Shown in pieces: positions 1-64,000 of a stretch of 64,000 nt of DNA. Each line of letters starts with the position of its first letter. Position 1 is the stretch's first letter. The notes below the pieces were generated by a model. That model was given only the letters and a program-made list of their open reading frames with translations, did no database searches and was not told the DNA's origin. The stretch is from Clostridia bacterium (GTDB lineage Bacteria; Bacillota; Clostridia; Christensenellales; Aristaeellaceae). The translations under genes were made by a program, and so were the position numbers. The DNA lies in NCBI GenBank assembly GCA_017936765.1, contig JAGBEX010000014.1, forward strand, positions 434,001 through 498,000, given 5' to 3'.

Positions 1-1091
1 CCGTCAGCGCAGGCAGCGTTCTTCTCGATATCCAGCTTGGCGCCCAGATACTCGAAGTTGGCCATCACGCGCTCGCGCAGCTTGCCGTTGTTCTCGCCAA
101 TGCCAGCGGTGAACACAATCATGTCCACACCGCCCATGGCAGCGGCATAGGAGCCAATGTACTTCTGGATGCCGTACACCAGCATCTGGCGGGCCAGCTC
201 GGCGTTCTCGTCGCCGGCATCGGCAGCGGCGTCCACGTCACGCATATCGGAGGAAGTGCCGCTGATGCCCAGCAGGCCGGACTTCTTGTTCATCATGTCC
301 AGCACCTGGTCGGGGGTCATGCCCTCGTTGTTGGCGATGAACTGCACCACAGCGGGATCGCAGCTGCCGCAGCGGGTACCCATCAGCAGGCCCTCCAAAG
401 GAGTCAGGCCCATGGAGGTATCCACGCACTTGCCGTCCACGCAGGCGCTCAGGGAAGAGCCGTTGCCCAGGTGGCAGATGATGATCTTGGTGCCTTCCTG
501 GGGGATGCCCAGGTACTCACACACGCGCTTGCTCACATAGCGGTGAGAAGTGCCGTGGAAGCCATAGCGGCGCACGCCCAGCTCATCGTGATACTTCTTC
601 GGCACGCCATACATATAGGCCTTGGCGGGCATGGTCTGATGGAAAGCGGTGTCGAACACAGCGATCTGGGGCGTGGTGGGCATGACCTTCTCGCAGGCCT
701 CGATGCCCATCAGGTTGGCAGGATTGTGCAGGGGGCCCAGGGGGATGCACTTGCGGATGGCAGCCTTCACCGCGTCGTTGATCACAACGGACTCGGAGAA
801 CTCGGTGCCGCCGTGCAGCACGCGGTGACCCACAGCGCCGATCTCGTCCACGGACTTGATCACGCCTATGGTCTCGTCCTGCAGGGTGGCCAGCACCAGC
901 TGGGTGGCCTCCACGTGATCCTTGATGGGCTGCTTGATCTCGTACTTATCCTTGCCCTTGGTGTGCTTGAGCTGGCTGCCCTCGATGTTGATGCGTTCCA
1001 CAACGCCCTTGGCCAGCACCTGCTCGCCTTCCATATCGATGACCTGATACTTCAGGGAGGAAGAACCCGCGTTGACAATCAGAATCTTCAT
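1..1091 (-). CDS. ackA: acetate kinase (C-terminus beyond window)
   Basis: Acetate kinase makes ATP and acetate from acetyl phosphate in the cytoplasm, the last step of substrate-level phosphorylation in fermentation. The reading frame begins at the ATG at 1091 with the family N-terminus MKILIVNAGSSSLK, and has the acetate/propionate kinase signatures HRVLHGG and HLGNGSS further on. An AAAGGAG ribosome binding site precedes it. About 363 codons are inside the window; the family is near 400 residues, so only the last few dozen are missing at the left edge. It lies 36 bp after a pduL-type gene and is probably cotranscribed with it, forming a two-step acetyl-CoA to acetate route. Confidence 0.96.
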   Translation of the reverse strand, partial: MKILIVNAGSSSLKYQVIDMEGEQVLAKGVVERINIEGSQLKHTKGKDKYEIKQPIKDHVEATQLVLATLQDETIGVIKSVDEIGAVGHRVLHGGTEFSESVVINDAVKAAIRKCIPLGPLHNPANLMGIEACEKVMPTTPQIAVFDTAFHQTMPAKAYMYGVPKKYHDELGVRRYGFHGTSHRYVSKRVCEYLGIPQEGTKIIICHLGNGSSLSACVDGKCVDTSMGLTPLEGLLMGTRCGSCDPAVVQFIANNEGMTPDQVLDMMNKKSGLLGISGTSSDMRDVDAAADAGDENAELARQMLVYGIQKYIGSYAAAMGGVDMIVFTAGIGENNGKLRERVMANFEYLGAKLDIEKNAACAD

Positions 1092-1127
1092 TGGTCTGAT
1101 CTCCTTTATTCTTGTGGCACTGCCGCC

Positions 1128-1700
1128 TTACTTAATGATTTCACCCATGGTGTCGCGGCCGCAGCAGGCAGCGTTGCTCTCATCGGTGTCGATGTGCATG
1201 GCCAGGGCAAAGTTGTCGTTCACGCGAACCACCACGTCGCCGAAGATCAGGGCGCGGCCGTCGGTGTCGATCTTCACGGACACAACGTCCTTGTCCTTCA
1301 CGTCCAGCTCGGCAGCATCAGCGCAGGTCATGTGGATGTGACGCTTGGCGGCGATCACGCCTTCAGCGATCTCCACCTCGCCGCAGGGGCCAACCAGCTT
1401 GCAGGCGCCGGTGCCAGCGATGTCGCCAGACTCGCGGATGGGGGCGCTCACGCCGATGGAGCGGGCGTCGGTCAGGGAGATCTCCACCTGGGTGGCATTG
1501 CGCACAGGGCCCAGGATGCTCACGCCGGTCAGGGTCTTCTTGGGGCCGACCACGTCCACGCGCTCTTCGCAGGCGTACTGGCCAGGCTGGGACAGCATCT
1601 TCTTGACCTTCAATTCATAGCCCTTGCCGAACAGGGTCTCCAGATCCTGCTGGGACACGTGTACGTGACGGGCAGAGGTTTCAACGATAAACTTCTTCAT
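1128..1700 (-). CDS. pduL: PduL-type phosphate acyltransferase
   Basis: Transfers an acyl group between CoA and phosphate (acetyl-CoA or propanoyl-CoA to acyl phosphate). The 190-residue protein has the two paired-histidine metal-binding motifs of the PduL family: RHVHVS near residues 11-16 and RHIHM near 120-124. It is the usual length for the family and starts at the only sensible ATG. It lacks the microcompartment-targeting N-terminal extension seen in some PduL proteins, and no shell-protein genes are nearby. Placed just ahead of ackA, it most likely replaces classical Pta and supplies acetyl phosphate for ATP production; this role is inferred from the pairing. Confidence 0.9.
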   Translation of the reverse strand: MKKFIVETSARHVHVSQQDLETLFGKGYELKVKKMLSQPGQYACEERVDVVGPKKTLTGVSILGPVRNATQVEISLTDARSIGVSAPIRESGDIAGTGACKLVGPCGEVEIAEGVIAAKRHIHMTCADAAELDVKDKDVVSVKIDTDGRALIFGDVVVRVNDNFALAMHIDTDESNAACCGRDTMGEIIK

Positions 1701-1737
1701 AACAAAAATCCTTCCTTTCTTATGGTAGGCTTCTATT

Positions 1738-1765
1738 ATTATACCATTTTTCTCCCATTTGTAAA
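1738..1765 (-). promoter_or_regulatory. promoter of pduL-ackA
   Basis: On the minus strand a TTTACA -35 (1760-1765) and a perfect TATAAT -10 (1738-1743) are separated by 16 bp, about 38 bp ahead of the pduL start. Confidence 0.75.
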
Positions 1766-1797
1766 GGGTATCACCGGGATGATTTCTACATGAAAAC

Positions 1798-1827
1798 TTG
1801 TATCTTTTAGCCCTTGTATGCTATAAT
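1798..1827 (+). promoter_or_regulatory. promoter of tmcAL
   Basis: TTGTAT (1798-1803), an 18 bp spacer ending in TGC (extended -10) and TATAAT (1822-1827) lie 22 bp before the start codon. It is divergent from the pduL promoter. Confidence 0.7.
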
Positions 1828-1849
1828 TTCCCCGAAAGGAGGACTGTCC

Positions 1850-3028
1850 ATGCGCATTCTGGGTATCATTGCCGAATACAACCCCTTCCACGGCGGCCAT
1901 GCGCATCACCTGCGGGAAGCCCGCCGGGTCAGCGGTGCCGACTATGTGGTCGTGGTCATGTCCTCCTGCTTCACCCAGCGGGGCGAGGCCGCCATCCTTT
2001 CCCCTGCCGATCGCGCCCGCATGGCGCTTTCCTGCGGCGCTGATGCCGTGTTTGCCCTGCCCGCCTGCTGGGCCGTGCGGGATGCAGAACACTTCGCCCT
2101 GGGCGGCGTGGCGCTTTTGCAGGCATTGGGCTGCAACGCCATCTCCTTCGGCGCCGAGACTGCCGATCTGCCCGCCCTCACCGCCTGCGCGCGCATGATG
2201 GAGCAGCCGTACACGGCGTTCTCCGCAGCCCTCCAAGGCCACATGGGCAGCGGGCTTCCCTACCCAGCCGCGCTTTCTGCCGCCATGGCCGAACATCTGC
2301 CGGAAGCCGGCGCTGTGCTTGCCTCGCCCAACAACACCTTAGCGGTGTGCTACCTCCGCGCCATGCTGCGGCTGAACGCACAGCTGGACGTGTTCCCCAT
2401 TCCCCGTGCTGGCGACTACCACGCCACAGAGCTGGCAGAAGCCTTCCCCTCTGCCACCGCGCTGCGGGGAGCCATCCACCGGGGCGATTGGAGCAGCCTG
2501 AATAGCCGCATCCCGGAGCCTGCGCTGGATATCCTCCGCGCCGCCGCCATGGACGGCCGACTCCACCGCGCCAATGCGCTGGATCAGGCCCTGCTCTACC
2601 GTCTGCGCACCATGCAGGATGTCGAGTGGTCTGCCCTGCCCGACCTGTCCGAGGGCATTGAGGACCGCCTCCGCACCGCCGCCCGCAGCGCCTCCACCCG
2701 CGAGAGCCTGCTCCTTGCCGCCAAGACCCGGCGCTATCCCCACGCAAGGCTTTCCCGCCTCTGCGCCCACGCATTGCTGGGCATGACCCAAGCCCAACTG
2801 GATGCAGAACCCCTGCCCACCGCCGCCTGGCTGCTGGGCTTCCGGCAGGAGGCAAGGCCGCTGCTGACGCAACTCAAGCAAAACGGCTTCCCCATCATCG
2901 GGAAAGCCGCCGATCATACAACTGATGAAGCCTGGTTCCGCACCGAGCTGCTGGCCTACGACCTGTGGGCGCTGGGCTGCGGATTGCCATCTGGTTTAGG
3001 TTTCACCCAAGGCGTCGTTCGCGTTTGA
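1850..3028 (+). CDS. tmcAL: tRNA(Met) cytidine acetate ligase, TmcAL (YlbM family)
   Basis: Forms N4-acetylcytidine at the wobble position of elongator tRNA-Met using acetate and ATP. The N-terminus has the nucleotidyltransferase signature: GIIAEYNPFHGGH with the HxGH motif at residues 14-17, followed by VVVVMSSCFTQRGE. The 392-residue length is normal for the family. The start at 1850 was chosen because AAAGGAGG ends 8 bp before it; an in-frame upstream ATG at 1814 lies in the promoter. It uses acetate, and the divergent neighbours make acetate, but a functional link is only speculation. A hairpin overlapping the stop codon probably ends the transcript. Confidence 0.9.
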   Translation: MRILGIIAEYNPFHGGHAHHLREARRVSGADYVVVVMSSCFTQRGEAAILSPADRARMALSCGADAVFALPACWAVRDAEHFALGGVALLQALGCNAISFGAETADLPALTACARMMEQPYTAFSAALQGHMGSGLPYPAALSAAMAEHLPEAGAVLASPNNTLAVCYLRAMLRLNAQLDVFPIPRAGDYHATELAEAFPSATALRGAIHRGDWSSLNSRIPEPALDILRAAAMDGRLHRANALDQALLYRLRTMQDVEWSALPDLSEGIEDRLRTAARSASTRESLLLAAKTRRYPHARLSRLCAHALLGMTQAQLDAEPLPTAAWLLGFRQEARPLLTQLKQNGFPIIGKAADHTTDEAWFRTELLAYDLWALGCGLPSGLGFTQGVVRV

Positions 3029-3039
3029 ACGGCGCTTTT
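3012..3039 (+). terminator. possible terminator of tmcAL
   Basis: The inverted repeat GCGtCGTTC / GAACGgCGC, with one mismatch and a 6 nt loop, overlaps the tmcAL stop codon and is followed by TTTT. Confidence 0.5.
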
Positions 3040-3737
3040 CATTTACCCATAATGAATTTCCGTATCGTCTTCTCTTCCGCCATGGGATTCAGCAGCAGCA
3101 CCCGCTCCCGGATGAGGGCGTAGCTTTCTTCCGCATCCAGTGCAGGAAGTTCAAAGCCCCGCTCCTGCCAGAAGTCCTCCACCGTGGAAAACACCATGCT
3201 GTTCCAGCCGTAGTCCATGCCCAGGGCGTTTTTCTTCTGCTTGCGGCCGCTCATGGTGATGTACAGCCCCATCTGCAATTCCAGCATGGCCTTGTCAAAC
3301 TGCGCCTTGTCAGCCTTGCCAAAGCCGCCCCGCGCCTTGATCTCATGCAGGGCGATGTCCCCCGCCTGCACGATCTCATAGATCCGCTTGGCCATGTGGC
3401 TCAGCTGCCCCGCCTCGTAGGCATCCGCAAAGCTGCGGCCGCCCCTGCGCACCGCGTAGAAGTGCGGATACCATTCCCGGGTGATGAATCCGCTGGTCTT
3501 GAAGAACACCTTGCCGTAGGCAATGTCCTCCCGTTCCTCCAGCACCCGCATCCGCCACTCCCAGGGATCCACCTCCGGGTCGCCGCAATGCCACTTCACC
3601 GGCGTGTCAAGATACTCCTGCTGCAGCCAGTCGTAGTCGATCAGCGCAAAGATGCCCTTGGCGTTGCCGCCGCCCATGGAGAAGCCGTACCTGAGCAGTT
3701 CTGTGCAGAAGTCGTCGAAATTACGGATCAAGCTCAT
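3039..3737 (-). CDS. AlkZ-related protein (putative)
   Basis: A 232-residue cytoplasmic protein rich in aromatic residues (WHCGDPEVDPWEWR, FFKTSGFITREWYPHFYAVRRGG). It resembles proteins annotated as AlkZ-related, a family named for similarity to the winged-helix DNA glycosylase AlkZ; I recognise the family from overall appearance, not from a catalytic motif, so DNA repair activity is unproven. Its ATG overlaps the stop of the preceding gene by 4 bp (ATGA), which suggests translational coupling with the toroid-fold protein upstream and, through it, the AraC regulator. Confidence 0.5.
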   Translation of the reverse strand: MSLIRNFDDFCTELLRYGFSMGGGNAKGIFALIDYDWLQQEYLDTPVKWHCGDPEVDPWEWRMRVLEEREDIAYGKVFFKTSGFITREWYPHFYAVRRGGRSFADAYEAGQLSHMAKRIYEIVQAGDIALHEIKARGGFGKADKAQFDKAMLELQMGLYITMSGRKQKKNALGMDYGWNSMVFSTVEDFWQERGFELPALDAEESYALIRERVLLLNPMAEEKTIRKFIMGK

Positions 3738-4636
3738 TCTCCTTTGTCAAACGCTTTCAAAAAAAGCATATTTTCAATGGCCACCAGGTCTTTCCACCAG
3801 TTCTCGCTGATGGCAAACTCCCGGTCATATTGCTCCATGCCAAACCATTTCCACGTGATGGGCCACACGCCGCCAGGCTGCCGGGTCGCCTTCAGGTACG
3901 CCACCTCGGCTCGCACAATGGCCTCGTTGCCCCGATACAGCGGGCTGTCCGCCCCATGGATGAACCGCGACGGCCGCGGCACGTAGTTCCTCCATTGCAC
4001 CGGATCCCGGCCAATGGCAGCGTTCTGCCGCTGATGCAGCATGGCCTCCGCGCCCTCCGGCACAGGCAAACCGCTTTCCCGCATAGCAGACAGCAGGAAG
4101 TCATACCCCTCCAGCGCTTCGCCTGCCGCGCCCTTGTCCATCAGCAGGTCGATCAACCCCGCCGCATAGCCCTCGGCCACGGTGCGCAGCTGGGCGTCCG
4201 TGCCATATTTCAGGATGAACGCCGTCAGCCCCACCGTTACATTGGCATAATTGTCCCTATTGTTTTCCTCGCCATAGCTCCACCAGGGAGCGCGAGGCCA
4301 GGCATCATTCTCCGGCACAGAGAACCGCCACCCGTAGACCTCCCGATCCTTCCCGGAGGCCAGGTAGCGCCATATGCCCTGATAGACGGGGTGCGCCATA
4401 TCCGCAAATCCCACCGCCAGCATATACTTGATGGCCGTCCAGGTAGCAATGGGCGTGGAACCGGGGTTCCAGTTGTCCGCCTCCAGGGCATGACCAAAGC
4501 CGCCGTCCTCGTTCTGATAAGCCTCCAGCGCCTCCACCAGCTCTTCCGGGTTACCACCTTCAAAGTGGCAGCGCCACAGGGCAAGCTCCACCGGGCGGGC
4601 GTTGCGGAGCATCCAATTGCGAACCTCGTTGTACAT
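3734..4636 (-). CDS. alpha/alpha-toroid (terpene cyclase / prenyltransferase-like) protein
   Basis: A 300-residue soluble protein with a QNEDGGFG motif near residues 56-63 followed by HALEADNWNPGSTP, typical of the repeat unit of alpha/alpha-toroid folds (squalene cyclase, prenyltransferase, pectate lyase-like). No DXDD cyclase motif is visible, so an enzymatic role in terpene chemistry is not supported. The start at 4636 follows GGAGGTG; an upstream in-frame start would run into the AraC gene. It lies 23 bp after the AraC gene and overlaps the AlkZ-like gene by 4 bp. Function unknown. Confidence 0.6.
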   Translation of the reverse strand: MYNEVRNWMLRNARPVELALWRCHFEGGNPEELVEALEAYQNEDGGFGHALEADNWNPGSTPIATWTAIKYMLAVGFADMAHPVYQGIWRYLASGKDREVYGWRFSVPENDAWPRAPWWSYGEENNRDNYANVTVGLTAFILKYGTDAQLRTVAEGYAAGLIDLLMDKGAAGEALEGYDFLLSAMRESGLPVPEGAEAMLHQRQNAAIGRDPVQWRNYVPRPSRFIHGADSPLYRGNEAIVRAEVAYLKATRQPGGVWPITWKWFGMEQYDREFAISENWWKDLVAIENMLFLKAFDKGE

Positions 4637-4658
4637 CGTCAGCACCTCCGTGTTCAGC

Positions 4659-5456
4659 TTACCACACCCGCGGCTCCCCGTCTTGTAAAAACGCGACACT
4701 CCGTGCCTTCTCCACGGCCTCCCGCAGGGGCAGCCCGTGGAACTTGCGGAAGTTGTTCAGCAGATGCGCCTGATCGCAGTACCCCAGCGCCTCCACCTGC
4801 TCCATCGGATCAAAGCACGGCTGCAGGCTGCGCCGCCACAGGGTCTGGTAGCGGATCACCGCCGCGGTCTCCTTGGGCGATAGCCCCGTGCAACGCCGGA
4901 ACAGCCGCTCCGCCGTGCGGGTGCTGACAGCCATGTGTGCCGCCACCTCCTGCACCGGCAGCCGCCCATGGCTGCGCAGCAACAGGTCGATGCCATCCAG
5001 TAAGTCCCCTGACACACGCTGCTCCAAGCGTCGCAGCAGGTAGGCCTCCATCAGCGCCTGCCGCTGCTCGAAGGTCTTGTCCAGGTAGCCTTCCCGCAGC
5101 AGATACCCCCGCAGGTCAGGAAAGCTTTCTTCGTCGAATGCGCCGCTGATCTGGAAATACGGCAGCGCCCAGAAATAGAAGCGCACGGCAAACATATCCT
5201 GCATTTCCGAATGAGAAATGTAGGGTGCGTTGTCCACCGGGCAGAAGTGCATCCGGATCCCCTGCCCCTCCGGCAGGATGATGATATCCGCACAGGCATC
5301 CGGCACCACCAGGCCGTATTTCCGCGCCACCGGCCCCCAGAAGCACCGCACATAGGGGCGCAGCGCCTTGCAGGGCGGCACCTCCCGGCAGTCCTCCCGG
5401 TCAAAGGGGTGCGCCGTCAGCGGAAAGAAGCCCCGGTGGAAATCAAGTGCTGGCAT
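4659..5456 (-). CDS. AraC family transcriptional regulator
   Basis: A 265-residue regulator. The N-terminal half resembles the DUF6597-type sensor region (PYVRCFWGP, PDACADIIILP) found in small AraC proteins. The C-terminal about 100 residues form the double helix-turn-helix: EVAAHMAVSTRTAERLFRR is the first helix pair, followed by QVEALGYCDQAHLLNNFRKFHG, the conserved second-HTH signature. I chose the start at 5456 because a longer in-frame start at 5501 falls inside the terminator of the upstream gene. The ligand is unknown; the two downstream genes, 23 bp away, are the likely targets or partners. Confidence 0.85.
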   Translation of the reverse strand: MPALDFHRGFFPLTAHPFDREDCREVPPCKALRPYVRCFWGPVARKYGLVVPDACADIIILPEGQGIRMHFCPVDNAPYISHSEMQDMFAVRFYFWALPYFQISGAFDEESFPDLRGYLLREGYLDKTFEQRQALMEAYLLRRLEQRVSGDLLDGIDLLLRSHGRLPVQEVAAHMAVSTRTAERLFRRCTGLSPKETAAVIRYQTLWRRSLQPCFDPMEQVEALGYCDQAHLLNNFRKFHGLPLREAVEKARSVAFLQDGEPRVW

Positions 5457-5470
5457 TGCTCTCACCACGC

Positions 5471-5499
5471 AAAAAGCCGGACAGATCGCTCCGTCCGGC
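5471..5499 (-). terminator. terminator of the phosphohexomutase gene
   Basis: On the minus strand GCCGGAC / GTCCGGC arms (5476-5482 and 5493-5499) are followed by TTTTT. It begins 11 bp after the mutase stop codon and separates it from the AraC gene. Confidence 0.85.
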
Positions 5500-5510
5500 A
5501 TAATGTCATA

Positions 5511-7022
5511 TTACTCCGCAATCGCCTTCTGCAGAGGCTCGAAGTTGATGCCCTCGCAGTTCTTCAGCACCTCGTAGAGGCTTGCCAGCATCTGCTTCAC
5601 GCCGCCGGGAACGTCGCTCTCTGCGTTCAGGGGCAGCACGGGATCGTGTACGGACAGGCGCAGCAGGAACCAGCCATTGTCCATGCCGCCGTCCAGGTCG
5701 AAGGAGATGCGCACACCCTCGCGGTTGTCGGGAGCAATATGCCAGTTATCGGCAGCGTTGGCGTAGTCCAGCACCTGCTGAATGGCGATCTTGCCCATCT
5801 CGCGGAAGTCCTCGCTGGTGATGTTCAGGCGCAGCTCCTTGCTCTCCACAGGCTCCTGCAGATCAGCGATCAGGCTGCCCAGGGTGGAGCCAGCCTGCTT
5901 GAGCTTCATGGCGCGGACGATCAGCACCGTCACCAGGTACATGCCGTCGTCCAGGAAGTAGTTCTCCTTCATGGCAGCGTGGCCGCTGGTCTCGATGGCC
6001 AGGGGGCATTCGATGCCCTCGGCATTGAGGCGGATGGCCTCGTCGATCACGTTGCGGTAGCCGCGCTTGTAGCGGTAATGCTCGCCGCCCCAGTCGTTGA
6101 TGAACTTCTTCAGGCCAGCGCTGGTCACGGAGTCGGTCACGATGGTCTGGCCGGGCTTCTCGTCCAGCAGGATGGCGGAGATCAGGGCGATCAGGCGGTT
6201 GCGGTTGATCTCACGGCCGTCGGAATCCACCACAGCAGCGCGGTCGCAGTCGGTATCGAAGATCACGCCCAGGTCAGCGCCCGCCTTCTTCACAGCGGCG
6301 CAGATGCTGGCCATGGCGTCGGCATTTTCAGGATTGGGGATGTGGTTGGGGAAATAGCCGTCCGGCTCCAGGAACTGGCTGCCCTCGATCCAGGCGCCCA
6401 GTTCTTCCATCAGCTCGGCATAGAAGCCGCCAGCACCGTTGCCAGCGTCCACCACCACGTGCAGGCCCAGCAGAGGCTTGGCCAGGTCGGTGTCCAGGCC
6501 CTTGCGGATGCGGTCAGCCAGCTGCTCCTTGTAGGTGGGCAGGAAGGCCTTTTCGGTAATGGAACCCGCAAAGGGCAGACCTTCCGGCTCCAGGTCGCAG
6601 GCCATTTCTAGCAGGGTCTTCACCACGCTGCCGTCGATGCCGCCCTCTTCGGTGAAGAACTTCAGGCCGTTCTTGTCAAAGGGGTGGTGGCTGGCGGTGA
6701 TCATGATGGATGCATCGGGCTGGAAGCCGGGGGTGATGATGCTCATGTACATGGCAGGGGTGGTACACATACCAAAGTCCAGCACATTAGCGCCCGCCTT
6801 GGAAATGCCCTCAGCCGTGGCCCGCAGCAGGGCGGGGCCGGAAATGCGGCTGTCGCGGCCCAGGGCAATGGTCACCTGGCCCACGGCCTTGTGCTTCTTT
6901 TCGGCAATGTAGCGGGCAAAAGCCATGCCCAGGCAGCTGGCCACATGGGGCGTCAGCACAGCATTGTCGCCCACAGCAGTACCACGCACGTCGCTGCCGC
7001 TCTTGAGTTTCATCCAATCCAT
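5511..7022 (-). CDS. phosphomannomutase/phosphoglucomutase
   Basis: Interconverts hexose 1- and 6-phosphates for sugar nucleotide and cell-envelope synthesis. The 503-residue protein has the alpha-D-phosphohexomutase signatures in order: catalytic serine loop TASHHPFDKNG (Ser about 111), the magnesium loop DTDCDR (256-261), and the sugar-binding ETSGH. It is the usual family length. The ATG at 7022 was chosen because AGGAGG is 9 bp upstream; an in-frame TTG at 7028 is too close to it. Specificity between mannose and glucose cannot be read from sequence. It appears monocistronic, with its own terminator. Confidence 0.9.
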   Translation of the reverse strand: MDWMKLKSGSDVRGTAVGDNAVLTPHVASCLGMAFARYIAEKKHKAVGQVTIALGRDSRISGPALLRATAEGISKAGANVLDFGMCTTPAMYMSIITPGFQPDASIMITASHHPFDKNGLKFFTEEGGIDGSVVKTLLEMACDLEPEGLPFAGSITEKAFLPTYKEQLADRIRKGLDTDLAKPLLGLHVVVDAGNGAGGFYAELMEELGAWIEGSQFLEPDGYFPNHIPNPENADAMASICAAVKKAGADLGVIFDTDCDRAAVVDSDGREINRNRLIALISAILLDEKPGQTIVTDSVTSAGLKKFINDWGGEHYRYKRGYRNVIDEAIRLNAEGIECPLAIETSGHAAMKENYFLDDGMYLVTVLIVRAMKLKQAGSTLGSLIADLQEPVESKELRLNITSEDFREMGKIAIQQVLDYANAADNWHIAPDNREGVRISFDLDGGMDNGWFLLRLSVHDPVLPLNAESDVPGGVKQMLASLYEVLKNCEGINFEPLQKAIAE

Positions 7023-7044
7023 ATTCAAAAACCTCCTGTCGGTT

Positions 7045-7734
7045 TCAGTCGTTCAGTTGCGCTTCGTTGTAGCAGCCCCGCAGCATTTTGTACAGGGGCG
7101 CCATTTCCTGATAGTCCCGCAGCACCCGCTGCACAATGTCGCCCTCCAGCGCCCATTCCAGCTTGGTGCGCGCCTTGCCGATGTACATCTCCCGCAGGGT
7201 ATACCAGGGACGCATGGTCTCCGGCACGCCATCGGGCAGCGCCATACGCTTGTAGGTGTTGCCGTAGTAGGCCAGGTCATGCCCCGCAAAATCCACGCTG
7301 CGGATGATCCGCTCCATGCCCTTGGGGTCAGCCTCGATCCTCCGGCGGAAGACCTCGTTCATGGGTTTGTTCTCGCCCCAGGTGCCAAAGCCCCAGCTCA
7401 CGTCCCGCGGACTCAGCTCGAAGAAGAAGTTCACGCTTCCCTCCCGAGGCTCCGCCGCCCTGCGGAAGCACAGCCACAGGTGGTCGCGGTAGGGACTCTT
7501 GTCCTTGCTGAAGCGGGTGTCCCTGTGGATGCGTGCCAGGCACTTGTAGGGCCGCACCTCCATCTGCGGGTCGATAGCCTGCATATGGGGCGCCAGTTCC
7601 TCAATAAAGGCATGGAAGGGGGCTTTCACGCATTCCTCGTACCGCTGGCGGTTCTCCTCGAAATACATTTTGTTGTTGTGAAAGCGAAGGTCAATAAAAA
7701 ATTGCAGCGTTTCCTCCGGAAAACCGGTAAACAT
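7045..7734 (-). CDS. DUF2461 family protein
   Basis: A 229-residue protein of the DUF2461 (TIGR02453) family. Recognisable features are the N-terminal FPEETLQFFIDLRFHNNK segment, the RIHRDTRFSKDKSPYR motif near residues 69-84 and the FFFELSPRD strand. These proteins are soluble, widespread and biochemically uncharacterised. It has its own consensus promoter and precedes the phosphohexomutase by 22 bp, so readthrough into that gene is likely. Confidence 0.85.
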   Translation of the reverse strand: MFTGFPEETLQFFIDLRFHNNKMYFEENRQRYEECVKAPFHAFIEELAPHMQAIDPQMEVRPYKCLARIHRDTRFSKDKSPYRDHLWLCFRRAAEPREGSVNFFFELSPRDVSWGFGTWGENKPMNEVFRRRIEADPKGMERIIRSVDFAGHDLAYYGNTYKRMALPDGVPETMRPWYTLREMYIGKARTKLEWALEGDIVQRVLRDYQEMAPLYKMLRGCYNEAQLND

Positions 7735-7760
7735 GAAGCACCTCCTACTATATCGTATCT

Positions 7761-7789
7761 ATTATACCTGTTTCCGGCGTTTTTTTCAA
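7761..7789 (-). promoter_or_regulatory. promoter of the DUF2461 gene
   Basis: Minus-strand TTGAAA (7784-7789), 17 bp spacer and TATAAT (7761-7766), 27 bp before the start codon. Confidence 0.75.
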
Positions 7790-7809
7790 CCATAAAACCC
7801 CAGCCTTTC

Positions 7810-7839
7810 TTGACAGATTTTGCGTTTTTCTTCTATACT
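7810..7839 (+). promoter_or_regulatory. promoter of the metallo-beta-lactamase-fold gene
   Basis: Perfect TTGACA (7810-7815), 18 bp spacer and TATACT (7834-7839), with GGGAGGTG and the ATG shortly downstream. Confidence 0.75.
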
Positions 7840-7866
7840 GTTGTCATTTCACAGGGAGGTGTTCCC

Positions 7867-8604
7867 ATGCTGCAGCAAATCACGCCCCGCAGTTTCTTTC
7901 TCCCCAACGACCACGAGACCGACCGCCCCTGCCTGGGCTATGTCCGTGGCGACCGTTATGCCCTGATGATCGATGCAGGCAACAGCCCTGCCCACCACCG
8001 GCTCTTCCTGGATGAACTGGCCGCCGCAGGCCTCCCCGCGCCCTCCGCCATCGCCATCACCCATTCCCATTGGGATCACACCTACGCCATGTGCGCCGCC
8101 GCCTGCCCCACCATTGTGAACCACAAGACCCAGGCGCACCTTGAGCAGATGAGCCGCTGGGCCTGGAACCTCCCCGCCATGGAGGAACGCCTGCGCACCG
8201 GCGAGGATATCCGCTTCTGCCACGATTGCATTGTGAAGGAATACCCCGACCTCAGCGCCATCCGGGTGGTGCCTGGCACGGTGGTCTATCACCACCGCCT
8301 CACCCTCGACCTGGGCGGCATCCATGCAGAGCTGATCCACCTGGAGAACAGCCATGCGGACGATTGTTCCATCGTCTACATTCCCGAGGAAAAGCTGGTG
8401 TTCCTGGGCGACATCACCTGCGACGACCTCCACCACAAGCCCCGCTGCATCCACCAGTCCCGGTACGACAGTCTCCGCCGCGTATTGACCGAGCTGGACT
8501 TCACTCGCACGGTGGAAGGCCACTATGAGCAGGTCTGCACCAAGGCAGAGATCTTCGCCAGCATGGAGGAGATCATTGCTGAAACCGAGGCCATCCTCCC
8601 CTGA
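7867..8604 (+). CDS. metallo-beta-lactamase-fold hydrolase
   Basis: A 245-residue MBL-fold hydrolase. The metal-binding motif THSHWDHT (HxHxDH) is near residue 60, with further ligands suggested by LENSHADDCS, FLGDITCDD and the C-terminal EGHYEQV. The beginning (SFFLPNDHETDRPCLGYVRGDRYALMIDAG) is typical of glyoxalase-II-like members. Substrate is not evident. The ATG at 7867 follows GGGAGGTG. It has its own promoter and terminator, so it is monocistronic. Confidence 0.85.
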   Translation: MLQQITPRSFFLPNDHETDRPCLGYVRGDRYALMIDAGNSPAHHRLFLDELAAAGLPAPSAIAITHSHWDHTYAMCAAACPTIVNHKTQAHLEQMSRWAWNLPAMEERLRTGEDIRFCHDCIVKEYPDLSAIRVVPGTVVYHHRLTLDLGGIHAELIHLENSHADDCSIVYIPEEKLVFLGDITCDDLHHKPRCIHQSRYDSLRRVLTELDFTRTVEGHYEQVCTKAEIFASMEEIIAETEAILP

Positions 8605-8636
8605 ACGCTGCACCTGCGGCGTTCTTTTAATTTTTC
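8603..8636 (+). terminator. terminator of the MBL-fold hydrolase gene
   Basis: GAACGC / GCGTTC arms (8603-8608 and 8619-8624), the first overlapping the stop codon, followed by TTTTAATTTTT. Confidence 0.75.
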
Positions 8637-8644
8637 CCAATATG

Positions 8645-8684
8645 CGAACATTTGTTTGACTTTCTCAGAAAAACAGTATATAAT
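8645..8684 (+). promoter_or_regulatory. LexA (SOS) box overlapping the promoter of the Y-family polymerase
   Basis: CGAACATTTGTTTG (8645-8658) matches the Gram-positive LexA consensus CGAACRNRYGTTYC/G at all but one core position. It overlaps the -35 TTGACT (8656-8661), which is 17 bp from a perfect TATAAT (8679-8684). Repressor bound there would block polymerase, the expected architecture for DNA-damage induction. Confidence 0.75.
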
Positions 8685-8718
8685 ACGATCATACGTTCTG
8701 CAAAGGAGGTGCTGCGCC

Positions 8719-10257
8719 TTGCCCGAAAGCCACATCTATGCCGCCATTGACCTGAAGAGCTTCTACGCCTCTGTGGAATGCATGGAGCGCGGCCTGGATC
8801 CCCTCACCACCAACCTGGTGGTGGCCGATGTCGCCCGCACGGAAAAGACCATCTGCCTGGCGGTGTCCCCCTCGCTGAAGGCCCACGGCATCCCCGGCCG
8901 TCCCCGCCTGTTCGAGGTGGTGCAAAAGGTGCAACAGATCAACGCCCGCCGCCTGGCGGAGGCCATTCGCCTACGCAAAGCCGTGCGCCAGCCGGATGGC
9001 CGCTGGGGCTTCGCCGCATCCTCCTTCCACGCGCCGGACATTGCAGTTGATCCCTCCCTCAAGCTGGACTACATCACCGCCCCGCCCCACATGGCCAAAT
9101 ACATGGACTACAGCACCCGCATCTATCAGGTCTACCTGAAATACATCGCCCCGGAGGATATCCACGTCTACTCCGTGGACGAGGTCTTTATGGACGTGAC
9201 GCCCTACCTGGCGCTCTACCGCATGGACGCCCGCCAGCTGGTCTCCGCCATGGTGCAGGAGGTGCTGACCACCACAGGCATCACCGCCGCAGCGGGTATC
9301 GGCACCAACCTGTATCTGGCCAAGGTGGCCATGGACATCGTGGCCAAGCACGTTCCTGCCGATGAAAACGGTGTTCGCATCGCCCAGCTGGACGAACTCA
9401 CCTACCGCCAGCAGCTGTGGACGCACACACCCCTCACGGATTTCTGGCGGGTAGGCCGCGGCTACGCCCGCAAACTGGAGCGCGCCGGGCTGTACACCAT
9501 GGGAGACATCGCACGCTGCTCCATCGGCCAGCGGAATGACTTCCATAATGAAGAATTGCTCTATAAGATGTTCGGTGTGAATGCCGAGCTGCTCATCGAC
9601 CACGCCTGGGGCTGGGAAAGCTGTACCATGGCGGACATCAAGGCCTATCGCCCCCAAAGCCACTCTCTGGGCAGCGGCCAGGTGCTCTCCTGCGCCTACA
9701 CGGTGGACAAGGCGCGGATCATCGTGCAGGAAATGGCCGAGGCCCTGGCGCTGAACTTGGTGGCCAAGGGGCTGGTCACCGATCAGATCATGCTGGCCAT
9801 CGGCTACGATATCGACAGCCTCCGGGACCCCGCCATCCGTAGCCAGTATCAGGGTGCCATTACCACCGACCCCTATGGACGGCCGCTCCCCCAGCACGCC
9901 CACAGCAGCTGCCATTTAGGCACCCTCACCAGCTCCACCCGCCGCGTGGTGGAAGCCGCCCTGGCCATCTTCGACCGCACGGTGAATCCCATCCTGCTGG
10001 TGCGCCGGTTGAACATTGTGGCCGCCCGCATCCTGCCGGAACCCAGCCTCGCCACCGGCGAGAGCATCCAGCAGCTGGACTTTTTCTCCACCATCACCGA
10101 AAGCGCCCCGCCCGACCGCCGGGAGCGCCAATTGCAACAAGCTACGCTGCGCATCCACCAGCGCTTCGGCAAAAATGCCCTGGTGAAAGGCACCAACCTG
10201 CAGGAGGGTGCCACCGCCATGGAGCGCAATATGCAGATCGGCGGCCACAAGGCCTGA
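8719..10257 (+). CDS. Y-family DNA polymerase (UmuC/DinB type)
   Basis: A translesion polymerase of 512 residues. The catalytic palm is visible as AAIDLKSFYASVE (metal-binding Asp about 11) and YSVDEVFMD (Asp-Glu about 154-155), followed by GIGTNLYLAKVAMD (helix-hairpin-helix and thumb). The C-terminal little-finger region contains SHSLGSGQVLSCAY. The TTG at 8719 is the likely start because AAAGGAGGT lies 8 bp before it. It matches the UvrX-like group often found with a small partner gene on chromosomes and mobile elements of Firmicutes. An SOS box in the promoter and the small partner gene 16 bp downstream support a damage-induced mutagenesis cassette. Confidence 0.9.
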   Translation: MPESHIYAAIDLKSFYASVECMERGLDPLTTNLVVADVARTEKTICLAVSPSLKAHGIPGRPRLFEVVQKVQQINARRLAEAIRLRKAVRQPDGRWGFAASSFHAPDIAVDPSLKLDYITAPPHMAKYMDYSTRIYQVYLKYIAPEDIHVYSVDEVFMDVTPYLALYRMDARQLVSAMVQEVLTTTGITAAAGIGTNLYLAKVAMDIVAKHVPADENGVRIAQLDELTYRQQLWTHTPLTDFWRVGRGYARKLERAGLYTMGDIARCSIGQRNDFHNEELLYKMFGVNAELLIDHAWGWESCTMADIKAYRPQSHSLGSGQVLSCAYTVDKARIIVQEMAEALALNLVAKGLVTDQIMLAIGYDIDSLRDPAIRSQYQGAITTDPYGRPLPQHAHSSCHLGTLTSSTRRVVEAALAIFDRTVNPILLVRRLNIVAARILPEPSLATGESIQQLDFFSTITESAPPDRRERQLQQATLRIHQRFGKNALVKGTNLQEGATAMERNMQIGGHKA

Positions 10258-10273
10258 CGAAAGGAGTCTCCCC

Positions 10274-10510
10274 ATGTACAGCGATATCCTCCACCTCGCC
10301 CACCCGGTTTCTCCCCGGCACCGCCCCATGAACCGCCCCGACCGCGCCGCTCAGTTCAGCCCCTTTGCGGCGCTGGTGGGCCTGGACGCGGCCATCGACC
10401 ACACCGCCCGTGCCAAGCGGGACGATGTGGAATACAGCCAGTATGCCGATGAGCTGCTGGAGTGGAATTTGCAGATATTGCAGATGCAGTATGACAACGA
10501 TATTTCCTGA
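10274..10510 (+). CDS. YolD-like small partner of the Y-family polymerase
   Basis: A 78-residue protein with the conserved core RPMNRPDRAAQFSPFAAL, shared by small proteins that follow Y-family polymerases in many Firmicutes. The order polymerase then partner, 16 bp apart with GGAG before the ATG, indicates one SOS-induced operon. In other Firmicutes such partners are annotated YolD-like and their biochemical role is poorly defined; a UmuD-like or processivity role is only a guess. Confidence 0.75.
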   Translation: MYSDILHLAHPVSPRHRPMNRPDRAAQFSPFAALVGLDAAIDHTARAKRDDVEYSQYADELLEWNLQILQMQYDNDIS

Positions 10511-10540
10511 AGAAACTTGTTTCACATCCACTAAGGATGT

Positions 10541-10604
10541 GTACCGAAGGTTTCCAAAGGGCGATCGGAAAGCCCTTTGGTCGCCTCCGCAGAGGCGAAA
10601 TCTC
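10541..10604. repeat. pair of intergenic hairpins
   Basis: Two perfect inverted repeats: CCAAAGGGC/GCCCTTTGG (10554-10562 and 10572-10580) and TCGCCTC/GAGGCGA (10581-10587 and 10592-10598). They resemble the hairpin clusters at 15.6, 31.8, 33.3, 38.7 and 52.3 kb in style. No gene is seen between 10511 and 10665. Confidence 0.6.
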
Positions 10605-10622
10605 CGTCTCCAAACATACAAA

Positions 10623-10651
10623 AAGGATGTACCCATCACAGGTACATCCTT
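10623..10651 (-). terminator. bidirectional terminator of the GH3 gene
   Basis: AAGGATGTACC / GGTACATCCTT arms (10623-10633 and 10641-10651). On the minus strand it ends in TTTTTG, 15 bp after the GH3 stop; it could also stop the polymerase operon on the plus strand. Confidence 0.8.
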
Positions 10652-10665
10652 CTTGTTGATTTCAA

Positions 10666-12750
10666 TTACTTGATCTCCAGCACGGTGTGCAGCGGAGCCT
10701 GACCCATCAGCTCCACGCTGCGGGCATCAGGCTGGCTCAGACCAGCATACACGTCGAAGGTCTTGCCATCGCGGATGCGCTCGCCCTCGTCGTTCACCAC
10801 GGTGAAGGCCAGAGGATCCAGCTTCACGGCCACTTCCTTGCTCTCGCCAGCCTTCAGGGCCACGCGGACGAAGCCAGCTAGCTTGGTGTTCACGACCTCC
10901 CACTTGGAGGTCTGATCCTTCACATACACCTGCACCACGGTCTCGGCATCCACATCGGAGGTGTTGGTCACCTTCACGGTCACCTTCTCCTGGTCAGCCT
11001 TCAGGTCAGCCACGTCGAACTTGGCGTAGCTCAGGCCGAAGCCGAAGGGATACAGGGGCGTGCCGGTGTAGTAGCGATAGGTGCGGTTGGTCATGTTGTA
11101 GTCGGTGAACTCCGGCAGGTCGTTCACGTCGTGGTAGAAGGTCAGGGGCAGCTTGCCGGAGGGAGAAACCTTGCCGAAGAGGATCTCCGTCAGGGCGGTA
11201 CCGCCCGCCTGGCCAGGATACCAGGTCAGCAGCTGAGCGTTGCCCTGAGGCACATTCAGCGCAGAACCCACAGCCACCACGGTCACCAGGGGCTTGCCGC
11301 ACTTCTCCAGGGCGTCCATCAGCACGCGCTGGGTGGCAGGCAGCTGCAGGTCATACTTGTCGCCGGAGGTGTACTCGTTGCCGGTATCGCCCTCTTCGCC
11401 CTCCAGGGTCTCGTCCAGACCCACGCAGGCGATGACCACATCGGCCTCTTCAGCGCACATCAGCGCCTCGGCAATGCGGTCGTTGGCCTGGCCCAGGCCC
11501 TGCACGCGGTCGCGGGCCATGGCGCAGCCCTGGCTGAACAGCACGCGGATGCCACGCTCGCGGCAATACTTGCGGATGCCCTCCAGGAAGGTCACATAGC
11601 GGCTGGACAGGCCATAGTAGTTGGCATACAGCGCAGCCTGGCTGTCGGAGTTGGGGCCAATGACGGCGATGGTCTTGATCTTGCTCTCGTCCAGGGGCAG
11701 GATGCCGTCGTTCTTCAGCAGCACCATGCACTTCTCGGCAGCGGCCAGCGCCACGGCGTCATGATCGTCGGTGTCGTTCTCCAGGTAGGAGATCTTGTCG
11801 TATTCGCAGTCGTCGGCAAACATACCCAGCAGATAGCGGCTGGTGAAGGCGTTCTCGCAGGCGTTGGTGATGTCTTCCTCCGTCACCAAACCCTCCTGAT
11901 AGGCCTGCAGCATATGCAGGTAGGTGTTGCCGCAGTTGATGTCGCAGCCATTCTTCAGCGCCATGGCGGCAGATTCGGGCGCGGTGGAGGTCACCATGTG
12001 GCGGGTGTGGAAGTCACGGATCGCCCAGCAGTCGCTGACAATGTGGCCTTCAAAGCCCCACTTCTTCTTCAGGATGTCCATCAGCAGGGTCTTGGAGCCG
12101 CAGCAGGGTTCGCCATTGGTGCGGTTGTAGGCACCCATCACGGATTCCACCTTGGCTTCCTTCACGGCAGCCTCAAAGGCGGGCAGATAGGTCTCGTACA
12201 TATCCTTCTGATTGGCAATGGCGTCGAACTCGTGGCGGATCTCTTCGGGGCCGGAATGCACGGCAAAGTGTTTGGCGCAGGCAGCGATCTTCATATACTT
12301 GCCTTCGCCCTGCAGGCCCTTGATGAAGCGCACGCCCAGGCGGGTGGTGAGATAGGGATCCTCGCCATAGGTCTCGTGGCCGCGGCCCCAGCGGGGATCA
12401 CGGAAGATGTTGATGTTGGGGCTCCACATGGTCAGGCCCTTGTAGATGTCACGATCCTCATGGGCAGCCTGACCGTTGTACTTGGCACGGCCTTCGGTGG
12501 AGATCACCTCAGCCACCTGCTGGTGGAAGTCCTCGTCAAAGATAGCCGCCAGACCGATGGCCTGGGGGAACACAGTGGCAGTACCGGCACGGGCAACGCC
12601 GTGGAGAGCTTCATTCCACCAGTTGTAGGCAGGCACGCCCAGGCGGGGAATGGCAGGTGCGTCATAGCGGAGCTGGGAGGCTTTTTCCTCCAGGGTCATC
12701 TGGGCAACCAGCGCTTTGGCCTTCGCCCGGGCTTCGTTACGATCCATCAT
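10666..12750 (-). CDS. family 3 glycoside hydrolase (beta-glucosidase/beta-xylosidase type)
   Basis: A cytoplasmic exo-glycosidase of 694 residues; no signal peptide is seen. Domain order is GH3 N-terminal barrel (about 20-300), GH3 C-terminal sandwich (about 350-560) and a fibronectin-III-like domain at the end. Motifs include WSPNINIFRDPRWGRGHETYGEDP, KHFAVHS, and the nucleophile in GHIVSDCWAI (Asp about 240). The IFRDPRWGRG pattern is common in beta-xylosidases and beta-glucosidases of fibre degraders; substrate cannot be fixed. The start at 12750 has GGAG upstream; the next codon is also ATG. The gene stands alone, so imported oligosaccharides must come from transporters elsewhere. Confidence 0.9.
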   Translation of the reverse strand: MMDRNEARAKAKALVAQMTLEEKASQLRYDAPAIPRLGVPAYNWWNEALHGVARAGTATVFPQAIGLAAIFDEDFHQQVAEVISTEGRAKYNGQAAHEDRDIYKGLTMWSPNINIFRDPRWGRGHETYGEDPYLTTRLGVRFIKGLQGEGKYMKIAACAKHFAVHSGPEEIRHEFDAIANQKDMYETYLPAFEAAVKEAKVESVMGAYNRTNGEPCCGSKTLLMDILKKKWGFEGHIVSDCWAIRDFHTRHMVTSTAPESAAMALKNGCDINCGNTYLHMLQAYQEGLVTEEDITNACENAFTSRYLLGMFADDCEYDKISYLENDTDDHDAVALAAAEKCMVLLKNDGILPLDESKIKTIAVIGPNSDSQAALYANYYGLSSRYVTFLEGIRKYCRERGIRVLFSQGCAMARDRVQGLGQANDRIAEALMCAEEADVVIACVGLDETLEGEEGDTGNEYTSGDKYDLQLPATQRVLMDALEKCGKPLVTVVAVGSALNVPQGNAQLLTWYPGQAGGTALTEILFGKVSPSGKLPLTFYHDVNDLPEFTDYNMTNRTYRYYTGTPLYPFGFGLSYAKFDVADLKADQEKVTVKVTNTSDVDAETVVQVYVKDQTSKWEVVNTKLAGFVRVALKAGESKEVAVKLDPLAFTVVNDEGERIRDGKTFDVYAGLSQPDARSVELMGQAPLHTVLEIK

Positions 12751-12912
12751 ATGTATACGCTCCTTTATCGTAGTAAGCAAGCAACTTATATTTCATTTTC
12801 TCTCCCCGGTGCATAAATCCTGCCTCTTCCCTGCCAAAAAGTTGCTGTTTATAGTGGCAATCGTTGCGGTTTTTTGTTATAATGGTCTGGAACATTCCGG
12901 AAGGAGCTTTTT

Positions 12913-13719
12913 ATGACCCCTCAAGCCATCGCTTTTGATCTTGACGATACTCTCCTGCGGGACGACCGCAGCATTTCCCCATATACCATCTCTGTGCTGC
13001 AACGCGCAGCCGAAAAGGGTATCCGCATCATTCCTGCCAGTGGCCGCACCAGCCGCAGTATGCAGCACTTTGTGGATCAGATCGGCTGTGCCAGCTGCTA
13101 TGTGTGCTGCAACGGCGCCGAGGTGCGCACCCCCGGCCATCAGCTGCTGATGCAGGAGCTGCTCACCGTGGAGATCGCCAAAGAGGTCGCCGCCTGGGCA
13201 GAAAGTCACGGCGTGTATGCCCAGACCTACGACGATATCCGCTTCTACTTCAACCGCCACGGCAAGTATGCCGAGGACTACAAGGTCTCCTCCTCCCTGG
13301 AAGGAGAATACGTGGGCAACCTGGAAGCCTTCATCACCCAGCCCACCACCAAGATCCTCCTCATGGACGAGCCAGAGCGCATCGCCCAGCTGCTCCGCGA
13401 GGCGCAGGGTCTCTGGGGCGATCGGGTCTCCCTCACCTGCTCCAAGCCCTTCTTCCTGGAGGTCAATCCCCTTCGTGCTACCAAGGGCAACGCCCTGCAA
13501 TGGATCGCCGGGCATAACGGCTTCACCATGGAGCAGCTGGTGGCCTTTGGCGACAGCCTCAACGACATGAGTATGCTGCTTGCCGCCGGTACCGGCGTGG
13601 CCATGGCCAACGCCCGCGATGACGTGAAGGCGCGCATTTCCACCACCTGCCTCTCCAATCAGGAGGATGGCGTGGCGCATTATATCGAACAATACATTCT
13701 GAAGGAGGAACGCCCATGA
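12913..13719 (+). CDS. Cof-type HAD family phosphatase
   Basis: A 268-residue HAD hydrolase of the Cof/IIB type, probably acting on sugar phosphates or similar small metabolites. Motif I is AFDLDDTLL (residues 6-14), motif II is IIPASGRT, and motif III/IV are LRATKGNALQWI and VAFGDSLNDMSML. The C2 cap lies between. The stop overlaps the hprK ATG by 4 bp, so it is translationally coupled to hprK, although HPr(Ser-P) is not known to be a HAD substrate. AGGAG precedes the ATG. Confidence 0.85.
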   Translation: MTPQAIAFDLDDTLLRDDRSISPYTISVLQRAAEKGIRIIPASGRTSRSMQHFVDQIGCASCYVCCNGAEVRTPGHQLLMQELLTVEIAKEVAAWAESHGVYAQTYDDIRFYFNRHGKYAEDYKVSSSLEGEYVGNLEAFITQPTTKILLMDEPERIAQLLREAQGLWGDRVSLTCSKPFFLEVNPLRATKGNALQWIAGHNGFTMEQLVAFGDSLNDMSMLLAAGTGVAMANARDDVKARISTTCLSNQEDGVAHYIEQYILKEERP

Positions 13720-14645
13720 TCCAGGCATCTGGCTTTGCCAAGGCGCTTCAGCTCACCGAGCTGTCTCCGTCCACCAAAACGGAATGGGACATCCGCTCTG
13801 CCGACCTGAACCGTCCCGGCGTTCAGTTCTGTGGCTTTTATGAATACTTCGCCTTCGAGCGTCCCCAGGTCATCGGCAAGGTAGAAATGACCTACCTGGA
13901 ATCCCTGGAGCCTGCCGTGCGCCGGGAACGTCTGGAAAAGTACTTCTCCTACGACCTGCCCTGCGTGGTCATCTGCCGCGGCATGACCGCCCCGCCCGAG
14001 CTGCTGGAGGCCGCCCAGGCACGGGACATCGCCGTGTATCAGACCAGTATGCTCACCACCAAGTTCACCTTCAACGCCATCAACTACCTCAACCGCTGCC
14101 TGGCGCCCCGCGTGACCCGCCACGGCGTGCTGGTGGATGTATACGGCGTGGGCGTGCTGCTCACCGGCGAAAGCGGCGTGGGTAAAAGCGAGGCCGCCCT
14201 GGAGCTGGTCAAGCGCGGCCATCAGCTGGTGGCCGACGACGTGGTGGACATCTGCCGCGTGTCCGACAATCGCCTCACCGGCGAATGCCCGGAAATGGTT
14301 CGCCACTTCATGGAGATCCGCGGCATCGGCATTATTGACATCAAGGCCATGTACGGCATCGGCGCCGTGGCCACCAGCAAGACCATCGACCTGGTGATGC
14401 ACATGGAGCATTGGGTGCAGGGCAAGGAATACGACCGCCTGGGTCTGAGCGAGGACACCATCACCATCCTGGGCGTCAAGGTCCCCCACCAGATCATGCC
14501 TGTGCGCCCCGGCCGCAACCTGGCCATCATCATCGAGGTGGCCGCCCGTAACCTGTCCCTGAAGCGCATGGGCTATTCCGCCGCCCACGAGCTGGATCGC
14601 AGGCTGAATGAAATGATCATGAAAAAGTCCGGACAGATCGATTGA
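13716..14645 (+). CDS. hprK: HPr kinase/phosphorylase
   Basis: Phosphorylates and dephosphorylates Ser46 of HPr, the signal for carbon catabolite control in Firmicutes. The 309-residue protein has the Walker A loop TGESGVGKSEAALEL near residues 149-163, the catalytic VADDVVDI that follows, and the K3 loop signature MEIRGIGIIDIKAMYGIGAV. Length is normal. It overlaps the preceding HAD gene by 4 bp and is followed 42 bp later by a ROK glucokinase with its own ribosome binding site; the three probably form one operon linking sugar uptake signalling and glucose phosphorylation. Confidence 0.97.
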   Translation: MIQASGFAKALQLTELSPSTKTEWDIRSADLNRPGVQFCGFYEYFAFERPQVIGKVEMTYLESLEPAVRRERLEKYFSYDLPCVVICRGMTAPPELLEAAQARDIAVYQTSMLTTKFTFNAINYLNRCLAPRVTRHGVLVDVYGVGVLLTGESGVGKSEAALELVKRGHQLVADDVVDICRVSDNRLTGECPEMVRHFMEIRGIGIIDIKAMYGIGAVATSKTIDLVMHMEHWVQGKEYDRLGLSEDTITILGVKVPHQIMPVRPGRNLAIIIEVAARNLSLKRMGYSAAHELDRRLNEMIMKKSGQID

Positions 14646-14687
14646 GCGAACAATCATACTTCATAATATAGTAGGAGGTATTTCACT

Positions 14688-15632
14688 ATGGTTTACATTG
14701 GTATCGACGTTGGCGGCACCGGCATCCAGATGGGCGTTGTGGACGAGAAGGGTCAGATCATCGCCAAGGGTGCCATCGTCACCCGCACGGACATCCCCTT
14801 TGAGGATCAGGTCAAGGCCATGGCCGACTGCGCCCTGGAGACCCTGGAAAAGAGCGGCCACACCCTCATCGAGCTGGCTTCCATCGGCCTGGGCATCCCC
14901 GGCATTGCCGATCAGAAGACCGGCGTTGTCCCCTTCTGCACCAATCTGGGCTGGAAGAACGTCCCCCTGCGCGAGACCTTCCAGAAGTATATCGACAAGC
15001 CCATCTTCATTGATAACGACGCCACCGTGGCCGGTCTGGCCGAGAGCGTTGCCGGTGTCAGCGCCAACACCGATTCCAGCGTGTTCCTCACCCTGGGTAC
15101 CGGCGTGGGTGCAGGCATCGTGATCCGCGGCAAGGTGTGGAGCGGCTTCCACGGCGTGGGCAGCGAGGTCGGCCATATGATCATGGAGATCGACGGCGAA
15201 CCCTGCTCCTGCGGCAACCGCGGCTGCCTGGAGCGCTACACCTCCGCCACCGCCATCATCCGCATGGCGCGCGAGGCCGTGGCCAAGCACCCCGATAGCC
15301 TCATCATGTCCCTGTGCGGCGGCGATCCCAGCCTGATCAACGCCAAGATGGTCTTCGATGCCGCCCGCGAAGGCGACGAGCAGGGCCTGAAGGTCTTCCG
15401 CCGTTACGCCCGCTACCTGGGCCAGGCCATCGCCACCATCGTTAACTTCTTCGATCCCGAGGTCATCGTCCTGGGCGGCGGCGTCAGCAAGGCCGGCAAG
15501 TTCCTCCTGGATGCCGTCCGCGAGGAAGCCCCCAAGTATTGCATCTACAAGTCCATGCCCATCTCCCGCATTGAGCTGGCTGAACTCGGCCCCGACGCTG
15601 GCATCATCGGCGCCGCCATGCTGGGCCTGTAA
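14688..15632 (+). CDS. glcK: ROK family glucokinase
   Basis: Phosphorylates glucose with ATP in the cytoplasm. The 314-residue protein starts with the phosphate-binding loop YIGIDVGGTGIQMGVV, has the catalytic region FIDNDATVAGLAE, the second ATP motif LTLGTGVGAG, and the ROK zinc motif CSCGNRGCLERYTS. The C-terminus EVIVLGGGVSKAG is also typical. AGGAGG precedes the ATG. It follows hprK and ends in a repeat cluster and a strong terminator. ROK members with this layout are usually glucokinases, but other hexose or amino-sugar specificity is possible. Confidence 0.9.
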   Translation: MVYIGIDVGGTGIQMGVVDEKGQIIAKGAIVTRTDIPFEDQVKAMADCALETLEKSGHTLIELASIGLGIPGIADQKTGVVPFCTNLGWKNVPLRETFQKYIDKPIFIDNDATVAGLAESVAGVSANTDSSVFLTLGTGVGAGIVIRGKVWSGFHGVGSEVGHMIMEIDGEPCSCGNRGCLERYTSATAIIRMAREAVAKHPDSLIMSLCGGDPSLINAKMVFDAAREGDEQGLKVFRRYARYLGQAIATIVNFFDPEVIVLGGGVSKAGKFLLDAVREEAPKYCIYKSMPISRIELAELGPDAGIIGAAMLGL

Positions 15633-15641
15633 GGGGCTTTG

Positions 15642-15745
15642 CCAGAGGGCGCTGCCCTCTGGACTCCCGGTCAGGGCGCTGCCCTGACAACCCGCCCAAG
15701 GGCGCTGCCCTTGGGAATCCCGCGAAGGGCCGTTCGGCCCTTTCG
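15642..15745 (+). repeat. composite hairpin element, copy 1
   Basis: Four consecutive perfect palindromes just after the glucokinase stop: CCAGAGGGC-GCT-GCCCTCTGG (15642-15662), GTCAGGGC-GCT-GCCCTGAC (15670-15688), CCCAAGGGC-GCT-GCCCTTGGG (15695-15715) and CGAAGGGCC-GTTC-GGCCCTTTCG (15723-15745). The loops are conserved and the stems differ. Short connectors such as ACTCCCG, AACCCG and AATCCCG recur in the other copies at 31.8, 33.3 and 52.3 kb. Confidence 0.8.
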
Positions 15746-15746
15746 A

Positions 15747-15782
15747 AACCCATCCTGTGTGAGCATACAGGATGGGTTTTCC
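15747..15782 (+). terminator. terminator of hprK-glucokinase operon
   Basis: AACCCATCCTGT / ACAGGATGGGTT arms (15747-15758 and 15767-15778) followed by a short T-run. It fuses directly with the AAACCCAT tail of the hairpin element. Confidence 0.85.
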
Positions 15783-15937
15783 TTTGGGGTCACGGAGCGA
15801 ATACGGTCGCGCCGCGATGCAGAATATGTGGGCTAAAGGAGTGCCGACTGTTGCTGCACATGATATCGATATGCTGCTATAACGATTCCCATTTCGGCTT
15901 AGATGGTCAACCAAAACATCCTTTTGCATTACACACC
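15783..15937. other. intergenic stretch without a recognisable gene
   Basis: Between the terminator and the sipW promoter region I see no convincing coding sequence. It begins with GGGGTCACGGAGCG and CGCGCCGCGA, which also occur in looser form in the 52.4 kb repeat copy. A 36-codon frame starting at a TTG at 15851 has an AAAGGAG ahead of it but no other support. Confidence 0.5.
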
Positions 15938-15955
15938 TTTGTAACAGATTACAAA
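15938..15955. promoter_or_regulatory. operator-like palindrome upstream of the sipW operon
   Basis: Perfect inverted repeat TTTGTAA-CAGA-TTACAAA, 42 bp ahead of the -35 box of the sipW promoter. A half-site TGTAACA recurs just downstream of the -10 (about 16031-16037). The regulator is unknown. Confidence 0.5.
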
Positions 15956-15997
15956 CACTAATGTAAGCCTTTGTCGCTGATTCGTTTGTTTCCTCCA

Positions 15998-16026
15998 TTG
16001 ACCCATTTTCACCTAATGAATATAAT
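15998..16026 (+). promoter_or_regulatory. promoter of the sipW-tasA-sortase operon
   Basis: TTGACC (15998-16003), 17 bp spacer, perfect TATAAT (16021-16026). The leader of about 65 nt contains a small CCCCT/AGGGG hairpin (16050-16064). No other promoter of this quality was seen until the end of the sortase gene, and the gene spacings are short. Confidence 0.8.
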
Positions 16027-16097
16027 TAAGTGTAACAAAATATTTCCAGCCCCTATTGAAGGGGAGTTCTATATTATCGTACGAGGTTACATATATC

Positions 16098-16736
16098 ATG
16101 CGTTTTTTCCGCAAGATTTGGAATGTGATCACCTCCTTGGCTGTTGCCGTTATGATCCTCCTGGCTGTTCTGCTGGTAGGTGTTCGCTTGTTTGGACTCA
16201 CGCCCTACACCGTTCTTTCCGGCTCCATGGAGCCGATATATCATGTAGGTTCGCTGATCTATGTCAAAAAGGTGGAACCCCAGAATATTACGGTCGGAAT
16301 GCCCATCACCTTCATCGTAAATGAAGATCTGTTGGTTGCCACCCATCGTGTCGTAGATCGGCGGGAAATCGACTCTGACGATGGAATGACCTACTATTTC
16401 CAGACCAAAGGCGATGCAAACGAGGCCGTGGATAGTTCTCCCGTGCATTACAAGAACGTCATCGGTACGCCGGTGTTTTCCATTCCATTGCTGGGATATC
16501 TGTCTAGTTGGCTGCAAACCAGGCAAGGGACGATTATGGGCATTGCCATCGCTCTGGTATTGCTGATTTTCACCTTCCTCCCCGATCTGCTCAAGCTGGT
16601 GGACGACGATAAACCCGAACCACCGCCAGCGCCGGAGCCACCTCCGCCTGAAGAACCCGTACCCAACGCCGCCCCAGTAGTGCGCAGGCGACGTTCAGCA
16701 AAATATGAACAAAAGGAGAACCAACATGAAGACTAA
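16098..16736 (+). CDS. sipW: SipW-type (ER-type) signal peptidase I
   Basis: Membrane signal peptidase that removes the special signal peptides of TasA/camelysin-type proteins. The 212-residue protein has a transmembrane helix at about 10-33, then VLSGSMEP with catalytic Ser43, and ATHRVVD with His83 in place of the lysine of ordinary bacterial peptidases, giving the Ser-His dyad of the SipW/eukaryotic class. A second helix lies at about 143-163, followed by an unusual proline-rich cytoplasmic tail and a basic stretch. The ATG at 16098 begins the N-terminal helix; an in-frame TTG at 16056 is less likely. Its last 11 bp overlap the first TasA-like gene, its probable substrate. Confidence 0.92.
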   Translation: MRFFRKIWNVITSLAVAVMILLAVLLVGVRLFGLTPYTVLSGSMEPIYHVGSLIYVKKVEPQNITVGMPITFIVNEDLLVATHRVVDRREIDSDDGMTYYFQTKGDANEAVDSSPVHYKNVIGTPVFSIPLLGYLSSWLQTRQGTIMGIAIALVLLIFTFLPDLLKLVDDDKPEPPPAPEPPPPEEPVPNAAPVVRRRRSAKYEQKENQHED

Positions 16737-17391
16737 GATGAAGAAGATCCTGCTCCTCCTGTGCTGCGCTCTGCTGTTGGTGAGTGTCTCCGTGGGTGTC
16801 ACCGTAGCCTACCTGACCTCCACCTCCACCGAAGTGAAGAACACCTTCACCATCGGCGATGTGAAGATTGATCTGGATGAGGCCGCGGTGGAGTACAATC
16901 CGACAGATAATACTTATGTGGACAAAGGAACCCGTGTGCAGCAGAACACCTACAACATTCTGCCCGGCACTGTTGTCTACAAGGATCCTACCATCACCGT
17001 AGACATGAATAGCGAAAACTGCTATGTCCGCGCTTTGGTAACCATTACATATCCCAAGGGAACCTTTGAAGCAGATTGGCTCAGCGCGCCTGGCAACGGC
17101 TGGGAAATCAGCACAACCACTACAACTGAAACCACCGACGCTACAACCAACGAAGTTACCTGTACGATGGTTCAGGAGTACCGCTACAAGACCGTAGTGG
17201 GCAAGAACACCGCAAGCGATACCGTCCTTTCCCCCATTTTCACTACGCTGACCATCCCCACCACACTGACCAACACCGATATTGCCAAGCTGAAGGACTT
17301 TAAGATCGATGTTGTTGGCCATGCCATTCAGGCCGGTGGCTTTGCCGATGCCAATGCTGCCTGGACTGCCTTTGGCACCCAAAACAATTAA
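16726..17391 (+). CDS. TasA/camelysin-like protein 1 with SipW-type signal peptide
   Basis: A secreted 221-residue protein. The signal peptide ends SVSVGVTVA|YLTSTSTEVKNTFTIGDV, the SipW-dependent pattern, so cleavage after Ala28 is predicted. The mature part is Thr-rich and beta-rich, like TasA fibre subunits or CalY. It ends with HAIQAGGFADANAAWTAFG, a motif shared with the next two proteins. The start at 16726 has AAAAGGAG 8 bp ahead and overlaps the end of sipW. A role as a matrix fibre subunit is inferred from the family and from sitting directly behind its peptidase. Confidence 0.82.
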   Translation: MKTKMKKILLLLCCALLLVSVSVGVTVAYLTSTSTEVKNTFTIGDVKIDLDEAAVEYNPTDNTYVDKGTRVQQNTYNILPGTVVYKDPTITVDMNSENCYVRALVTITYPKGTFEADWLSAPGNGWEISTTTTTETTDATTNEVTCTMVQEYRYKTVVGKNTASDTVLSPIFTTLTIPTTLTNTDIAKLKDFKIDVVGHAIQAGGFADANAAWTAFGTQNN

Positions 17392-17418
17392 TTTGTTCGA
17401 ATGAAAGGAGCAACCACT

Positions 17419-18054
17419 ATGAGTGAACGCACCAACTCCCGCATCTCCCGCAAAAAGGCTCAGCGCCAGCTTCGCATGAAGCGCGTACTGCTCACCGCCA
17501 GCCTGATGGTTCTGGTGGCCGTGGTATCCATCGGCGGCACCATCGCCTGGCTGCAGGACGGCACTACCACCATTACTAACACCTTTGCTCCTACGGGGAT
17601 TGATATCGAGCTGACGGAAACCAAAAATGGTCCTTATAAATTGATCCCTGGCGAAGAGTTTGACAAGAATCCCATTGTGACCGTTGTAGGCAGCGAGAAG
17701 AACGTGGATATTTACCTGTTTGTCAAGTTTGAAGAAATTGCTCCAGGCAGCAAAACAACCAGAAATTATCTCGACTATACTTCCACACTTAATACCGACA
17801 ACGAATGGACGCAGGGTGACGGCAACACTATTCCCAAAGATGTTTGGTATCGTACCGTTTCTGCTTCCACTACCGATCAGGAGTGGCACCTGTTAGCTGG
17901 CGATAAGGTAACCGTATTGGATTCCCTTACGAAGGAAAATATGCCTAATGCAAATGAAGTTCAGCTGAAGTACACCGCCTATGCCATCCAGACTGCTGGC
18001 TTCGAAAATGCTGCCGCAGCCTGGGCTGTAGCAAAAACTTATTCTGCCAACTAA
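17419..18054 (+). CDS. TasA/camelysin-like protein 2 with SipW-type signal peptide
   Basis: A 211-residue secreted protein with a longer, very basic N-terminal region (residues 1-22) before the hydrophobic core. The signal peptide ends VVSIGGTIA|WLQDGTTTITNTF, with predicted cleavage after Ala43. The mature protein contains KLIPGEEFDKNPIVTVVG, the TasA-like strand in which the chain lists its junction with the following domain, and ends YAIQTAGFENAAAAW like paralogues 1 and 3. ATG at 17419 follows AAAGGAG. Probably an alternative or capping fibre subunit; that assignment is inference. Confidence 0.8.
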   Translation: MSERTNSRISRKKAQRQLRMKRVLLTASLMVLVAVVSIGGTIAWLQDGTTTITNTFAPTGIDIELTETKNGPYKLIPGEEFDKNPIVTVVGSEKNVDIYLFVKFEEIAPGSKTTRNYLDYTSTLNTDNEWTQGDGNTIPKDVWYRTVSASTTDQEWHLLAGDKVTVLDSLTKENMPNANEVQLKYTAYAIQTAGFENAAAAWAVAKTYSAN

Positions 18055-18075
18055 CCCCACCGGAGGTAATCAGCA

Positions 18076-18798
18076 ATGACGAAGCGCAAGATCATGATGC
18101 TCAGCCTGGCGCTGTGCATGGTAGCCATTCTGGCCATCGGCGGCACGCTGGCCTATTTCACCGATACAGAGACCGCCACCAACGTGTTCACCGTGGGCGG
18201 TGTGGATATCACCCTGTTTGAAAGCAAGGTGCGCCCCGAAGATGACACCGAGGGTTTCCCCGGCTACGTGGATGCCGACGATGACGACCGTACTGTGACC
18301 GAGAACACTTACGCAAGCCTGCTGCCCGGCTCCTACATCTGCAAGGATCCCACCGTGACCAATGTGGGTGAAACGGATGCTTACATCCGCGTGAGCATCA
18401 AGCACAACAATCAGGATGCCATCTTTAATGCCTTCGAGAACGAAACCGCTTTCCTGGCCGCGCTGCAGGGCATGAGCAACACCCTGTCCAAGGTGGAGCA
18501 TACCGATGTGGCCTGGAAGCTGGCCGACGGCACCGCCGGTGCTGATGCAACCAACCGCAACACCTACGATTTGGCTGCAAACGAGAAGATCTATGTGATG
18601 TGGCTGACTGATGCGCTCTCCAAGGATAAGTTTATAACAATGTTCACCGGCATCCAGATCCCCAAGGATTTTGACGAAGCCGACATGGAAGCCTTTGATG
18701 ATTTGAAGATTACCATCTGGGCCGATGCCATTCAGGCCGACGGATTTGCCAATGTTAAGGCTGCCTTTGAAGCTTTCGATGCCGCCAAGAGCAACTAA
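18076..18798 (+). CDS. TasA/camelysin-like protein 3 with SipW-type signal peptide
   Basis: A 240-residue secreted protein and the most canonical of the five. Its signal peptide ends ILAIGGTLA|YFTDTETATNVFTVGGVD, matching the SipW-cognate signature closely. The mature region has SLLPGSYICKDPTVTNVGETDAYIRVSI, the typical TasA-like beta sandwich strand pattern, and the C-terminal DAIQADGFANVKAAFEAFD. It is acidic. A GGAGG lies ahead of the ATG at 18076, which is 21 bp after the previous stop. It may be the major subunit, but relative abundance cannot be judged from sequence. Confidence 0.85.
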   Translation: MTKRKIMMLSLALCMVAILAIGGTLAYFTDTETATNVFTVGGVDITLFESKVRPEDDTEGFPGYVDADDDDRTVTENTYASLLPGSYICKDPTVTNVGETDAYIRVSIKHNNQDAIFNAFENETAFLAALQGMSNTLSKVEHTDVAWKLADGTAGADATNRNTYDLAANEKIYVMWLTDALSKDKFITMFTGIQIPKDFDEADMEAFDDLKITIWADAIQADGFANVKAAFEAFDAAKSN

Positions 18799-18837
18799 AC
18801 CAATCCATACCCATGCTGAATGAAAGGAGGGGAAACC

Positions 18838-19416
18838 ATGTGCAAGCGCAAGGTGCTGCTGCTGGCAGCCGCCATTTGCATGATCGCCATTCTTGCTGCA
18901 GGCGGCACGCTGGCCTATTTTGTGGCGGAAGAAACCGCTTATAATGTGATCACCACCGCTGTGCTTGCCATGGAGCTGCGGGAGGAGACCAGCAACGGTC
19001 AGCCCTGGCCGGAAAAAGGTGTACACCAGCTGGTGCCAGGCTCCACGGTAGACAAGATCGTCACCATGGCCAACACCGGCAGCGTGGATTTCTACGTTCG
19101 CGCATCGGTGAATACTGCTGTCGCCTCCGGCACCGGAGATCCCCTACCCTTCGAGCATATCACTCTTGACTACAACACCAGCGACTGGACGGAGAAAGAC
19201 GGGTACTTCTATTACAAGCAAGCCCTTCTTCCTGGCGAGGAAACCTCTCCCCTGTTTACAACAGTAGCTTTCTCCACCACCATGGGTAACGAGTATATGA
19301 ACGCCCGACTGGAGATTGGCATTAATGCACAAGCCGTGCAAAGCAAGAACAATGCAGAGGATGTTCTTTCCGCCACCGGCTGGCCCGAACAGGATAAGGA
19401 CGGAGATCAAACGTGA
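18838..19416 (+). CDS. TasA/camelysin-like protein 4 with SipW-type signal peptide
   Basis: A 192-residue secreted protein whose first 26 residues closely resemble those of paralogue 3 (ILAAGGTLAYFVAEETAYNVIT), which suggests duplication. The mature part contains HQLVPGSTVDKIVTMANTGSVDFYVRASV, again the TasA-type strands. It lacks the AIQxxGF C-terminal motif and ends instead with a hydrophilic tail. ATG at 18838 follows AAAGGAGGGG. Its stop codon overlaps the GTG start of the CHAP protein, so the two are translationally coupled. Confidence 0.8.
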   Translation: MCKRKVLLLAAAICMIAILAAGGTLAYFVAEETAYNVITTAVLAMELREETSNGQPWPEKGVHQLVPGSTVDKIVTMANTGSVDFYVRASVNTAVASGTGDPLPFEHITLDYNTSDWTEKDGYFYYKQALLPGEETSPLFTTVAFSTTMGNEYMNARLEIGINAQAVQSKNNAEDVLSATGWPEQDKDGDQT

Positions 19417-21737
19417 AGCGATTGACCGCGCTGCTGTTGGTCATGTGCTTCGCGCTGCTGTGCCTTATCCCGGCACCCGCAGCCTTTGCCAATAGCAGCA
19501 TTGCCACCCAAACAGATATCGCCACCGCTTCTCCCGAAGCGACGGCAATCGAATCTCCTGCCTGCACCACAGAGTCTGCGGCGGAGGCCCCCCCCTCTCC
19601 CACAGTTGAATCCACCCCTGCACCCACTGAGTCTCCCGCCACGCCGGAAGCTACTGATGGGTCTGCTTCTGTTTCTCCCAGCGGCGAGCCGTCTCAGACG
19701 CCTGCAACTGCAGAACCTTCTGCAGAACTCACACCCGAAATCGCAGCAGAGCCTACTGCCGAGCCTACAGAAGGATGCACCGTCGAGCCTTCTCTGGCGT
19801 CCACAGAAGTGCCGACAGAAAAAACCACAGCAGAGCCCACGGCGGAATTGTCTCCCAGCCCGGAGTCCATGTCTTCGGAAGCTCCCACCGCAGAGCCAAC
19901 GCATGAACCAAGCACAACGCCCACCGAAGAACCTCCCGCCGAGCCAACCATCGAACCGACGTTTGAGCCAACTGTTGAACCAACTACAGATATTTCCCCC
20001 GAACCAACCGCAGAGCCAACTGCTGAGCCAACCGTTGAACCAACCGCAGAGCTGACTGCTGAACCGACAGCCGACCCCACACCTGACCTCACACCAGAAC
20101 CCACAGCAACGCCTCTGCCGTTGACGCTCCGGCTTTCCTGTCCAGCGCGCTATGCCTTTGCCAACGAGGAAGGCATTACACTCACGGCCAGCTTCGCCGG
20201 TGGCGTTGCACCCTATCAGCTTCAGTTTATGGCACAGGATGCAGCTAACACCCTCGCCGTTCAAACCGCTACTGCGGATGCAGAAAACAGCCACAGCTTT
20301 ACTTACCTCCCCACTACCGGAGGAGATCATATCCTGACAGTAACCGTCACAGATGCCCTGGATAACGTGACCGCTGCCAACATAGTGTTTCCCGTTGCCA
20401 TTCACAACTGGGAATATGCGGGCGACTGGGTACACAGCGTAAGCAGCGCAGAACTGTCTGGCGATTGGCGCACCGACCTGGTGGCTGTGGCACGCACACA
20501 ACTGGGCTACAGCGAAAGCACCATCGACTTCAAGATCGATGATAACGGCATTCGCCGCGGCTATACGCGCTATGGCGCCTGGTATGGCGCAGCCTATAGC
20601 GAGTGGTGCTCCATGTTCGTATCCTTCTGCCTGCATTTTGCCAACATCCCCGCTTCCGATGTTCCCCAGGAAGCCCATTGCGGGACTTGGCAACGTGCAA
20701 TCCGCAGCAAGGGTGCCTATCGCACGCCTGCAGCGGACTATATGCCCCAAGCTGGTGACATTGTGTTCTTCTCCTGGTATGAGGACGATGAAGCCGAACA
20801 TATCGGCATTGTGGAAAACGTTGATGGCACTACTCTGTACACCATCGAAGGCAATTCGTCCGGTAGTGTTCGCCGCAGAGAATATTCCCTGACTGATAAG
20901 GCCATCGTTGGCTATGCCAGCATGACCCGTCTGATGGAAAAGGCCGGCCTTTTACGTGAATCCGCTGCCACCATGGCCGAGGAGTTGCCCGAAGGTGCTC
21001 TGGGCAAGGGCTATACCCTTATTGGCAGCGTAAATATGCGCAGCAGGCCCTCAACCGAAAGCACCCGTATCGCCACCATCAAGCGAACCAACACAGGCGT
21101 CGTTTTGATGGACTACGCCTACGCAGGCGACGAGTTGTGGTATAAGGTACACCATGATGGTGTTATCGGTTATATCCGCAGCGACCTGCTGGACGCTGTA
21201 CTGCTTGTCCCTCTGTCCATGCAGGTGGTTGCCCAGCCAGAGCCAATCAGCTGGACGCCCGACATGGGAAACATCAGTCTCGTCTTCCAGGTACGCAATG
21301 CCCAGGGGTACCGCTGGGAACAGAGACTCTCCGCCAACGGTACGACTACCTGGACCCCTATCAGCGAAGACAACACATTGACGCTTATCCCCACTCCTGA
21401 AGCACTTCGCTGCTGCTACCGTTGCGTAGCTTACACCACCCAGGGTGAAACGCTTACCAGCGATGTGATCACCCTGCTGGCCGAGCCTTATTTCTCCTGG
21501 CTGCAAACGACCGTCGTCACTCCCGATATGCTCCAACGCGCCTTCAACGCAGGCGGGCTCGACCTGCTTGTACTGGAGGACGATTCCCTTGTCCATGTGC
21601 GTACCGGCCAAACCATCGCGCGCTACCGAGCAGACCTTGGTTACTTTGTCGATTGCTCCACCGGCCTGATCGTAGCTTACCTCGATTCCGTCACCGGCAA
21701 GCTTGCCCCCGTGGTTACGCAGGCCGATATTTACTAA
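19413..21737 (+). CDS. secreted CHAP/SH3 cell-wall hydrolase with Pro-Thr-Glu linker
   Basis: A 774-residue secreted protein probably cutting peptidoglycan. Order: signal peptide (1-27), a long low-complexity linker of EPTAEPT-type units (about 30-235), an Ig-like segment (about 238-330), a CHAP amidase/endopeptidase domain (about 350-505; Cys about 400 in SEWCSMFVSF, His in EAEHIGIVEN), a bacterial SH3 domain (about 528-595; VNMRSRPSTESTRIA) and a C-terminal region of unknown fold. It starts with GTG, overlapping the stop of TasA-like protein 4. Placed among fibre genes, it may open the wall for fibre export or tether them; this is inference. Confidence 0.85.
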   Translation: MKRLTALLLVMCFALLCLIPAPAAFANSSIATQTDIATASPEATAIESPACTTESAAEAPPSPTVESTPAPTESPATPEATDGSASVSPSGEPSQTPATAEPSAELTPEIAAEPTAEPTEGCTVEPSLASTEVPTEKTTAEPTAELSPSPESMSSEAPTAEPTHEPSTTPTEEPPAEPTIEPTFEPTVEPTTDISPEPTAEPTAEPTVEPTAELTAEPTADPTPDLTPEPTATPLPLTLRLSCPARYAFANEEGITLTASFAGGVAPYQLQFMAQDAANTLAVQTATADAENSHSFTYLPTTGGDHILTVTVTDALDNVTAANIVFPVAIHNWEYAGDWVHSVSSAELSGDWRTDLVAVARTQLGYSESTIDFKIDDNGIRRGYTRYGAWYGAAYSEWCSMFVSFCLHFANIPASDVPQEAHCGTWQRAIRSKGAYRTPAADYMPQAGDIVFFSWYEDDEAEHIGIVENVDGTTLYTIEGNSSGSVRRREYSLTDKAIVGYASMTRLMEKAGLLRESAATMAEELPEGALGKGYTLIGSVNMRSRPSTESTRIATIKRTNTGVVLMDYAYAGDELWYKVHHDGVIGYIRSDLLDAVLLVPLSMQVVAQPEPISWTPDMGNISLVFQVRNAQGYRWEQRLSANGTTTWTPISEDNTLTLIPTPEALRCCYRCVAYTTQGETLTSDVITLLAEPYFSWLQTTVVTPDMLQRAFNAGGLDLLVLEDDSLVHVRTGQTIARYRADLGYFVDCSTGLIVAYLDSVTGKLAPVVTQADIY
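19536..20115 (+). repeat. degenerate 12-15 bp coding repeat (EPTAEPT units)
   Basis: Within the CHAP gene the DNA is built from short degenerate units encoding E-P-T, A-E-P-T and V-E-P-T. It resembles the PTE-rich repeats of the surface protein gene at the right end of the window. Such tracts readily change length by slippage. Confidence 0.7.
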
Positions 21738-21754
21738 CTTCTCGGAGGCATTCC

Positions 21755-24700
21755 ATGAATATGCGCACCCGACTGACTGCCCTGGTTCTGGCGCTGCTGA
21801 TGTTTATCAGCACGCCAGTTTCCGCATGGGCAACCACCGTGGACGCGAATACATATGCCCAATGGCTCCAGGATGCCCAGGCGGTTTCTGCCCAGCAGCA
21901 GAAAATGATTACCACCTCCGAGGAAATTCTCACCACTACTGATGTCACCTACACCGGCACCGCCACCAACCGCAACACCACTTTTCTGAACCTGACCGGA
22001 ACCACTTCCGAGGACACCACCCTGCCCCAGCAGAGTATCACCCTGCCCGTGGCCGGTTCTGCCACGCTGTATGCACCCAGCGGTGCGGAAAGCTATCAAT
22101 GGCAGGTATACGTCAGCGGTGTATGGGCAAACATTCTGGGTGACACCGCCGCCTCCATCACCATGACCTACCCCATGCTCAGCAATGCACTTTCTGGCAA
22201 CAGCGCTCTGGTGCGCTGCCGCATGGAGCAATCGGGCGCTACCGTGTATAGCGCCGAGACCCAAGTCACGGTGGATCATACCATCACCACCACGGCCTAC
22301 ACCACCACTCGGAGCATCCCTGTGCAGGCCACAGAATACACCACCACCCGCAGCGCAAACAGCGGCATCATGCTGCTTGCTACCGAGCCGCAGCAGACCT
22401 ACCTGATCACCATTCAGTATCTTTTTAAAGACGGCACCCCTGCCGCCAACCCGGTGATCATCCAGACCGGCTCTTCCTCCGGCACCCAGACCTACACCGG
22501 TACCGTAGCCTTGCCCAAAGTGACCGGTTATGACGTAGGCACACCCAAAGACCTCCCCACCGGCGTGACCTACAATGCAACAAACGCCACCCTTCAGTTT
22601 ACCAACTTTTCCGTGACCGAAAACAAGAACATCACCATCACCTATGTTCCTGCATTGGTCAGCTATACTGTTGTCTATTGGCAGCAGAAGGTAGGTGGCG
22701 ACTCCAACGAGGACTATGAAAAAGTTGAGAAAGACACACGCCAGTTCCAGGGCTACACAGGCGATACCGTAGCCACCGACCTTGCTCCCGGCGACAAGTA
22801 CCATGGTTTCCGTCCTCTGCTCTACGATACCGGCACCCCCATTGCTGCTGACGGCTCCACCGTGGTGAATGTCAAGTATGACCGTGAATACTATCTGATC
22901 AAATTCAACCTCGACGGCGGCACAGGCGTAGACCCGATTTACGCCCAGTTTGGTGCGCCCTATAATGTCAATGAACCCACGCGTGCAGGTTATTCGTTCG
23001 CCGGTTGGGATCCTGCGCTGCCTGCCGTGGATGAACGGACGATTCCGTATAATGGTGCAACCTATACTGCACAATGGAATGCAAACGAAACCAGCTTTAC
23101 CGTGGTTTACTGGCTGGACGACCCGAATGACAACACCGAAGACCTAGAAAAACGAAAGTACAACTATTGGGGATCTTCAACCCAAAAAGCAAAATCCGGC
23201 ACAATAGTAGACGGTGCAACATATCAAGACTATAAAAAAATTGCAAATTACCAAACCCTTCTCAACCCATATGAAGTTCGATACTCTACCTATTCTCATG
23301 CAGATAAGAATGTGACCATCAAAGGCGATGGCTCCAGCGTGGTGAATGTGTATTATAAGCGCAATGTTTACGAAATGCGTTTTTATTACGCAATGGAAGA
23401 TGCCAGCGGAACACCTTATGTGGTTGGTGGTTCCACATATTATTTCGGCAATCCAGACAGCAATACCGGATCAATTCCCTCATGGGTTGATAAAGATGAT
23501 GAAATATCGTTATTGAGCCGTTTTTTAACGAACGGTGATTATGCAAAAGGAACCGTCGGAATCATTGAGAACCTTCCGCAATTGACAGAGGAAGGTCTCC
23601 GGCGTTATGGTTCCACTAAAACGGTTTCCGATGACGCGAAGCGAAAATATCATTATTTCTCTTTCTCTGCAAAATATGGTGCAGACCTAAGTGACTTGTG
23701 GCCCGTGGTTAATGTCATGAACAGCATTACACCTTCTGACCCAGCCAATAAAAATTATCCTGCATCCATGAGTGCATGGAATGGTGAATATCGTGTGTAT
23801 TATTCACAACACAATACCAACCAAACAATCAAAGGCGTATATAGCCAGCTTGATTATCAAATCCTTTGGGATAATAATTGCAACGTTACCGGTCATCCGA
23901 GTGGAGATAGCGATGTAGTTTCTTTCCTGTGCTTCTGGGAAAACGGCGCAAACATTGGCTGGAGTATTCCCGAGCTTTATAGATATTATATTTATGTTCC
24001 CGCATTATCGAACGAAAGTATTGATAAGACATATAATGGTATAGACTATCATTTGCACTCCTGCTATGATACCGTCGATAATTCGTCGGTTGAGGAGCAA
24101 ACCGCTCCTGCAATTGCAGGTTTTAGCTATCCGCCAGTTCGCACTTCAAGGAAGATGTCTGATTCCGAATTTGATACAAGTAAATATACGGAGGCACACG
24201 AGGTTTATTTCTTCTATAACCGCCTCCCCTATAATCTTGAATTGCATAATGCAGGCACAACAGACAAGCATGAAAATGTTCTTTTCGGCCGTAACATCGC
24301 TGAGTATGTCACAACAGTTCCCGAACACCCCGACGAATCGTTGCGTGCTACGCATGAGTTCGGCGGCTGGTATCTCGATCCTGATTGCGTCGAGGGAACG
24401 GAATTCTACATTGATCAAGAACCTACCATGCCCGCCCACAATCTGATGCTCTACGCCAAATGGAATCTTGTGAAGCATCATGTGAATGTATACCTCACAA
24501 AAGCACACATGGAAGCTGGTTCCGAGGTGGATGGCGAACTTCTTTATTCCGATACCGTGGAGCACGGCACCCTTATTCCTGAGCTTTCTCGCCCTCAAAC
24601 CCCGGTAAACGGCAGTTACAATTTCGTTCATTGGTTCTACGAGGTCGAGAATGACGACGGCACCATAACCGAGCATCCTTTCGATTTCGCCAGCATCCCC

Positions 24701-26755
24701 GTAATTCATGATCTGAACATCTACGCCAAGTGGAGTACTGATGTGGTCATGAATTACAAGGTTTACTATGTAAAAAAAGGAACCGGCGAAGCCATTGGCG
24801 ATGCAACGGAATTTGTGGCAGACCTCAGCGCTGGCAGCGCTTTGGCCGGCACCAGCAAAACCTTCTATGCTAAGGGTGTTACCGAGCTTTACGAAGCCTA
24901 TCAGACCGGCTGGTTCCCCGAAACTCAAAGCCACACCATCTCCATCGGTATAGATGAAGATAAAAACAGCTACACCTTTAAGTATGTTCAGGTTGATAAG
25001 GTTCCCTATCAGGTTTGCTATGTGGATGAAAATGGCAACTCTCTGCGCGACCCTGTAACTGTTTTCGACAATGACAAAGCTGTGGTGACCGAGAATTTTG
25101 TGCTGATTCCCGGCTATGTTCCTGATGCCTTGCAAAAGCGCTTGGTTGTTGCCTATGATGCCAATGCAGACATCGACAAGCCCACAGAAGCAAATACCAT
25201 TACTTTCGTTTACAAGAGAGACGAACAAACCGCCATGTATGTGATTAACCACTACCTGGTGGATAACGCCGGAAATGAAACCTTGCACAGCTACCAAACT
25301 TCTACCGCTACCATGACTAGTGATACCCCCGCAACGGTCACGGCCAATAAACTGAACCTTGATGGTTATCATTTCTCCAACGTGAAATGCGAAATCGCAG
25401 AAGGTGATGATCAGAACACAACCTTCGATAAGACTTATCTCAGCGTCACCATGAAACAGGGGTCCGCCGGTTTTGTGATGAACCTGTACTATCAGGAGCA
25501 AACGGCGACGATCAACTACTTGGTAGCCAGCGGCTGCGAAAGCATGGGCAGCGTATCCCTCGCCAGCGAAACGCTGGGTGTGGTTACCGGCACTCCTGTT
25601 GGTTCTACCCCCACAGCCAATCAAGGCTTCAAGTTCGTGGGATGGTACTCTGATGCTGACTGCACTCAGCCTGTGCTGTTGGGTGTTAATGCTGACAATG
25701 GCACCCTGACCCCCATGCGCAATCCTGGTGAGCTGTGGACAGATGTCACCTACTACGCCAAGTTTGTGTTAAATGTGGCTGATCTGACCATCACCAAAGA
25801 GGTTGTGGATGCCATCGCAACCGATAATTTCCATCCTAATGCAAACACAGAGTTTTCCTTCCTAGTGCAAATTGGTGGGAAGAACTATGTTGGCGGCTAT
25901 ACCGTTGCCGGACAGCATGCTTCAACGGCAAACGGAATTATCACCCTGAAGGCTGGTGAAACTGCCAGCATCAGCGACGTGACCATCGGCGAAGCCTACA
26001 CTGTAGTCGAGCAAACGCTGCCCATGGGCTACACCTGCGAAGACGACACAGTGAGAGGCACCATTCAAGAATCTAGCAACGACGTGACCATTACCAACAC
26101 CTACCAGGTGCGCAGCCTGACCATCAACAAAGCCGTCAAGGGCGGCGATGCCCCCAGGGGCGAAGTATTCTACTTCAACGTCACCCTGCCCAACGGCAGC
26201 TATGCAACATTGACCGATGGCAGCATGCAGTCCACGCTTACAGTAGCAAACGACCAGGCAACCGTGCTGCTGACCGCCGGCCAGACAGTTGTGATTTCCG
26301 GCATCCCCTATGGAGCTGAGTATGCCGTAACGGAGCAGGCCCATGCGGATTACAGCACCGGAGTTGCAGGAGCTTCCTCCGGCAGGCTGAATACCGATGT
26401 CAGCATGACCTTCACCAATACCTATCTTTACAGCCACTTGACCGTGACGAAGAAAGGTATGACTCAAGGCAGCGCCATTGTGCATGTCAAAGTAGCCGAT
26501 ACAACCTACTCCGTTGTGCTGAACGGCGACAACAACTGGACACAAACCATTGCTCACCTGCCCATCGGCGCGACAATTGACGTACAGGAAGCCACCGACT
26601 GGTCCTGGCGGTATAGTAAGGCACCCACCATCGTCCATGCTGACAAGGTCACCGAAGGCGGCTCTACTGCAGACATTACAAACACTCAGGCCGAAACCAA
26701 GTGGCTGGACGACGAGTCTGCTCAGGCCAACATTTTTAGCGGCGACAACAACTAA
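21755..26755 (+). CDS. giant repeat adhesin (InlB B-repeat, MucBP-like and Cna-B/SpaA-like domains)
   Basis: A 1666-residue secreted protein. A signal peptide (1-27, ending SAWA) precedes repeated beta domains: an Ig-like region (about 90-160), InlB B-type repeats with the RAGYSFAGWDP and HEFGGWYLDP signatures (from about 375 and 860), MucBP-like units (YQVCYVDENG, MYVINHYLVDNAGNE; about 1085-1250) and three SpaA/Cna-B-like domains at the end (LTITKEVVD, LTINKAVKGGD, LTVTKKGM). No LPXTG-like motif, membrane helix or cell-wall-binding repeat is seen at the C-terminus, which ends in an acidic tail. ATG at 21755 follows CGGAGG. Codon use becomes AT-rich between about 23150 and 24450. Confidence 0.85.
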   Translation: MNMRTRLTALVLALLMFISTPVSAWATTVDANTYAQWLQDAQAVSAQQQKMITTSEEILTTTDVTYTGTATNRNTTFLNLTGTTSEDTTLPQQSITLPVAGSATLYAPSGAESYQWQVYVSGVWANILGDTAASITMTYPMLSNALSGNSALVRCRMEQSGATVYSAETQVTVDHTITTTAYTTTRSIPVQATEYTTTRSANSGIMLLATEPQQTYLITIQYLFKDGTPAANPVIIQTGSSSGTQTYTGTVALPKVTGYDVGTPKDLPTGVTYNATNATLQFTNFSVTENKNITITYVPALVSYTVVYWQQKVGGDSNEDYEKVEKDTRQFQGYTGDTVATDLAPGDKYHGFRPLLYDTGTPIAADGSTVVNVKYDREYYLIKFNLDGGTGVDPIYAQFGAPYNVNEPTRAGYSFAGWDPALPAVDERTIPYNGATYTAQWNANETSFTVVYWLDDPNDNTEDLEKRKYNYWGSSTQKAKSGTIVDGATYQDYKKIANYQTLLNPYEVRYSTYSHADKNVTIKGDGSSVVNVYYKRNVYEMRFYYAMEDASGTPYVVGGSTYYFGNPDSNTGSIPSWVDKDDEISLLSRFLTNGDYAKGTVGIIENLPQLTEEGLRRYGSTKTVSDDAKRKYHYFSFSAKYGADLSDLWPVVNVMNSITPSDPANKNYPASMSAWNGEYRVYYSQHNTNQTIKGVYSQLDYQILWDNNCNVTGHPSGDSDVVSFLCFWENGANIGWSIPELYRYYIYVPALSNESIDKTYNGIDYHLHSCYDTVDNSSVEEQTAPAIAGFSYPPVRTSRKMSDSEFDTSKYTEAHEVYFFYNRLPYNLELHNAGTTDKHENVLFGRNIAEYVTTVPEHPDESLRATHEFGGWYLDPDCVEGTEFYIDQEPTMPAHNLMLYAKWNLVKHHVNVYLTKAHMEAGSEVDGELLYSDTVEHGTLIPELSRPQTPVNGSYNFVHWFYEVENDDGTITEHPFDFASIPVIHDLNIYAKWSTDVVMNYKVYYVKKGTGEAIGDATEFVADLSAGSALAGTSKTFYAKGVTELYEAYQTGWFPETQSHTISIGIDEDKNSYTFKYVQVDKVPYQVCYVDENGNSLRDPVTVFDNDKAVVTENFVLIPGYVPDALQKRLVVAYDANADIDKPTEANTITFVYKRDEQTAMYVINHYLVDNAGNETLHSYQTSTATMTSDTPATVTANKLNLDGYHFSNVKCEIAEGDDQNTTFDKTYLSVTMKQGSAGFVMNLYYQEQTATINYLVASGCESMGSVSLASETLGVVTGTPVGSTPTANQGFKFVGWYSDADCTQPVLLGVNADNGTLTPMRNPGELWTDVTYYAKFVLNVADLTITKEVVDAIATDNFHPNANTEFSFLVQIGGKNYVGGYTVAGQHASTANGIITLKAGETASISDVTIGEAYTVVEQTLPMGYTCEDDTVRGTIQESSNDVTITNTYQVRSLTINKAVKGGDAPRGEVFYFNVTLPNGSYATLTDGSMQSTLTVANDQATVLLTAGQTVVISGIPYGAEYAVTEQAHADYSTGVAGASSGRLNTDVSMTFTNTYLYSHLTVTKKGMTQGSAIVHVKVADTTYSVVLNGDNNWTQTIAHLPIGATIDVQEATDWSWRYSKAPTIVHADKVTEGGSTADITNTQAETKWLDDESAQANIFSGDNN
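23150..24450 (+). other. AT-rich block inside the giant adhesin gene
   Basis: This part of the reading frame has clearly more A and T, and many AT-ending codons (TAT, AAA, GAT, AAT), than the GC-rich codons on either side. The frame is intact. It covers roughly residues 465-900, between the first InlB B-repeat unit and the later repeats. It may be a recombined domain block. Confidence 0.6.
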
Positions 26756-26773
26756 CAAGGAGGGAAAAGCGCC

Positions 26774-27292
26774 ATGAAACGGAATATCAAAGCTATCCTT
26801 CTGCTGGCGCTGATCGCCATACTGCTGCTGGCGTCGGTGGGCACCACCTGGGCATATCTGGTCACCAGGCCAAAGACCATCACCAATGTATTCGAACACG
26901 CCCATGTAGATACGGAAATTGTTGAAGTCTTCGATGGTGCCACCAAGAGCAGCGTTATCATCCAAAACAAAAGCAACATTGCGGCTTTTGTCCGTGTTGC
27001 CATCGTAGGCAACTGGGTAAAAGATGGAGCCATCATTGAACCTTGGAATGGTAGCATCACCCCCGCCGCTGGCTGGACGAAGCAGGGCAGCTACTACTAT
27101 TACACCGCTCCTGTTGCCGCAGGTGCTTCCACGCCTAATTTACTCGGCAGCGCCATCACCAGCGCGTCCCGAGCCGACGGTGCTGTATTGCGCATTGATA
27201 TCCTTCAGCAAGGCATTCAGGCCGAACCAGTCAACGTTGTAAAAAGCGTGTGGGATGTTGATCCCACTACCCTCGCAGGAGGTGGCGCATGA
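26774..27292 (+). CDS. TasA/camelysin-like protein 5 with SipW-type signal peptide
   Basis: A 172-residue secreted protein, the shortest and most divergent of the five. The signal peptide ends LLASVGTTWA|YLVTRPKTITNVFEHAHV, still of SipW-dependent type. The mature part has NKSNIAAFVRVAIVGNW and a Tyr-rich loop (SYYYYTAP). It is separated from the other four by the CHAP protein and the adhesin, so it may have a distinct role such as an anchor-proximal subunit. The stop overlaps the next ATG by 4 bp, coupling it to the PHTG membrane protein. AAGGAGG precedes the ATG. Confidence 0.78.
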   Translation: MKRNIKAILLLALIAILLLASVGTTWAYLVTRPKTITNVFEHAHVDTEIVEVFDGATKSSVIIQNKSNIAAFVRVAIVGNWVKDGAIIEPWNGSITPAAGWTKQGSYYYYTAPVAAGASTPNLLGSAITSASRADGAVLRIDILQQGIQAEPVNVVKSVWDVDPTTLAGGGA

Positions 27293-27900
27293 AGCAGTTT
27301 TTCCGGATTGCTTTGCTTCTCCTGGTGTTGATGGTTTCTGGCGCTGTGGCAGAGTCTTCAGTGCGCTACGAAGGCGGCGCAGAGGAATTTGTTTTTCTCC
27401 CTGGCAGCACAGAATCCGACACAGATCTGTTCACTAGCTTCAAAAACGTTCTCCCCGGTGATGTACTAACCCAGCATATCACGGTTGAAAACACCTCAGG
27501 CAAGCGCATCCGCCTGTACCTTCGGGCAGACCCTGTGGATGAATCCCATCGGGATTTTCTTTCGCAGCTGCAGCTTTCTGTCTCCTGCCGGGACAACAGC
27601 ATTTTTGAGGCTGCCGCCAGCGAGTCCGCCCAGCTATGGCGCAATATTCCCTTGGGTACCTTCCGCACCAGCGGCAAAACCGAGCTGGTGGTAACGCTCA
27701 CCGTACCCGTAGAGCTGAACAACACCTACATGGGTGCCATGGGCATCATCCCCTGGGTTTTTACCGCCGATGAGATCCCCACCGACGATACGCCCCACAC
27801 CGGCGACTGGTTCCAGCTGTCCACCTGGCTGCTGCTGGGTGCCGCACTTCTGGCCGTTATTCTGACCCTGATCATTGTATACAGACGTTGCCGGGTCTAA
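27289..27900 (+). CDS. membrane protein with PHTG-type sorting signal
   Basis: A 203-residue exported protein. A signal peptide (1-21, ending GAVA) precedes a beta-rich extracellular domain (VLPGDVLTQHITVENTSGKRIRLYLRAD) that looks like a TasA-like or pilin-type sandwich. The C-terminus is TPHTGDW, a hydrophobic helix (about 176-197) and RRCRV, the three-part layout of a sortase sorting signal. Clostridial class B sortases are known to accept PXTG-type motifs, and a class B sortase lies two genes downstream. It is the only protein of the operon with such a signal, so it may be the wall anchor for the fibre. If not cleaved, it would simply be a membrane anchor. Confidence 0.75.
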   Translation: MKQFFRIALLLLVLMVSGAVAESSVRYEGGAEEFVFLPGSTESDTDLFTSFKNVLPGDVLTQHITVENTSGKRIRLYLRADPVDESHRDFLSQLQLSVSCRDNSIFEAAASESAQLWRNIPLGTFRTSGKTELVVTLTVPVELNNTYMGAMGIIPWVFTADEIPTDDTPHTGDWFQLSTWLLLGAALLAVILTLIIVYRRCRV

Positions 27901-27909
27901 GGAGAAAGT

Positions 27910-28041
27910 ATGCAAAAAAAGGTTCTGATCGCCATTCTGTTCTTGTGCGTCGCCCTCCTTGTGGTGGCAGGCGTGATTCTTTATCAAGAATACCAGTATG
28001 CGCAGGGCATCGCCTATTACGACAGCCTGCGCAGCCGATGA
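27910..28041 (+). CDS. 43-residue single-pass membrane peptide
   Basis: MQKKVLIAILFLCVALLVVA starts a hydrophobic helix (about 5-24), followed by ILYQEYQYAQGIAYYDSLRSR. GGAG lies 6 bp before the ATG, and the sortase ATG follows 13 bp after the stop. The helix plus YDSLR looks like the N-terminal membrane anchor of class B sortases, but the sortase that follows has its own signal sequence and is in a different frame. It could be a detached anchor, a sortase partner or a remnant. Confidence 0.6.
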   Translation: MQKKVLIAILFLCVALLVVAGVILYQEYQYAQGIAYYDSLRSR

Positions 28042-28054
28042 ACACGGGGGAACC

Positions 28055-29041
28055 ATGCTGAAACATTTTATTATCTTGCTTGTTTGTCTCGTACTCCTAC
28101 CCAACACGGCTTTGTGCAATACGCTGTCTGCGGAGGACGCCCATGCCATCGTAGATAGCCTATTTGCCGCAGCAGCAGGTGTAGATACACAGGACGAAGC
28201 CACGCTGCGCAAAGGTATGTCCAGTGATACCACCGCTTTACGCGATACCCAGCTATCTGGCTACCGCAAGGTCGTATATCCCTGGCTTTTGGCCTCCCTG
28301 CTTGGAGAACAGTCCGACCCGAATGCGATCTCCTCCGCTGCTGAAGCAATGTTGAGCAATGAGGTTGCCCAGCATTATCTGTCTTTGCTAACCACCAAGG
28401 GGGCAACGACCATCGAAGAGCAGCTGTCATTGACTCACGTAGCCTTCCTCCAATGGGCGAATGAGATCAATCACATAGCACTGCGCATGACCAATCCAGC
28501 ATATGCCTGCTGGATCTACCTTCCAGGCACCCCCATCGACTATCCCGTTGTGCACAGCGACAACAACAAGACCTATCTGAACCATATGTTCGACGGCACC
28601 CGCAACGCCAGCGGTACCCTATTCATCGACTACCTCAATCTACCAAATTTTCAGGATCCCAACACCCTGATCTATGGACACCATATGCGCAATGGCACCA
28701 TGTTTGGCACGCTGCCCCACTTCGACAAGCCAGGCTATGCCGCAGCACACCCCTATCTGCTTGTGATGACATCCCAAAGCCTGCTGTTGGCAGAACTGTT
28801 TGCCGGATACGTTACCTCCAGCGACGACCATTGCTATGATATTGCCATCAGCGACGCGGAGGATCTACTCCACTTTGAGGAGACCGCCCAACGCAAGTCG
28901 TCCTTCACGATACCCATGGAGTTCTCCCTTTCTGACCGCCTGCTGACCCTGTCCACCTGTGCCTATGCCTTTGAAAACGCCAGGTACATTCTGATCGGCA
29001 AGATCAATATCCTATGGACACAAGAAGAACCCATGCACTAA
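28055..29041 (+). CDS. srtB: class B sortase
   Basis: Transpeptidase that attaches sorting-signal proteins to peptidoglycan. The 328-residue protein has an N-terminal signal sequence (1-21), a helical region, then the sortase barrel: YPVVHSDNNKTYLNHMFDG, catalytic His209 in YGHHM, catalytic Cys302 in LTLSTCAYAF and the Arg at about 310 in NARYILIGK. TLSTC and the helical insertion before it are the class B pattern. The helical N-terminal part (about 22-150) is longer than in many SrtB enzymes. ATG at 28055 follows GGGGG. It closes the sipW operon and is followed by a strong terminator. Confidence 0.9.
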   Translation: MLKHFIILLVCLVLLPNTALCNTLSAEDAHAIVDSLFAAAAGVDTQDEATLRKGMSSDTTALRDTQLSGYRKVVYPWLLASLLGEQSDPNAISSAAEAMLSNEVAQHYLSLLTTKGATTIEEQLSLTHVAFLQWANEINHIALRMTNPAYACWIYLPGTPIDYPVVHSDNNKTYLNHMFDGTRNASGTLFIDYLNLPNFQDPNTLIYGHHMRNGTMFGTLPHFDKPGYAAAHPYLLVMTSQSLLLAELFAGYVTSSDDHCYDIAISDAEDLLHFEETAQRKSSFTIPMEFSLSDRLLTLSTCAYAFENARYILIGKINILWTQEEPMH

Positions 29042-29061
29042 CGAAACTGCCCTGAAATATC

Positions 29062-29097
29062 AAAAGGCTGGCATATGCAATGCATAACCAGCCTTTT
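29062..29097. terminator. bidirectional terminator between srtB and the pyridoxal-type kinase
   Basis: AAAAGGCTGG / CCAGCCTTTT arms (29062-29071 and 29088-29097); U-runs on both strands. It ends two convergent transcripts. Confidence 0.85.
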
Positions 29098-29110
29098 GCT
29101 TCATCATTTT

Positions 29111-29953
29111 TCACAGCAATTCAAGTTCCTTCATCAACCCCGGCAGCGCCTGCTCAAAGGCCACGCCGTAGTGCAGCGGCAAACCGTTCTCCACCGTGTA
29201 CAGCATGGCTTGGTGGGTGAAGTTCACAGCGATCTTCGCCGCCTCGCCGGTGGTTTTGCCGTGCAGCATGGCCGCAAACAGGGCAGAGGCAAACACATCC
29301 CCCGTGCCATAGAACACATGGGGCAGCCGAGGCGCACCGGCGAAGGTGCAGCTGCCGTCCGCAGCACAGAAGCCTGCCGCGCCCAGTTCATTGCCCCGAT
29401 GCACCCCGGTGATGAACACCTGGCCGCAGTTAAACTTCGCCGCCAGCGCTTCCAGCAGGATGCGCACGTCCTTTTCGCTGGGATGCTCCACATAGGGCTT
29501 GTTCAGCAGGATGCACGCCTCCGTCACATTAGGGACGATCACATCCGCCAGCTTGCACAGTTCGCCCATGCCGCCTGCCATTTCCCTGGTGTAGGTGGCG
29601 TAGAGCTGACCATGGTCGGCCATCACCGGATCCACCAGCGTCAGCCCGCCTTCCTGGTGATAGGTGTGCAGCACATCCCCCACCAGGCGGATCTGCTCAA
29701 AGCTGCCCAGAAAGCCGCTATACAGGCCGTCGAATTTCAGGGGCAGGCTGCTCCAATGCCCCAGGATGCGGTGCATTTCCTCCGTCAGGTCAAGGCAGGA
29801 ATAGCCTGTAAACACGCCCGTGTGGGTAGAGAGCAGCGCTGTGGGCAATGCTGCCGTGTGAATGCCGCAGGCTGCCAGTACGGGCAGGGCTACGGTGAGG
29901 GAGCAGCGGCCTTCGCAGCTCACATCATGAATGGCCAGGGCGCGTTTCTGCAT
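29111..29953 (-). CDS. pyridoxamine/pyridoxal kinase
   Basis: A ribokinase-fold kinase of 280 residues that salvages vitamin B6 by phosphorylating pyridoxal or pyridoxamine. Signatures are the N-terminal AIHDVSCEGRCSLTVALPVLAACG, STHTGVFTGY, VDPVMADHG and the anion-hole/ATP motif YGTGDVFASALFA. It is the usual length for the PdxY/PdxK group. HMP kinase activity is an alternative that sequence cannot exclude. The ATG at 29953 has AAAGGAGG upstream; a longer TTG start lies inside the promoter. Confidence 0.85.
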   Translation of the reverse strand: MQKRALAIHDVSCEGRCSLTVALPVLAACGIHTAALPTALLSTHTGVFTGYSCLDLTEEMHRILGHWSSLPLKFDGLYSGFLGSFEQIRLVGDVLHTYHQEGGLTLVDPVMADHGQLYATYTREMAGGMGELCKLADVIVPNVTEACILLNKPYVEHPSEKDVRILLEALAAKFNCGQVFITGVHRGNELGAAGFCAADGSCTFAGAPRLPHVFYGTGDVFASALFAAMLHGKTTGEAAKIAVNFTHQAMLYTVENGLPLHYGVAFEQALPGLMKELELL

Positions 29954-29980
29954 GATCCTTCCTCCTTTGGGTATGCTTGC

Positions 29981-30009
29981 ATCATACAGCACCTTGCGCA
30001 ATTTGTCCA
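29981..30009 (-). promoter_or_regulatory. promoter of the pyridoxal-type kinase gene
   Basis: Minus-strand TGGACA (30004-30009), 17 bp spacer and TATGAT (29981-29986). It is back to back with the promoter of the ACT gene. Confidence 0.6.
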
Positions 30010-30030
30010 GTATCCTACCCAATGTTTGCC

Positions 30031-30059
30031 TTGACAAATCCGTGACATTTCATTATAGT
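30031..30059 (+). promoter_or_regulatory. promoter of the ACT-PFL operon
   Basis: Perfect TTGACA (30031-30036), 17 bp spacer and TATAGT (30054-30059), about 40 bp before the ACT-domain start. Confidence 0.7.
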
Positions 30060-30099
30060 GGAAAATGGTTTTTTATGAATAGACGGAGGCGATTTTCCC

Positions 30100-30372
30100 A
30101 TGACCAAAGCCCTGATTTCCGTAACCGGCCTGGATGCCACCGGCATCATTGCCAAGGTTGCCACCAAGCTGAGCGAAATGAACATCAATATTCTCGACAT
30201 CACCCAGACCATTCTGGGCGGCTACTTCACCATGATGATGGTGGTGGACCTGGACGGCGCTCACATGGAATTCGCCGCCATTGACGAGGCCCTGCAGCCC
30301 ATCCGTGAAGAAATGAAGATGTCCATCCATATGCAGCGCATGGATATCTTTGACGCTATGCACCGCATCTAA
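30100..30372 (+). CDS. ACT domain-containing protein (UPF0237)
   Basis: A single ACT domain of 90 residues, a small-molecule-sensing regulatory fold that binds amino acids or related ligands. It shows the beta-alpha-beta pattern with ISVTGLDATGIIAKVATKLSEMNINILDITQTI and a second half HMEFAAIDEALQPIREEM. This stand-alone protein is almost always found directly before a PFL/DUF711 gene, as here (94 bp later), and presumably senses the ligand that regulates its partner. The partner's substrate is unknown, so the pathway cannot be named. AGGCGATTTTCCC is the weak ribosome binding site region. Confidence 0.9.
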   Translation: MTKALISVTGLDATGIIAKVATKLSEMNINILDITQTILGGYFTMMMVVDLDGAHMEFAAIDEALQPIREEMKMSIHMQRMDIFDAMHRI

Positions 30373-30466
30373 GCGGCTAGTGGCCGCAGCCATTTCCGCC
30401 AAACGCTGCATTTCCCTGCTTGCGCCCCGCGCGCATACATGACATGACAACAAAGGAGATTTCCCA

Positions 30467-31813
30467 ATGATCGAAACCGGCGAGATCCTCCAAACGATGC
30501 GGATGATCCAGGAGGAAAACTTCGACATCCGCACCATCACCCTGGGCATCAACCTGCTGGACTGCTCCGACCCCGATGGGGAAAAGTGCGGCCAGCGCGT
30601 CTATGACAAGATCTGCCGCGTGGCCAAGGATCTGGTCAAGACCGGCGAAGCCATCGAGCGCGAGTTCTCCATTCCCATCGTGAACAAGCGCATTTCCGTG
30701 ACCCCTGTGAGCCTGATCTGCCAGGCCGATCCCCGCCCCATTGCCCGCTGGCTGGACAAAGCCGCTGCCGAAATGGGCGTCAACTTCCTGGGCGGCTACT
30801 CTGCCCTGATGCAGAAGGGCGCCACCCTGGCCGACGAGCGTCTCCTGGCCTCCATTCCCGAGGTCATGGCCACCACCGAGCGCCTCTGCTCTTCCGTGAA
30901 CGTTGGCTCCACCCGCGCTGGAATCAACATGAACGCCGTGCGCGAAATGGGCGAGATTATCAAAAAGACCGCCGAGCTGACCGCCGACCGGGATTCCTTG
31001 GGCTGCGCCAAGCTGGTGGTGTTCGCCAATGCCGTGGAGGACAACCCCTTCATGGCCGGTGCTTTCTGCGGCGTGGGCGAGCCTGAGTGCGCCATTAACG
31101 TGGGCGTTTCCGGCCCCGGCGTGGTGAAGAAAGCGCTGGAGCAGGTCAAGGGTCAGCCCTTCGACGTGGTGGCCGAGACCATCAAGCGCACCGCCTTCAA
31201 GATCACCCGTGTTGGCCAGCTGGTTGCCCGCGAGGCTTCTCAGCGGCTGAACATCCCCTTCGGCATTGTTGACCTGTCCCTGGCGCCCACCCCTGCCCGC
31301 GGCGATTCCGTGGCCCACATCCTCACCGAAATGGGTCTGGAAATGGCTGGTGCACCCGGCACCACTGCCGCCCTGGCGCTCCTGAACGACGCCGTGAAGA
31401 AGGGCGGCGTGATGGCCTCCAACCATGTGGGCGGCCTGTCCGGCGCCTTCATCCCCGTCAGCGAGGACATCGGCATGATCGAGGCTGCCGCTTGCGGCGC
31501 CCTGACCCTGGAGAAGCTGGAAGCCATGACCTGTGTCTGCTCCGTTGGCCTGGACATGATCGCCATTCCCGGCGACACCTCCGCCGCTGCCATCTCCGGC
31601 ATCATTGCCGACGAAGCCGCCATCGGCATGGTCAACAACAAGACCACCGCCGTGCGCGTCATTCCCGCCGCTGGCAAAAAGGCCGGCGACACCGTCGAAT
31701 TCGGCGGCCTGCTGGGCTTCGCCCCGGTGATGCCCGTCAACACCTACAACAACGCCGACTTCATCGCCCGCGGCGGCCGCATCCCCGCACCTCTGCACTC
31801 TCTGCGCAACTAA
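30467..31813 (+). CDS. PFL family protein (UPF0210/DUF711)
   Basis: A 448-residue protein with the DUF711 signatures [28 protein letters not shown] and the glycine-rich [14 protein letters not shown]. The fold is related to glycyl radical enzymes of the PFL group, but the C-terminal glycyl radical motif RVXGY is not seen, so a radical mechanism is not supported. Length is normal. It follows the ACT gene with AAAGGAG before the ATG, as in most Firmicutes. Function remains undescribed. Its 3' end runs directly into a composite hairpin element. Confidence 0.88.
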
Positions 31814-33282
<1,469 letters not shown>

Positions 33283-33285
33283 CCA

Positions 33286-33575
33286 GAGGCTCTGCCTCTG
33301 GACTCCGGTCAGTGCTCTGCCCTGACAACCCGCGAAGGGCCGTTCGATCCGCAACCTCAATCGTCGCCTTCTCGCCTAAAGGCTCGAATGCTCGTTTCGG
33401 TTGATTCGCTCAGCTCGCTGCTTCCGCCACTGGCGGCGCTCGCATCGCTCACCCTTGCGACACCCATTTTTTCGATCAGTAATTTGGCTGTGCAGCTGTA
33501 GGGGCGATCTGCGATCGCCCGCAGTCCACACTTTCAATCTCGCATTCCGAATTCTTTTTTCGACGACAGGAGAAA
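33286..33575 (+). repeat. composite hairpin element, copy 3 (interrupted)
   Basis: After the obg stop: CCAGAGGC-TCT-GCCTCTGG, GTCAGTGC-TCT-GCCCTGAC (one mismatch) and then only the left arm of the fourth hairpin, CGAAGGGCCGTTCG (about 33332). About 105 bp of unrelated GC-rich sequence with cgctcagctcgctgc-type units follow, before the element resumes at ACACCCATTTTTTCG. The GGGCGATC-TGC-GATCGCCC palindrome and the ATTCCGAATT tail then appear in the usual order. No coding gene is seen between obg and yhbY. Confidence 0.75.
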
Positions 33576-33580
33576 AAAAC

Positions 33581-33868
33581 ATGACCAGCAAACAGCGCGC
33601 CTACCTCCGTTCCATGGCCAACACCATGGAGACCATCCTCTACATTGGCAAGGACGGCATTGTCCCCGGCACCATCAAGCAGGCTAGCGACGCCCTTGAA
33701 GCCCGCGAGCTGATCAAGTGCGCCGTGCAGCAGGGTTGCCCCCTCACCGCCCGCGAGGCCATCACCGAGCTGTGCCAGCAGCTGGAAGCCGAGCCTGTGC
33801 AGTGCATCGGCCGCCGCTTCGTGATGTACCGTCCCAGCAGGGAGAATCCCCGCATCGTGCTGGAATAA
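33581..33868 (+). CDS. yhbY: YhbY family RNA-binding protein (CRM domain)
   Basis: A 95-residue CRM-domain protein that binds pre-50S ribosomal particles. The core LRSMANTMETILYIGKDG (GxxG-like loop IGKDG) and the helix following are typical, as is RRFVMYRPS near the C-terminus. ACAGGAG precedes the ATG at 33581. Its place after obg matches many genomes and supports a role in ribosome assembly. Confidence 0.92.
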   Translation: MTSKQRAYLRSMANTMETILYIGKDGIVPGTIKQASDALEARELIKCAVQQGCPLTAREAITELCQQLEAEPVQCIGRRFVMYRPSRENPRIVLE

Positions 33869-33881
33869 GCAGCACAATATA

Positions 33882-33911
33882 CCAACCGGAACTTGTCATC
33901 CGGCTGGTTTT
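33882..33911 (+). terminator. terminator of obg-yhbY
   Basis: CCAaCCGGA / TCCGGcTGG arms (33882-33890 and 33899-33907), one mismatch, followed by TTTT. It overlaps the -35 region of the next gene's promoter. Confidence 0.65.
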
Positions 33912-33921
33912 GTGTTATGAT
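33893..33921 (+). promoter_or_regulatory. promoter of the acetyltransferase-glycosylase pair
   Basis: TTGTCA (33893-33898), 17 bp spacer, TATGAT (33916-33921). The -35 lies in the loop of the preceding terminator. Confidence 0.55.
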
Positions 33922-33953
33922 GGAGCATCTTTTTATCGAAAGGTGTGACCCCC

Positions 33954-34490
33954 GTGCATCAGTATGTTCTGGAAACCGAGCGACTCATTCTCCGTCCTCT
34001 CACCGTAGCCGACGCAGCCGCCGAATTCGTCTGGCTCTCTGATCCGGAGGTCAACCGCTTCATGCCATACAACCTGTACACCCGCGTGGAGCAGGCCGAA
34101 GACTGGCTGCGCCATGTGGAACAAAGCGAAGACACTTACCACTTTGGCTTTGTTCGCAAAGAGGACGGTCTGCTTATTGGCGCTGGATCCATCAGCCCCG
34201 AGCCCGATGTTCACGATGCCCTTCCCGGCGCATGGTCCTTCGGCTACAACCTCCGCCGTGACTGCTGGAACCAGGGCTATGCCAGCGAGGCCACCCGCGC
34301 CATGATCGACTTCGCCCACCGCACCTTTGGTGTGAAGGACTTCTGCGCCACCCATGCCGCTGAAAATCCCGCTTCTGGCCGCGTCATGGAAAAGGTCGGC
34401 TGTACCTTCCATCATTTCAGCGAGTATTCCACCTTCGATAGCACCCAGACCTTCCCCGCCAAGGTGTGGGCGCTGCACCTGGAGGACTGA
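33954..34490 (+). CDS. GNAT family N-acetyltransferase (RimJ/RimL-like)
   Basis: A 178-residue acetyltransferase of the RimJ/RimL-like branch, with the N-terminus LETERLILRPLTVADA, the central GAGSISPEPD and the acetyl-CoA-binding RRDCWNQGYASEATRAMIDFA. The acceptor could be a protein N-terminus, an amino-sugar or a drug; sequence does not decide. GTG at 33954 was preferred over GTG at 33945 because AAAGGTG lies at a suitable distance. The glycosylase gene follows with 1 bp between them. Confidence 0.85.
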   Translation: MHQYVLETERLILRPLTVADAAAEFVWLSDPEVNRFMPYNLYTRVEQAEDWLRHVEQSEDTYHFGFVRKEDGLLIGAGSISPEPDVHDALPGAWSFGYNLRRDCWNQGYASEATRAMIDFAHRTFGVKDFCATHAAENPASGRVMEKVGCTFHHFSEYSTFDSTQTFPAKVWALHLED

Positions 34491-34491
34491 C

Positions 34492-34971
34492 ATGCAGCAG
34501 GTCGAACATCCCTTCTCGCCCGTGGTAGATGCACACAGCCGCATCCTCATCCTGGGCAGCTTCCCCTCGGTGGCGTCCCGCGAGGAGGGCTTCTTCTACG
34601 GCCATCCCCGCAACCGCTTCTGGCCGATGCTGGCCACCCTCTTTGGCGAGGAAACACCCTGCACCATTCCCGACAAGCAAGCCCTGCTGCTCCGGCACCA
34701 CCTTGCCCTGTGGGATGTCATTGCTACCTGCCGCATCAAAGGCTCAGCCGACAGCTCCATCCGCGACGCCGTGCCGGTGGACATCCACCGCGTGCTGGAT
34801 GCCGCGCCCATTGAGCGCATCCTGTGCAATGGCGCCCTTTCCGGCAAGCTCTACCGCCAGCATTTGCAACCCATAACGGGTATGGAGGCCATCATACTGC
34901 CCTCCACCAGCCCTGCCAATGCCGCCTGGAGCCTGCCCCGCCTCTGCACCGCCTGGTCGCCCCATTTGTAG
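34492..34971 (+). CDS. DNA-deoxyinosine glycosylase (UDG superfamily)
   Basis: A base-excision repair enzyme of 159 residues that removes hypoxanthine from DNA. UDG-superfamily motif 1 is seen in LILGSFPSVASREEGFFYGHPRNRFWPML and motif 2 in PSTSPANAAW. Length and layout fit the TIGR04274 family of hypoxanthine-DNA glycosylases. ATG at 34492 follows GGAGGACTGAC, which overlaps the end of the acetyltransferase gene, so the two are cotranscribed. Confidence 0.85.
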   Translation: MQQVEHPFSPVVDAHSRILILGSFPSVASREEGFFYGHPRNRFWPMLATLFGEETPCTIPDKQALLLRHHLALWDVIATCRIKGSADSSIRDAVPVDIHRVLDAAPIERILCNGALSGKLYRQHLQPITGMEAIILPSTSPANAAWSLPRLCTAWSPHL

Positions 34972-34977
34972 CTTTAA

Positions 34978-35006
34978 CAGCCAGACATACGCTGTCCGGC
35001 TGTTTT
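34978..35006. terminator. terminator between the glycosylase gene and the ger operon
   Basis: CAGCCaGACA / TGTCcGGCTG arms (34978-34987 and 34993-35002), one mismatch, followed by TTTT on the plus strand. It separates convergent transcripts. Confidence 0.7.
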
Positions 35007-35007
35007 C

Positions 35008-36057
35008 TTATGCCTCTCTTTCCACCTCAACAACAAAGCGCCACTCCAGCGCCGGATATTTCTCCGACCAGTTCATTACGTGCCATTGCGCCATGTCTGC
35101 ACATCTGGCGATGGCTTGCCGTGCTATGCCCAGCGCATCGCACCCAGCAGCGGCCAGCTTGCCGGTCAGCCCATGCAAAGCGCTGAGCAACGCTTGCGTC
35201 AGTCCTTCCTCCGTCAGATCGGAGGCGCTGTACCGCACCCGAAGCCTGACCTGCACCGCCGAGCCTTTCAGGTCCACATTGCTGGATGCCGCCAACAGCG
35301 TCGCCGTTCCCTCCGGCAGGGAGAGCGTCCCCTGACGCAGCTTGCCCTGCAGCAGCGCCAGCAGCTGCATCTCCATAGCGGTCAGGCTGGCCTTCACCTG
35401 TCCGCCGTTGTTCACCAGCCACCCACCGGATAGCTGCACCTTCCCTGCGACTTTGGCCGCCTGCTCGCCTGCCGCAGCATCCATGCCCGGCGCGGCGTTG
35501 TCGGCATTCTCCAGCGCAGCGTTCATCAGCACCGCCTGCTGGCGTTCGCCCATTCGCAACCAATCCGACAGGGTGATGCACGGTACCACGCCCACGACCT
35601 GCCTGGACGCCATCAGCGCTTCCAACGATTTGCTCAGCCTGCTGCCGGTGGCTGGCTCCAGGGCGTCCAGCACATCCAGCACATTGTCCTCCGTGACGCA
35701 CAGCGCTGCCTGCGCCCGCACCTCGCCCCGCGAAGCCAGCGCCCGCAGCACCTCAGGGAATCTCCCCGACGCAGCCAGCTCCTTGCCGAACAGCAGCATT
35801 CGCAGTTGCCCGTAGTGCAGCTCCATGGGGGCCGAGGCATTCAGCAGCGCCAGCGCCTCGCCCAGGGACTTTCCTCTGGCTGATAGTGTCAGATATCCCC
35901 CGCCCGTCTGATAGGTCGGTATCCGCGCCCCGGCCTCCCACACGCCGCCGCTTTCGCTGATGCCCAGCACCACCGCAAAGACGCGCTCCTCCCCCGGCAA
36001 AGCGCTGCACCCTCCCAGCAGCAGCGCAGCCAGCAGGACGACCATCGCCTTCTTCAT
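35008..36057 (-). CDS. gerC: Ger(x)C family spore germination lipoprotein
   Basis: The lipoprotein subunit of a germinant receptor in the spore inner membrane. The 349-residue protein has a signal peptide ending in the lipobox LLGGC (Cys about 16), then the GerC N-terminal domain (GARIPTYQTGGGYLTLSARGKSLGEAL) and a C-terminal beta/alpha domain ending WRFVVEVERE. ATG at 36057 overlaps the stop of gerB by 4 bp. It is last in the order A-B-C. The germinant ligand cannot be predicted. The name gerC is used generically for the Ger(x)C family. Confidence 0.88.
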   Translation of the reverse strand: MKKAMVVLLAALLLGGCSALPGEERVFAVVLGISESGGVWEAGARIPTYQTGGGYLTLSARGKSLGEALALLNASAPMELHYGQLRMLLFGKELAASGRFPEVLRALASRGEVRAQAALCVTEDNVLDVLDALEPATGSRLSKSLEALMASRQVVGVVPCITLSDWLRMGERQQAVLMNAALENADNAAPGMDAAAGEQAAKVAGKVQLSGGWLVNNGGQVKASLTAMEMQLLALLQGKLRQGTLSLPEGTATLLAASSNVDLKGSAVQVRLRVRYSASDLTEEGLTQALLSALHGLTGKLAAAGCDALGIARQAIARCADMAQWHVMNWSEKYPALEWRFVVEVEREA

Positions 36058-37127
36058 TTCCGTTTCCTCCAACAAAGCAGCAGGCTCACGCCAGCACCAA
36101 CGCCCGGCACGGCCAGCAGCCACCGTTCCAATGCGCCCAGCTGTGTCCAAAGCTCACGAATATCCAGCAATTGCGTTGCCGCCGCAGCCAAGACCAACAC
36201 CCCCGGCAGCCACACCACGCGCCTTCCGTTTGGGGCAAGCAGTTGGCCCGCGCACAGGCTCACGCTGCTGCCCAAGGCCAGGAACAGCGCCGCTATCCAC
36301 AGACACAGCGCCAGCAGCCGAACAAAGGCCGGTAGATGCGCCACCGTCAGCACCAGGCAGTCGCCCAGGGCGTTCTGGTTGGACAGCAGTTCATGGGGCA
36401 GCGCCAGGTTCAGGCAAAGCAGCACAACGATGCACAGTCCCACAGGCGGCAGCGGTTCGCGCCAGCGGCTTTCCTTTGTGGGCGCTTGCAGCAGGGGCAG
36501 CAGAAACATCCACCCCGCGCCTGCCCCTGCCTGAAACGCTGCCCACAGGCTGCTGACACCATCACCCAGCACAGGGAAAAGGTGATCCAGCCTTGCTCCG
36601 CTTACCAGTTCCAGCAGCACGGCACCCAACAGCGCCAGCAGCGGCACCCGCAGGAAGTACACGCCCCGTGCCAGCGCCTCGCCATTCAGGGCAAACAGCA
36701 GCAGCCCTGCGGCGGCCAGGGCCAGCGTCCATTGGGTTCCCTGGGTGCCGATCCCCTCGGTGAACAGGGTGATCAGCGCGGTGATGGTGCTGAGTGCATC
36801 CACCGCCAGCGCCACCGCTGCCAAAGCGCACACCAGCCACACGCCTGCCTTGCCCAGGGCCAGCCTTGCGCCTTCCGGCAAGCTGGCCGCCTTTGTGATG
36901 CGCAGCCCCAGACACGCCAGCCAATACAGCACCAGTCCGGGCAACAGGCACACCAGCGTCATCCACCAGGTGGCAGCGCCCGCCAGGGGCATGATCCGTG
37001 TCACCGCCGTGCGCAGGATGCTCACGCAGGCCAGCAGCCGCCATTGGCTGCGCAGCGCCAGGCGTTCCCCCAGTTCCCGCTGTGCCAGCCTTTCCTCGGG
37101 TGAATGAACCGTGCTTGTCGTTTTCAT
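36054..37127 (-). CDS. gerB: GerB-type spore germination permease
   Basis: An integral membrane protein of 357 residues with about ten hydrophobic segments, the APC-superfamily subunit that binds germinant amino acids or nucleosides in GerA-type receptors. After a hydrophilic N-terminus (1-36) the helices run almost continuously to the basic end CWRKRK. It is longer-looped than some GerB proteins and individual motifs are weak, so the assignment rests mainly on topology and position between gerA and gerC. The ATG at 37127 is 1 bp after the gerA stop with GAAGG ahead. Confidence 0.8.
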   Translation of the reverse strand: MKTTSTVHSPEERLAQRELGERLALRSQWRLLACVSILRTAVTRIMPLAGAATWWMTLVCLLPGLVLYWLACLGLRITKAASLPEGARLALGKAGVWLVCALAAVALAVDALSTITALITLFTEGIGTQGTQWTLALAAAGLLLFALNGEALARGVYFLRVPLLALLGAVLLELVSGARLDHLFPVLGDGVSSLWAAFQAGAGAGWMFLLPLLQAPTKESRWREPLPPVGLCIVVLLCLNLALPHELLSNQNALGDCLVLTVAHLPAFVRLLALCLWIAALFLALGSSVSLCAGQLLAPNGRRVVWLPGVLVLAAAATQLLDIRELWTQLGALERWLLAVPGVGAGVSLLLCWRKRK

Positions 37128-37128
37128 G

Positions 37129-38613
37129 CTACCTTCTGTCCCAGCCGCGCATCCGGCCACGGGTGCGCTCCATGCTGAAGGGATTCCCCAGCCACGTCCT
37201 CAAACGCTGATGCCACAACGGATAGCGGAGGAACACATCCGGGTTGTGGGTGCGCACCGGCGCCACCGGCGCAGCAAAGGGCGCGCCCAGGCTGGTCATG
37301 CCGCACAGCCGCACCACCATCACCGCCGAGAGCAGCACCATGCCATACAGGCCAAAGATGCACCCCGCCGCCAGGAAGATCAGCTGTCCGATGCGGAAGG
37401 CCATGCCCAGGGAGTAATCCGGAATGGCGTAGCTCCCCAGGCTGGACACCGCCACCACAATGATCAGCAGCGGGTGGATCAGCTTAGCCTCCACCGCCGC
37501 CTGACCCAGGATCAGCCCACTCACCGTTCCCAGCGAGTTGCCTACCACGCCCGGCACCCTGGTGCCTGCCTCGTTGATCAGGTTGAACATCAGCAGCATC
37601 AGCAACGTCTCTGCCGGGATGGACAGCGGCACCTGCGCCTGGCTTTCCAGAATGGCGGTGAGCAGCGTTACCGGCAGCGCCTCCGGGTGGAAGGTCACCG
37701 CCGCCACGAATAGCCCCGGCAGCAGCAGCGTACACAGCGCACCCAGCAGCCGGATCATTCGCAGAAACGTGCCATACTGCCAGCGCATGGAGGTATCGTC
37801 CGGGGTGTGGAACAGGTGCAGAAAGCTGATGGGCATAGCCAACACCTGGGGCGCGCCGTCCATCACGATCACCACCTGCCCCTCCAGCAGGAAGGAAGCA
37901 GCTCTGTCCGGGCGCTCGGTGAGGCAGCATTGGGGCAAAAGCGCAAAGGGCTTGTCTTCCATAAGCTGCTCCAGCGCGCCGATGGACAGCACCTGATCCA
38001 CCCGAATGCCCGCCAATCGGTTCTTCACCCGCTGCAGCGTCTGCCCATCCACCGCGTTTTTCAGGTACATCACACAGATGTTCGTGGGCGAGGCCTCGCC
38101 AATGGTACGCATCTCCCCGATCAGCTCCGGCGTGTGCAGTATGCGCCGCAGGAGCGTAATGTTATCCCGCAGCGCCTCGTTGAAGCCCTGGTGGGGGCCG
38201 TTCACCACGCTCTCCGTCAGCGGCGGCGCAATGCCCCGGCGAACAAAGTACCGTATGTCAAAGCACAGCGCCGCGGGCATACCATCTGCCACCAGCACCG
38301 CCTTGCCATTCACAATGGCGTCCACCGCTTCCGCGTAGGTGGATACTGCCTTGGCATCCCCCACATGGATGGTCTGCAACAGCGCATCCTGCAGGTCGGC
38401 TGCCAGCGGCGCATCCGTCTGCTCCTGGCAGGGTGTGAGGATGTAGTGCTGCAAAAAGTCGCTGGACACCAGCCCATCCACAAAGTACACCGCCGCCTCC
38501 CGCCGGAACACGCGGAAATCCCTGCGGGTCATGTCGGTATTCACATCACGGAAGAGGCGCGCCTCCAGCACGGATAGATTCTGTTCCAGGGATGATGAGA
38601 TCTTCTCCGGCAT
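37129..38613 (-). CDS. gerA: GerA family spore germination protein
   Basis: The A subunit of a germinant receptor, 494 residues. The soluble N-terminal half (1-270) carries FRREAAVYFVDGLVSSDFLQ, PHQGFNEALRDNITLLRR and EASPTNICVMYLKN, all typical; the C-terminal half has about five helices with the signature NLINEAGTRVPGVVGNSLGTVSGLILGQAAVEA. ATG at 38613 follows GGAGGTG at 8 bp; an in-frame start five codons earlier overlaps that site. First gene of the ger operon. I could not identify a forespore sigma-G promoter with confidence. Confidence 0.93.
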   Translation of the reverse strand: MPEKISSSLEQNLSVLEARLFRDVNTDMTRRDFRVFRREAAVYFVDGLVSSDFLQHYILTPCQEQTDAPLAADLQDALLQTIHVGDAKAVSTYAEAVDAIVNGKAVLVADGMPAALCFDIRYFVRRGIAPPLTESVVNGPHQGFNEALRDNITLLRRILHTPELIGEMRTIGEASPTNICVMYLKNAVDGQTLQRVKNRLAGIRVDQVLSIGALEQLMEDKPFALLPQCCLTERPDRAASFLLEGQVVIVMDGAPQVLAMPISFLHLFHTPDDTSMRWQYGTFLRMIRLLGALCTLLLPGLFVAAVTFHPEALPVTLLTAILESQAQVPLSIPAETLLMLLMFNLINEAGTRVPGVVGNSLGTVSGLILGQAAVEAKLIHPLLIIVVAVSSLGSYAIPDYSLGMAFRIGQLIFLAAGCIFGLYGMVLLSAVMVVRLCGMTSLGAPFAAPVAPVRTHNPDVFLRYPLWHQRLRTWLGNPFSMERTRGRMRGWDRR

Positions 38614-38653
38614 GGCACGCACCTCCAATCACACGCACATCTCTCCGGGTGGC

Positions 38654-38820
38654 AACGGAGGGCCGCAGCCCTCCGTTTTAGTTCGTATCGCCCGGCTCTG
38701 CCGGGCGGGCGGGTCGTTTTCGCCTCTGGCGAAAACTTTCCTTACACGAGGGAGCGGCCGTGGGCTTTAGCCCACAGCGACCGAGTGCAAATTCCCCGAA
38801 ATGGCTCTGCCATTTCGGGG
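38654..38820. repeat. run of five intergenic hairpins
   Basis: Five palindromes follow each other: AACGGAGGGC-CGCA-GCCCTCCGTT (38654-38677), CGCCCGGC-TCT-GCCGGGCG (38689-38707), GTTTTCGCC-TCT-GGCGAAAAC (38716-38736), GTGGGCT-TT-AGCCCAC (38760-38775) and CCCCGAAATGGC-TCT-GCCATTTCGGGG (38794-38820). The TCT loops and GGCTCTGCC core match the composite element elsewhere. It fills the gap between gerA and the DUF1540 gene; the last hairpin may also terminate DUF1540. Confidence 0.75.
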
Positions 38821-38827
38821 AGTCGCC

Positions 38828-38995
38828 TTAGTGGCGGCACTTATAGCTGCTGCACATGCTTTCGTCAGCCTTGCCGTCGCAGCAGTTCTTCTTGGGCGTC
38901 ACCTGGATGTCCGTCAGGGAACACATGTTGTTCACCTCGTGATGCTGGCAGCTTTCCACGCTGCAATGGATGCACTGATTCTTCTGATGAGCCAT
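38828..38995 (-). CDS. DUF1540 domain-containing protein
   Basis: A 55-residue cysteine-rich protein: CIHCSVESCQHHEVNNMCSL and later CC and C residues form a putative metal-binding domain of the DUF1540 family, often encoded by spore-forming Clostridia. The ATG at 38995 was chosen because AGGAGG is 9 bp upstream; an earlier ATG two codons before is only 3 bp from it. Function unknown; metal storage or a spore role has not been shown. Confidence 0.85.
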   Translation of the reverse strand: MAHQKNQCIHCSVESCQHHEVNNMCSLTDIQVTPKKNCCDGKADESMCSSYKCRH

Positions 38996-39062
38996 TTTCA
39001 TCCGCCTCCTGATGATTTGTCGCCGCAAACCGGCGCAGAAACATCATGCCCCAAACTGCCCC

Positions 39063-39091
39063 TTGTGATGCTGTTAAAAATGTGCTATGCT
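39063..39091 (+). promoter_or_regulatory. promoter of queT
   Basis: TTGTGA (39063-39068), 17 bp spacer, TATGCT (39086-39091), 57 bp before the start codon. Confidence 0.5.
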
Positions 39092-39148
39092 GTTTTTGCC
39101 GCTTGCGACTGTATTCGCTCTGTGGCAAATCGAATAGGAGGTGTCTCT

Positions 39149-39628
39149 ATGTTCAGGAGACAGCTATCGACCCGCTCCCTATGCCTGAGCGCCATCATCG
39201 CCGCGCTGTATGCCGCGCTGACGCTCATGCTCCCCGTCCTCAGCTATGGTGCATGGCAATGCCGTCTTTCCGAGGCGCTCACCCTGCTCCCGCTGATCCT
39301 CCCCCAGTCCGTTCCCGGGCTGTTCATTGGCTGCCTGGTGGCCAATCTGCTCAGCCCTGTGGGCATCTGGGATGTGCTGTTCGGCTCGCTGGCCACGCTG
39401 CTGGCCGCCATCGGCACCTACAAGCTGCGGCATCGTCCGGTGCTGGCCGCTGCGTGTCCTGTGATCAGCAACGGTCTCATCGTTGGCTCCATGCTCTCGG
39501 TGGTGTATAGCTTGCCCGCCGCGCTGACCATGATTCAGGTAGCCGCTGGCGAGCTACTGGCGGTGATCCTCGGCTACGCGCTGCTGAAAGCCTTCCGCGG
39601 GCGCATCGACTGGAAAAAGTTCCAATAA
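39149..39628 (+). CDS. queT: QueT-family transporter (ECF S-component)
   Basis: A 159-residue membrane protein with five to six helices, the substrate-binding component of an energy-coupling factor transporter for a queuosine precursor. The family pattern is LSAIIAALYAALTLMLPVLSYGAWQCRLSEALTLLP followed by GLFIGCLVANL. AGGAGG precedes the ATG. ECF ATPase and T components are not in the window and are presumably shared. No preQ1 riboswitch was recognised upstream. It ends in a strong terminator. Confidence 0.87.
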   Translation: MFRRQLSTRSLCLSAIIAALYAALTLMLPVLSYGAWQCRLSEALTLLPLILPQSVPGLFIGCLVANLLSPVGIWDVLFGSLATLLAAIGTYKLRHRPVLAAACPVISNGLIVGSMLSVVYSLPAALTMIQVAAGELLAVILGYALLKAFRGRIDWKKFQ

Positions 39629-39640
39629 ACAAGCACGCTA

Positions 39641-39680
39641 AAGGGCGGCATGACCGAAGTCAAGCCGCCCTTGTTGTTTT
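39641..39680 (+). terminator. terminator of queT
   Basis: AAGGGCGGC / GCCGCCCTT arms (39641-39649 and 39664-39672) followed by GTTGTTTT; also placed to end the convergent nucleotidase gene. Confidence 0.8.
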
Positions 39681-39694
39681 GGGGAGAATGCAGC

Positions 39695-41365
39695 TTATTC
39701 CGCAGCGGGAGCTTCGGGAACAGCCACAATGCGGCCCTGGCCATAGGGATTGGCGTATTCCTCGCCGACCACGCCGCCCAGGGTGCCGGTGATGTAATCG
39801 ATCAGCACCTGATTGTCGATCTTGACGCAATCCTGCAGGATCGGGCAGTCGATAAACACGGTGTTGCCATCGCCTTTCAGCTTCAGCTTGTAGTCGTGAG
39901 AAGCCAGGGTGTAGGTCTTTTCCAGGTCGAGGGGTTCATCGCCGATCATCACGTTCTTCACGCGATACTCGCCGTCCACGCTCACAAACATTTTCTTCTC
40001 GTCCATCTTCACAGAGGAAGGAATGTAGGTGTGGATTTCGTAGGTCATGCCGGAAACCTGCAGGAAGCCGCCGAACTCGCTGGGAACGTCCTTGCAGGCA
40101 TACTCCAGCGCGTCCAGGAGCTTCTGACCGGTGATCTCGATAACGCACATGCTGTTGCCATAGGGATGCACCAGCAGGATGTCGTTCAGGGTGATGTCGC
40201 CAGCCTTGATGTTGGCACGGATGCCGCCGCCGTTCACGATGGCCACGTCAGCGCCGGACTGATCGCGGTAAGCGTCAGCGCACAGGTCGCCCAGGTTGGT
40301 CTCGGCAGTACGCACGATGCGGATGGGCTTGCCGTTGGCATCCACAGCCTCAGGATCGCTGATGGTCAGGGCAACCTGCGTGGTAGCCACGACTTCCTTC
40401 AGCTTCGCGTCCAGCATGGCGGTAGCAGCTTCCACAGCGGCAGAAACGTCGTTCTTGATCAGCGCAGGAGCATCGAAGTCGAAGTTCCAGGCATGGGTGC
40501 CGCAAGTCATGGAGCCATCCTTGGCAGAGATGGTCAGGTAGCCGATGCCTTCCAGCTTGGTGCCGCAGGCAGAGCGCAGCACGTCCTCACCAGCCTTATT
40601 CTTCATGATGACCTGCTCGGTATCATGGCTGTGGCCATCCAGATAGGCGTCGATGCCGGTGGTGTTGCCGATGATGTCCACATAGGTCCAGGGTTCGCAC
40701 TCGGCCTCGCTGCCGGTGTGCGCCATGGCGATCACATAGTCAGCGCCCTCTTCGATGGCGGCGTCCACAGCGGTCTGCACAGCGTTGTACACGCCTTCGC
40801 CGGTCTCGTCCTCAAAGAAGCCGTAGATGAACTTGCCCTCATCATCCATGAAGTAGGCGGGGGTGGAAGAGGTCAGGGTCTTGGGGGTGGAGATGCCCAC
40901 GAAGGCCACCTTCACGCCGTCGAACTCCTTGATCACATAGGGCTTGAAAACCAGTTCGCCTTCCTTGTTGAAGGTGGAGCTGATGTAGGGGAACTCGGCC
41001 TTTTCGGTCAGCTCCAGGAAGCGCTCCATGCCGTAGTCGAACTCGTGGTTGCCGGGGGTGGCAATGTCGTAGCCCACAGCGTTCATCAGGTCGATCAGCG
41101 CTTCGCCCTTAGTCATGGTGCCAATAGGTTCGCCCTGGATGGCGTCGCCGTTGTCCACCAGCACAACGTAGTTGTCCTCAGCCAGCGCATCGCGCAGGGC
41201 AGCCAGGCCGGCGTAGCCCCAGCCGCTTTCAATGCCGCAATGCACGTCGCTGGTGTACAGAATTACCAGATCCTTCGTCAGCGCAGGAGCAGCAGCTTCT
41301 TCTGCAACAGCGGTGCAGCCCAGCAGCATGGCCAGCGCAAGGATCAGACCAAGAATCTTCTTCAT
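39695..41365 (-). CDS. 5'-nucleotidase/2',3'-cyclic phosphodiesterase family lipoprotein
   Basis: An exported UshA-like phosphatase of 556 residues that releases phosphate and nucleosides outside the cell. The signal peptide ends in lipobox LLGC (Cys about 17). The metallophosphoesterase domain has the metal ligands in YTSDVHCG, VDNGDAIQGE, TPGNHEFDYG, MAHTGSEAE and DGHSHDTEQ; the C-terminal nucleotide-binding domain (about 350-530) has NGGGIRANIKAGDI and HPYGNSM. Order and length are normal. Minus-strand TTGAAA and TATAAT lie just upstream. Single-gene transcript. Confidence 0.92.
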   Translation of the reverse strand: MKKILGLILALAMLLGCTAVAEEAAAPALTKDLVILYTSDVHCGIESGWGYAGLAALRDALAEDNYVVLVDNGDAIQGEPIGTMTKGEALIDLMNAVGYDIATPGNHEFDYGMERFLELTEKAEFPYISSTFNKEGELVFKPYVIKEFDGVKVAFVGISTPKTLTSSTPAYFMDDEGKFIYGFFEDETGEGVYNAVQTAVDAAIEEGADYVIAMAHTGSEAECEPWTYVDIIGNTTGIDAYLDGHSHDTEQVIMKNKAGEDVLRSACGTKLEGIGYLTISAKDGSMTCGTHAWNFDFDAPALIKNDVSAAVEAATAMLDAKLKEVVATTQVALTISDPEAVDANGKPIRIVRTAETNLGDLCADAYRDQSGADVAIVNGGGIRANIKAGDITLNDILLVHPYGNSMCVIEITGQKLLDALEYACKDVPSEFGGFLQVSGMTYEIHTYIPSSVKMDEKKMFVSVDGEYRVKNVMIGDEPLDLEKTYTLASHDYKLKLKGDGNTVFIDCPILQDCVKIDNQVLIDYITGTLGGVVGEEYANPYGQGRIVAVPEAPAAE

Positions 41366-41410
41366 GGTTGTTTCCTCCCTTTTATTTTGGAATGTATGGA
41401 ACCTACCGAA

Positions 41411-41438
41411 ATTATACCATAAACAGCCAGAATTTCAA
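41411..41438 (-). promoter_or_regulatory. promoter of the 5'-nucleotidase gene
   Basis: Minus-strand TTGAAA (41433-41438), 16 bp spacer ending in TGG, TATAAT (41411-41416). Confidence 0.7.
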
Positions 41439-41491
41439 TATCCCCGCCCGCCTCTGCAAACATTTTACCGGCATGAAACACAATTTTTGCA

Positions 41492-41499
41492 CATACATT
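41492..41499 (+). promoter_or_regulatory. possible sigma-E-type -10 box ahead of the L,D-transpeptidase-spoIIIA operon
   Basis: CATACATT matches the mother-cell sigma-E -10 consensus CATACANT and lies 22 bp before the start codon. The -35 side (GCATGAA region, about 41471) is only a partial match. No vegetative promoter is visible here. SpoIIIA operons are known sigma-E targets. Confidence 0.45.
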
Positions 41500-41521
41500 C
41501 ACACCATCAGGAGGCGGTGGA

Positions 41522-42175
41522 ATGCGCAAAGCCCTTTTGCTGATGGTTCTCGGCGTGGTTCTGCTGTCTCTCCCTGCCGCCATTGGTGAGAAAAACGCCC
41601 CCTATGAGATCCACATCGATGTGGAGAGCAAGGCCCTCACCCTGTTCCAGGGGGATAAGCTGGTGAAGCAATACACCATTGCCACCGGTGCCTGGGATAC
41701 CCCCACTCCCCTGGGTGTTTTCACCATCAACAGCCGTTTCAGCGGCGAAATGTGCGGCTTCGGCACCTGCTTTCTGGGGCTGAACGTCCCCTGGGGGAAT
41801 TACGGCATCCACGGCACCAACAAGCCGGAGAGCATCGGCAGCAATGCCAGCCACGGCTGCATCCGTATGCGGGTAAAGGACGCCGAGGAGCTTTACGCCA
41901 CCGTACCCAATGGCACCCGCGTGGTGATCCAATGCGGCCCCTTTGGCGAATTAGGCACCAGCCTGCGCCCCCTTAAAGAGGGCGACCGCAGCAGCATGGT
42001 CTGCGCCGTGCAGCGCAAGCTGAAGGCGCTGGGCTTCTACTACGGCTGGCCGGACGGCATCTACGGTGCTGCCACCCAGCAGGCCGTGGCTGCCGCCCGC
42101 AAGGCCATGAGCCTGCCCCCCGGCCATGTGGACTGGGCATTCTATCAGGCCATTGGCCTCACGCTGTTTGAATAA
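41522..42175 (+). CDS. L,D-transpeptidase (YkuD) with peptidoglycan-binding domain
   Basis: Makes or edits 3-3 peptide cross-links in peptidoglycan. The 217-residue exported protein has a signal peptide (1-22), a YkuD domain with IHGTN (His97) and SHGCIRM (Cys113), and a C-terminal PG_binding_1-like unit (MVCAVQRKLKALGFYYGWPDGIYGAAT). AGGAGG precedes the ATG. It is 12 bp ahead of spoIIIAA, apparently in one sporulation operon, so it may act on the cortex or on septal wall during engulfment. That role is inference from position. Confidence 0.88.
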   Translation: MRKALLLMVLGVVLLSLPAAIGEKNAPYEIHIDVESKALTLFQGDKLVKQYTIATGAWDTPTPLGVFTINSRFSGEMCGFGTCFLGLNVPWGNYGIHGTNKPESIGSNASHGCIRMRVKDAEELYATVPNGTRVVIQCGPFGELGTSLRPLKEGDRSSMVCAVQRKLKALGFYYGWPDGIYGAATQQAVAAARKAMSLPPGHVDWAFYQAIGLTLFE

Positions 42176-42187
42176 CGGAGGTACGCC

Positions 42188-43054
42188 ATGAACTGGGAAG
42201 AAACCAAGGCCTTCCTCTCCCCCTGCTTTCCGCCGTCCATCCGGGATGAGATGGAGCTGCTGCTCCCCGGCGAGCTGCGGGAGATCCGCGTCCGCGCCCA
42301 GCGTCCCACGGTGTTCTGCACCGCCAGCCGCAGCGTGGCCCTGGACTGGCACCCCGACCAGCGCCAGGTGGAAACATTGGTGGAGGCACTCTCCGAGCAT
42401 AGCCTCTACGCCCGCAGCGATGAGACCCGGCAGGGGTACATCACCCTGCGGGGCGGTCACCGCATGGGCTTGTGTGGGCAGGTCATGTCCCAAAGCCTGA
42501 AGGACATTGGCTCGGTGTGCATCCGCATCGCCTGCGCCTGGCCGGGCTGCGCCGACGAGCTGCTCCCCCATGCGGAGAACCTGCTCATCATCGGCGCCCC
42601 CGGCACCGGCAAAACCACCCTCCTGCGGGATATCGCCCGCCAGCTTTCCACCGCAAGACAAGCCCGGCAGGTGGCGCTCATCGACCACCGAGGCGAGCTG
42701 GCCGCCTGTGTGCATGGCGTTCCCCAGCTGGATGTGGGCGAATGCGATGTCCTCTGCGGGTGCACCAAGCCGGAGGCGGTGGCCTGGCTGGTGCGCTCCA
42801 TGGCACCCCAGGCCATCATCACCGACGAGCTTTCCGGCGCAGAGGATGCCGCCGCCCTGCTGGACGCCATGGCCTGTGGCTGCTCCATCGTAACCAGCTG
42901 CCACGGTGCCAGCCTCACCGAGGTGGCCAACCGCCCCGCCATGGCCGCGCTGATGGCTCGCCGCGCCTTTCACCACTATGCGCTGCTGCATCCCGAAGGC
43001 GGCGGACGTATCGCCGCCCTCTACGACCGGGCAGGCAGTCCCATCAAGCCGTGA
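42188..43054 (+). CDS. spoIIIAA: stage III sporulation protein AA (ATPase)
   Basis: The cytoplasmic ATPase of the SpoIIIA-SpoIIQ channel, related to secretion ATPases. In 288 residues it shows the N-terminal LREIRVRAQRP, the Walker A loop IIGAPGTGKTTLLRD (about 132-146), the region VALIDHRGELAACVHG and the Walker-B-like AIITDELSGAEDA. ACGGAGG precedes the ATG. First of eight consecutive spoIIIA genes with overlaps or very short gaps. Confidence 0.96.
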   Translation: MNWEETKAFLSPCFPPSIRDEMELLLPGELREIRVRAQRPTVFCTASRSVALDWHPDQRQVETLVEALSEHSLYARSDETRQGYITLRGGHRMGLCGQVMSQSLKDIGSVCIRIACAWPGCADELLPHAENLLIIGAPGTGKTTLLRDIARQLSTARQARQVALIDHRGELAACVHGVPQLDVGECDVLCGCTKPEAVAWLVRSMAPQAIITDELSGAEDAAALLDAMACGCSIVTSCHGASLTEVANRPAMAALMARRAFHHYALLHPEGGGRIAALYDRAGSPIKP

Positions 43055-43533
43055 TGCGCCCCATGCTGGCCATCATGGCAGGGCTGCTCTGCGGCGTCAT
43101 GGGCTTGCGCCAGGCCAGCCGCATCCGGGAGACCAACGCCACCCTCCACCGCTGGCAAACGCTCTTACAGCACCTGTGTCTGCTTTTGCGCCAGCAACGC
43201 CTCTCCCTGCCCGAAGCCTTCACCCAGGCTGCCACCGAAAACACCTGTGCCGACCAGCTGCTGCGCCAATGGGCAGCGGCACTGCAACGCGATCCCCTCA
43301 CCCCGCTGCCCCGGCACTACACGTCCCAGGGCGCGGAAGATGCGGTGCTGCTGCGCCTGCTGGAGGGACTCTCCCACGGCAGTCTGGAAAGCCGCGTGCT
43401 TTCCACCCAGCAAGCCGCGGAGGAAATGTCGCTGCTGGCCACAGCCTCCCAGGCCAAAGCTCAGCAGGACAGCAAAATGTGGACGACTCTGGGCTGGACC
43501 TGCGGCGCGTGCCTCACCCTGATGCTATTGTAA
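43054..43533 (+). CDS. spoIIIAB: stage III sporulation protein AB
   Basis: A 159-residue membrane protein of the SpoIIIA complex, related to GspF-type proteins. It has an N-terminal helix (MLAIMAGLLCGVMGL), the conserved RRIRE-like RETNATLHRWQTLLQHL region, a long helical cytoplasmic middle part (about 20-135) and a C-terminal helix (TTLGWTCGACLTLMLL). The ATG shares one base with the stop of spoIIIAA (TGATG), showing tight coupling. Confidence 0.9.
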   Translation: MRPMLAIMAGLLCGVMGLRQASRIRETNATLHRWQTLLQHLCLLLRQQRLSLPEAFTQAATENTCADQLLRQWAAALQRDPLTPLPRHYTSQGAEDAVLLRLLEGLSHGSLESRVLSTQQAAEEMSLLATASQAKAQQDSKMWTTLGWTCGACLTLMLL

Positions 43534-43542
43534 GGAGTGCCT

Positions 43543-43740
43543 ATGCAGATCGATCTCCTGTTTCAAATTGCCGGTGTGGGGGTGCTGACCACCGTGGTGG
43601 CCGCCATTCTTCAGCGCGCCGGCAGAGACGAGCTGGCCACCCTTTCCACCGTGGCGGGGCTGGCCATCGTGCTGCTGATGGTGGTCAGCCTGCTGTCGGA
43701 GCTGTTCACCAGCGTGCGCAGCATATTCCAGCTGTATTAA
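43543..43740 (+). CDS. spoIIIAC: stage III sporulation protein AC
   Basis: A 65-residue protein with two transmembrane helices, the family pattern IDLLFQIAGVGVLTTVVAAILQRAGRDELATLSTVAGL and a hydrophobic end FTSVRSIFQLY. ATG at 43543 follows AAGGAG; an in-frame GTG at 43537 is too close to it. Confidence 0.93.
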   Translation: MQIDLLFQIAGVGVLTTVVAAILQRAGRDELATLSTVAGLAIVLLMVVSLLSELFTSVRSIFQLY

Positions 43741-43752
43741 GGAGGCACCACC

Positions 43753-44139
43753 ATGGATGTATTGCGCATGGCCGGGATGTCCATGGCCTCCGCCGTGGCG
43801 GTGATCCTCCTGCGCCGTATGCGCCCGGAGATGGGCCTTACCGCTGCCCTGGCCGCAGGCATTCTGCTGCTGACCATGGCTATGCCCATGGTGGCGCAGG
43901 TCATCGGCGGCATCACCAGCATTGCCCAGGCGGGAGGCGTGAAGAGCAGCTACCTCACCCAACTGTTGAAGGTGGCGGGCATCAGCCTTTTGATGGACTT
44001 CGCCGCCCAGACCTGCCGGGATGCAGGCGAAGAAGGTCTCGCCATGAAAACTGAGCTGGCCGGTCGTGTGATGCTCCTCACCCTGGCGCTCCCCGCCATG
44101 CAAACGCTGCTCACCCAGCTTCTCTCCCTTGCACCATGA
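43753..44139 (+). CDS. spoIIIAD: stage III sporulation protein AD
   Basis: A 128-residue integral membrane protein with four hydrophobic segments. The family pattern VLLRRMRPEMGLTAALAAGILLL near the start and GISLLMDFAAQTCRDAGEEGLAMKTELAGRVMLLTLALP near the end are clear. GGAGG lies ahead of the ATG, and the stop overlaps the spoIIIAE ATG by 4 bp. Confidence 0.93.
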   Translation: MDVLRMAGMSMASAVAVILLRRMRPEMGLTAALAAGILLLTMAMPMVAQVIGGITSIAQAGGVKSSYLTQLLKVAGISLLMDFAAQTCRDAGEEGLAMKTELAGRVMLLTLALPAMQTLLTQLLSLAP

Positions 44140-45257
44140 GGCTGCTCCTTCTCCTGCTGCTCCTGCTGCCCATTCCATCCCAGGCCGAATCCCTCACCCA
44201 GTCCATCAGCCAGATCGTGGATGGGCTGGACATTTCCGCGCTGGAATCAGCCCTGCAGCAGAGCGATCCCCTGGCGGCTACAGGCGGCTTCCGCGCCACG
44301 GTCAGCGCCATTGCCAAGGGCGAAATGACCCTGGACTTCCAGCAGGTCATATCCCTGATGGGCAAACACTTCTTTTCCGCTGCCCAAAGCAGCCTGTGGC
44401 GACTCACCCGCCTCATGGCCCCCGCCATGCTGTGGAGCCTGCTGCGCCGCCTGTCCAGCAAGGCCAGCGATGCGGGCAAAGCGGTGTGCTACCTCATCGT
44501 GTGCATCTTTCTCACCCAGGATCTCAGCGAACATATCACCCTCTGCACCGCCACCATGGAGAAGCTCTCCACCGGAATGCAGGGGCTGTTCCCCCTGCTG
44601 CTGACGCTGATGGCCGCGGTGGGCGGCAGCGCTGGCTCCACGCTGATGCAGCCCGCCGTGGTGGCCGCCGCTGGCTCCATGACAGCCTTCATCCGGCACA
44701 TCACCCTGCCGCTTGCCACCACCGCTGCGGTGATCACCATGCTCTGCCACCTGGGCGAGGGCATCAAGCTGAACCGCCTGGCGGATCTGTTCCACCAGGC
44801 CGCTACCTGGACGCTGGGGCTATGCTTTACCGCCTTCATCGGCGTGCTGGCCACCCGGGGCGTCACCGCAGCGGCGGTGGATGGCGTCACCATCCGCACC
44901 GCCAAGTACGCGTTGGATAACCTCATCCCCGTGGTGGGGGGCCTGTTTGCCGATACGGTGGACACGCTGGTGGGTGCCAGTATGCTGGTGCAAAGCGCCC
45001 TGGGCATCACCGGGCTGATCCTCATTGTTGGCTGGATCATGGCGCCCCTGTGCCAGACCCTGGCCGCCGCCCTGCTCTACAAGCTTACCTCCGCTCTCAT
45101 GCAGCCCATGGCCGATGGCGAGCTGGCCCATTGCATTCACGATTTCTCGCGGGTGCTGATGCTCCTGTTCATCATCCAGCTCTGCACGGCTGCCATGTTT
45201 CTGCTGCTCATTGCCCAGCTGATCGCCGTATCCGGCATGACCATGATGCTACGATAA
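44136..45257 (+). CDS. spoIIIAE: stage III sporulation protein AE
   Basis: The large polytopic subunit of the SpoIIIA channel, 373 residues. A signal peptide (1-18) precedes a soluble stretch and about seven to eight helices. Family patterns include VGGSAGSTLMQPAVV, GVLATRGVTAAAVDGVTIRTAKYALDNLIPVVGGLFADTVDT and QSALGITGLILIVGW. Length and order are normal. It overlaps spoIIIAD by 4 bp. Confidence 0.95.
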   Translation: MRLLLLLLLLLPIPSQAESLTQSISQIVDGLDISALESALQQSDPLAATGGFRATVSAIAKGEMTLDFQQVISLMGKHFFSAAQSSLWRLTRLMAPAMLWSLLRRLSSKASDAGKAVCYLIVCIFLTQDLSEHITLCTATMEKLSTGMQGLFPLLLTLMAAVGGSAGSTLMQPAVVAAAGSMTAFIRHITLPLATTAAVITMLCHLGEGIKLNRLADLFHQAATWTLGLCFTAFIGVLATRGVTAAAVDGVTIRTAKYALDNLIPVVGGLFADTVDTLVGASMLVQSALGITGLILIVGWIMAPLCQTLAAALLYKLTSALMQPMADGELAHCIHDFSRVLMLLFIIQLCTAAMFLLLIAQLIAVSGMTMMLR

Positions 45258-45280
45258 CCATGCAAAGGAGTGTTCGCCGC

Positions 45281-45541
45281 ATGGCATGGCTCCACCCCTT
45301 CATTGCCTTCACGCTGTGCTGCGGCGTGGTGCTGAATCTCCTGCCGGAGGGCAGCCTGCGCCGCACCGCCGCGCTGGTCATCGGCCTGGTGCTGATGCTC
45401 TGCTGGGCGGATGGCATCTTCACCCTGCTCCATTGGCCTACCCTGCCGGAGTTGCCATCCACCGTCCTTGTTTCCACCGGCTATGATGCAGCCGCTGCCC
45501 AGCAAACCTACGCCGCCATGCTGGCCGCCGGAGGTGAGTGA
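45281..45541 (+). CDS. spoIIIAF: stage III sporulation protein AF, short form
   Basis: An 86-residue protein assigned by position between spoIIIAE and spoIIIAG and by two N-terminal helices (about 4-20 and 28-47) with the short loop LLPEGSLRR, which matches the start of SpoIIIAF. The Bacillus protein is about 200 residues, with a soluble ring-building-motif domain after the helices; here only about 40 residues follow, so that domain is missing. ATG at 45281 has AAAGGAG 10 bp upstream; an ATG at 45260 is also in frame. There is no frameshifted remainder downstream, since spoIIIAG begins 1 bp after the stop. Confidence 0.7.
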   Translation: MAWLHPFIAFTLCCGVVLNLLPEGSLRRTAALVIGLVLMLCWADGIFTLLHWPTLPELPSTVLVSTGYDAAAAQQTYAAMLAAGGE

Positions 45542-45542
45542 T

Positions 45543-45893
45543 ATGCCCTTTCCCCACCTGAAGGAGCGCCTGCGCAAAGACGGCTGGCTGTATCTGGCGC
45601 TGGCGGGCTGCATCCTCTTGTGCCTCATCCTGGGCATGACCGAAGGCACATCCACCCAGACCGCCGAGGAAGCCCGGCTAGCCCGGGTGCTTTCCGCCAT
45701 GGCCGGCGCTGGTGATGTGGAGGTCGCGGTCTTCTATCAGGAAGAGGACGCCCTGCCCTGCGGCGCAGTAGTGGTCGCCCAGGGCGCCGACGATGTAGCC
45801 GTGCGCCTGCAGCTCACCCGCGCCGTATGCACCCTGCTGGGGCTGGAAGCCAGCCAGGTGGATGTATTCAAACTTGGAGGAGGCTCACCATGA
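45543..45893 (+). CDS. spoIIIAG: stage III sporulation protein AG, compact form
   Basis: A 116-residue protein: an N-terminal helix (about 15-32), then a ring-building-motif domain (about 45-113; ARVLSAMAGAGDVEVAVFY and GAVVVAQGADDVAVRLQLTRAVCTLLGL). This last region is the strongly conserved part of SpoIIIAG. The Bacillus protein is about 230 residues and has a roughly 60-residue insertion in this domain that makes a beta-rich collar on its large ring; here the two halves are joined by a short EEDALPC loop. ATG at 45543 overlaps the region of the previous stop. Confidence 0.85.
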   Translation: MPFPHLKERLRKDGWLYLALAGCILLCLILGMTEGTSTQTAEEARLARVLSAMAGAGDVEVAVFYQEEDALPCGAVVVAQGADDVAVRLQLTRAVCTLLGLEASQVDVFKLGGGSP

Positions 45894-46396
45894 TCGATTT
45901 CATCCGCAAGCACCGCAATGTTCTTCTACTGCTCACCCTGCTGGTCACCCTGGCCGTCAGCTGCCTGGCCACCCAGCACCGCCTGGTGGAGGCCGCCGCC
46001 ACGGTGGCGCTGCCGGTGGTGCAGGTCACCACGTCCCCCTCCAGCCGCCTGGAGGACTTCCGCACCCGCCGCGAAGAGACCTACCTTTCCGACCTGTCCA
46101 CCCTGCAAGCCCTGTGCGACCAGACTGCCCTTTCCGACCAGACCCGTGAGGACGCCGCCCGCCAACTGCAGGAGATGGTGGCAAGGCGCGAATCCCAGCT
46201 GGCCTTGGAGGGTGCCTTGGCCCAGAGCGGGGTATATCCCTGCGTGGCGGTGATCACCCCCGGCAGCGTCACCGTGGTGACGGAAAAGGAGACCCTCTCC
46301 TCCGGCGAGAGCGCCCTGGTGATGACCCTGGCCAAGGCCCACGCCGGGGTGGAACCCTCTGGCGTGCGGGTCATGACGGCTGAAAATGCAAAATGA
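45890..46396 (+). CDS. spoIIIAH: stage III sporulation protein AH
   Basis: The mother-cell protein that contacts forespore SpoIIQ across the engulfing membranes. The 168-residue protein has one N-terminal helix (about 10-27), a charged helix (RTRREETYLSDLSTLQALC) and a C-terminal ring-building-motif domain (about 100-160). It overlaps spoIIIAG by 4 bp. It is somewhat shorter than the Bacillus protein. A spoIIQ-type gene is not in the window. Last gene of the spoIIIA run. Confidence 0.9.
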   Translation: MIDFIRKHRNVLLLLTLLVTLAVSCLATQHRLVEAAATVALPVVQVTTSPSSRLEDFRTRREETYLSDLSTLQALCDQTALSDQTREDAARQLQEMVARRESQLALEGALAQSGVYPCVAVITPGSVTVVTEKETLSSGESALVMTLAKAHAGVEPSGVRVMTAENAK

Positions 46397-46497
46397 TGTT
46401 TCATTTTTCCATAGCTGGGTATAATCTGTATGAAGGGTTTCCCTTTCCCGAAAAGTGTGGTATACTTCACTTATCAACCAAATTGGAGCGATGAAGT

Positions 46498-46911
46498 ATG
46501 CAACGTACCGGTGAAGTAACCGCTGTTCATGGCGATCTGCTGGAGATCACCTTCTGCCGCCCCGCGGACTGCGAAAAGTGCCAGGCCTGCCAGGGTGGGC
46601 AAAAGGTCACCAAGCTGCACCTGAAGGGCAAGGCCAACGTAGGCGATGCCGCGGTGGTGGAAATGCCCCTCAAGACCGTGATGCAGGCCTCTGCCCTGGC
46701 CTATGTGCTTCCCCTGGTGGGGCTGATGCTGGGCCTTGCCACAGGCACACTGCTCTTCCCCCAAAGCGCCGATATCGCCGGTGTGCTGTGCGGCCTGGTG
46801 GGACTGGGCGCGATGCTGCTCTTTGTCCGCATCACCGAAAAGAAGCGCCAGAGCGATCCCCGCTGGAAGCCCCAACTGATCGAGATTATTCCCAAAACGC
46901 AAGACGCATAA
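46498..46911 (+). CDS. RseC/SoxR-reducing-system family protein
   Basis: A 137-residue membrane protein. The N-terminal cysteine cluster CRPADCEKCQACQGG and two transmembrane helices (about 64-82 and 88-106) are the RseC family pattern; such proteins are linked to electron transfer to SoxR or the Rnf complex. A plausible -10 TATACT lies 40 bp ahead. It is 12 bp before thioredoxin and probably cotranscribed, which fits a redox function. Confidence 0.85.
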   Translation: MQRTGEVTAVHGDLLEITFCRPADCEKCQACQGGQKVTKLHLKGKANVGDAAVVEMPLKTVMQASALAYVLPLVGLMLGLATGTLLFPQSADIAGVLCGLVGLGAMLLFVRITEKKRQSDPRWKPQLIEIIPKTQDA

Positions 46912-46923
46912 GGAGGTCAATTT

Positions 46924-47241
46924 ATGGCAACTGATATCAAGCAGGAAAACTTTGATTCCTTCATCTCCCAGGCTGACAAGCCCGTGCTGGTGGACTTCTG
47001 GGCCACCTGGTGCGGCCCCTGCCGTATGCTGGCTCCCGTGGTGGAAGAAGTCGCCACCGAGAACCAGGATAAACTCATCGTGGGCAAGGTGGACGTGGAC
47101 TCCTGCCCCGACCTGGCGCAGAAGTTCGGCGTCATGTCCATCCCCACCCTGATCCTCTTCAAGGATGGCCAGCCCGTGGCCAAGAGCGTTGGCTACATGC
47201 CCAAGTCCCAGCTGGAGCAGATGGTGGAACAGGCCTTCTGA
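46924..47241 (+). CDS. trxA: thioredoxin
   Basis: Cytoplasmic disulfide reductant, 105 residues, with the active site WCGPC (Cys30 and Cys33), the cis-proline segment SIPTLILFKDG and normal length. AAGGAGG precedes the ATG. It follows the RseC-like gene and ends in a strong terminator. A thioredoxin-reductase-like flavoprotein lies 4 kb downstream. Confidence 0.97.
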   Translation: MATDIKQENFDSFISQADKPVLVDFWATWCGPCRMLAPVVEEVATENQDKLIVGKVDVDSCPDLAQKFGVMSIPTLILFKDGQPVAKSVGYMPKSQLEQMVEQAF

Positions 47242-47256
47242 TTTCTGCAGCACAGC

Positions 47257-47288
47257 ATCCCGGAGAGTTTTCTCCGGGATTTTTCTTT
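47257..47288 (+). terminator. terminator of trxA
   Basis: ATCCCGGAGA / TCTCCGGGAT arms (47257-47266 and 47271-47280) followed by TTTTCTTT. Confidence 0.88.
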
Positions 47289-47335
47289 GCGCTTGTAAAT
47301 TGATGCTGCTCAAGGTGTGCGCAACAGCACAAAGA

Positions 47336-47366
47336 ATCCCCGCCTCCTAAAAAAGGTGGCGGGGAT
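47336..47366 (-). terminator. terminator of the WG-repeat gene
   Basis: ATCCCCGCC / GGCGGGGAT arms on either side of an A-rich loop, with TTCTTT on the minus strand. It lies 22 bp after the WG-repeat stop. Confidence 0.6.
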
Positions 47367-47388
47367 GGTGTTACATTGTATTCTGTTC

Positions 47389-48465
47389 TTAACGGACGCG
47401 CTGGAACTGGTCGTTGATGACGAACCATTGGCCGTTCTGCTGTACCGTGGTGAAGCCATTCTTCATGCTATAGGCTTTGTCGTAGACGTCGGAAATAATC
47501 TGACCCTCGGGATTGATGAATACACACGTATCGCCGATGTCAACGCGGGCAATGCCGTCCACAAAGGTATAAGCCTCGGTGCCGATCGGTGGAATGGCCA
47601 TCACGCCTTGCTCGTTTACATAATAGGCCGCCTTATCATCCTTCACCGCAATCAGGCCGCTGGAGAGCGTCGTTTCAATGTCCTCCATATCCTCCATCAG
47701 AATCTTATCCGCAGCGGCGTCATAGAGAATGCGGGAGACAGTAAGGTCGTCATCACTAAAACCCTTGGCATTCTGACAGATCACCCAGAGTGACTCAGCG
47801 TTCTCCACCGGATAAATGATATCGTAGCTGTAGCCGTCGCCGTAGAGGATATTGTAGATGGTTGTCGTCGCGATGCCCCGGCCATTGGCAAGCAGCTCAT
47901 ATATTCCTTTGGAACCGTCCATTGTTCTCTTGATCGTGAAAATCTCCTGAACCGGATCCGAGGGGGCGTCAATCGTTTCACCGGCTTTGTTGATGTACAT
48001 ATAATAAGAACCATCTTCCACTTTCATACACCCGTTTTCGCATGCGTATGCGTTTGAGTAGACGGTGGGGATGACCAGCGCACCTGTCGTATCGATATAT
48101 CCGTACCGATCCTCCTTGCTCTTTACATACGCCAGTCCTTCGCTGAAGTTACTTGCACTTGCCCACTGGTAGTCAATGACCAGCTCGCCCTGCGTGTTGA
48201 TGAAGCCGTACAGACCATTCCGGGAAACGGCTGCCAGCCCCTCGCTGAAGCTAGAGGCAGTTTCAAACTGTGCAGGAATAGCAACCTCGCCCTTGGTGTT
48301 GACAAAACCGCACAAACCGTTGCGCGCCGTAAACAAAGCCAGACCTTCATCCGTGAAGGCGTATACGTTGGCTGCATAGGTGAAGTCCATCAGTTCATCC
48401 GCAAAAGCAGCGGACATGCTGACAGCCAGAATCAGCGACAATAACAGAGCTGTGATTTTCTTCAT
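47389..48465 (-). CDS. secreted WG-repeat protein
   Basis: A 358-residue exported protein with a signal peptide (1-22, ending AAFA). Repeats of the WG (KWG) type run through it, e.g. NGLCGFVNTKGEVAIPAQFETASSFSEGLA, NGLYGFINTQGELVIDYQWASASNFSEGLA and RYGYIDTTGALVIP. Such proteins are surface or secreted beta-propeller-like modules of unknown function. The ATG at 48465 is preferred over a GTG four codons earlier, which lies on the GGAG site. It is transcribed alone between two terminated or divergent units. Confidence 0.85.
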   Translation of the reverse strand: MKKITALLLSLILAVSMSAAFADELMDFTYAANVYAFTDEGLALFTARNGLCGFVNTKGEVAIPAQFETASSFSEGLAAVSRNGLYGFINTQGELVIDYQWASASNFSEGLAYVKSKEDRYGYIDTTGALVIPTVYSNAYACENGCMKVEDGSYYMYINKAGETIDAPSDPVQEIFTIKRTMDGSKGIYELLANGRGIATTTIYNILYGDGYSYDIIYPVENAESLWVICQNAKGFSDDDLTVSRILYDAAADKILMEDMEDIETTLSSGLIAVKDDKAAYYVNEQGVMAIPPIGTEAYTFVDGIARVDIGDTCVFINPEGQIISDVYDKAYSMKNGFTTVQQNGQWFVINDQFQRVR

Positions 48466-48637
48466 GCGTAGAGCCACTCCATTTCTTTTCGATTGTATAA
48501 CTTTTCAGCAACGATATGCTCTATCGCAATAATACACTCTTTTGTGGGCCAAGTCAAGTTGGCGTGTCAGCAGGATTGGCTTGCGCAGGGATTTTTGTTT
48601 GCCCATCAACCCTCTTTCCATCCTTGCGCAAGTATGC

Positions 48638-48643
48638 TATAAT
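48638..48643 (+). promoter_or_regulatory. extended -10 promoter of the LCP gene
   Basis: TGC followed by TATAAT (48638-48643), about 78 bp before the start codon. The -35 (TTCCAT, 48616-48621) is weak. Confidence 0.55.
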
Positions 48644-48721
48644 GTTATTTGTCTTATTATGGACGCTTTTACCCGTGCGATTCGTTCTTTTGTTGAAATA
48701 TACCCGGAAGGAGTCCTACCG

Positions 48722-49648
48722 ATGATGAAACGCATTCTCTCCGCCCTGATGTGCCTGCTTATGCTGTTCACCGCCTTGCCCGCCATGGCGGATCAGCCCC
48801 AGCCCATCGAGACCATCCCCTACGAGCAGATCCCTGCCAATGCCAACGGCCAGTATCATTACCTACTGCTGTGTACCGACAGCTGGAAGGCCAAGGCCCA
48901 CAACCTGGGCAATACCGATGGCATCGTGCTGGTGACCCTGGACACCCGCGCCCACCGCGTGATGCTCACCTCCATCATCCGTGATGCTCTGGTGCAGCGC
49001 CCCGATGGCGTCATTGGCCGCATCAACTACATTGCCAAGAACTACGGTCCCGAGGCGCTGTGTAAGGTCATTTCCCAGCACCTGAACGTGCGCGTGGAGG
49101 ACTACATCCTCTTCGACTTCGGCCAGATCGCCCGCATCATCGACCACCTGGGCGGTGTGGATATCAAGGTCAGCGCCGCCGAAGCCAGCTACCTGCGCCG
49201 CTATCCCCTGGAGAACCACCAGACCAAACCCGCCATGCGCAATGCCGGCACCTATAAGTTCTATGGCCGTGCAGCGGTGATCTACATGCGCATCCGCAAG
49301 GCTGGCGGCGGCGGTGACTTCATGCGCACCCAGCGCGTGCGCACCGTGCTGTCCACCCTGGCTGACCAGTGCCGCGAGATCACCTACGACCAGGCCAAGA
49401 CCCTGCTGGACGTGATCACCGAGAACACCCTCCTCACCAACATGAATGCCGAGGAGCTGGTCACCGCCATGGATCGCGCCTACAGCCTGCGCGACTGCAC
49501 CATCGAGGAGCTGCGCATCCCCCAGGACGACGCTGTGCATCCTATTTCCTATGCGGGTATGTCCGTACAGGAGCTGGACTGGAATATGTGCCGCGAGGAC
49601 TTTTCCGATTATCTTGCCAGCAGCTGGCTGGTGATGGACGAGGAATGA
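48722..49648 (+). CDS. LytR-CpsA-Psr (LCP) family protein
   Basis: A membrane or exported protein of 308 residues that transfers undecaprenyl-linked glycopolymers to peptidoglycan. It has an N-terminal signal or anchor (1-23), then the LCP domain with LLLCTDSWKAKAHNLGNTDGIVLVTLD (Asp/Arg lipid-pyrophosphate pocket), RVMLTSIIRDALV and INYIAKNYGPEALCKVI. RIRKAGGGGDFMRTQRVRTVL is the other conserved part. The start is the first of two adjacent ATG codons after GGAGTCC. Next gene follows in 40 bp. Confidence 0.85.
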   Translation: MMKRILSALMCLLMLFTALPAMADQPQPIETIPYEQIPANANGQYHYLLLCTDSWKAKAHNLGNTDGIVLVTLDTRAHRVMLTSIIRDALVQRPDGVIGRINYIAKNYGPEALCKVISQHLNVRVEDYILFDFGQIARIIDHLGGVDIKVSAAEASYLRRYPLENHQTKPAMRNAGTYKFYGRAAVIYMRIRKAGGGGDFMRTQRVRTVLSTLADQCREITYDQAKTLLDVITENTLLTNMNAEELVTAMDRAYSLRDCTIEELRIPQDDAVHPISYAGMSVQELDWNMCREDFSDYLASSWLVMDEE

Positions 49649-49688
49649 TCCTCCGTCCCCCATTTCTTCATGCGATAAGGAGAACCCT

Positions 49689-51461
49689 ATGAAGTGTCCA
49701 CAATGCGGCCAATGGAACCGTGCCTCCCTGCCCCATTGCCAGAAATGCGGCGCGCCCCTGGATCCGGCCGAGGCGCAGCTCCCTTCCTGGAAAACCACCC
49801 TGCGGGATGATCAGAAGGGCAAGGAATACATCCGCGTGGATGAGGACGGCGAGGCCTCCGCTACCCCCGACAGCCGTGATGCCCTGGCCCAGGAAATGGC
49901 CGAGCTGAAGCACCGCAAGGCCGAGGGCAGTCGTGTGCAGCGCCAGCTCCGCCGCGAAGGCGCTCAGCGTGGCTCCGCACCCTCCGCCATGACCATCCGC
50001 ACCCACGCCAGCGTGGACACCTTCTGGAACGTGGAGGATAACCCCCGCACCACCGTGCGCATCAAGCGCAACGCCCAGGAAGAAAGCGTCGACCGCACCC
50101 ACCACGTCAACAATGCCTGGCAGGACTCCCGCTCCTACGATCCCCTCTGGGAGGAGCAGGAGATGTACGGCACCTGGCAATTGCCCCAGAGCGCCCAGTT
50201 CACCGGCAAGCTGCCCAGCCGCTCCCGCGGGCTGCGCCATGTTGCCCGCATTCTGATCGCGGTGATCATGCTCTGCCTCCTGGGGCTGACCATCTTCTTT
50301 GGCTACAACTACTTCAAGGATCGCTACGACGCCGCCAAGGCGCTCAACCGCCCTACCGTCACCGCCTCCATCAAGGATGACCTGGCTGCCCACACCATTC
50401 TCATTCCCGGCGAGGATGGCCAGCAGATCTACATCCGCGAGCTGCACACCTCCTACATCGTCACCGGCGGCTTTGCCACGGTGGAAGTAGCCGACCACAT
50501 CTGGTACGACGAGATCACCGACTTTGTGGGCGAGACCATGGAGGTCACCCTCACGCCTTTTGTGAAGACCTCCAGCGGCCAGCAGAAGCCCATGGATCTC
50601 ATTACCTACCAGATTTCCATCCCCCTCAGTCCCATCACCATGAATTCCCCCGACGGCCTGCGTACCGAGGTCGCCACCGCCATGTACAGCATGAGCTTCA
50701 CCGTGCGCCCCGGCTCCACCGTCTACATCAACGACGAGGACGTGTCCGACACCGTGGACTCCGAGGATGGCGATTTCACCTACAACGCCACCGTGCAGCC
50801 CATTGGCGACAACAACTTCACCATCCGCGTCCGCAGCCAGTATTGCCGCGAGAACGCCCTGACCATCACCCTCTACCGCGAACCCCAGGAGATCCCGCTG
50901 GACCTTTCTGCCGATACCTACTCCACCACCAACAGCAAGGCCATTGAGATCCGCGCCACCACCCTGCCCGGCGCTACGGTGGATGTGCTGTCCCCCCACA
51001 GCGACCTGAACATCACCAACCTGGACATCACCGGTGCCTTCAGCTTCTACGCCATTTTCGACAAGTATGGCGACAACACCGTGACCATCACCGCGTCCTA
51101 CCCCGGCAAAAAGACCTCTGTGGTGGAATACAACATCTACTACATTCCCAACCAGGACGAATATACCCCCAAGGCCTGGGCGCTGGACGCCGCCGGCTAT
51201 TCCGAGCTGCTGTCCAACAATGTGACCCGCACCCAGCGCAGCCAGGTCTATGTGGCCATGGGTACCATTGCGGAGATCGTCAGCGACAAGCCCCAGATGG
51301 CCATCATGTACACCAGCGAAGATGGCAAGAGCCAGCCCGTACTGCTGGAGAACTTCACCAAAACCACTTGGAAGGTGGGCGAATACTACCGCATCTATGG
51401 CGATGCCAACGGCACCTATTCCAATATGCCGCGTCTTTCCGCCCGCTACACCTATTGGTAA
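49689..51461 (+). CDS. zinc-ribbon membrane protein with Ig-like repeats
   Basis: A 590-residue protein. Order: a zinc ribbon with CPQC and CQKC at residues 3-21, a charged cytoplasmic linker (about 25-180), one transmembrane helix (about 186-208) and a large extracellular part (about 210-590) of beta-sandwich repeats, including SMSFTVRPGSTVYINDEDV and ATTLPGATVDVLSPHSD. The zinc ribbon plus single helix resembles TcaA-type envelope stress proteins, but the extracellular domains differ. AAGGAG precedes the ATG. It follows an LCP gene, suggesting an envelope role. Function unknown. Confidence 0.7.
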   Translation: MKCPQCGQWNRASLPHCQKCGAPLDPAEAQLPSWKTTLRDDQKGKEYIRVDEDGEASATPDSRDALAQEMAELKHRKAEGSRVQRQLRREGAQRGSAPSAMTIRTHASVDTFWNVEDNPRTTVRIKRNAQEESVDRTHHVNNAWQDSRSYDPLWEEQEMYGTWQLPQSAQFTGKLPSRSRGLRHVARILIAVIMLCLLGLTIFFGYNYFKDRYDAAKALNRPTVTASIKDDLAAHTILIPGEDGQQIYIRELHTSYIVTGGFATVEVADHIWYDEITDFVGETMEVTLTPFVKTSSGQQKPMDLITYQISIPLSPITMNSPDGLRTEVATAMYSMSFTVRPGSTVYINDEDVSDTVDSEDGDFTYNATVQPIGDNNFTIRVRSQYCRENALTITLYREPQEIPLDLSADTYSTTNSKAIEIRATTLPGATVDVLSPHSDLNITNLDITGAFSFYAIFDKYGDNTVTITASYPGKKTSVVEYNIYYIPNQDEYTPKAWALDAAGYSELLSNNVTRTQRSQVYVAMGTIAEIVSDKPQMAIMYTSEDGKSQPVLLENFTKTTWKVGEYYRIYGDANGTYSNMPRLSARYTYW

Positions 51462-51473
51462 GGAGGCAACACC

Positions 51474-52334
51474 ATGCCCAATTGCGACCTGCTCATCATT
51501 GGCTCCGGCCCCGCTGCCTGGAGCTGCGCCCTCACCGCCCGCCAGCGTGATCTCAGCGTGGTGGTGGCCGCCGCCCAGTCCGCCACGGGCTGGCTGCAAA
51601 AGGCCGAGCGCATTGACAACTACCCCGGTATGCCCGCCGTGTCCGGCAGCGAGATGCTGCGTGTCTTCCGCCATCAGGCCGAGGATGCAGGCGCGCAGGT
51701 CATCGACAGCCTCGCCCGCCAGGTTCAGCCCCTGGGCGATATCTACATGACGCTGTGCGGCAACGACATCATTGAATCCCGCGCCGTGGTGCTGGCCATG
51801 GGCGCTGCCCGCCCCAAGCTGCTCCCCGGCGAGGAAGCCCTCATCGGCCAGGGTGTCAGCTGGTGCGGCACCTGCGATGGTATGTTCTACCGCGGCAAGG
51901 ACGTGGCCGTTCTCTCCGCATGGCACGGCGGCATTGAGGAAGCCGAGTTCCTCTCCCGCCTGTGCGCCAAAGTGGACTACTATTCCATGGTCAAGCACGA
52001 CCTGCCCGCCCAGCATCCCTTCACCCTCCACGAGGGCAAGCCCATCGAACTGATCCGCGAAAACGGCAAGATCACCGTGAAGACCGCCACCACCGCCGAT
52101 GCCTACGACGGCGTGTTCATCTTCCGTCCCGCCGTCTCCCCCGATTCCCTCCTCCCCGGCCTCGCCCTCGACGGCGCCTTCATTCCCGTTGACCGCCGCA
52201 TGGCCACCAACCTGCCCCGCGTCTACGCCGCCGGCGACTGCACCGGCGCCCCCCTCCAGATCGCCAAAGCCGTTGGCGAAGGCAACATCGCCGCCATCTC
52301 GGCAGCGGAGGACCTGAGTAAGGGGAACGCTTAA
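51474..52334 (+). CDS. thioredoxin-reductase-like flavoprotein lacking NADPH motifs
   Basis: A 286-residue FAD protein of the thioredoxin reductase family. FAD-binding IIGSGPAAW (8-16) and the C-terminal YAAGDCTGAPLQIAKAVGEG are intact, as is the redox-active WCGTC (Cys131, Cys134). But the NADPH site, normally GGGxSA, reads SAWHGG (about 148-153), and the HRRxxxR motif is replaced by SMVKHDL. Loss of both motifs is the mark of ferredoxin-dependent flavin thioredoxin reductases known from Clostridium. The electron donor is therefore probably not NADPH. GGAGG precedes the ATG. The stop codon lies inside the following repeat hairpin. Confidence 0.85.
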   Translation: MPNCDLLIIGSGPAAWSCALTARQRDLSVVVAAAQSATGWLQKAERIDNYPGMPAVSGSEMLRVFRHQAEDAGAQVIDSLARQVQPLGDIYMTLCGNDIIESRAVVLAMGAARPKLLPGEEALIGQGVSWCGTCDGMFYRGKDVAVLSAWHGGIEEAEFLSRLCAKVDYYSMVKHDLPAQHPFTLHEGKPIELIRENGKITVKTATTADAYDGVFIFRPAVSPDSLLPGLALDGAFIPVDRRMATNLPRVYAAGDCTGAPLQIAKAVGEGNIAAISAAEDLSKGNA

Positions 52335-52560
52335 GGGGCGTTGCCCCTTAAGAATCCCCACGAAGGGTCTTCGACCCTTTCGAAACCCATTGGGGGATGC
52401 CGTTGCTGGGTGGTCTCCGAGCAGGGGTCACGCCGCGCAACGGGCGCGCCGCGACACGGAGGAAGCTGCTTTTCCGCGCACCCGTAGGGGCGATCTGCGA
52501 TCGCCCGCCGTGCCACTCTCTCAATTCCGCATTCCGCATTCCGAATTCCGAATTATTTCC
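52328..52560 (+). repeat. composite hairpin element, copy 4
   Basis: It overlaps the stop of the flavoprotein gene: CTTAAGGGGC-GTT-GCCCCTTAAG, then AATCCCCA, CGAAGGGTC-TTC-GACCCTTTCG and AAACCCAT. About 90 bp of linker with GGGGTCAC and GCGCGCCGCGA (also seen near 15.8 kb) follow, then GGGCGATC-TGC-GATCGCCC (about 52487-52505) and the ATTCCGC/ATTCCGAATT tail. No coding gene is seen between 52335 and 52570. Confidence 0.8.
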
Positions 52561-52570
52561 GGAGGTTTTC

Positions 52571-53320
52571 ATGAAAAAACTCATTCTGCTTGTTGTTTGC
52601 CTGCTGCTTACTTCTTCCGCCCTGGCCGATCCGCTCCCCCTTGCGGACGGGCTTTCCGGTGTGGCCTGCTATCCCGAGGGCAGCACCGAGGCCGATGCGG
52701 CGTACATCTACCGCTATGCCTATCCCCTGGTGGCTGCTGAGGATGAAGTCAGCCTGATGATCAACGACTTCTATGCCTACATGGTGGACGATGCCCTGGG
52801 CTTTGCTGCGCCCATGGCGGCCGAGGAAGTCTCTGGCGGCATTCAGGCGCACACCACCATCACCAGCGAGGTCACCTGCAACAACGATGCGTATTTCTCC
52901 GTGAAGATCGTCAACGAGTCCTTCATGGGAGCAGCGGATTCCCATGTGATCAGCGGCCATGTGTTTGCCCGCCAGGGCGACAAGGCTGGCACCGTGGTGG
53001 CGCTGCCCTACCTGCTGGGCATCCTCTCTGCCGATGAGACCGACTCCTGGATGCTGGATCGCCAGACCGCCAAGGCCGATGACATGGTGCGCGGCCTGGT
53101 GTGGGACGTGATCCAGGACCAGTTGTCCGATGGTGCCGTGGAGTATTACGACGACCTGACCTACGAGATCTTCGAGGCCAACTTCTACCCGGAAGAGGAC
53201 TTCTATCTGGATGCCGACGGCAACCCCGTCTTCTTCCTGCAGGAAGGCACCGTTGCCCCCGTCTCCACCGGTGTTCTCTACTTCCCCTTCACCCTGGAAG
53301 AGCTGCTGGATGAGATCTAA
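52571..53320 (+). CDS. secreted DUF3298-like protein
   Basis: A 249-residue secreted protein with a signal peptide (1-19, ending ALA). The C-terminal half resembles DUF3298 (RsiV-type C-terminal) domains: a beta-rich segment (DSHVISGHVFARQGDKAGTVVALPYLLG), helices, and the ending FFLQEGTVAPVSTGVLYFPFTLEEL, which is the most recognisable part (a glutamine-aromatic strand followed by P-P-like loop). Function unknown; binding a ligand outside the cell is possible by analogy. GGAGG precedes the ATG; a strong terminator follows. Confidence 0.6.
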   Translation: MKKLILLVVCLLLTSSALADPLPLADGLSGVACYPEGSTEADAAYIYRYAYPLVAAEDEVSLMINDFYAYMVDDALGFAAPMAAEEVSGGIQAHTTITSEVTCNNDAYFSVKIVNESFMGAADSHVISGHVFARQGDKAGTVVALPYLLGILSADETDSWMLDRQTAKADDMVRGLVWDVIQDQLSDGAVEYYDDLTYEIFEANFYPEEDFYLDADGNPVFFLQEGTVAPVSTGVLYFPFTLEELLDEI

Positions 53321-53331
53321 CGCACACAAAA

Positions 53332-53357
53332 AAGGAGAGCAATCGCTCTCCTTTTTT
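53332..53357 (+). terminator. terminator of the DUF3298-like gene
   Basis: AAGGAGAGC / GCTCTCCTT arms (53332-53340 and 53345-53353) with TTTTTT. Its T-run abuts the stop of the convergent methyltransferase gene. Confidence 0.88.
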
Positions 53358-54148
53358 CATTGCTTTCTGAACACATCCAGCATATGGTGCGTCACGCCCA
53401 CCATGTCCGGCCTCTCGCAGATGAAGAAATGATACTGCATGTACATGTCAAACAGTTCATCGTCCATGGCGTCCACCTTGTCGCTGATGAACTCCGTGGC
53501 CATATCCGTACCGACGTAGTGCAACCGCTCCACGTCGAAGCCCTGCATCAGGCGGTCGATGTCCTCCCGACGGTAGAGCTGGAACAGCTCCTCCGGTGTG
53601 GAGGTCAGCTTGAAGGTCTCCGGGTCGGTCAGCTCCTTGTAGCGTTCCTGCTTCAGCATTCCCTTGCAGAAGCAGAAGCTGACCACCGTGGCATCGTTGT
53701 TGCAATAGGCCGCAAACACCACGCCACCCTTTTTCGTCACCCGGATGGCCTCCGCCAGCGCCTGCTTCTGCTCATCTTCCGTAAACAGGTGATACATCGG
53801 CCCCAGCAGCAGAGTGATATCATAGCTTTCATCAGCAAACCCGCTCAGATCCAGCGCATTTCCTTGCCGGATGGTGACCTGCTCGCCTCCCTGGGTGTTC
53901 TGCTGAAACACATCGATGTTGTGCTGGATCAGCTCCACCGCATCCACCTGGTAGCCCATCTGTGCCAGCGTGTGGCTGTAGCGCCCCGTGCCAGCGCCGA
54001 TCTCTATGATCCTTGCCCCGGGGAACAGATACTTCTCAATATACCGCATGGTGGTCAGATACTCCACCATCCCGTGGCGGCTGCGCAGGCGGCTGTCCTC
54101 GTCGCAATGGTTGGTGTAGAATTGTGTCAGGCATTCCAGCGTATTCAT
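53357..54148 (-). CDS. class I SAM-dependent methyltransferase
   Basis: A 263-residue methyltransferase of the Methyltransf_11/UbiE-like type. The SAM-binding motif I is IIEIGAGTGRYSHTLA (about 47-62), with VDAVELIQHNI (motif II acidic residue) and GNALDLSGF following, and LLLGPMYHLFTEDEQKQALAEAIRVTKKGG as motif III-IV. Substrate is unknown. The ATG at 54148 has GGAGG 6 bp upstream; the longer frame runs through the promoter. It is a single gene with its own consensus promoter. Confidence 0.87.
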   Translation of the reverse strand: MNTLECLTQFYTNHCDEDSRLRSRHGMVEYLTTMRYIEKYLFPGARIIEIGAGTGRYSHTLAQMGYQVDAVELIQHNIDVFQQNTQGGEQVTIRQGNALDLSGFADESYDITLLLGPMYHLFTEDEQKQALAEAIRVTKKGGVVFAAYCNNDATVVSFCFCKGMLKQERYKELTDPETFKLTSTPEELFQLYRREDIDRLMQGFDVERLHYVGTDMATEFISDKVDAMDDELFDMYMQYHFFICERPDMVGVTHHMLDVFRKQ

Positions 54149-54176
54149 GTTCCACCTCCGGCCGATTTGATGCCCT

Positions 54177-54205
54177 ATCATACCACAAAACACATACCGT
54201 GTCAA
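54177..54205 (-). promoter_or_regulatory. promoter of the methyltransferase gene
   Basis: Minus-strand perfect TTGACA (54200-54205), 17 bp spacer, TATGAT (54177-54182). Confidence 0.75.
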
Positions 54206-54255
54206 AAAACAGTATAAGTACAAGAAATACCCCTGGAAGCAAGGTGGTGCAAGGC

Positions 54256-54283
54256 TTGACATCCCTCCGAGGAACAGTATAAT
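54256..54283 (+). promoter_or_regulatory. promoter of ilvE
   Basis: Perfect TTGACA (54256-54261), 16 bp spacer, perfect TATAAT (54278-54283). The leader has a TGTCGA/TCGACA hairpin near 54318-54333 but no T-box or attenuator was recognised. Confidence 0.8.
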
Positions 54284-54355
54284 AGAAGAATACACGAAGA
54301 AAAAACCGTGTTCCCTGTCGAAGGATCGACAGAGACGAAGTGGAGGCGTTTACGA

Positions 54356-55423
54356 ATGCAGGAGATCAAAGTTACTCTTTCCACGGCTCTCAAGCAGAAG
54401 CCCCAGGATGAATCCCAGCTGGGCTTCGGCCGCATTTTCACCGACCATATGTTCCTCATGAATTACGAAAAGGGCAAGGGCTGGTATGACCCCCGCATTG
54501 TCCCCTATGCTGATTTCGCCATGGATCCCGCCAGCATGGTGCTGCACTATGGCCAGGCTATTTTCGAGGGTACCAAGGCCTATCGCCGTCCCGATGGCGA
54601 GATCCAGCTCTTCCGTCCCCAGGCCAACATGGCCCGCATGTCCTCCAGCGCCCAGCGTATGTGTATGCCCGCTCTGGACGAAGAGCTGGCGCTGGAAGGC
54701 CTGAAGAAGCTCATCGAGGTGGAAAAGGACTGGGTTCCCCATCAGGAAGGCACCAGCCTCTACATCCGTCCCACTATGATCGCCCTTGACGTTCAGCTGG
54801 GCGTCCATGCCTCCAACACCTACCTGTTCTTCATCATCCTCTCCCCCGTGGGCGCCTACTACAAGGAAGGCCTCAAGCCTGTGGGCATTTATGTCGAAGA
54901 CAGCTATGTCCGTGCTGTGCGCGGCGGCGTGGGCTTCACCAAATGCGCCGGCAACTATGCCGCCTCCATCCTGGCGGGCGAAGTGGCCGCCACCAAGGGC
55001 TATGCCCAGGTGCTGTGGCTGGACGGCGTGGAGCAGCGCTACATCGAAGAAGTGGGCGCCATGAACATGATGTTCGCCTATGGCACCAAGATCGTCACCC
55101 CCATGCTCAATGGCTCCATCCTGCCCGGCATCACCCGCAACAGCGTGCTGACCCTGGCCAACCAGCTGGGCTACGAGGTGGAGGAAAAGCGCATCGCCAT
55201 CGACGAGATCTTTGCTGACATCAAGTCCGGCAAGTGCACCGAGGCCTTCGGCACCGGCACCGCCGCGGTGATCTCTCCCGTGGGCGAACTCTGCTGGAAG
55301 GACGAGAAGCTCACCGTGGGCGATGGCAACATCGGCCCTGTTGCTCAGAAGCTCTACGATACCCTCACCGGTATCCAGTATGGCAAGCTGAACGACGAAA
55401 ACAACTGGATCGTAAAACTGTGA
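54356..55423 (+). CDS. ilvE: branched-chain amino acid aminotransferase
   Basis: A PLP enzyme of 355 residues that transaminates valine, leucine and isoleucine with 2-oxoglutarate. The class IV signature is clear: LHYGQAIFEGTKAY, LYIRPTMIALD, the catalytic Lys (about 196) in GVGFTKCAGNYAAS, VLWLDG and EAFGTGTAAVISPVGEL. The length is that of the larger BCAT subgroup. ATG at 54356 follows TGGAGG. Genes of the branched-chain biosynthetic pathway are not adjacent; it may lead an operon with the following unknown gene. Confidence 0.96.
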   Translation: MQEIKVTLSTALKQKPQDESQLGFGRIFTDHMFLMNYEKGKGWYDPRIVPYADFAMDPASMVLHYGQAIFEGTKAYRRPDGEIQLFRPQANMARMSSSAQRMCMPALDEELALEGLKKLIEVEKDWVPHQEGTSLYIRPTMIALDVQLGVHASNTYLFFIILSPVGAYYKEGLKPVGIYVEDSYVRAVRGGVGFTKCAGNYAASILAGEVAATKGYAQVLWLDGVEQRYIEEVGAMNMMFAYGTKIVTPMLNGSILPGITRNSVLTLANQLGYEVEEKRIAIDEIFADIKSGKCTEAFGTGTAAVISPVGELCWKDEKLTVGDGNIGPVAQKLYDTLTGIQYGKLNDENNWIVKL

Positions 55424-55457
55424 TAACCCGCTTACCCTGAGCGGGTGAGGAGGTTTC

Positions 55458-56501
55458 ATGCTACGGGAAACCAATGTGCAGACCCTGCATTGGGCTGACA
55501 AAACCATGAGCGTGCTGAAGGCGCGCCAGCTGGAGGCCTGCGAAGGCCGCCTGGCCGCCCTGCCCGCTTATGGCCTGTTCGACAGCTGCGACGCATCCAA
55601 TGTGGAAACCCTTTGGGCGTGCAGCTTTGCCGCCCAGGAGCAGCCCATCCCCAGCGCCCTGCACGAACCACGCAAGCTGCAAGCCCAGCTGCTCACCAGC
55701 CTCCCGGCCGAGGCGGCGCTGCTCTCCATGGAAGAGCATCACCTCATCGACAGGCTGCTGGCGCTGGGCGGCACCGCTGAACTGATGGACTGGGAAGAGA
55801 TCAGCGCTGCCGAGAGCCTGGTACGCCGCCTGTGGTGTATCGTGTCCCGGCAGGAGGATCGCATCTTTGTTCATCTTCCACCGGAATTGGTGGTGCCGCT
55901 GCAGCTCATACTCTCATCCAAGGCCCACGAGGAGATCCGCGACAAGCTCTTCCGCTACGATGCAACCATCCGCGGGCTGCTCTATATCGGCGGTCTGCTC
56001 CATGTGGCCGAACCTCTGCGCCACCTGATGGTGGACGTGCTGGAAGGCACCTATGCCGCCCAGCAGCACCTGGCGCTGCGCTACCTGCGCGCATCCTACG
56101 ACTATACCTACGATGCCCAGGGGCAGATGCTCCTTCTGCACCCCGGCCTGGCCGAGCCTGAGCGGCTGCTGGCCAAGCTTCCTCTGATGTCGGATCAGCA
56201 GCTCCAGCTGGACGAAACCACCATGCTGGGGGCCATGAGCGGCCTGCTGCCGGAGGAACGCCCCCTGTTTGAAACCATGTTTGGCCTGCTGCTGGGTGCC
56301 GTGCGTCCGGAGATCTCCACCGAGGAAGCCGTGGAAGACCTGCGTATGCTGGCCAAGCAGGGTGTCAGCCCGGAGGAAATGAACGACGTACTGGGAACCC
56401 TGCTCACCGTGCAGCCCACTCCCGCCATGCGGAGCGGCCTGCAGCAGCTGTATATGATGACGCCGCGCTGGGGAACCATGCGGTCAGGAATGGTGCAATA
56501 A
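55458..56501 (+). CDS. conserved-looking protein of unknown function
   Basis: A 347-residue soluble, acidic, helix-rich protein that I do not recognise. There is no signal peptide, membrane helix, cysteine cluster or nucleotide-binding motif. Leucine-rich helices dominate (LLYIGGLLHVAEPLRHLMVDVLEG; LPLMSDQQLQLDETTMLGAMSGLLPEERPLFETMFGLLL), suggesting an alpha-solenoid-like fold. GAGGAGG precedes the ATG. It sits between ilvE (34 bp before) and an RluA-type pseudouridine synthase (1 bp after), so it is translated from the same message. Confidence 0.75.
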   Translation: MLRETNVQTLHWADKTMSVLKARQLEACEGRLAALPAYGLFDSCDASNVETLWACSFAAQEQPIPSALHEPRKLQAQLLTSLPAEAALLSMEEHHLIDRLLALGGTAELMDWEEISAAESLVRRLWCIVSRQEDRIFVHLPPELVVPLQLILSSKAHEEIRDKLFRYDATIRGLLYIGGLLHVAEPLRHLMVDVLEGTYAAQQHLALRYLRASYDYTYDAQGQMLLLHPGLAEPERLLAKLPLMSDQQLQLDETTMLGAMSGLLPEERPLFETMFGLLLGAVRPEISTEEAVEDLRMLAKQGVSPEEMNDVLGTLLTVQPTPAMRSGLQQLYMMTPRWGTMRSGMVQ

Positions 56502-56502
56502 C

Positions 56503-57369
56503 ATGGCCTGCTACGAATGGAAAGTCACTCATGCGGCGGAGGGGCAGCGCGTTGATGCCTGCATCCGCCGCTTTTTGCCGGAGATCCCGCCCCATGTGCT
56601 GCGTGCAAGCTTCCAGCGCCGCGATGTAAAGCTGGAGGGTAAGCGCGTCAAGCCCGATGCCCGCGTCACCGAAGGTCAGCTGGTACAGGTCTACTGCATG
56701 GAGCCAGCCGCCCCGACCGTGGACGTGATCTACGAGGACGATGACGTGCTGCTCATCAACAAGCGGGCAGGCATCAGCGTGGAGCCGGACGATAAGGGCG
56801 GTGCATCCCTGACGGAGCTGGCGCATAAGCATCTTTTGGCAAAGGATGCCGCAGCCCTGCCTCCCCGCCCCTGCCACCGGCTGGACAACCAAACCTGCGG
56901 CCTGATCGTCTTCGCCAAGAACGACCAGGCAGAGGCGATCCTTTTGCAAGCCTTCAAGGAGCGCAGCATGGATAAGCGCTACATCTGCCTCGTTCGCGGC
57001 ATGATGAAGCCCCCTGCCGCCACCTGCAAAGCCTTCTTGCTCAAGGATGCCGAGGCGGCCCGCGTCACCATCCTGGATCACCCCGCCCCTGGCGCCCGCT
57101 CCATCGCCACCGCTTATGAGACGCTGGAGGCAGGCCCCATCAGCCGATTGCGGGTACATCTGCTCACCGGGCGCACCCATCAAATTCGCGCCCACCTGGC
57201 TGCCCTGGGGCATCCCCTCTTAGGCGATGACGTCTATGGCGACCGCGCCTTCAACCGCGCCAACCACGCCCGTCGGCTGATGCTCTGCGCCGCCTCCCTC
57301 ACCCTGGAGACCGGCGGCCAGCTCCCCCAGCTGGACGGCAAGACCTTCACCGTCGATTGTCCTTTTTAA
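56503..57369 (+). CDS. RluA family pseudouridine synthase
   Basis: Converts uridine to pseudouridine in rRNA or tRNA. The 288-residue protein has an S4-like RNA-binding N-terminal domain (1-65; RVDACIRRFLPEIPPHVLRAS) and the catalytic domain with HRLDNQTCGLIVFAKN (catalytic Asp about 128) and LTGRTHQIRAHLAALGHPLLGDDVYG. The HRLD variant and length are normal for the RluC/RluD-like group. Target site unknown. It starts 1 bp after the preceding stop. Confidence 0.93.
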   Translation: MACYEWKVTHAAEGQRVDACIRRFLPEIPPHVLRASFQRRDVKLEGKRVKPDARVTEGQLVQVYCMEPAAPTVDVIYEDDDVLLINKRAGISVEPDDKGGASLTELAHKHLLAKDAAALPPRPCHRLDNQTCGLIVFAKNDQAEAILLQAFKERSMDKRYICLVRGMMKPPAATCKAFLLKDAEAARVTILDHPAPGARSIATAYETLEAGPISRLRVHLLTGRTHQIRAHLAALGHPLLGDDVYGDRAFNRANHARRLMLCAASLTLETGGQLPQLDGKTFTVDCPF

Positions 57370-57381
57370 CACGAGGTATTT

Positions 57382-58245
57382 ATGGAAAAAATCAGCCTCA
57401 TTGCCATGGATATGGATGGCACCCTGCTGCTGGACGGCGGCAAGGGCATTCCCCAGGAGAATGTGGATGCCCTTCGCGCAGCCCATGCTGCCGGCATTCG
57501 TCTGGCGCTCTGCTCCGGCCGCATTGCCGACGATATGGGCTTTTATGCCCTGGACATGGGCATCCCCATGCACATCCTGGCACTCAATGGTACCTGCACG
57601 CTGGATCGTCCCCTGGGCAACATTATCCGCAGCAATTATATCGATGCTGCCGCTGCCAAGGGCATCTTTGACCTTCTGCAGGAATACCCCCTGGAATACG
57701 GCCTCTTCGGTGATCATGAGCTGATCATCAGCCCCAACGGCATGACGGAGAAGGAGCTGCTGATCATCTTCGGCGGCAACATTCTGCGCCAGGGCGCCCG
57801 CACCTGCATCCGCTACGGCGGCGAAGGCGCTGATGAACTTCTCCGGCGCGGGCTGAACAAGTTCATGATCTTCGCCAACGATGCCGCTCCCCTGCTGGAC
57901 TTCCAGCGCCGCCTGGAAAAGGAATACCCCCAGGTGGACGTGTCCTCCAGCTGGGTCAACAACCTGGAGATCAACGCCCGCGGAGCCAACAAGGGCATGG
58001 CGCTCACCGCTCTGGCCAATGAGCTGGGCATCCCCATGGCCGAGGTGATGGCCATTGGCGATAACGACAACGACATTCCCATGCTGCGCGCTGCCGGTGT
58101 GGGTGTTGCCATGGGCAATGCCAGCGCCAATGCCATGGCCGCTGCAGACTATACCACCCTGCCCAATCACCAGTGCGGCGTGGCTGCGGCCATCCGTTCC
58201 ATCGCCCTGGGCGAAAGCATTTCTGGTGTAAGGAGGTTGTCATGA
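57382..58245 (+). CDS. Cof-type HAD family phosphatase
   Basis: A 287-residue HAD phosphatase. Motif I is IAMDMDGTLLLDGG (Asp about 9 and 11), motif II is ALCSGRIADDMG, then NKGMALTALANELGIPMAEVMAIGDNDNDIPML gives motifs III and IV. Between them is a C2 cap. Substrate is probably a sugar phosphate or related metabolite. It follows the pseudouridine synthase by 12 bp and overlaps the acyltransferase gene by 4 bp. Confidence 0.88.
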   Translation: MEKISLIAMDMDGTLLLDGGKGIPQENVDALRAAHAAGIRLALCSGRIADDMGFYALDMGIPMHILALNGTCTLDRPLGNIIRSNYIDAAAAKGIFDLLQEYPLEYGLFGDHELIISPNGMTEKELLIIFGGNILRQGARTCIRYGGEGADELLRRGLNKFMIFANDAAPLLDFQRRLEKEYPQVDVSSSWVNNLEINARGANKGMALTALANELGIPMAEVMAIGDNDNDIPMLRAAGVGVAMGNASANAMAAADYTTLPNHQCGVAAAIRSIALGESISGVRRLS

Positions 58246-58913
58246 GCAAACTTCGTTCCACTCTGCACGAAGCCTTCGGCTGCGTGTTTCGCCCTGTGCT
58301 GAAGTTCCTATGCCTCATCGCCTTCCGTCCCAAGCGCACCTACATTTCGGAAAAGGCAAAGCAGGAAGCCTTCAAGGAGCCGATGATCTTCATCAGCAAC
58401 CATGTTCACGGCATGGACGGCGCTGTGCTGCAATCCCTGATGCCCTTCAGCAAGGTGTACTCCATCACCGCCAAGGATCTCATCGAGCGCACCAAGCTCT
58501 ATGGCTGGTTCCTCAGCCACCTGCGCACCATCCCCGTGGATCGCGAGAACGCCTCCCTCAGCTGGCTTCGCGAAGGCCGCAAAAAGCTGCGCGAGGGCGC
58601 CCACATCTATATGTGTCCCGAGGGCCGCTGCAACCGCGCCCGCATCGTGCTGCCCTTCAAGCCTGGCTTTGTCACCCTGGCCGCCGCTTCCGGCGTGAAG
58701 GTGCTGCCCATCTACCTCAACGGCGAGTACAACTATTTCTTCGGCAAGCGCTTCCGCTACATCATCGGCGAACCCGTCACCATGACACCGCCGCCCGAAG
58801 GCCTTGCCGAGGCCGAAATGACCCGCCAGGCCGACATGATGCGCGACAAGATCCTGGAACTGGAGCTGGCGCTGAACGGCTCTGTGCGCACCGGTAACCT
58901 CATCATTGAATAA
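58242..58913 (+). CDS. PlsC-type 1-acylglycerol-3-phosphate acyltransferase
   Basis: Adds the second acyl chain to lysophosphatidic acid at the membrane. The 223-residue protein has the H(X)4D motif SNHVHGMD (His54, Asp59), then FLSHLRTIPVDRENA, and the CPEGRCNR motif corresponding to the family's FPEGTRS, and VKVLPIYLNGEYNYFFGKR. A short hydrophobic segment is near the N-terminus. ATG at 58242 follows AGGAGG and overlaps the stop of the HAD gene (ATGA). It ends with a terminator. Confidence 0.85.
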   Translation: MSKLRSTLHEAFGCVFRPVLKFLCLIAFRPKRTYISEKAKQEAFKEPMIFISNHVHGMDGAVLQSLMPFSKVYSITAKDLIERTKLYGWFLSHLRTIPVDRENASLSWLREGRKKLREGAHIYMCPEGRCNRARIVLPFKPGFVTLAAASGVKVLPIYLNGEYNYFFGKRFRYIIGEPVTMTPPPEGLAEAEMTRQADMMRDKILELELALNGSVRTGNLIIE

Positions 58914-58926
58914 CAAGCACGCAAAA

Positions 58927-58957
58927 GGCGCGACCGCATTGGCCGCGCCCATTTTTT
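58927..58957. terminator. terminator between the acyltransferase and GNAT genes
   Basis: GGCGCG / CGCGCC arms (58927-58932 and 58944-58949) followed by TTTTTT on the plus strand; it serves two convergent genes. Confidence 0.75.
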
Positions 58958-59903
58958 ATGGAACACAATCCACCCGCCGCACCAGGCTGGCGGTGTATGG
59001 CGTAAAGTATTTCTCCCAAAAGCCTGCTGCTGTGGGGTTCATGGTCTCGTAATCCACACCCAGGCGGCGTACGCCCTCGGCTTGCAGCGTTTGCAGCACA
59101 TGATCCAGCAGCAGCTTGCTCACACCGGTGCCGCGCCATTCAGGCACGCAATAGGCACCGCAGATATTCCGCATCTTCTGCCCTTCCGTCAGGAAGTTCT
59201 CCCCTTCGTCCGTCACCTCAATGAAGGCGATCACCTGCCCCGCCGCCATGGCCGCAAACAGCCGGGAGTCCCGGTGCTTCACCGCCTCCAGCCAGGCATG
59301 ACGGCCTTCATCCGTCCTTGCCATGAAGCATGGACTCTGGCACAGATGCACGTCCAGTCCCCGGCGCAGCTCCCGCACCATTTCAGCGCTGCCTGCCGGA
59401 AGCTCGCAGCAGCTTACGCCCGGCACAGGCGCAGCATCGATCGTGTCCACCGGGCGAATGGCGTCCGCGCACCGCTGACCAAAACCATAGCGGAACAGCG
59501 CAACCTTGGCCAGCGCGTCATGCTCATACACAGCAATGGCATGATACGCCGCACCCGCCTGCACCCACTTCGCTGCCGCCGCCTGATACATCCGCTGCCA
59601 GGTTTTCGGCGGAGCCTCCGCCGCCACGCCATGCGCATGGATGGGTGAAAACACCCCAACAAACTGCTCTTCAAAGCAAGTACCCCATGTGCCAAACATA
59701 CCCTTAAACGGCCCATAGGCGCACAAATAGCCCACCAGCTGCCCGTTCACGGCAGCCACACCCAGGCCATTGGCCAGGCTATGCAGCTCCGGCAATGGCA
59801 GCTTCTGCAAGGCGCACACCGCTGCGCATTCATCGTTCAGTTGTTTTTCTGCAAGGCAAACCGCCTCTGCCGCGTGGCAGAGTTCAAACGTGACAATATC
59901 CAA
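58956..59903 (-). CDS. GNAT family N-acetyltransferase (two-domain)
   Basis: A 315-residue acetyltransferase, long enough for two GNAT-like domains. The C-terminal domain is clear: RNICGAYCVPEWRGTGVSKLLLDHVL is the acetyl-CoA-binding loop and RRLGVDYETMNPTAAGFWEKYF follows. The N-terminal half (PLPELHSLANGLGVAAVNGQLVGYLCAYGPFK) looks like a degenerate copy. The likely start is the TTG at 59903, 8 bp after GGAGG; the TTG at 59918 overlaps that site. A 16-codon leader and mutually exclusive RNA pairings upstream suggest translational control. Substrate unknown. Confidence 0.8.
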   Translation of the reverse strand: MDIVTFELCHAAEAVCLAEKQLNDECAAVCALQKLPLPELHSLANGLGVAAVNGQLVGYLCAYGPFKGMFGTWGTCFEEQFVGVFSPIHAHGVAAEAPPKTWQRMYQAAAAKWVQAGAAYHAIAVYEHDALAKVALFRYGFGQRCADAIRPVDTIDAAPVPGVSCCELPAGSAEMVRELRRGLDVHLCQSPCFMARTDEGRHAWLEAVKHRDSRLFAAMAAGQVIAFIEVTDEGENFLTEGQKMRNICGAYCVPEWRGTGVSKLLLDHVLQTLQAEGVRRLGVDYETMNPTAAGFWEKYFTPYTASLVRRVDCVP

Positions 59904-59910
59904 TTCTTTT

Positions 59911-59955
59911 TCCTCCAAATCTTTTTCGGAGGATTTATTTCATGTGTCTCCTCCT
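59911..59955 (-). promoter_or_regulatory. possible ribosome-binding-site sequestering hairpin (attenuator)
   Basis: In the minus-strand RNA, UCCUCC (59933-59928) can pair either with GGAGGA at the GNAT ribosome binding site (59916-59911), hiding it, or with AGGAGGA in the leader ORF (about 59955-59948), freeing it. Two exclusive pairings next to a translated leader are the layout of translational attenuators. Confidence 0.45.
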
Positions 59956-59985
59956 GTAACACATTTTCAAACAATCACGCCGCAT
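59935..59985 (-). CDS. possible 16-residue leader peptide of the GNAT gene
   Basis: ATG at 59985 with GAGGAGG 8 bp upstream encodes MRRDCLKMCYRRRHMK, ending 31 bp before the TTG start of the acetyltransferase. It is short, basic and contains the AGGAGGA sequence that can pair with the UCCUCC anti-site. Ribosome stalling on it could expose the downstream ribosome binding site. No similarity to known leader peptides is claimed. Confidence 0.4.
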   Translation of the reverse strand: MRRDCLKMCYRRRHMK

Positions 59986-60047
59986 GGCGATCGCCTCCTC
60001 TCATCAAATCTGCCACCATTTTATCACACTCAACCGCAATGCACAAG

Positions 60048-60067
60048 AAAAAACAGCCCGCAGGCTG
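60048..60067 (-). terminator. terminator of the LytTR-DUF3021 operon
   Basis: Minus-strand CAGCC / GGCTG hairpin (60054-60058 and 60063-60067) with a run of Ts (plus-strand A's 60048-60053), just after the DUF3021 stop. Confidence 0.75.
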
Positions 60068-60075
60068 CTTTTCCG

Positions 60076-60498
60076 TTACTGTGCCGTCAGCTTTTCATTC
60101 AGCTTCTGCGTCTGCCGCTTAATGACCTGATAGATCACCAGCCAGATCAGCGCATAGCCCGCCGCAAAGATCACTGTGAACGTCAGGATAGGCACCATCT
60201 GATTCTGCAGCCAGCCGTTCATCAGGTACACCAGCAGATAGTCCAGATACAGCATACCAGCCTGGATCAGCGCCGCCATGGACAGGGGCAGCTGCTCCAC
60301 CTGATAGATCGCCGTGATGCCACCCGCAACAAAGGCCAGCACCGTGGAGGAAAGGATGCCCAGGCACACCTCATGCACCGTCATGGTTTCCATCACGCCA
60401 TTGGCACCAAGGCTCGCAAAAATGATGGCAATGACCACCGGGCCGCCCCAGGCAGCCATCAAGCCGCGCTTCACGAATTCTGCTGCAAACTTTCTCAT
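60076..60498 (-). CDS. DUF3021 family membrane protein
   Basis: A 140-residue protein with four transmembrane helices and a basic C-terminus. FVKRGLMAAWGGPVVIAIIFASLG and the spacing of helices are the DUF3021 pattern. DUF3021 proteins nearly always follow a LytTR regulator gene, as here (4 bp overlap), and are thought to act as its membrane partner, possibly an inhibitor. Unlike many loci of this kind, no ABC transporter follows. Confidence 0.85.
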   Translation of the reverse strand: MRKFAAEFVKRGLMAAWGGPVVIAIIFASLGANGVMETMTVHEVCLGILSSTVLAFVAGGITAIYQVEQLPLSMAALIQAGMLYLDYLLVYLMNGWLQNQMVPILTFTVIFAAGYALIWLVIYQVIKRQTQKLNEKLTAQ

Positions 60499-60938
60499 CG
60501 TTCCTCAAGCCTCCTTTTGATTTGCGCAAAGCATCTTCTGGACACGTACTCTCTGCGTCCGCAGCGGAACACCGCATCCACCGCGCCGCTAAAACTGGCG
60601 CTGAACCGCACCAGGTGCTTTTCGTTAGCCAGCGCTGATTTATTGATGCGGATGAAGCACTCCGGCAGCATTTCCTCCAGCTCGTAGAGGCGCTGCTTCA
60701 GCCGGAACATCTCCCCCGCGCCATCCACCGCGTAGGTCTTGCCGTCCTCCACCAGAATACACTCGATCTCCGCGAATTTCAGCATCCGCATATCATCCTC
60801 GGTATATCCGGGCAGCTGATCCTCCCCTGCATACCCCAGCACCAGTTCCTCGATCTGATCAGTCAGCTCACTCCGGCGGTGGACTGTGGCCACCACCTCC
60901 TCCGGCTTTTCGCCGTCGATCACCAGACTGAATTTCAT
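60495..60938 (-). CDS. LytTR family DNA-binding regulator
   Basis: A 147-residue transcription factor without a receiver domain. The N-terminal part (1-45) is variable; the LytTR domain (about 48-146) has IECILVEDGKTYAVDGAG, FRLKQRLYELEEMLPECFIRINKSALAN and a basic end RREYVSRRCFAQIKRRL. ATG at 60938 follows AAAGGAGG; an ATG three codons earlier is too close. Paired with DUF3021. Its targets probably include its own promoter, but no repeated binding site was identified. Confidence 0.87.
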   Translation of the reverse strand: MKFSLVIDGEKPEEVVATVHRRSELTDQIEELVLGYAGEDQLPGYTEDDMRMLKFAEIECILVEDGKTYAVDGAGEMFRLKQRLYELEEMLPECFIRINKSALANEKHLVRFSASFSGAVDAVFRCGRREYVSRRCFAQIKRRLEER

Positions 60939-60969
60939 TCCCGGCACCTCCTTTGTTCCTTACAAGTGC

Positions 60970-60998
60970 ATCATATCACATTTCTCTGCGCTTGTCAC
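60970..60998 (-). promoter_or_regulatory. promoter of the LytTR-DUF3021 operon
   Basis: Minus-strand GTGACA (60993-60998), 17 bp spacer, TATGAT (60970-60975). Confidence 0.6.
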
Positions 60999-61046
60999 AG
61001 GATTACGGCGAACGGTTGGTTATCTCACTCAAACGGTATAGCAAAG

Positions 61047-61070
61047 CAGCGGCTCCACACAGAGCCGCTG
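61047..61070 (-). terminator. probable terminator of the multi-SH3 surface gene
   Basis: CAGCGGCTC / GAGCCGCTG arms (61047-61055 and 61062-61070), 17 bp past the stop. The T-run on the minus strand (CTTTGCT) is weak. Confidence 0.55.
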
Positions 61071-61087
61071 CCAGTTGCTATTGGGTT

Positions 61088-64000
61088 TTACTCAAAGTCG
61101 CCGTTGTCCTTGTCCTGCTGGAAGTCGCTGTTCTCCGTTTCGCTGCGGTAGGGGCTGGTGTAGCCATTCTGCTGCGCCTGCTGTGCGCGATAGGCGCTGC
61201 GGCGGCCAACGGGGCGCACCTCCGAGGTGGCGGGGTTACGGTAGCTGGCGGTGTAGTCCGCCTGCTGGGACTGCTCAGGCTCCACCGGGCGGGTGTAGCT
61301 GCCCTGAACCGGCACGCTGGGGCGGCGCACCTGCTGGGCGGTATTGCCCATGGGGCGCTGCGCGGCCTGGTTGGGATAGGTACCCGTGCGGGGCTGATTA
61401 GCCTGGGTGCTGCGGGCATAGGGGCGAGCCTCGCTGTTGCGCTGCTGTGCCGCTGCCTGCGCACGGCGGGCCGCTGCACGCTGGGCAGCCTTGCGCTTGT
61501 TGTTGGTGTAGGTCACATAGGCATACACACCACCGCCGATCAGCGCGATCACGATCACCGCGATCACCCAGCCCAGCACGCCGCTGCCACCCTGCTCGTC
61601 ATTGCCGGTGGGATACACCACATCCATGGTGGGGATGGGTTCCAGCGTGGCGGTGGGCTGCACGGGGATGGTCACCGTCTCGGTAGGCACAGGGGTCTCC
61701 ACCGGCGCCACCGTGGCAAAGGGATCAAAGGGTTCGTAGCTCACCTGCAGGCCGTTGTTGGGGTTGGTCCACTGGTCAACGGTCTGATCCTCAGCGGACA
61801 CGATGCCGCCACCGGTGGTGAAGTCCTGGTTGGCGTCGCCGGTGGTGCTGTTGTTGGCAATGCCCTTCAGGTATTCCTCGCTGTTGAGGAACTCCTCCAG
61901 CTCTGCCATGGACATCTGCTTGAAGTACTTGCCATGGACATAGCCCTCCTGGCCGCCGTAGTTCACGCGATACCAGGTGGTGCCATCCACATTGGCGGTA
62001 CCCAGCACCAGGCAGAAGGCATACTGCTTCAGCTGACGGATGCGGCTGGAAGAGGTGCTGGCCTCCTTGCGGAAGTTCACCGAGCTATCGGACACATAGC
62101 CGTAGCTGGACAGGCTTTCGGGATCATAGGGCTGGGGGGTAACATTGGAGGTAGGTTCGGGGGTAGACAGGCTGTCCAGGTAGGCGTTTTCCTCCTGCAC
62201 GGTCATCATGCGCAGCATATCGGCGCGGATGTAACCCCATTGCCCGTTGTACTGCACCACGTGCCAGGCCACATTGTCCTGGTAGTCCTGGTCGCGGACA
62301 TACACCACCACACCCTGGGTCAGCACGTCGATGATGCTGGCCATGGTGCTGGGCTGGCTGCGGAAGTACACATCGTCGCCCACTGCATAGGCATAGCCGC
62401 TGATCTTGGCGGGTTCGGGGGTAGCAGGCGCGGGACTGGGCGTCTCGGTGGGATGCGCCTCGTTCCACAGGTTGATGTAATACTGCGCTTCCTCGTTGTT
62501 GATGCGGCGCAGGCTGCTGTCTGGCACATAGCCGCTCACATTGTCCAGCGTGGTGGCCAGGCTCCAGCTGGCGCCCTGCTCAAAGCTCTGCCCGGTGAGC
62601 ATCACCAGCTCGTTGGCGTCCATGCGGCGAATAATGCTGCTGTCCGCCGTGCTGACTTCGGTGCGCAGGGCCACGGCCTCGGTAGTCAGGGCATAGCCGG
62701 TGTACTGGGCAGGCACCTCGGTGGGTGCGGGGGTATCGGTGGGAGCCGCCGTCGCATGGGCATCCTCCCAAATGTCCAGGTAATACTGGGCTTCTTCCTG
62801 ATTGATATGGCGCAGGCTGGCGTCCGGGATATAACCGCTCACGCCGTCCAGGCCGGTCACAGCGCTCCAGGTGCTGCCGGTGGAGAAGTCCTGGCCGGTG
62901 ATCATCACCAGCTCCTTCTCCGCGGCCAGGCGGACGATGCTCTCATCCCCGCCGCCGATCTGGCTGCTGATGGCCACATTGCTGGTGGTCAGAGCATAGC
63001 CGGTATACTGGACAGGCACCTCAGTAGGCGCTTCGGTGGGTGCTTCCGTGGGAACCTCCGTAGGCACTTCAGTAGGTACTTCCGTGGGCGCCTCCGTGGG
63101 TGCATCGGTAGGCACCTCGGTGGGAGCCTCCGTGGGCTGGCCGGGGTTATCCAGCTGCTCTGCGGTAAAGGGCGGGATGGGTTCGTCCAGCTCGCTGGAC
63201 ATCCACTCGTCGCTGTCGGCCTGGGTCATAGCCGCAATGCAGTCCGCGCTGATGAAGTAGAACTCGCCATCCACCAGCACACGCACCCAGGGCTGACCAG
63301 CATCGTTCAGCTCTTCCCGCAGCATGTACACCTTGGTACCCTTGGCCAGGCGGGTCGCCACCTTGTGATCCTTGCCGGGGCCTTCACGCAGGGCGGTCTT
63401 GGCCTTGGTGATGGTACCAAAGCGGTTGATCATGGCACCCTGGGGGATAGGCGTTTCCACAGGTGCCTCGGTGGGGGCTTCTGTGGGTTCCTCGGTAGGC
63501 TCTTCGGTGGGCGCTTCCGTGGGTTCCTCGGTGGGCTGCTCTGCCAGCGTGTAGTAGAACACGATCTCCGCAGGAGTCGCCACGCCGCCCGCCACCGTCA
63601 GTTCAGCCGTGGCTTCGCCGTCCAGCACATAGCCGGGCTGCAGGTCAAGCGGAACGGCACTCACCATATGCTTGCCGTCTCCCGCAGTAGCCGTTCTGGC
63701 GGTAGCCACATCCTTGCCATCGCGGGTGCGGAAATACACGGTGATGGTCGCCATCTGGGCAGGAGCCTCGGTAGGCTGCTCGGTGGGCGCATCAGTAGGC
63801 GCTTCCGTGGGCTGCTCCGTCGGCACCTCGGTGGGAGCTTCCGTGGGTACTTCGGTAGGCACTTCGGTCGGCTGCTCGGTGGGAACCTCCGTAGGTACCT
63901 CAGTAGGCACTTCGGTGGGCTGTTCCGTCGGCACCTCGGTGGGAACTTCCGTGGGAGCCTCAGTGGGCTGCTCGGCAGGAACCTCAGTAGGTACTTCAGT
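61088..64000 (-). CDS. multi-SH3 surface protein with PTE repeats (N-terminus beyond window)
   Basis: At least 970 residues; the start lies past the right edge. Visible order: PTE[VAQ]PTE low-complexity repeat, a beta domain (MATITVYFRTRDG), a second PTE tract, an SH3-like unit (KAKTALREGPGKDHKVATRLAKGTKV), a third PTE tract, two nearly identical SH3-like units (YTGYALTTSNVA and YTGYALTTEAVA), two more SH3-like units (DVYFRSQPSTMASI, VNFRKEASTSSSRI), one transmembrane helix (about 61520-61585) and a Gln/Arg-rich cytoplasmic tail of about 140 residues. SH3-type units bind peptidoglycan or other surface ligands in other proteins. The intracellular tail is unusual for a surface anchor. Confidence 0.8.
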   Translation of the reverse strand, partial: TEVPTEVPAEQPTEAPTEVPTEVPTEQPTEVPTEVPTEVPTEQPTEVPTEVPTEAPTEVPTEQPTEAPTDAPTEQPTEAPAQMATITVYFRTRDGKDVATARTATAGDGKHMVSAVPLDLQPGYVLDGEATAELTVAGGVATPAEIVFYYTLAEQPTEEPTEAPTEEPTEEPTEAPTEAPVETPIPQGAMINRFGTITKAKTALREGPGKDHKVATRLAKGTKVYMLREELNDAGQPWVRVLVDGEFYFISADCIAAMTQADSDEWMSSELDEPIPPFTAEQLDNPGQPTEAPTEVPTDAPTEAPTEVPTEVPTEVPTEAPTEAPTEVPVQYTGYALTTSNVAISSQIGGGDESIVRLAAEKELVMITGQDFSTGSTWSAVTGLDGVSGYIPDASLRHINQEEAQYYLDIWEDAHATAAPTDTPAPTEVPAQYTGYALTTEAVALRTEVSTADSSIIRRMDANELVMLTGQSFEQGASWSLATTLDNVSGYVPDSSLRRINNEEAQYYINLWNEAHPTETPSPAPATPEPAKISGYAYAVGDDVYFRSQPSTMASIIDVLTQGVVVYVRDQDYQDNVAWHVVQYNGQWGYIRADMLRMMTVQEENAYLDSLSTPEPTSNVTPQPYDPESLSSYGYVSDSSVNFRKEASTSSSRIRQLKQYAFCLVLGTANVDGTTWYRVNYGGQEGYVHGKYFKQMSMAELEEFLNSEEYLKGIANNSTTGDANQDFTTGGGIVSAEDQTVDQWTNPNNGLQVSYEPFDPFATVAPVETPVPTETVTIPVQPTATLEPIPTMDVVYPTGNDEQGGSGVLGWVIAVIVIALIGGGVYAYVTYTNNKRKAAQRAAARRAQAAAQQRNSEARPYARSTQANQPRTGTYPNQAAQRPMGNTAQQVRRPSVPVQGSYTRPVEPEQSQQADYTASYRNPATSEVRPVGRRSAYRAQQAQQNGYTSPYRSETENSDFQQDKDNGDFE
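62420..63010 (-). repeat. tandem duplicated SH3-like coding unit
   Basis: Two adjacent units of about 300 bp (62420-62715 and 62716-63010) encode closely similar SH3-like domains followed by INxEEAQYY-type helices and a Pro-Thr linker. They differ at scattered positions, so the duplication is not recent. Confidence 0.7.
63019..63136 (-). repeat. PTE-encoding minisatellite, tract 1
   Basis: Degenerate 12 bp units encoding P-T-E-V or P-T-E-A, between the first SH3 unit and the duplicated units. Confidence 0.7.
63450..63540 (-). repeat. PTE-encoding minisatellite, tract 2
   Basis: 12 bp units encoding P-T-E-E/A/Q between the beta domain and the first SH3 unit. Confidence 0.65.
63755..64000 (-). 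repeat. PTE-encoding minisatellite, tract 3 (continues beyond window)
   Basis: About 20 units of 12 bp encoding P-T-E-V/Q/A run to the right edge of the window and continue outside it. Confidence 0.7.

Follow-up and report, generated by a model that had tools for sequence, protein, structure and literature searches.

Organization of the Gene Cluster

Eleven genes (A to K, positions 16098–29041) form one operon on the forward strand of the window, the stretch of 64,000 nucleotides that was analyzed; all features described below lie on this strand. Every gene listed in the original prediction was found, in the same direction as its neighbors and with intergenic gaps of no more than 39 bases (−11 to +39), and a Shine–Dalgarno-like stretch, judged by eye, precedes most of the eleven. 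The spacing suggests that the genes are transcribed as a single unit, and the host of the cluster is probably a gut bacterium. The original prediction placed a consensus promoter and a strong terminator at the ends of the operon. A candidate sigma-70 promoter (TTGACC-17-TATAAT, 15998..16026) agrees with the consensus in 11 of 12 positions but is weak evidence because promoter-like sites are about as common in shuffled sequences (12.1, sd 3.3) as in the region itself (16 sites). The 3' hairpin (29061..29098), a candidate terminator, has a folding energy of −21.1 kcal/mol but is absent from the output of a terminator scan of the region.

Gene A (16098..16736, 212 aa) encodes the predicted SipW-type signal peptidase. 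It matches TIGR02228 above the cut-off (92.9 bits, E = 1.8e-26) and carries SGSMEP and THRV motifs, which places it among the S26 peptidases of the archaeal/SipW type with a catalytic serine. A search of the whole genome returned no other match to this model, and the score against the Bacillus SipW model NF046067 (87.7) lies under the cut-off of 190.

Five TasA-like proteins were predicted to carry SipW-type signal peptides, which is clearest for B (16726..17391, 221 aa), D (18076..18798, 240 aa), and E (18838..19416, 192 aa, alternative start at 18820), all above the cut-off of the signal peptide model TIGR04088 (22.0, 44.4, and 21.2 bits, respectively). The model does not report C (17401..18054, 217 aa) and H (26774..27292, 172 aa, adjoining I, a position kept in relatives), and their assignment is based on inspection by eye and on matches to the BsaA family model TIGR04090 below its cut-off of 60 bits (25 and 39.9 bits). 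Among the full-length family models, PF12389 matches D above the cut-off (27.5 bits), TIGR04090 matches C, D, E (56.8 bits), and H, in each case below 60 bits, and B matches neither. After predicted cleavage the N-termini of B and C read YLTSTSTEVKNTF and WLQDGTTTITNTF. It is reasonable to count all five proteins as SipW-type substrates, with C and H as the weaker cases. E is the subunit that scores highest against distant loci; the top Foldseek match of its AF2 model (pLDDT 83.1) is the TasA fibre 8aur, and its profile reaches the archaeal AbpX at E = 0.0072. Overall, the fold comparisons point toward donor-strand fibre proteins with middling scores.

The remaining predicted functions were likewise recovered. 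F (19413..21737, 774 aa) contains CHAP (PF05257) and SH3_3 (PF08239) domains above the cut-off and is probably a secreted wall hydrolase. K (28055..29041, 328 aa, with its own signal peptide) is a class B sortase with the catalytic His, Cys, and Arg motifs (GHH, TLSTC, and NARY) and scores close to the TIGR03064 cut-off of 153.75 bits (153.4 bits as a protein, E = 6.2e-45; 154.0 in the genome search). Class B sortases are expected to carry an N-terminal membrane segment within the same chain. K has none in its own chain, and its profile match covers positions 64–234 of 235. The 43-residue membrane peptide J (27910..28041), which was present as predicted, is best understood as the detached N-terminal membrane segment of K. 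Its homologues adjoin K and in one locus (L143) the two are fused. J does not match TIGR03064, and a search of NCBIfam at E-values up to 10 for a separate family returned weak hits, of which many were membrane proteins and none was a sortase. The fusion is better evidence than these hits, and J is probably the sortase segment.

The PHTG Protein I

Protein I (27289..27900, 203 aa) is predicted to be a wall-anchored base protein. It has an ordinary signal peptide, and the PHTG motif named in the original prediction (27793..27804) is followed by a transmembrane helix and a basic tail (RRCRV), the features of a sortase substrate. The motif is read directly from the sequence, and all 26 aligned relatives share P-x-T-G, which varies in more distant ones. 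Among the proteins A to K, a sorting motif with a transmembrane helix was seen by eye in I alone. The general LPXTG model is blind to this protein, as a search of the genome with TIGR01167 gave no match. A total of 423 homologues of I were found.

A TasA-like fold of I, overlooked in the original prediction, is suggested by structure models: the AF2 model of a relative (P0064) resembles TasA and AbpA with middling scores. Two weak matches (E = 0.12 and 0.16) came from a search of PDB sequences with the I profile. TasA-like domains are fused to I in four loci, and no donor-like N-terminus was seen in I by eye.

Conservation in Related Genomes

The gene order G-H-I-J-K was observed to recur in seven further loci, with J and K fused in one of them. 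Synteny in relatives had been put forward as a check of the original prediction, which would have been refuted if no relative had the sortase and the TasA-like genes as neighbors; the synteny is present, and this refuting condition therefore does not hold. A contig scan with I of this window alone returned no loci; the scan with an alignment of I returned ten, including four duplicates (L054–L057 are the same contigs as L035, L033, L036, and L034, with the same lengths and matches, and were counted once). Three candidates were left out of the final 35 I loci: L178 (a TasA-like protein), L201 (no SipW genes), and a second, weak ORF of L109.

A sortase adjoins I in at least 16 of the 35 loci and belongs to class B in eight of them. 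Eight others are of a different class, two found by a motif script and the rest by eye with confirmation by Pfam; because the script caught just two of the eight, 16 is a lower bound. In another locus (L115) I carries SLH wall-binding domains. These alternative wall-attachment devices had also been overlooked.

A Donor-Strand-Like Tail in the Adhesin G

G (21755..26755) is a giant adhesin of 1666 residues, as predicted, with Flg_new, DUF7601, and DUF5979 domains. Inspection of its C-terminus revealed no sorting motif and no transmembrane helix but a tail (KWLDDESAQANIF), missed in the original prediction, that is similar to the donor strands with which mature TasA-like proteins begin. The resemblance was scored with a matrix trained solely on TasA-like N-termini of other loci, with no adhesin sequence in it, and the segment WLDDESAQANIF (26702..26737) ranked at the top of 1690 windows. 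All 10 aligned adhesins keep the W and N of the tail. A homologue search with the tail region found five proteins, with G itself at the top.

The tail is associated with SipW loci. Of 24 large proteins from such loci, 11 have it as their best matrix window, compared with 0.57 expected, whereas this holds for none of 14 controls with homologous Ig domains outside SipW loci. A separate survey with an Ig-only profile and a regular expression identified it in one of 16 Ig-domain proteins outside SipW loci. The tail is absent or degenerate in some loci.

Several sequences were handled separately in these counts. Five of the 40 N-termini collected were removed as false, and a few mis-set ones (L061, L144, L107, and L104) still included should weaken the matrix. 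Cut ORFs (L148, L150, L154, L158, and L159) were excluded. L104 (two ORFs), L105, and L106, whose neighborhoods are unclear, stand outside both the 24 and the 14; under an earlier matrix their ends ranked 1, 6, 1, and 6. In the genomes of L105 (G254) and L106 (G187), a different contig carries an I locus (L116 and L176, respectively). L108 and the two L113 proteins were among those scored with the matrix and were not found by the Ig-only survey, in which the regular expression hit L102 at another stretch and the second ORF of L104 44 residues from its end.

A Proposed Model of a Wall-Anchored Fibre

The reading that we favor with moderate confidence is that the cluster would build a wall-anchored donor-strand fibre in which G forms the cap at the free end and I, with its PHTG motif, the base. 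Cleavage of the five TasA-like proteins (B, C, D, E, and H) by peptidase A would set free an N-terminal strand on each, to be inserted into the groove of the following subunit, as shown for TasA in B. subtilis (PMC9674648). I, predicted to be TasA-like in fold but without a strand of this kind, would take up the strand of whichever subunit comes first (perhaps H), and K would link I to peptidoglycan at P-H-T-G, with J keeping K at the membrane and F opening the wall for passage of the fibre. The one groove left empty at the opposite end would be filled by the tail of G, which would put G itself at the fibre tip, perhaps attached to E. These assembly steps are inferred; observed directly are the gene order with its recurrence, the tail likeness with its link to SipW loci, the natural fusions (TasA-like domain with I, J with K, I with SLH domains), and the sorting motif. 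The original interpretation is supported in part: the synteny is present, the fold comparisons agree at middling scores, and a wall-anchored heteropolymer fits. Only I has a sorting motif, and K need not polymerize anything.

Sortase-assembled pili typically have their sortase encoded in one operon with several surface proteins, and some class B sortases are reported to polymerize pilins. A classical pilus with subunits covalently joined by K is nevertheless very improbable and was rejected, since B through H all lack, as judged by eye, a C-terminal sorting motif combined with a transmembrane helix. It is unlikely, though less so, that the TasA-like proteins form a released, BsaA-like biofilm matrix with I and K as a side branch and no fixation of the fibres to the wall. 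The BsaA family model does match C, D, E, and H, with scores under its cut-off, and BsaA polymers of C. perfringens are described as mainly extracellular and forming without SrtB (PMC7395162). Against a released matrix, I shares its locus with TasA-like genes, is fused to TasA-like domains in four loci, adjoins a sortase of some class in at least 16 of 35, and carries SLH domains in L115.

Two further explanations concern G, and each is considered rather doubtful. The tail might be no more than a conserved terminus of the final Ig domain, or it might dock to a target other than a subunit groove, with a coincidental likeness to donor strands: this short motif is degenerate in part, it is missing from some I loci, and covariation between tail and donor strands of the same locus was not significant (24 proteins, too few). 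Its near absence from homologous Ig domains outside SipW loci (0/14 and 1/16) and the fact that the matrix was ignorant of adhesins argue against coincidence. Alternatively, G could decorate the side of the fibre or bind the base. A normal donor strand is tethered on one side and the tail on the opposite one, a geometric problem that counts against the donor-strand reading and would suit such a placement, as would contacts of TasA donor residues with the next two subunits (PMC9674648); a donor-free groove, however, would be expected at one fibre end only.

If the tipped, anchored fibre is correct, the locus encodes a tip and a wall anchor dedicated to a TasA-type fibre, a kind of fibre whose start, end, and cell attachment have partial answers in Bacillus in TapA and CapP. 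The presence of large adhesins without a sorting signal in such operons would be explained, and a donor-like C-terminal tail beside SipW genes would serve as a sequence rule for tip proteins in gut Firmicutes known from metagenomes alone. More tentatively, the cluster might be viewed as a Gram-positive counterpart of a tipped chaperone–usher pilus that dispenses with chaperone and usher: polar, with a donor-only tip adhesin, an acceptor-only base of TasA fold, and a wall device (class B sortase, other sortase, or SLH domains) swapped among lineages.

Comparison with Known Systems

Like the cluster, the tapA-sipW-tasA operon of B. subtilis encodes a SipW-type peptidase, TasA-like subunits whose mature N-termini are of the kind seen here, and a second protein with a donor-like strand, and assembly by donor strands is predicted for the cluster as well. 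The donor mimic is the N-terminus of TapA in B. subtilis and the C-terminus of the adhesin here. To our knowledge, the B. subtilis operon encodes one TasA and neither a sortase nor a giant adhesin. The N-terminal donor strand with a complete Ig domain that defines TapA was not found, and searching ten proteins against NCBIfam at E = 0.1 gave no match to a TapA model. The TasA/CalY/CapP system of B. cereus is sortase-independent according to its authors, as far as described (PMC13082335).

The idea that the system is without any described counterpart is not supported as stated: in C. perfringens a srtB gene adjoins a sipW-bsaABCRSD operon (PMC7395162). The two loci have in common SipW, BsaA-family proteins, and a nearby srtB, with filamentous polymers reported there and predicted here. 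In the account given, srtB of C. perfringens lies in the 5' flank and is dispensable, polymers and pellicles being unaltered in the mutant, and the operon includes a two-component system and, in its described part, no giant adhesin (PMC7395162). A search of the open-licence PMC literature found no sortase-anchored TasA fibre and no adhesin with a TasA-like donor tail. The likeness of the G tail to donor strands, the predicted TasA-like fold of I with no donor strand, and the varied wall devices found with I appear to be new.

The archaeal bundling pili AbpA/AbpX are also TasA-related donor-strand fibres, to which the E profile (AbpX) and the I model (AbpA) lead; we know of no sortase or wall anchor in them. 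Sortase-assembled LPXTG pili likewise combine a sortase and an adhesin in an operon, whereas the subunits here lack a sorting signal. The F-ENA appendages of endospores, as described, differ in fold and genes, in their location on spores, and in the absence of donor-strand exchange, but likewise have a base anchor predicted to take the N-terminal hook of the subunit and a dedicated tip protein (PMC11952670).

A co-directional cluster of eleven genes

The original prediction of an eleven-gene co-directional cluster was borne out: eleven consecutive genes (A to K) lie on the plus strand from 16098 to 29041, with intergenic gaps of -11 to +39 bases. The parts of the cluster are of known kinds. 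Gene A encodes a SipW-type signal peptidase and is the sole match to TIGR02228 in the genome. Judged by their sequences, five products (B, C, D, E, and H) resemble TasA/BsaA proteins; B, D, and E match TIGR04088 above its cut-off (the genome holds no other TIGR04088 match), and C and H match only TIGR04090, below its cut-off. F is a CHAP/SH3 protein, and these domains suggest a wall-opening enzyme. The adhesin G (1666 residues) contains Flg_new, DUF7601, and DUF5979 domains. Protein I has no family match; its C-terminus carries PHTG followed by a membrane helix and RRCRV. The next genes encode a membrane peptide of 43 residues (J) and a class B sortase (K). Of the proposed boundaries, the hairpin 3' of the cluster is present but the upstream promoter match is of a kind not rarer than chance; it is a plausible candidate, and we infer a single transcript for all eleven genes. 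The convergent gene on the minus strand (29111-30037) resembles, and presumably encodes, a PfkB-type (pyridoxamine) kinase.

The C-terminal tail of the adhesin

The C-terminal end of G lacks both a sorting signal and a membrane helix. The last Ig domain is followed by KWLDDESAQANIFSGDNN, a tail whose W and N are invariant across ten aligned adhesins and which resembles the mature N-termini of the neighboring TasA-like proteins (e.g., YFTDTETATNVF in D and WLQDGTTTITNTF in C). Residue 28 is the first residue of mature TasA. In Bacillus subtilis TasA, residues 28-38 make up the donor strand, with F29, I32, and F39 as contacts, and a donor role was proposed for TapA because its N-terminus is similar (PMC9674648; PMC10151520).

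Whole proteins were scanned with a position matrix built from TasA-like N-termini only, excluding the adhesin's own locus, and the tail was defined as the last 32 residues. The best-scoring window fell in the tail in 11 (0.57 expected) out of 24 large proteins from SipW loci. Each was chosen as the large protein of its cluster, and several are related so that they do not represent 24 independent events. The tail was among the top four windows in 18 of the 24 and ranked 11, 11, 32, 34, 41, and 68 in the remaining six. Among 14 control adhesins with the same Ig domain and no SipW genes in the stretch, the tail ranked at best 36. Four ORFs of unclear neighborhood (two in locus L104, and those in L105 and L106) were placed in neither set. 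A pattern test found the tail in 20 out of 22 Ig adhesins whose stretch contains TasA-like or sipW genes and in 1 out of 16 whose stretch contains neither (Fisher p 1.3e-7, uncorrected for relatedness and with a pattern fixed after the first ten were seen), and it was absent from all nine Ig adhesins that carry their own anchor motif. Together with the B. subtilis donor strands, the two tests lead us to read the tail of G as a putative donor strand.

Relative to the body of its protein, the tail runs in the reverse chain direction to a subunit donor strand, and covariation of tails and donor strands within loci was not significant. Among phylum-level loci chosen by I alone (10 stretches, seven large cluster proteins), the tail was clear in two proteins (L194 and L200), short or degenerate in two (L196 and L197), and absent in three (L192, L193, and L195). 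Among class-level I loci, the end of the large protein is degenerate in L115, L116, and L176, and a recognizable tailed adhesin was not found in L114, L177, L179, and L180. The tail is thus limited to a subset of these systems. The large proteins of the SipW/I loci L193 (6910-9879), L195 (257-3172), and L177 (3830-5341) have C-termini that are acidic or otherwise lack a donor-like tail. Adhesins with a terminal Ig domain are also encoded in L105 (5289-11690, genome G254, with tail) and L106 (8319-14756, genome G187); SipW genes are absent from both stretches, and each genome has an I locus on another contig (L116 and L176, respectively).

Synteny and distribution

K homologs that match also outside the sortase domain were identified in 4 out of 17 same-genus genomes (G017, G005, G016, and G002), and each adjoins I, H, and J. 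A search with G of the window recovered the adhesin at three of these loci; at the fourth (L036) a protein of 2168 residues, missed by the whole-protein search, takes the adhesin's place, and its terminal domain shares 36% identity with the corresponding domain of G and bears the same tail. The synteny expected in related genomes was confirmed, with the order G-H-I-J-K recurring at seven loci besides the window (including L053, L058, and L143; G is cut by the contig end in two). With the window included each time, I was found in 9 out of 250 genomes sampled from the family (E 1e-10), 11 out of 291 sampled from the class (E 1e-4), and 9 out of 398 sampled from the phylum (E 1e-6), indicating a patchy system. 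MAG titles of relatives point to the sheep rectum and to the cecum of goat and water buffalo, one I homolog and two E homologs carry the name Aristaeellaceae, and a gut habitat is likely for the organism of the window.

A proposed model of fiber assembly

In the proposed mechanism, the SipW peptidase A would release the N-terminal strands of the TasA-like subunits, which would join through donor-strand exchange. Protein I would take the strand of the first subunit and be fixed to the wall by K, and the last groove would be filled by the tail of G. The placement of H at the base and of E at the tip is guesswork based on the order of the genes.

The view that nothing similar is described was not supported, as the literature already contains a Clostridium perfringens operon with sipW and bsaA and a nearby srtB; srtB is dispensable for the polymer there (PMC7395162). 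Searches of the open-licence PMC literature found neither a sortase-anchored TasA-type fiber nor an adhesin with a donor tail. Spore appendages of a different fold have been described with an anchored base and a dedicated tip protein (PMC11952670).

Sortases and the predicted anchoring of protein I

A total of 35 I loci (the window and 34 others) were compared. The class B sortase K adjoins I in eight (the window, L033, L034, L035, L036, L053, L058, and L143), and another sortase does so in eight others (L109 16732-17445, L193 4066-4707, L195 5526-6185, L198 8694-9323, L200 8600-9181, L100 12163-12753, L192 11337-11945, and L177 1-432; PF04203 above cut-off). NCBIfam scans of five of the latter placed them closest to classes C, D, and E, with scores under the cut-offs of these class models. 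The remaining 19 loci were covered by an insensitive motif script and in part also by K homology. Non-class-B sortases directly beside I in other lineages indicate that different sortase classes are paired with the same anchor. The sorting motif of I is [TS]P[HDE]TGD in all eight class B loci, and LPxTG-like motifs occur in many loci outside this set. L144 carries TPETGD, yet no sortase was seen beside I, and L099 has PDTDD in place of the motif.

The match of K to the class B profile starts at profile position 64, and J looks like the membrane segment missing from K. The sortase appears split in the window (27910-29041), where this segment is a separate 43-residue gene, whereas J and K form one chain in L143 (8195-9478).

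In four loci, I and a TasA-like domain share one chain. A 566-aa ORF in L115 (7853-9553) combines a TasA-like domain, the I domain, and three SLH domains, a wall-binding module that replaces the sorting motif. Single ORFs join a TasA-like domain and the I domain in L176 (8762-10687, 641 aa) and L116 (9896-11779, 627 aa), and in L116 the same frame also encodes, after the fusion, a PQTG-TM stretch and another TasA-like protein that bears a SipW-type signal.
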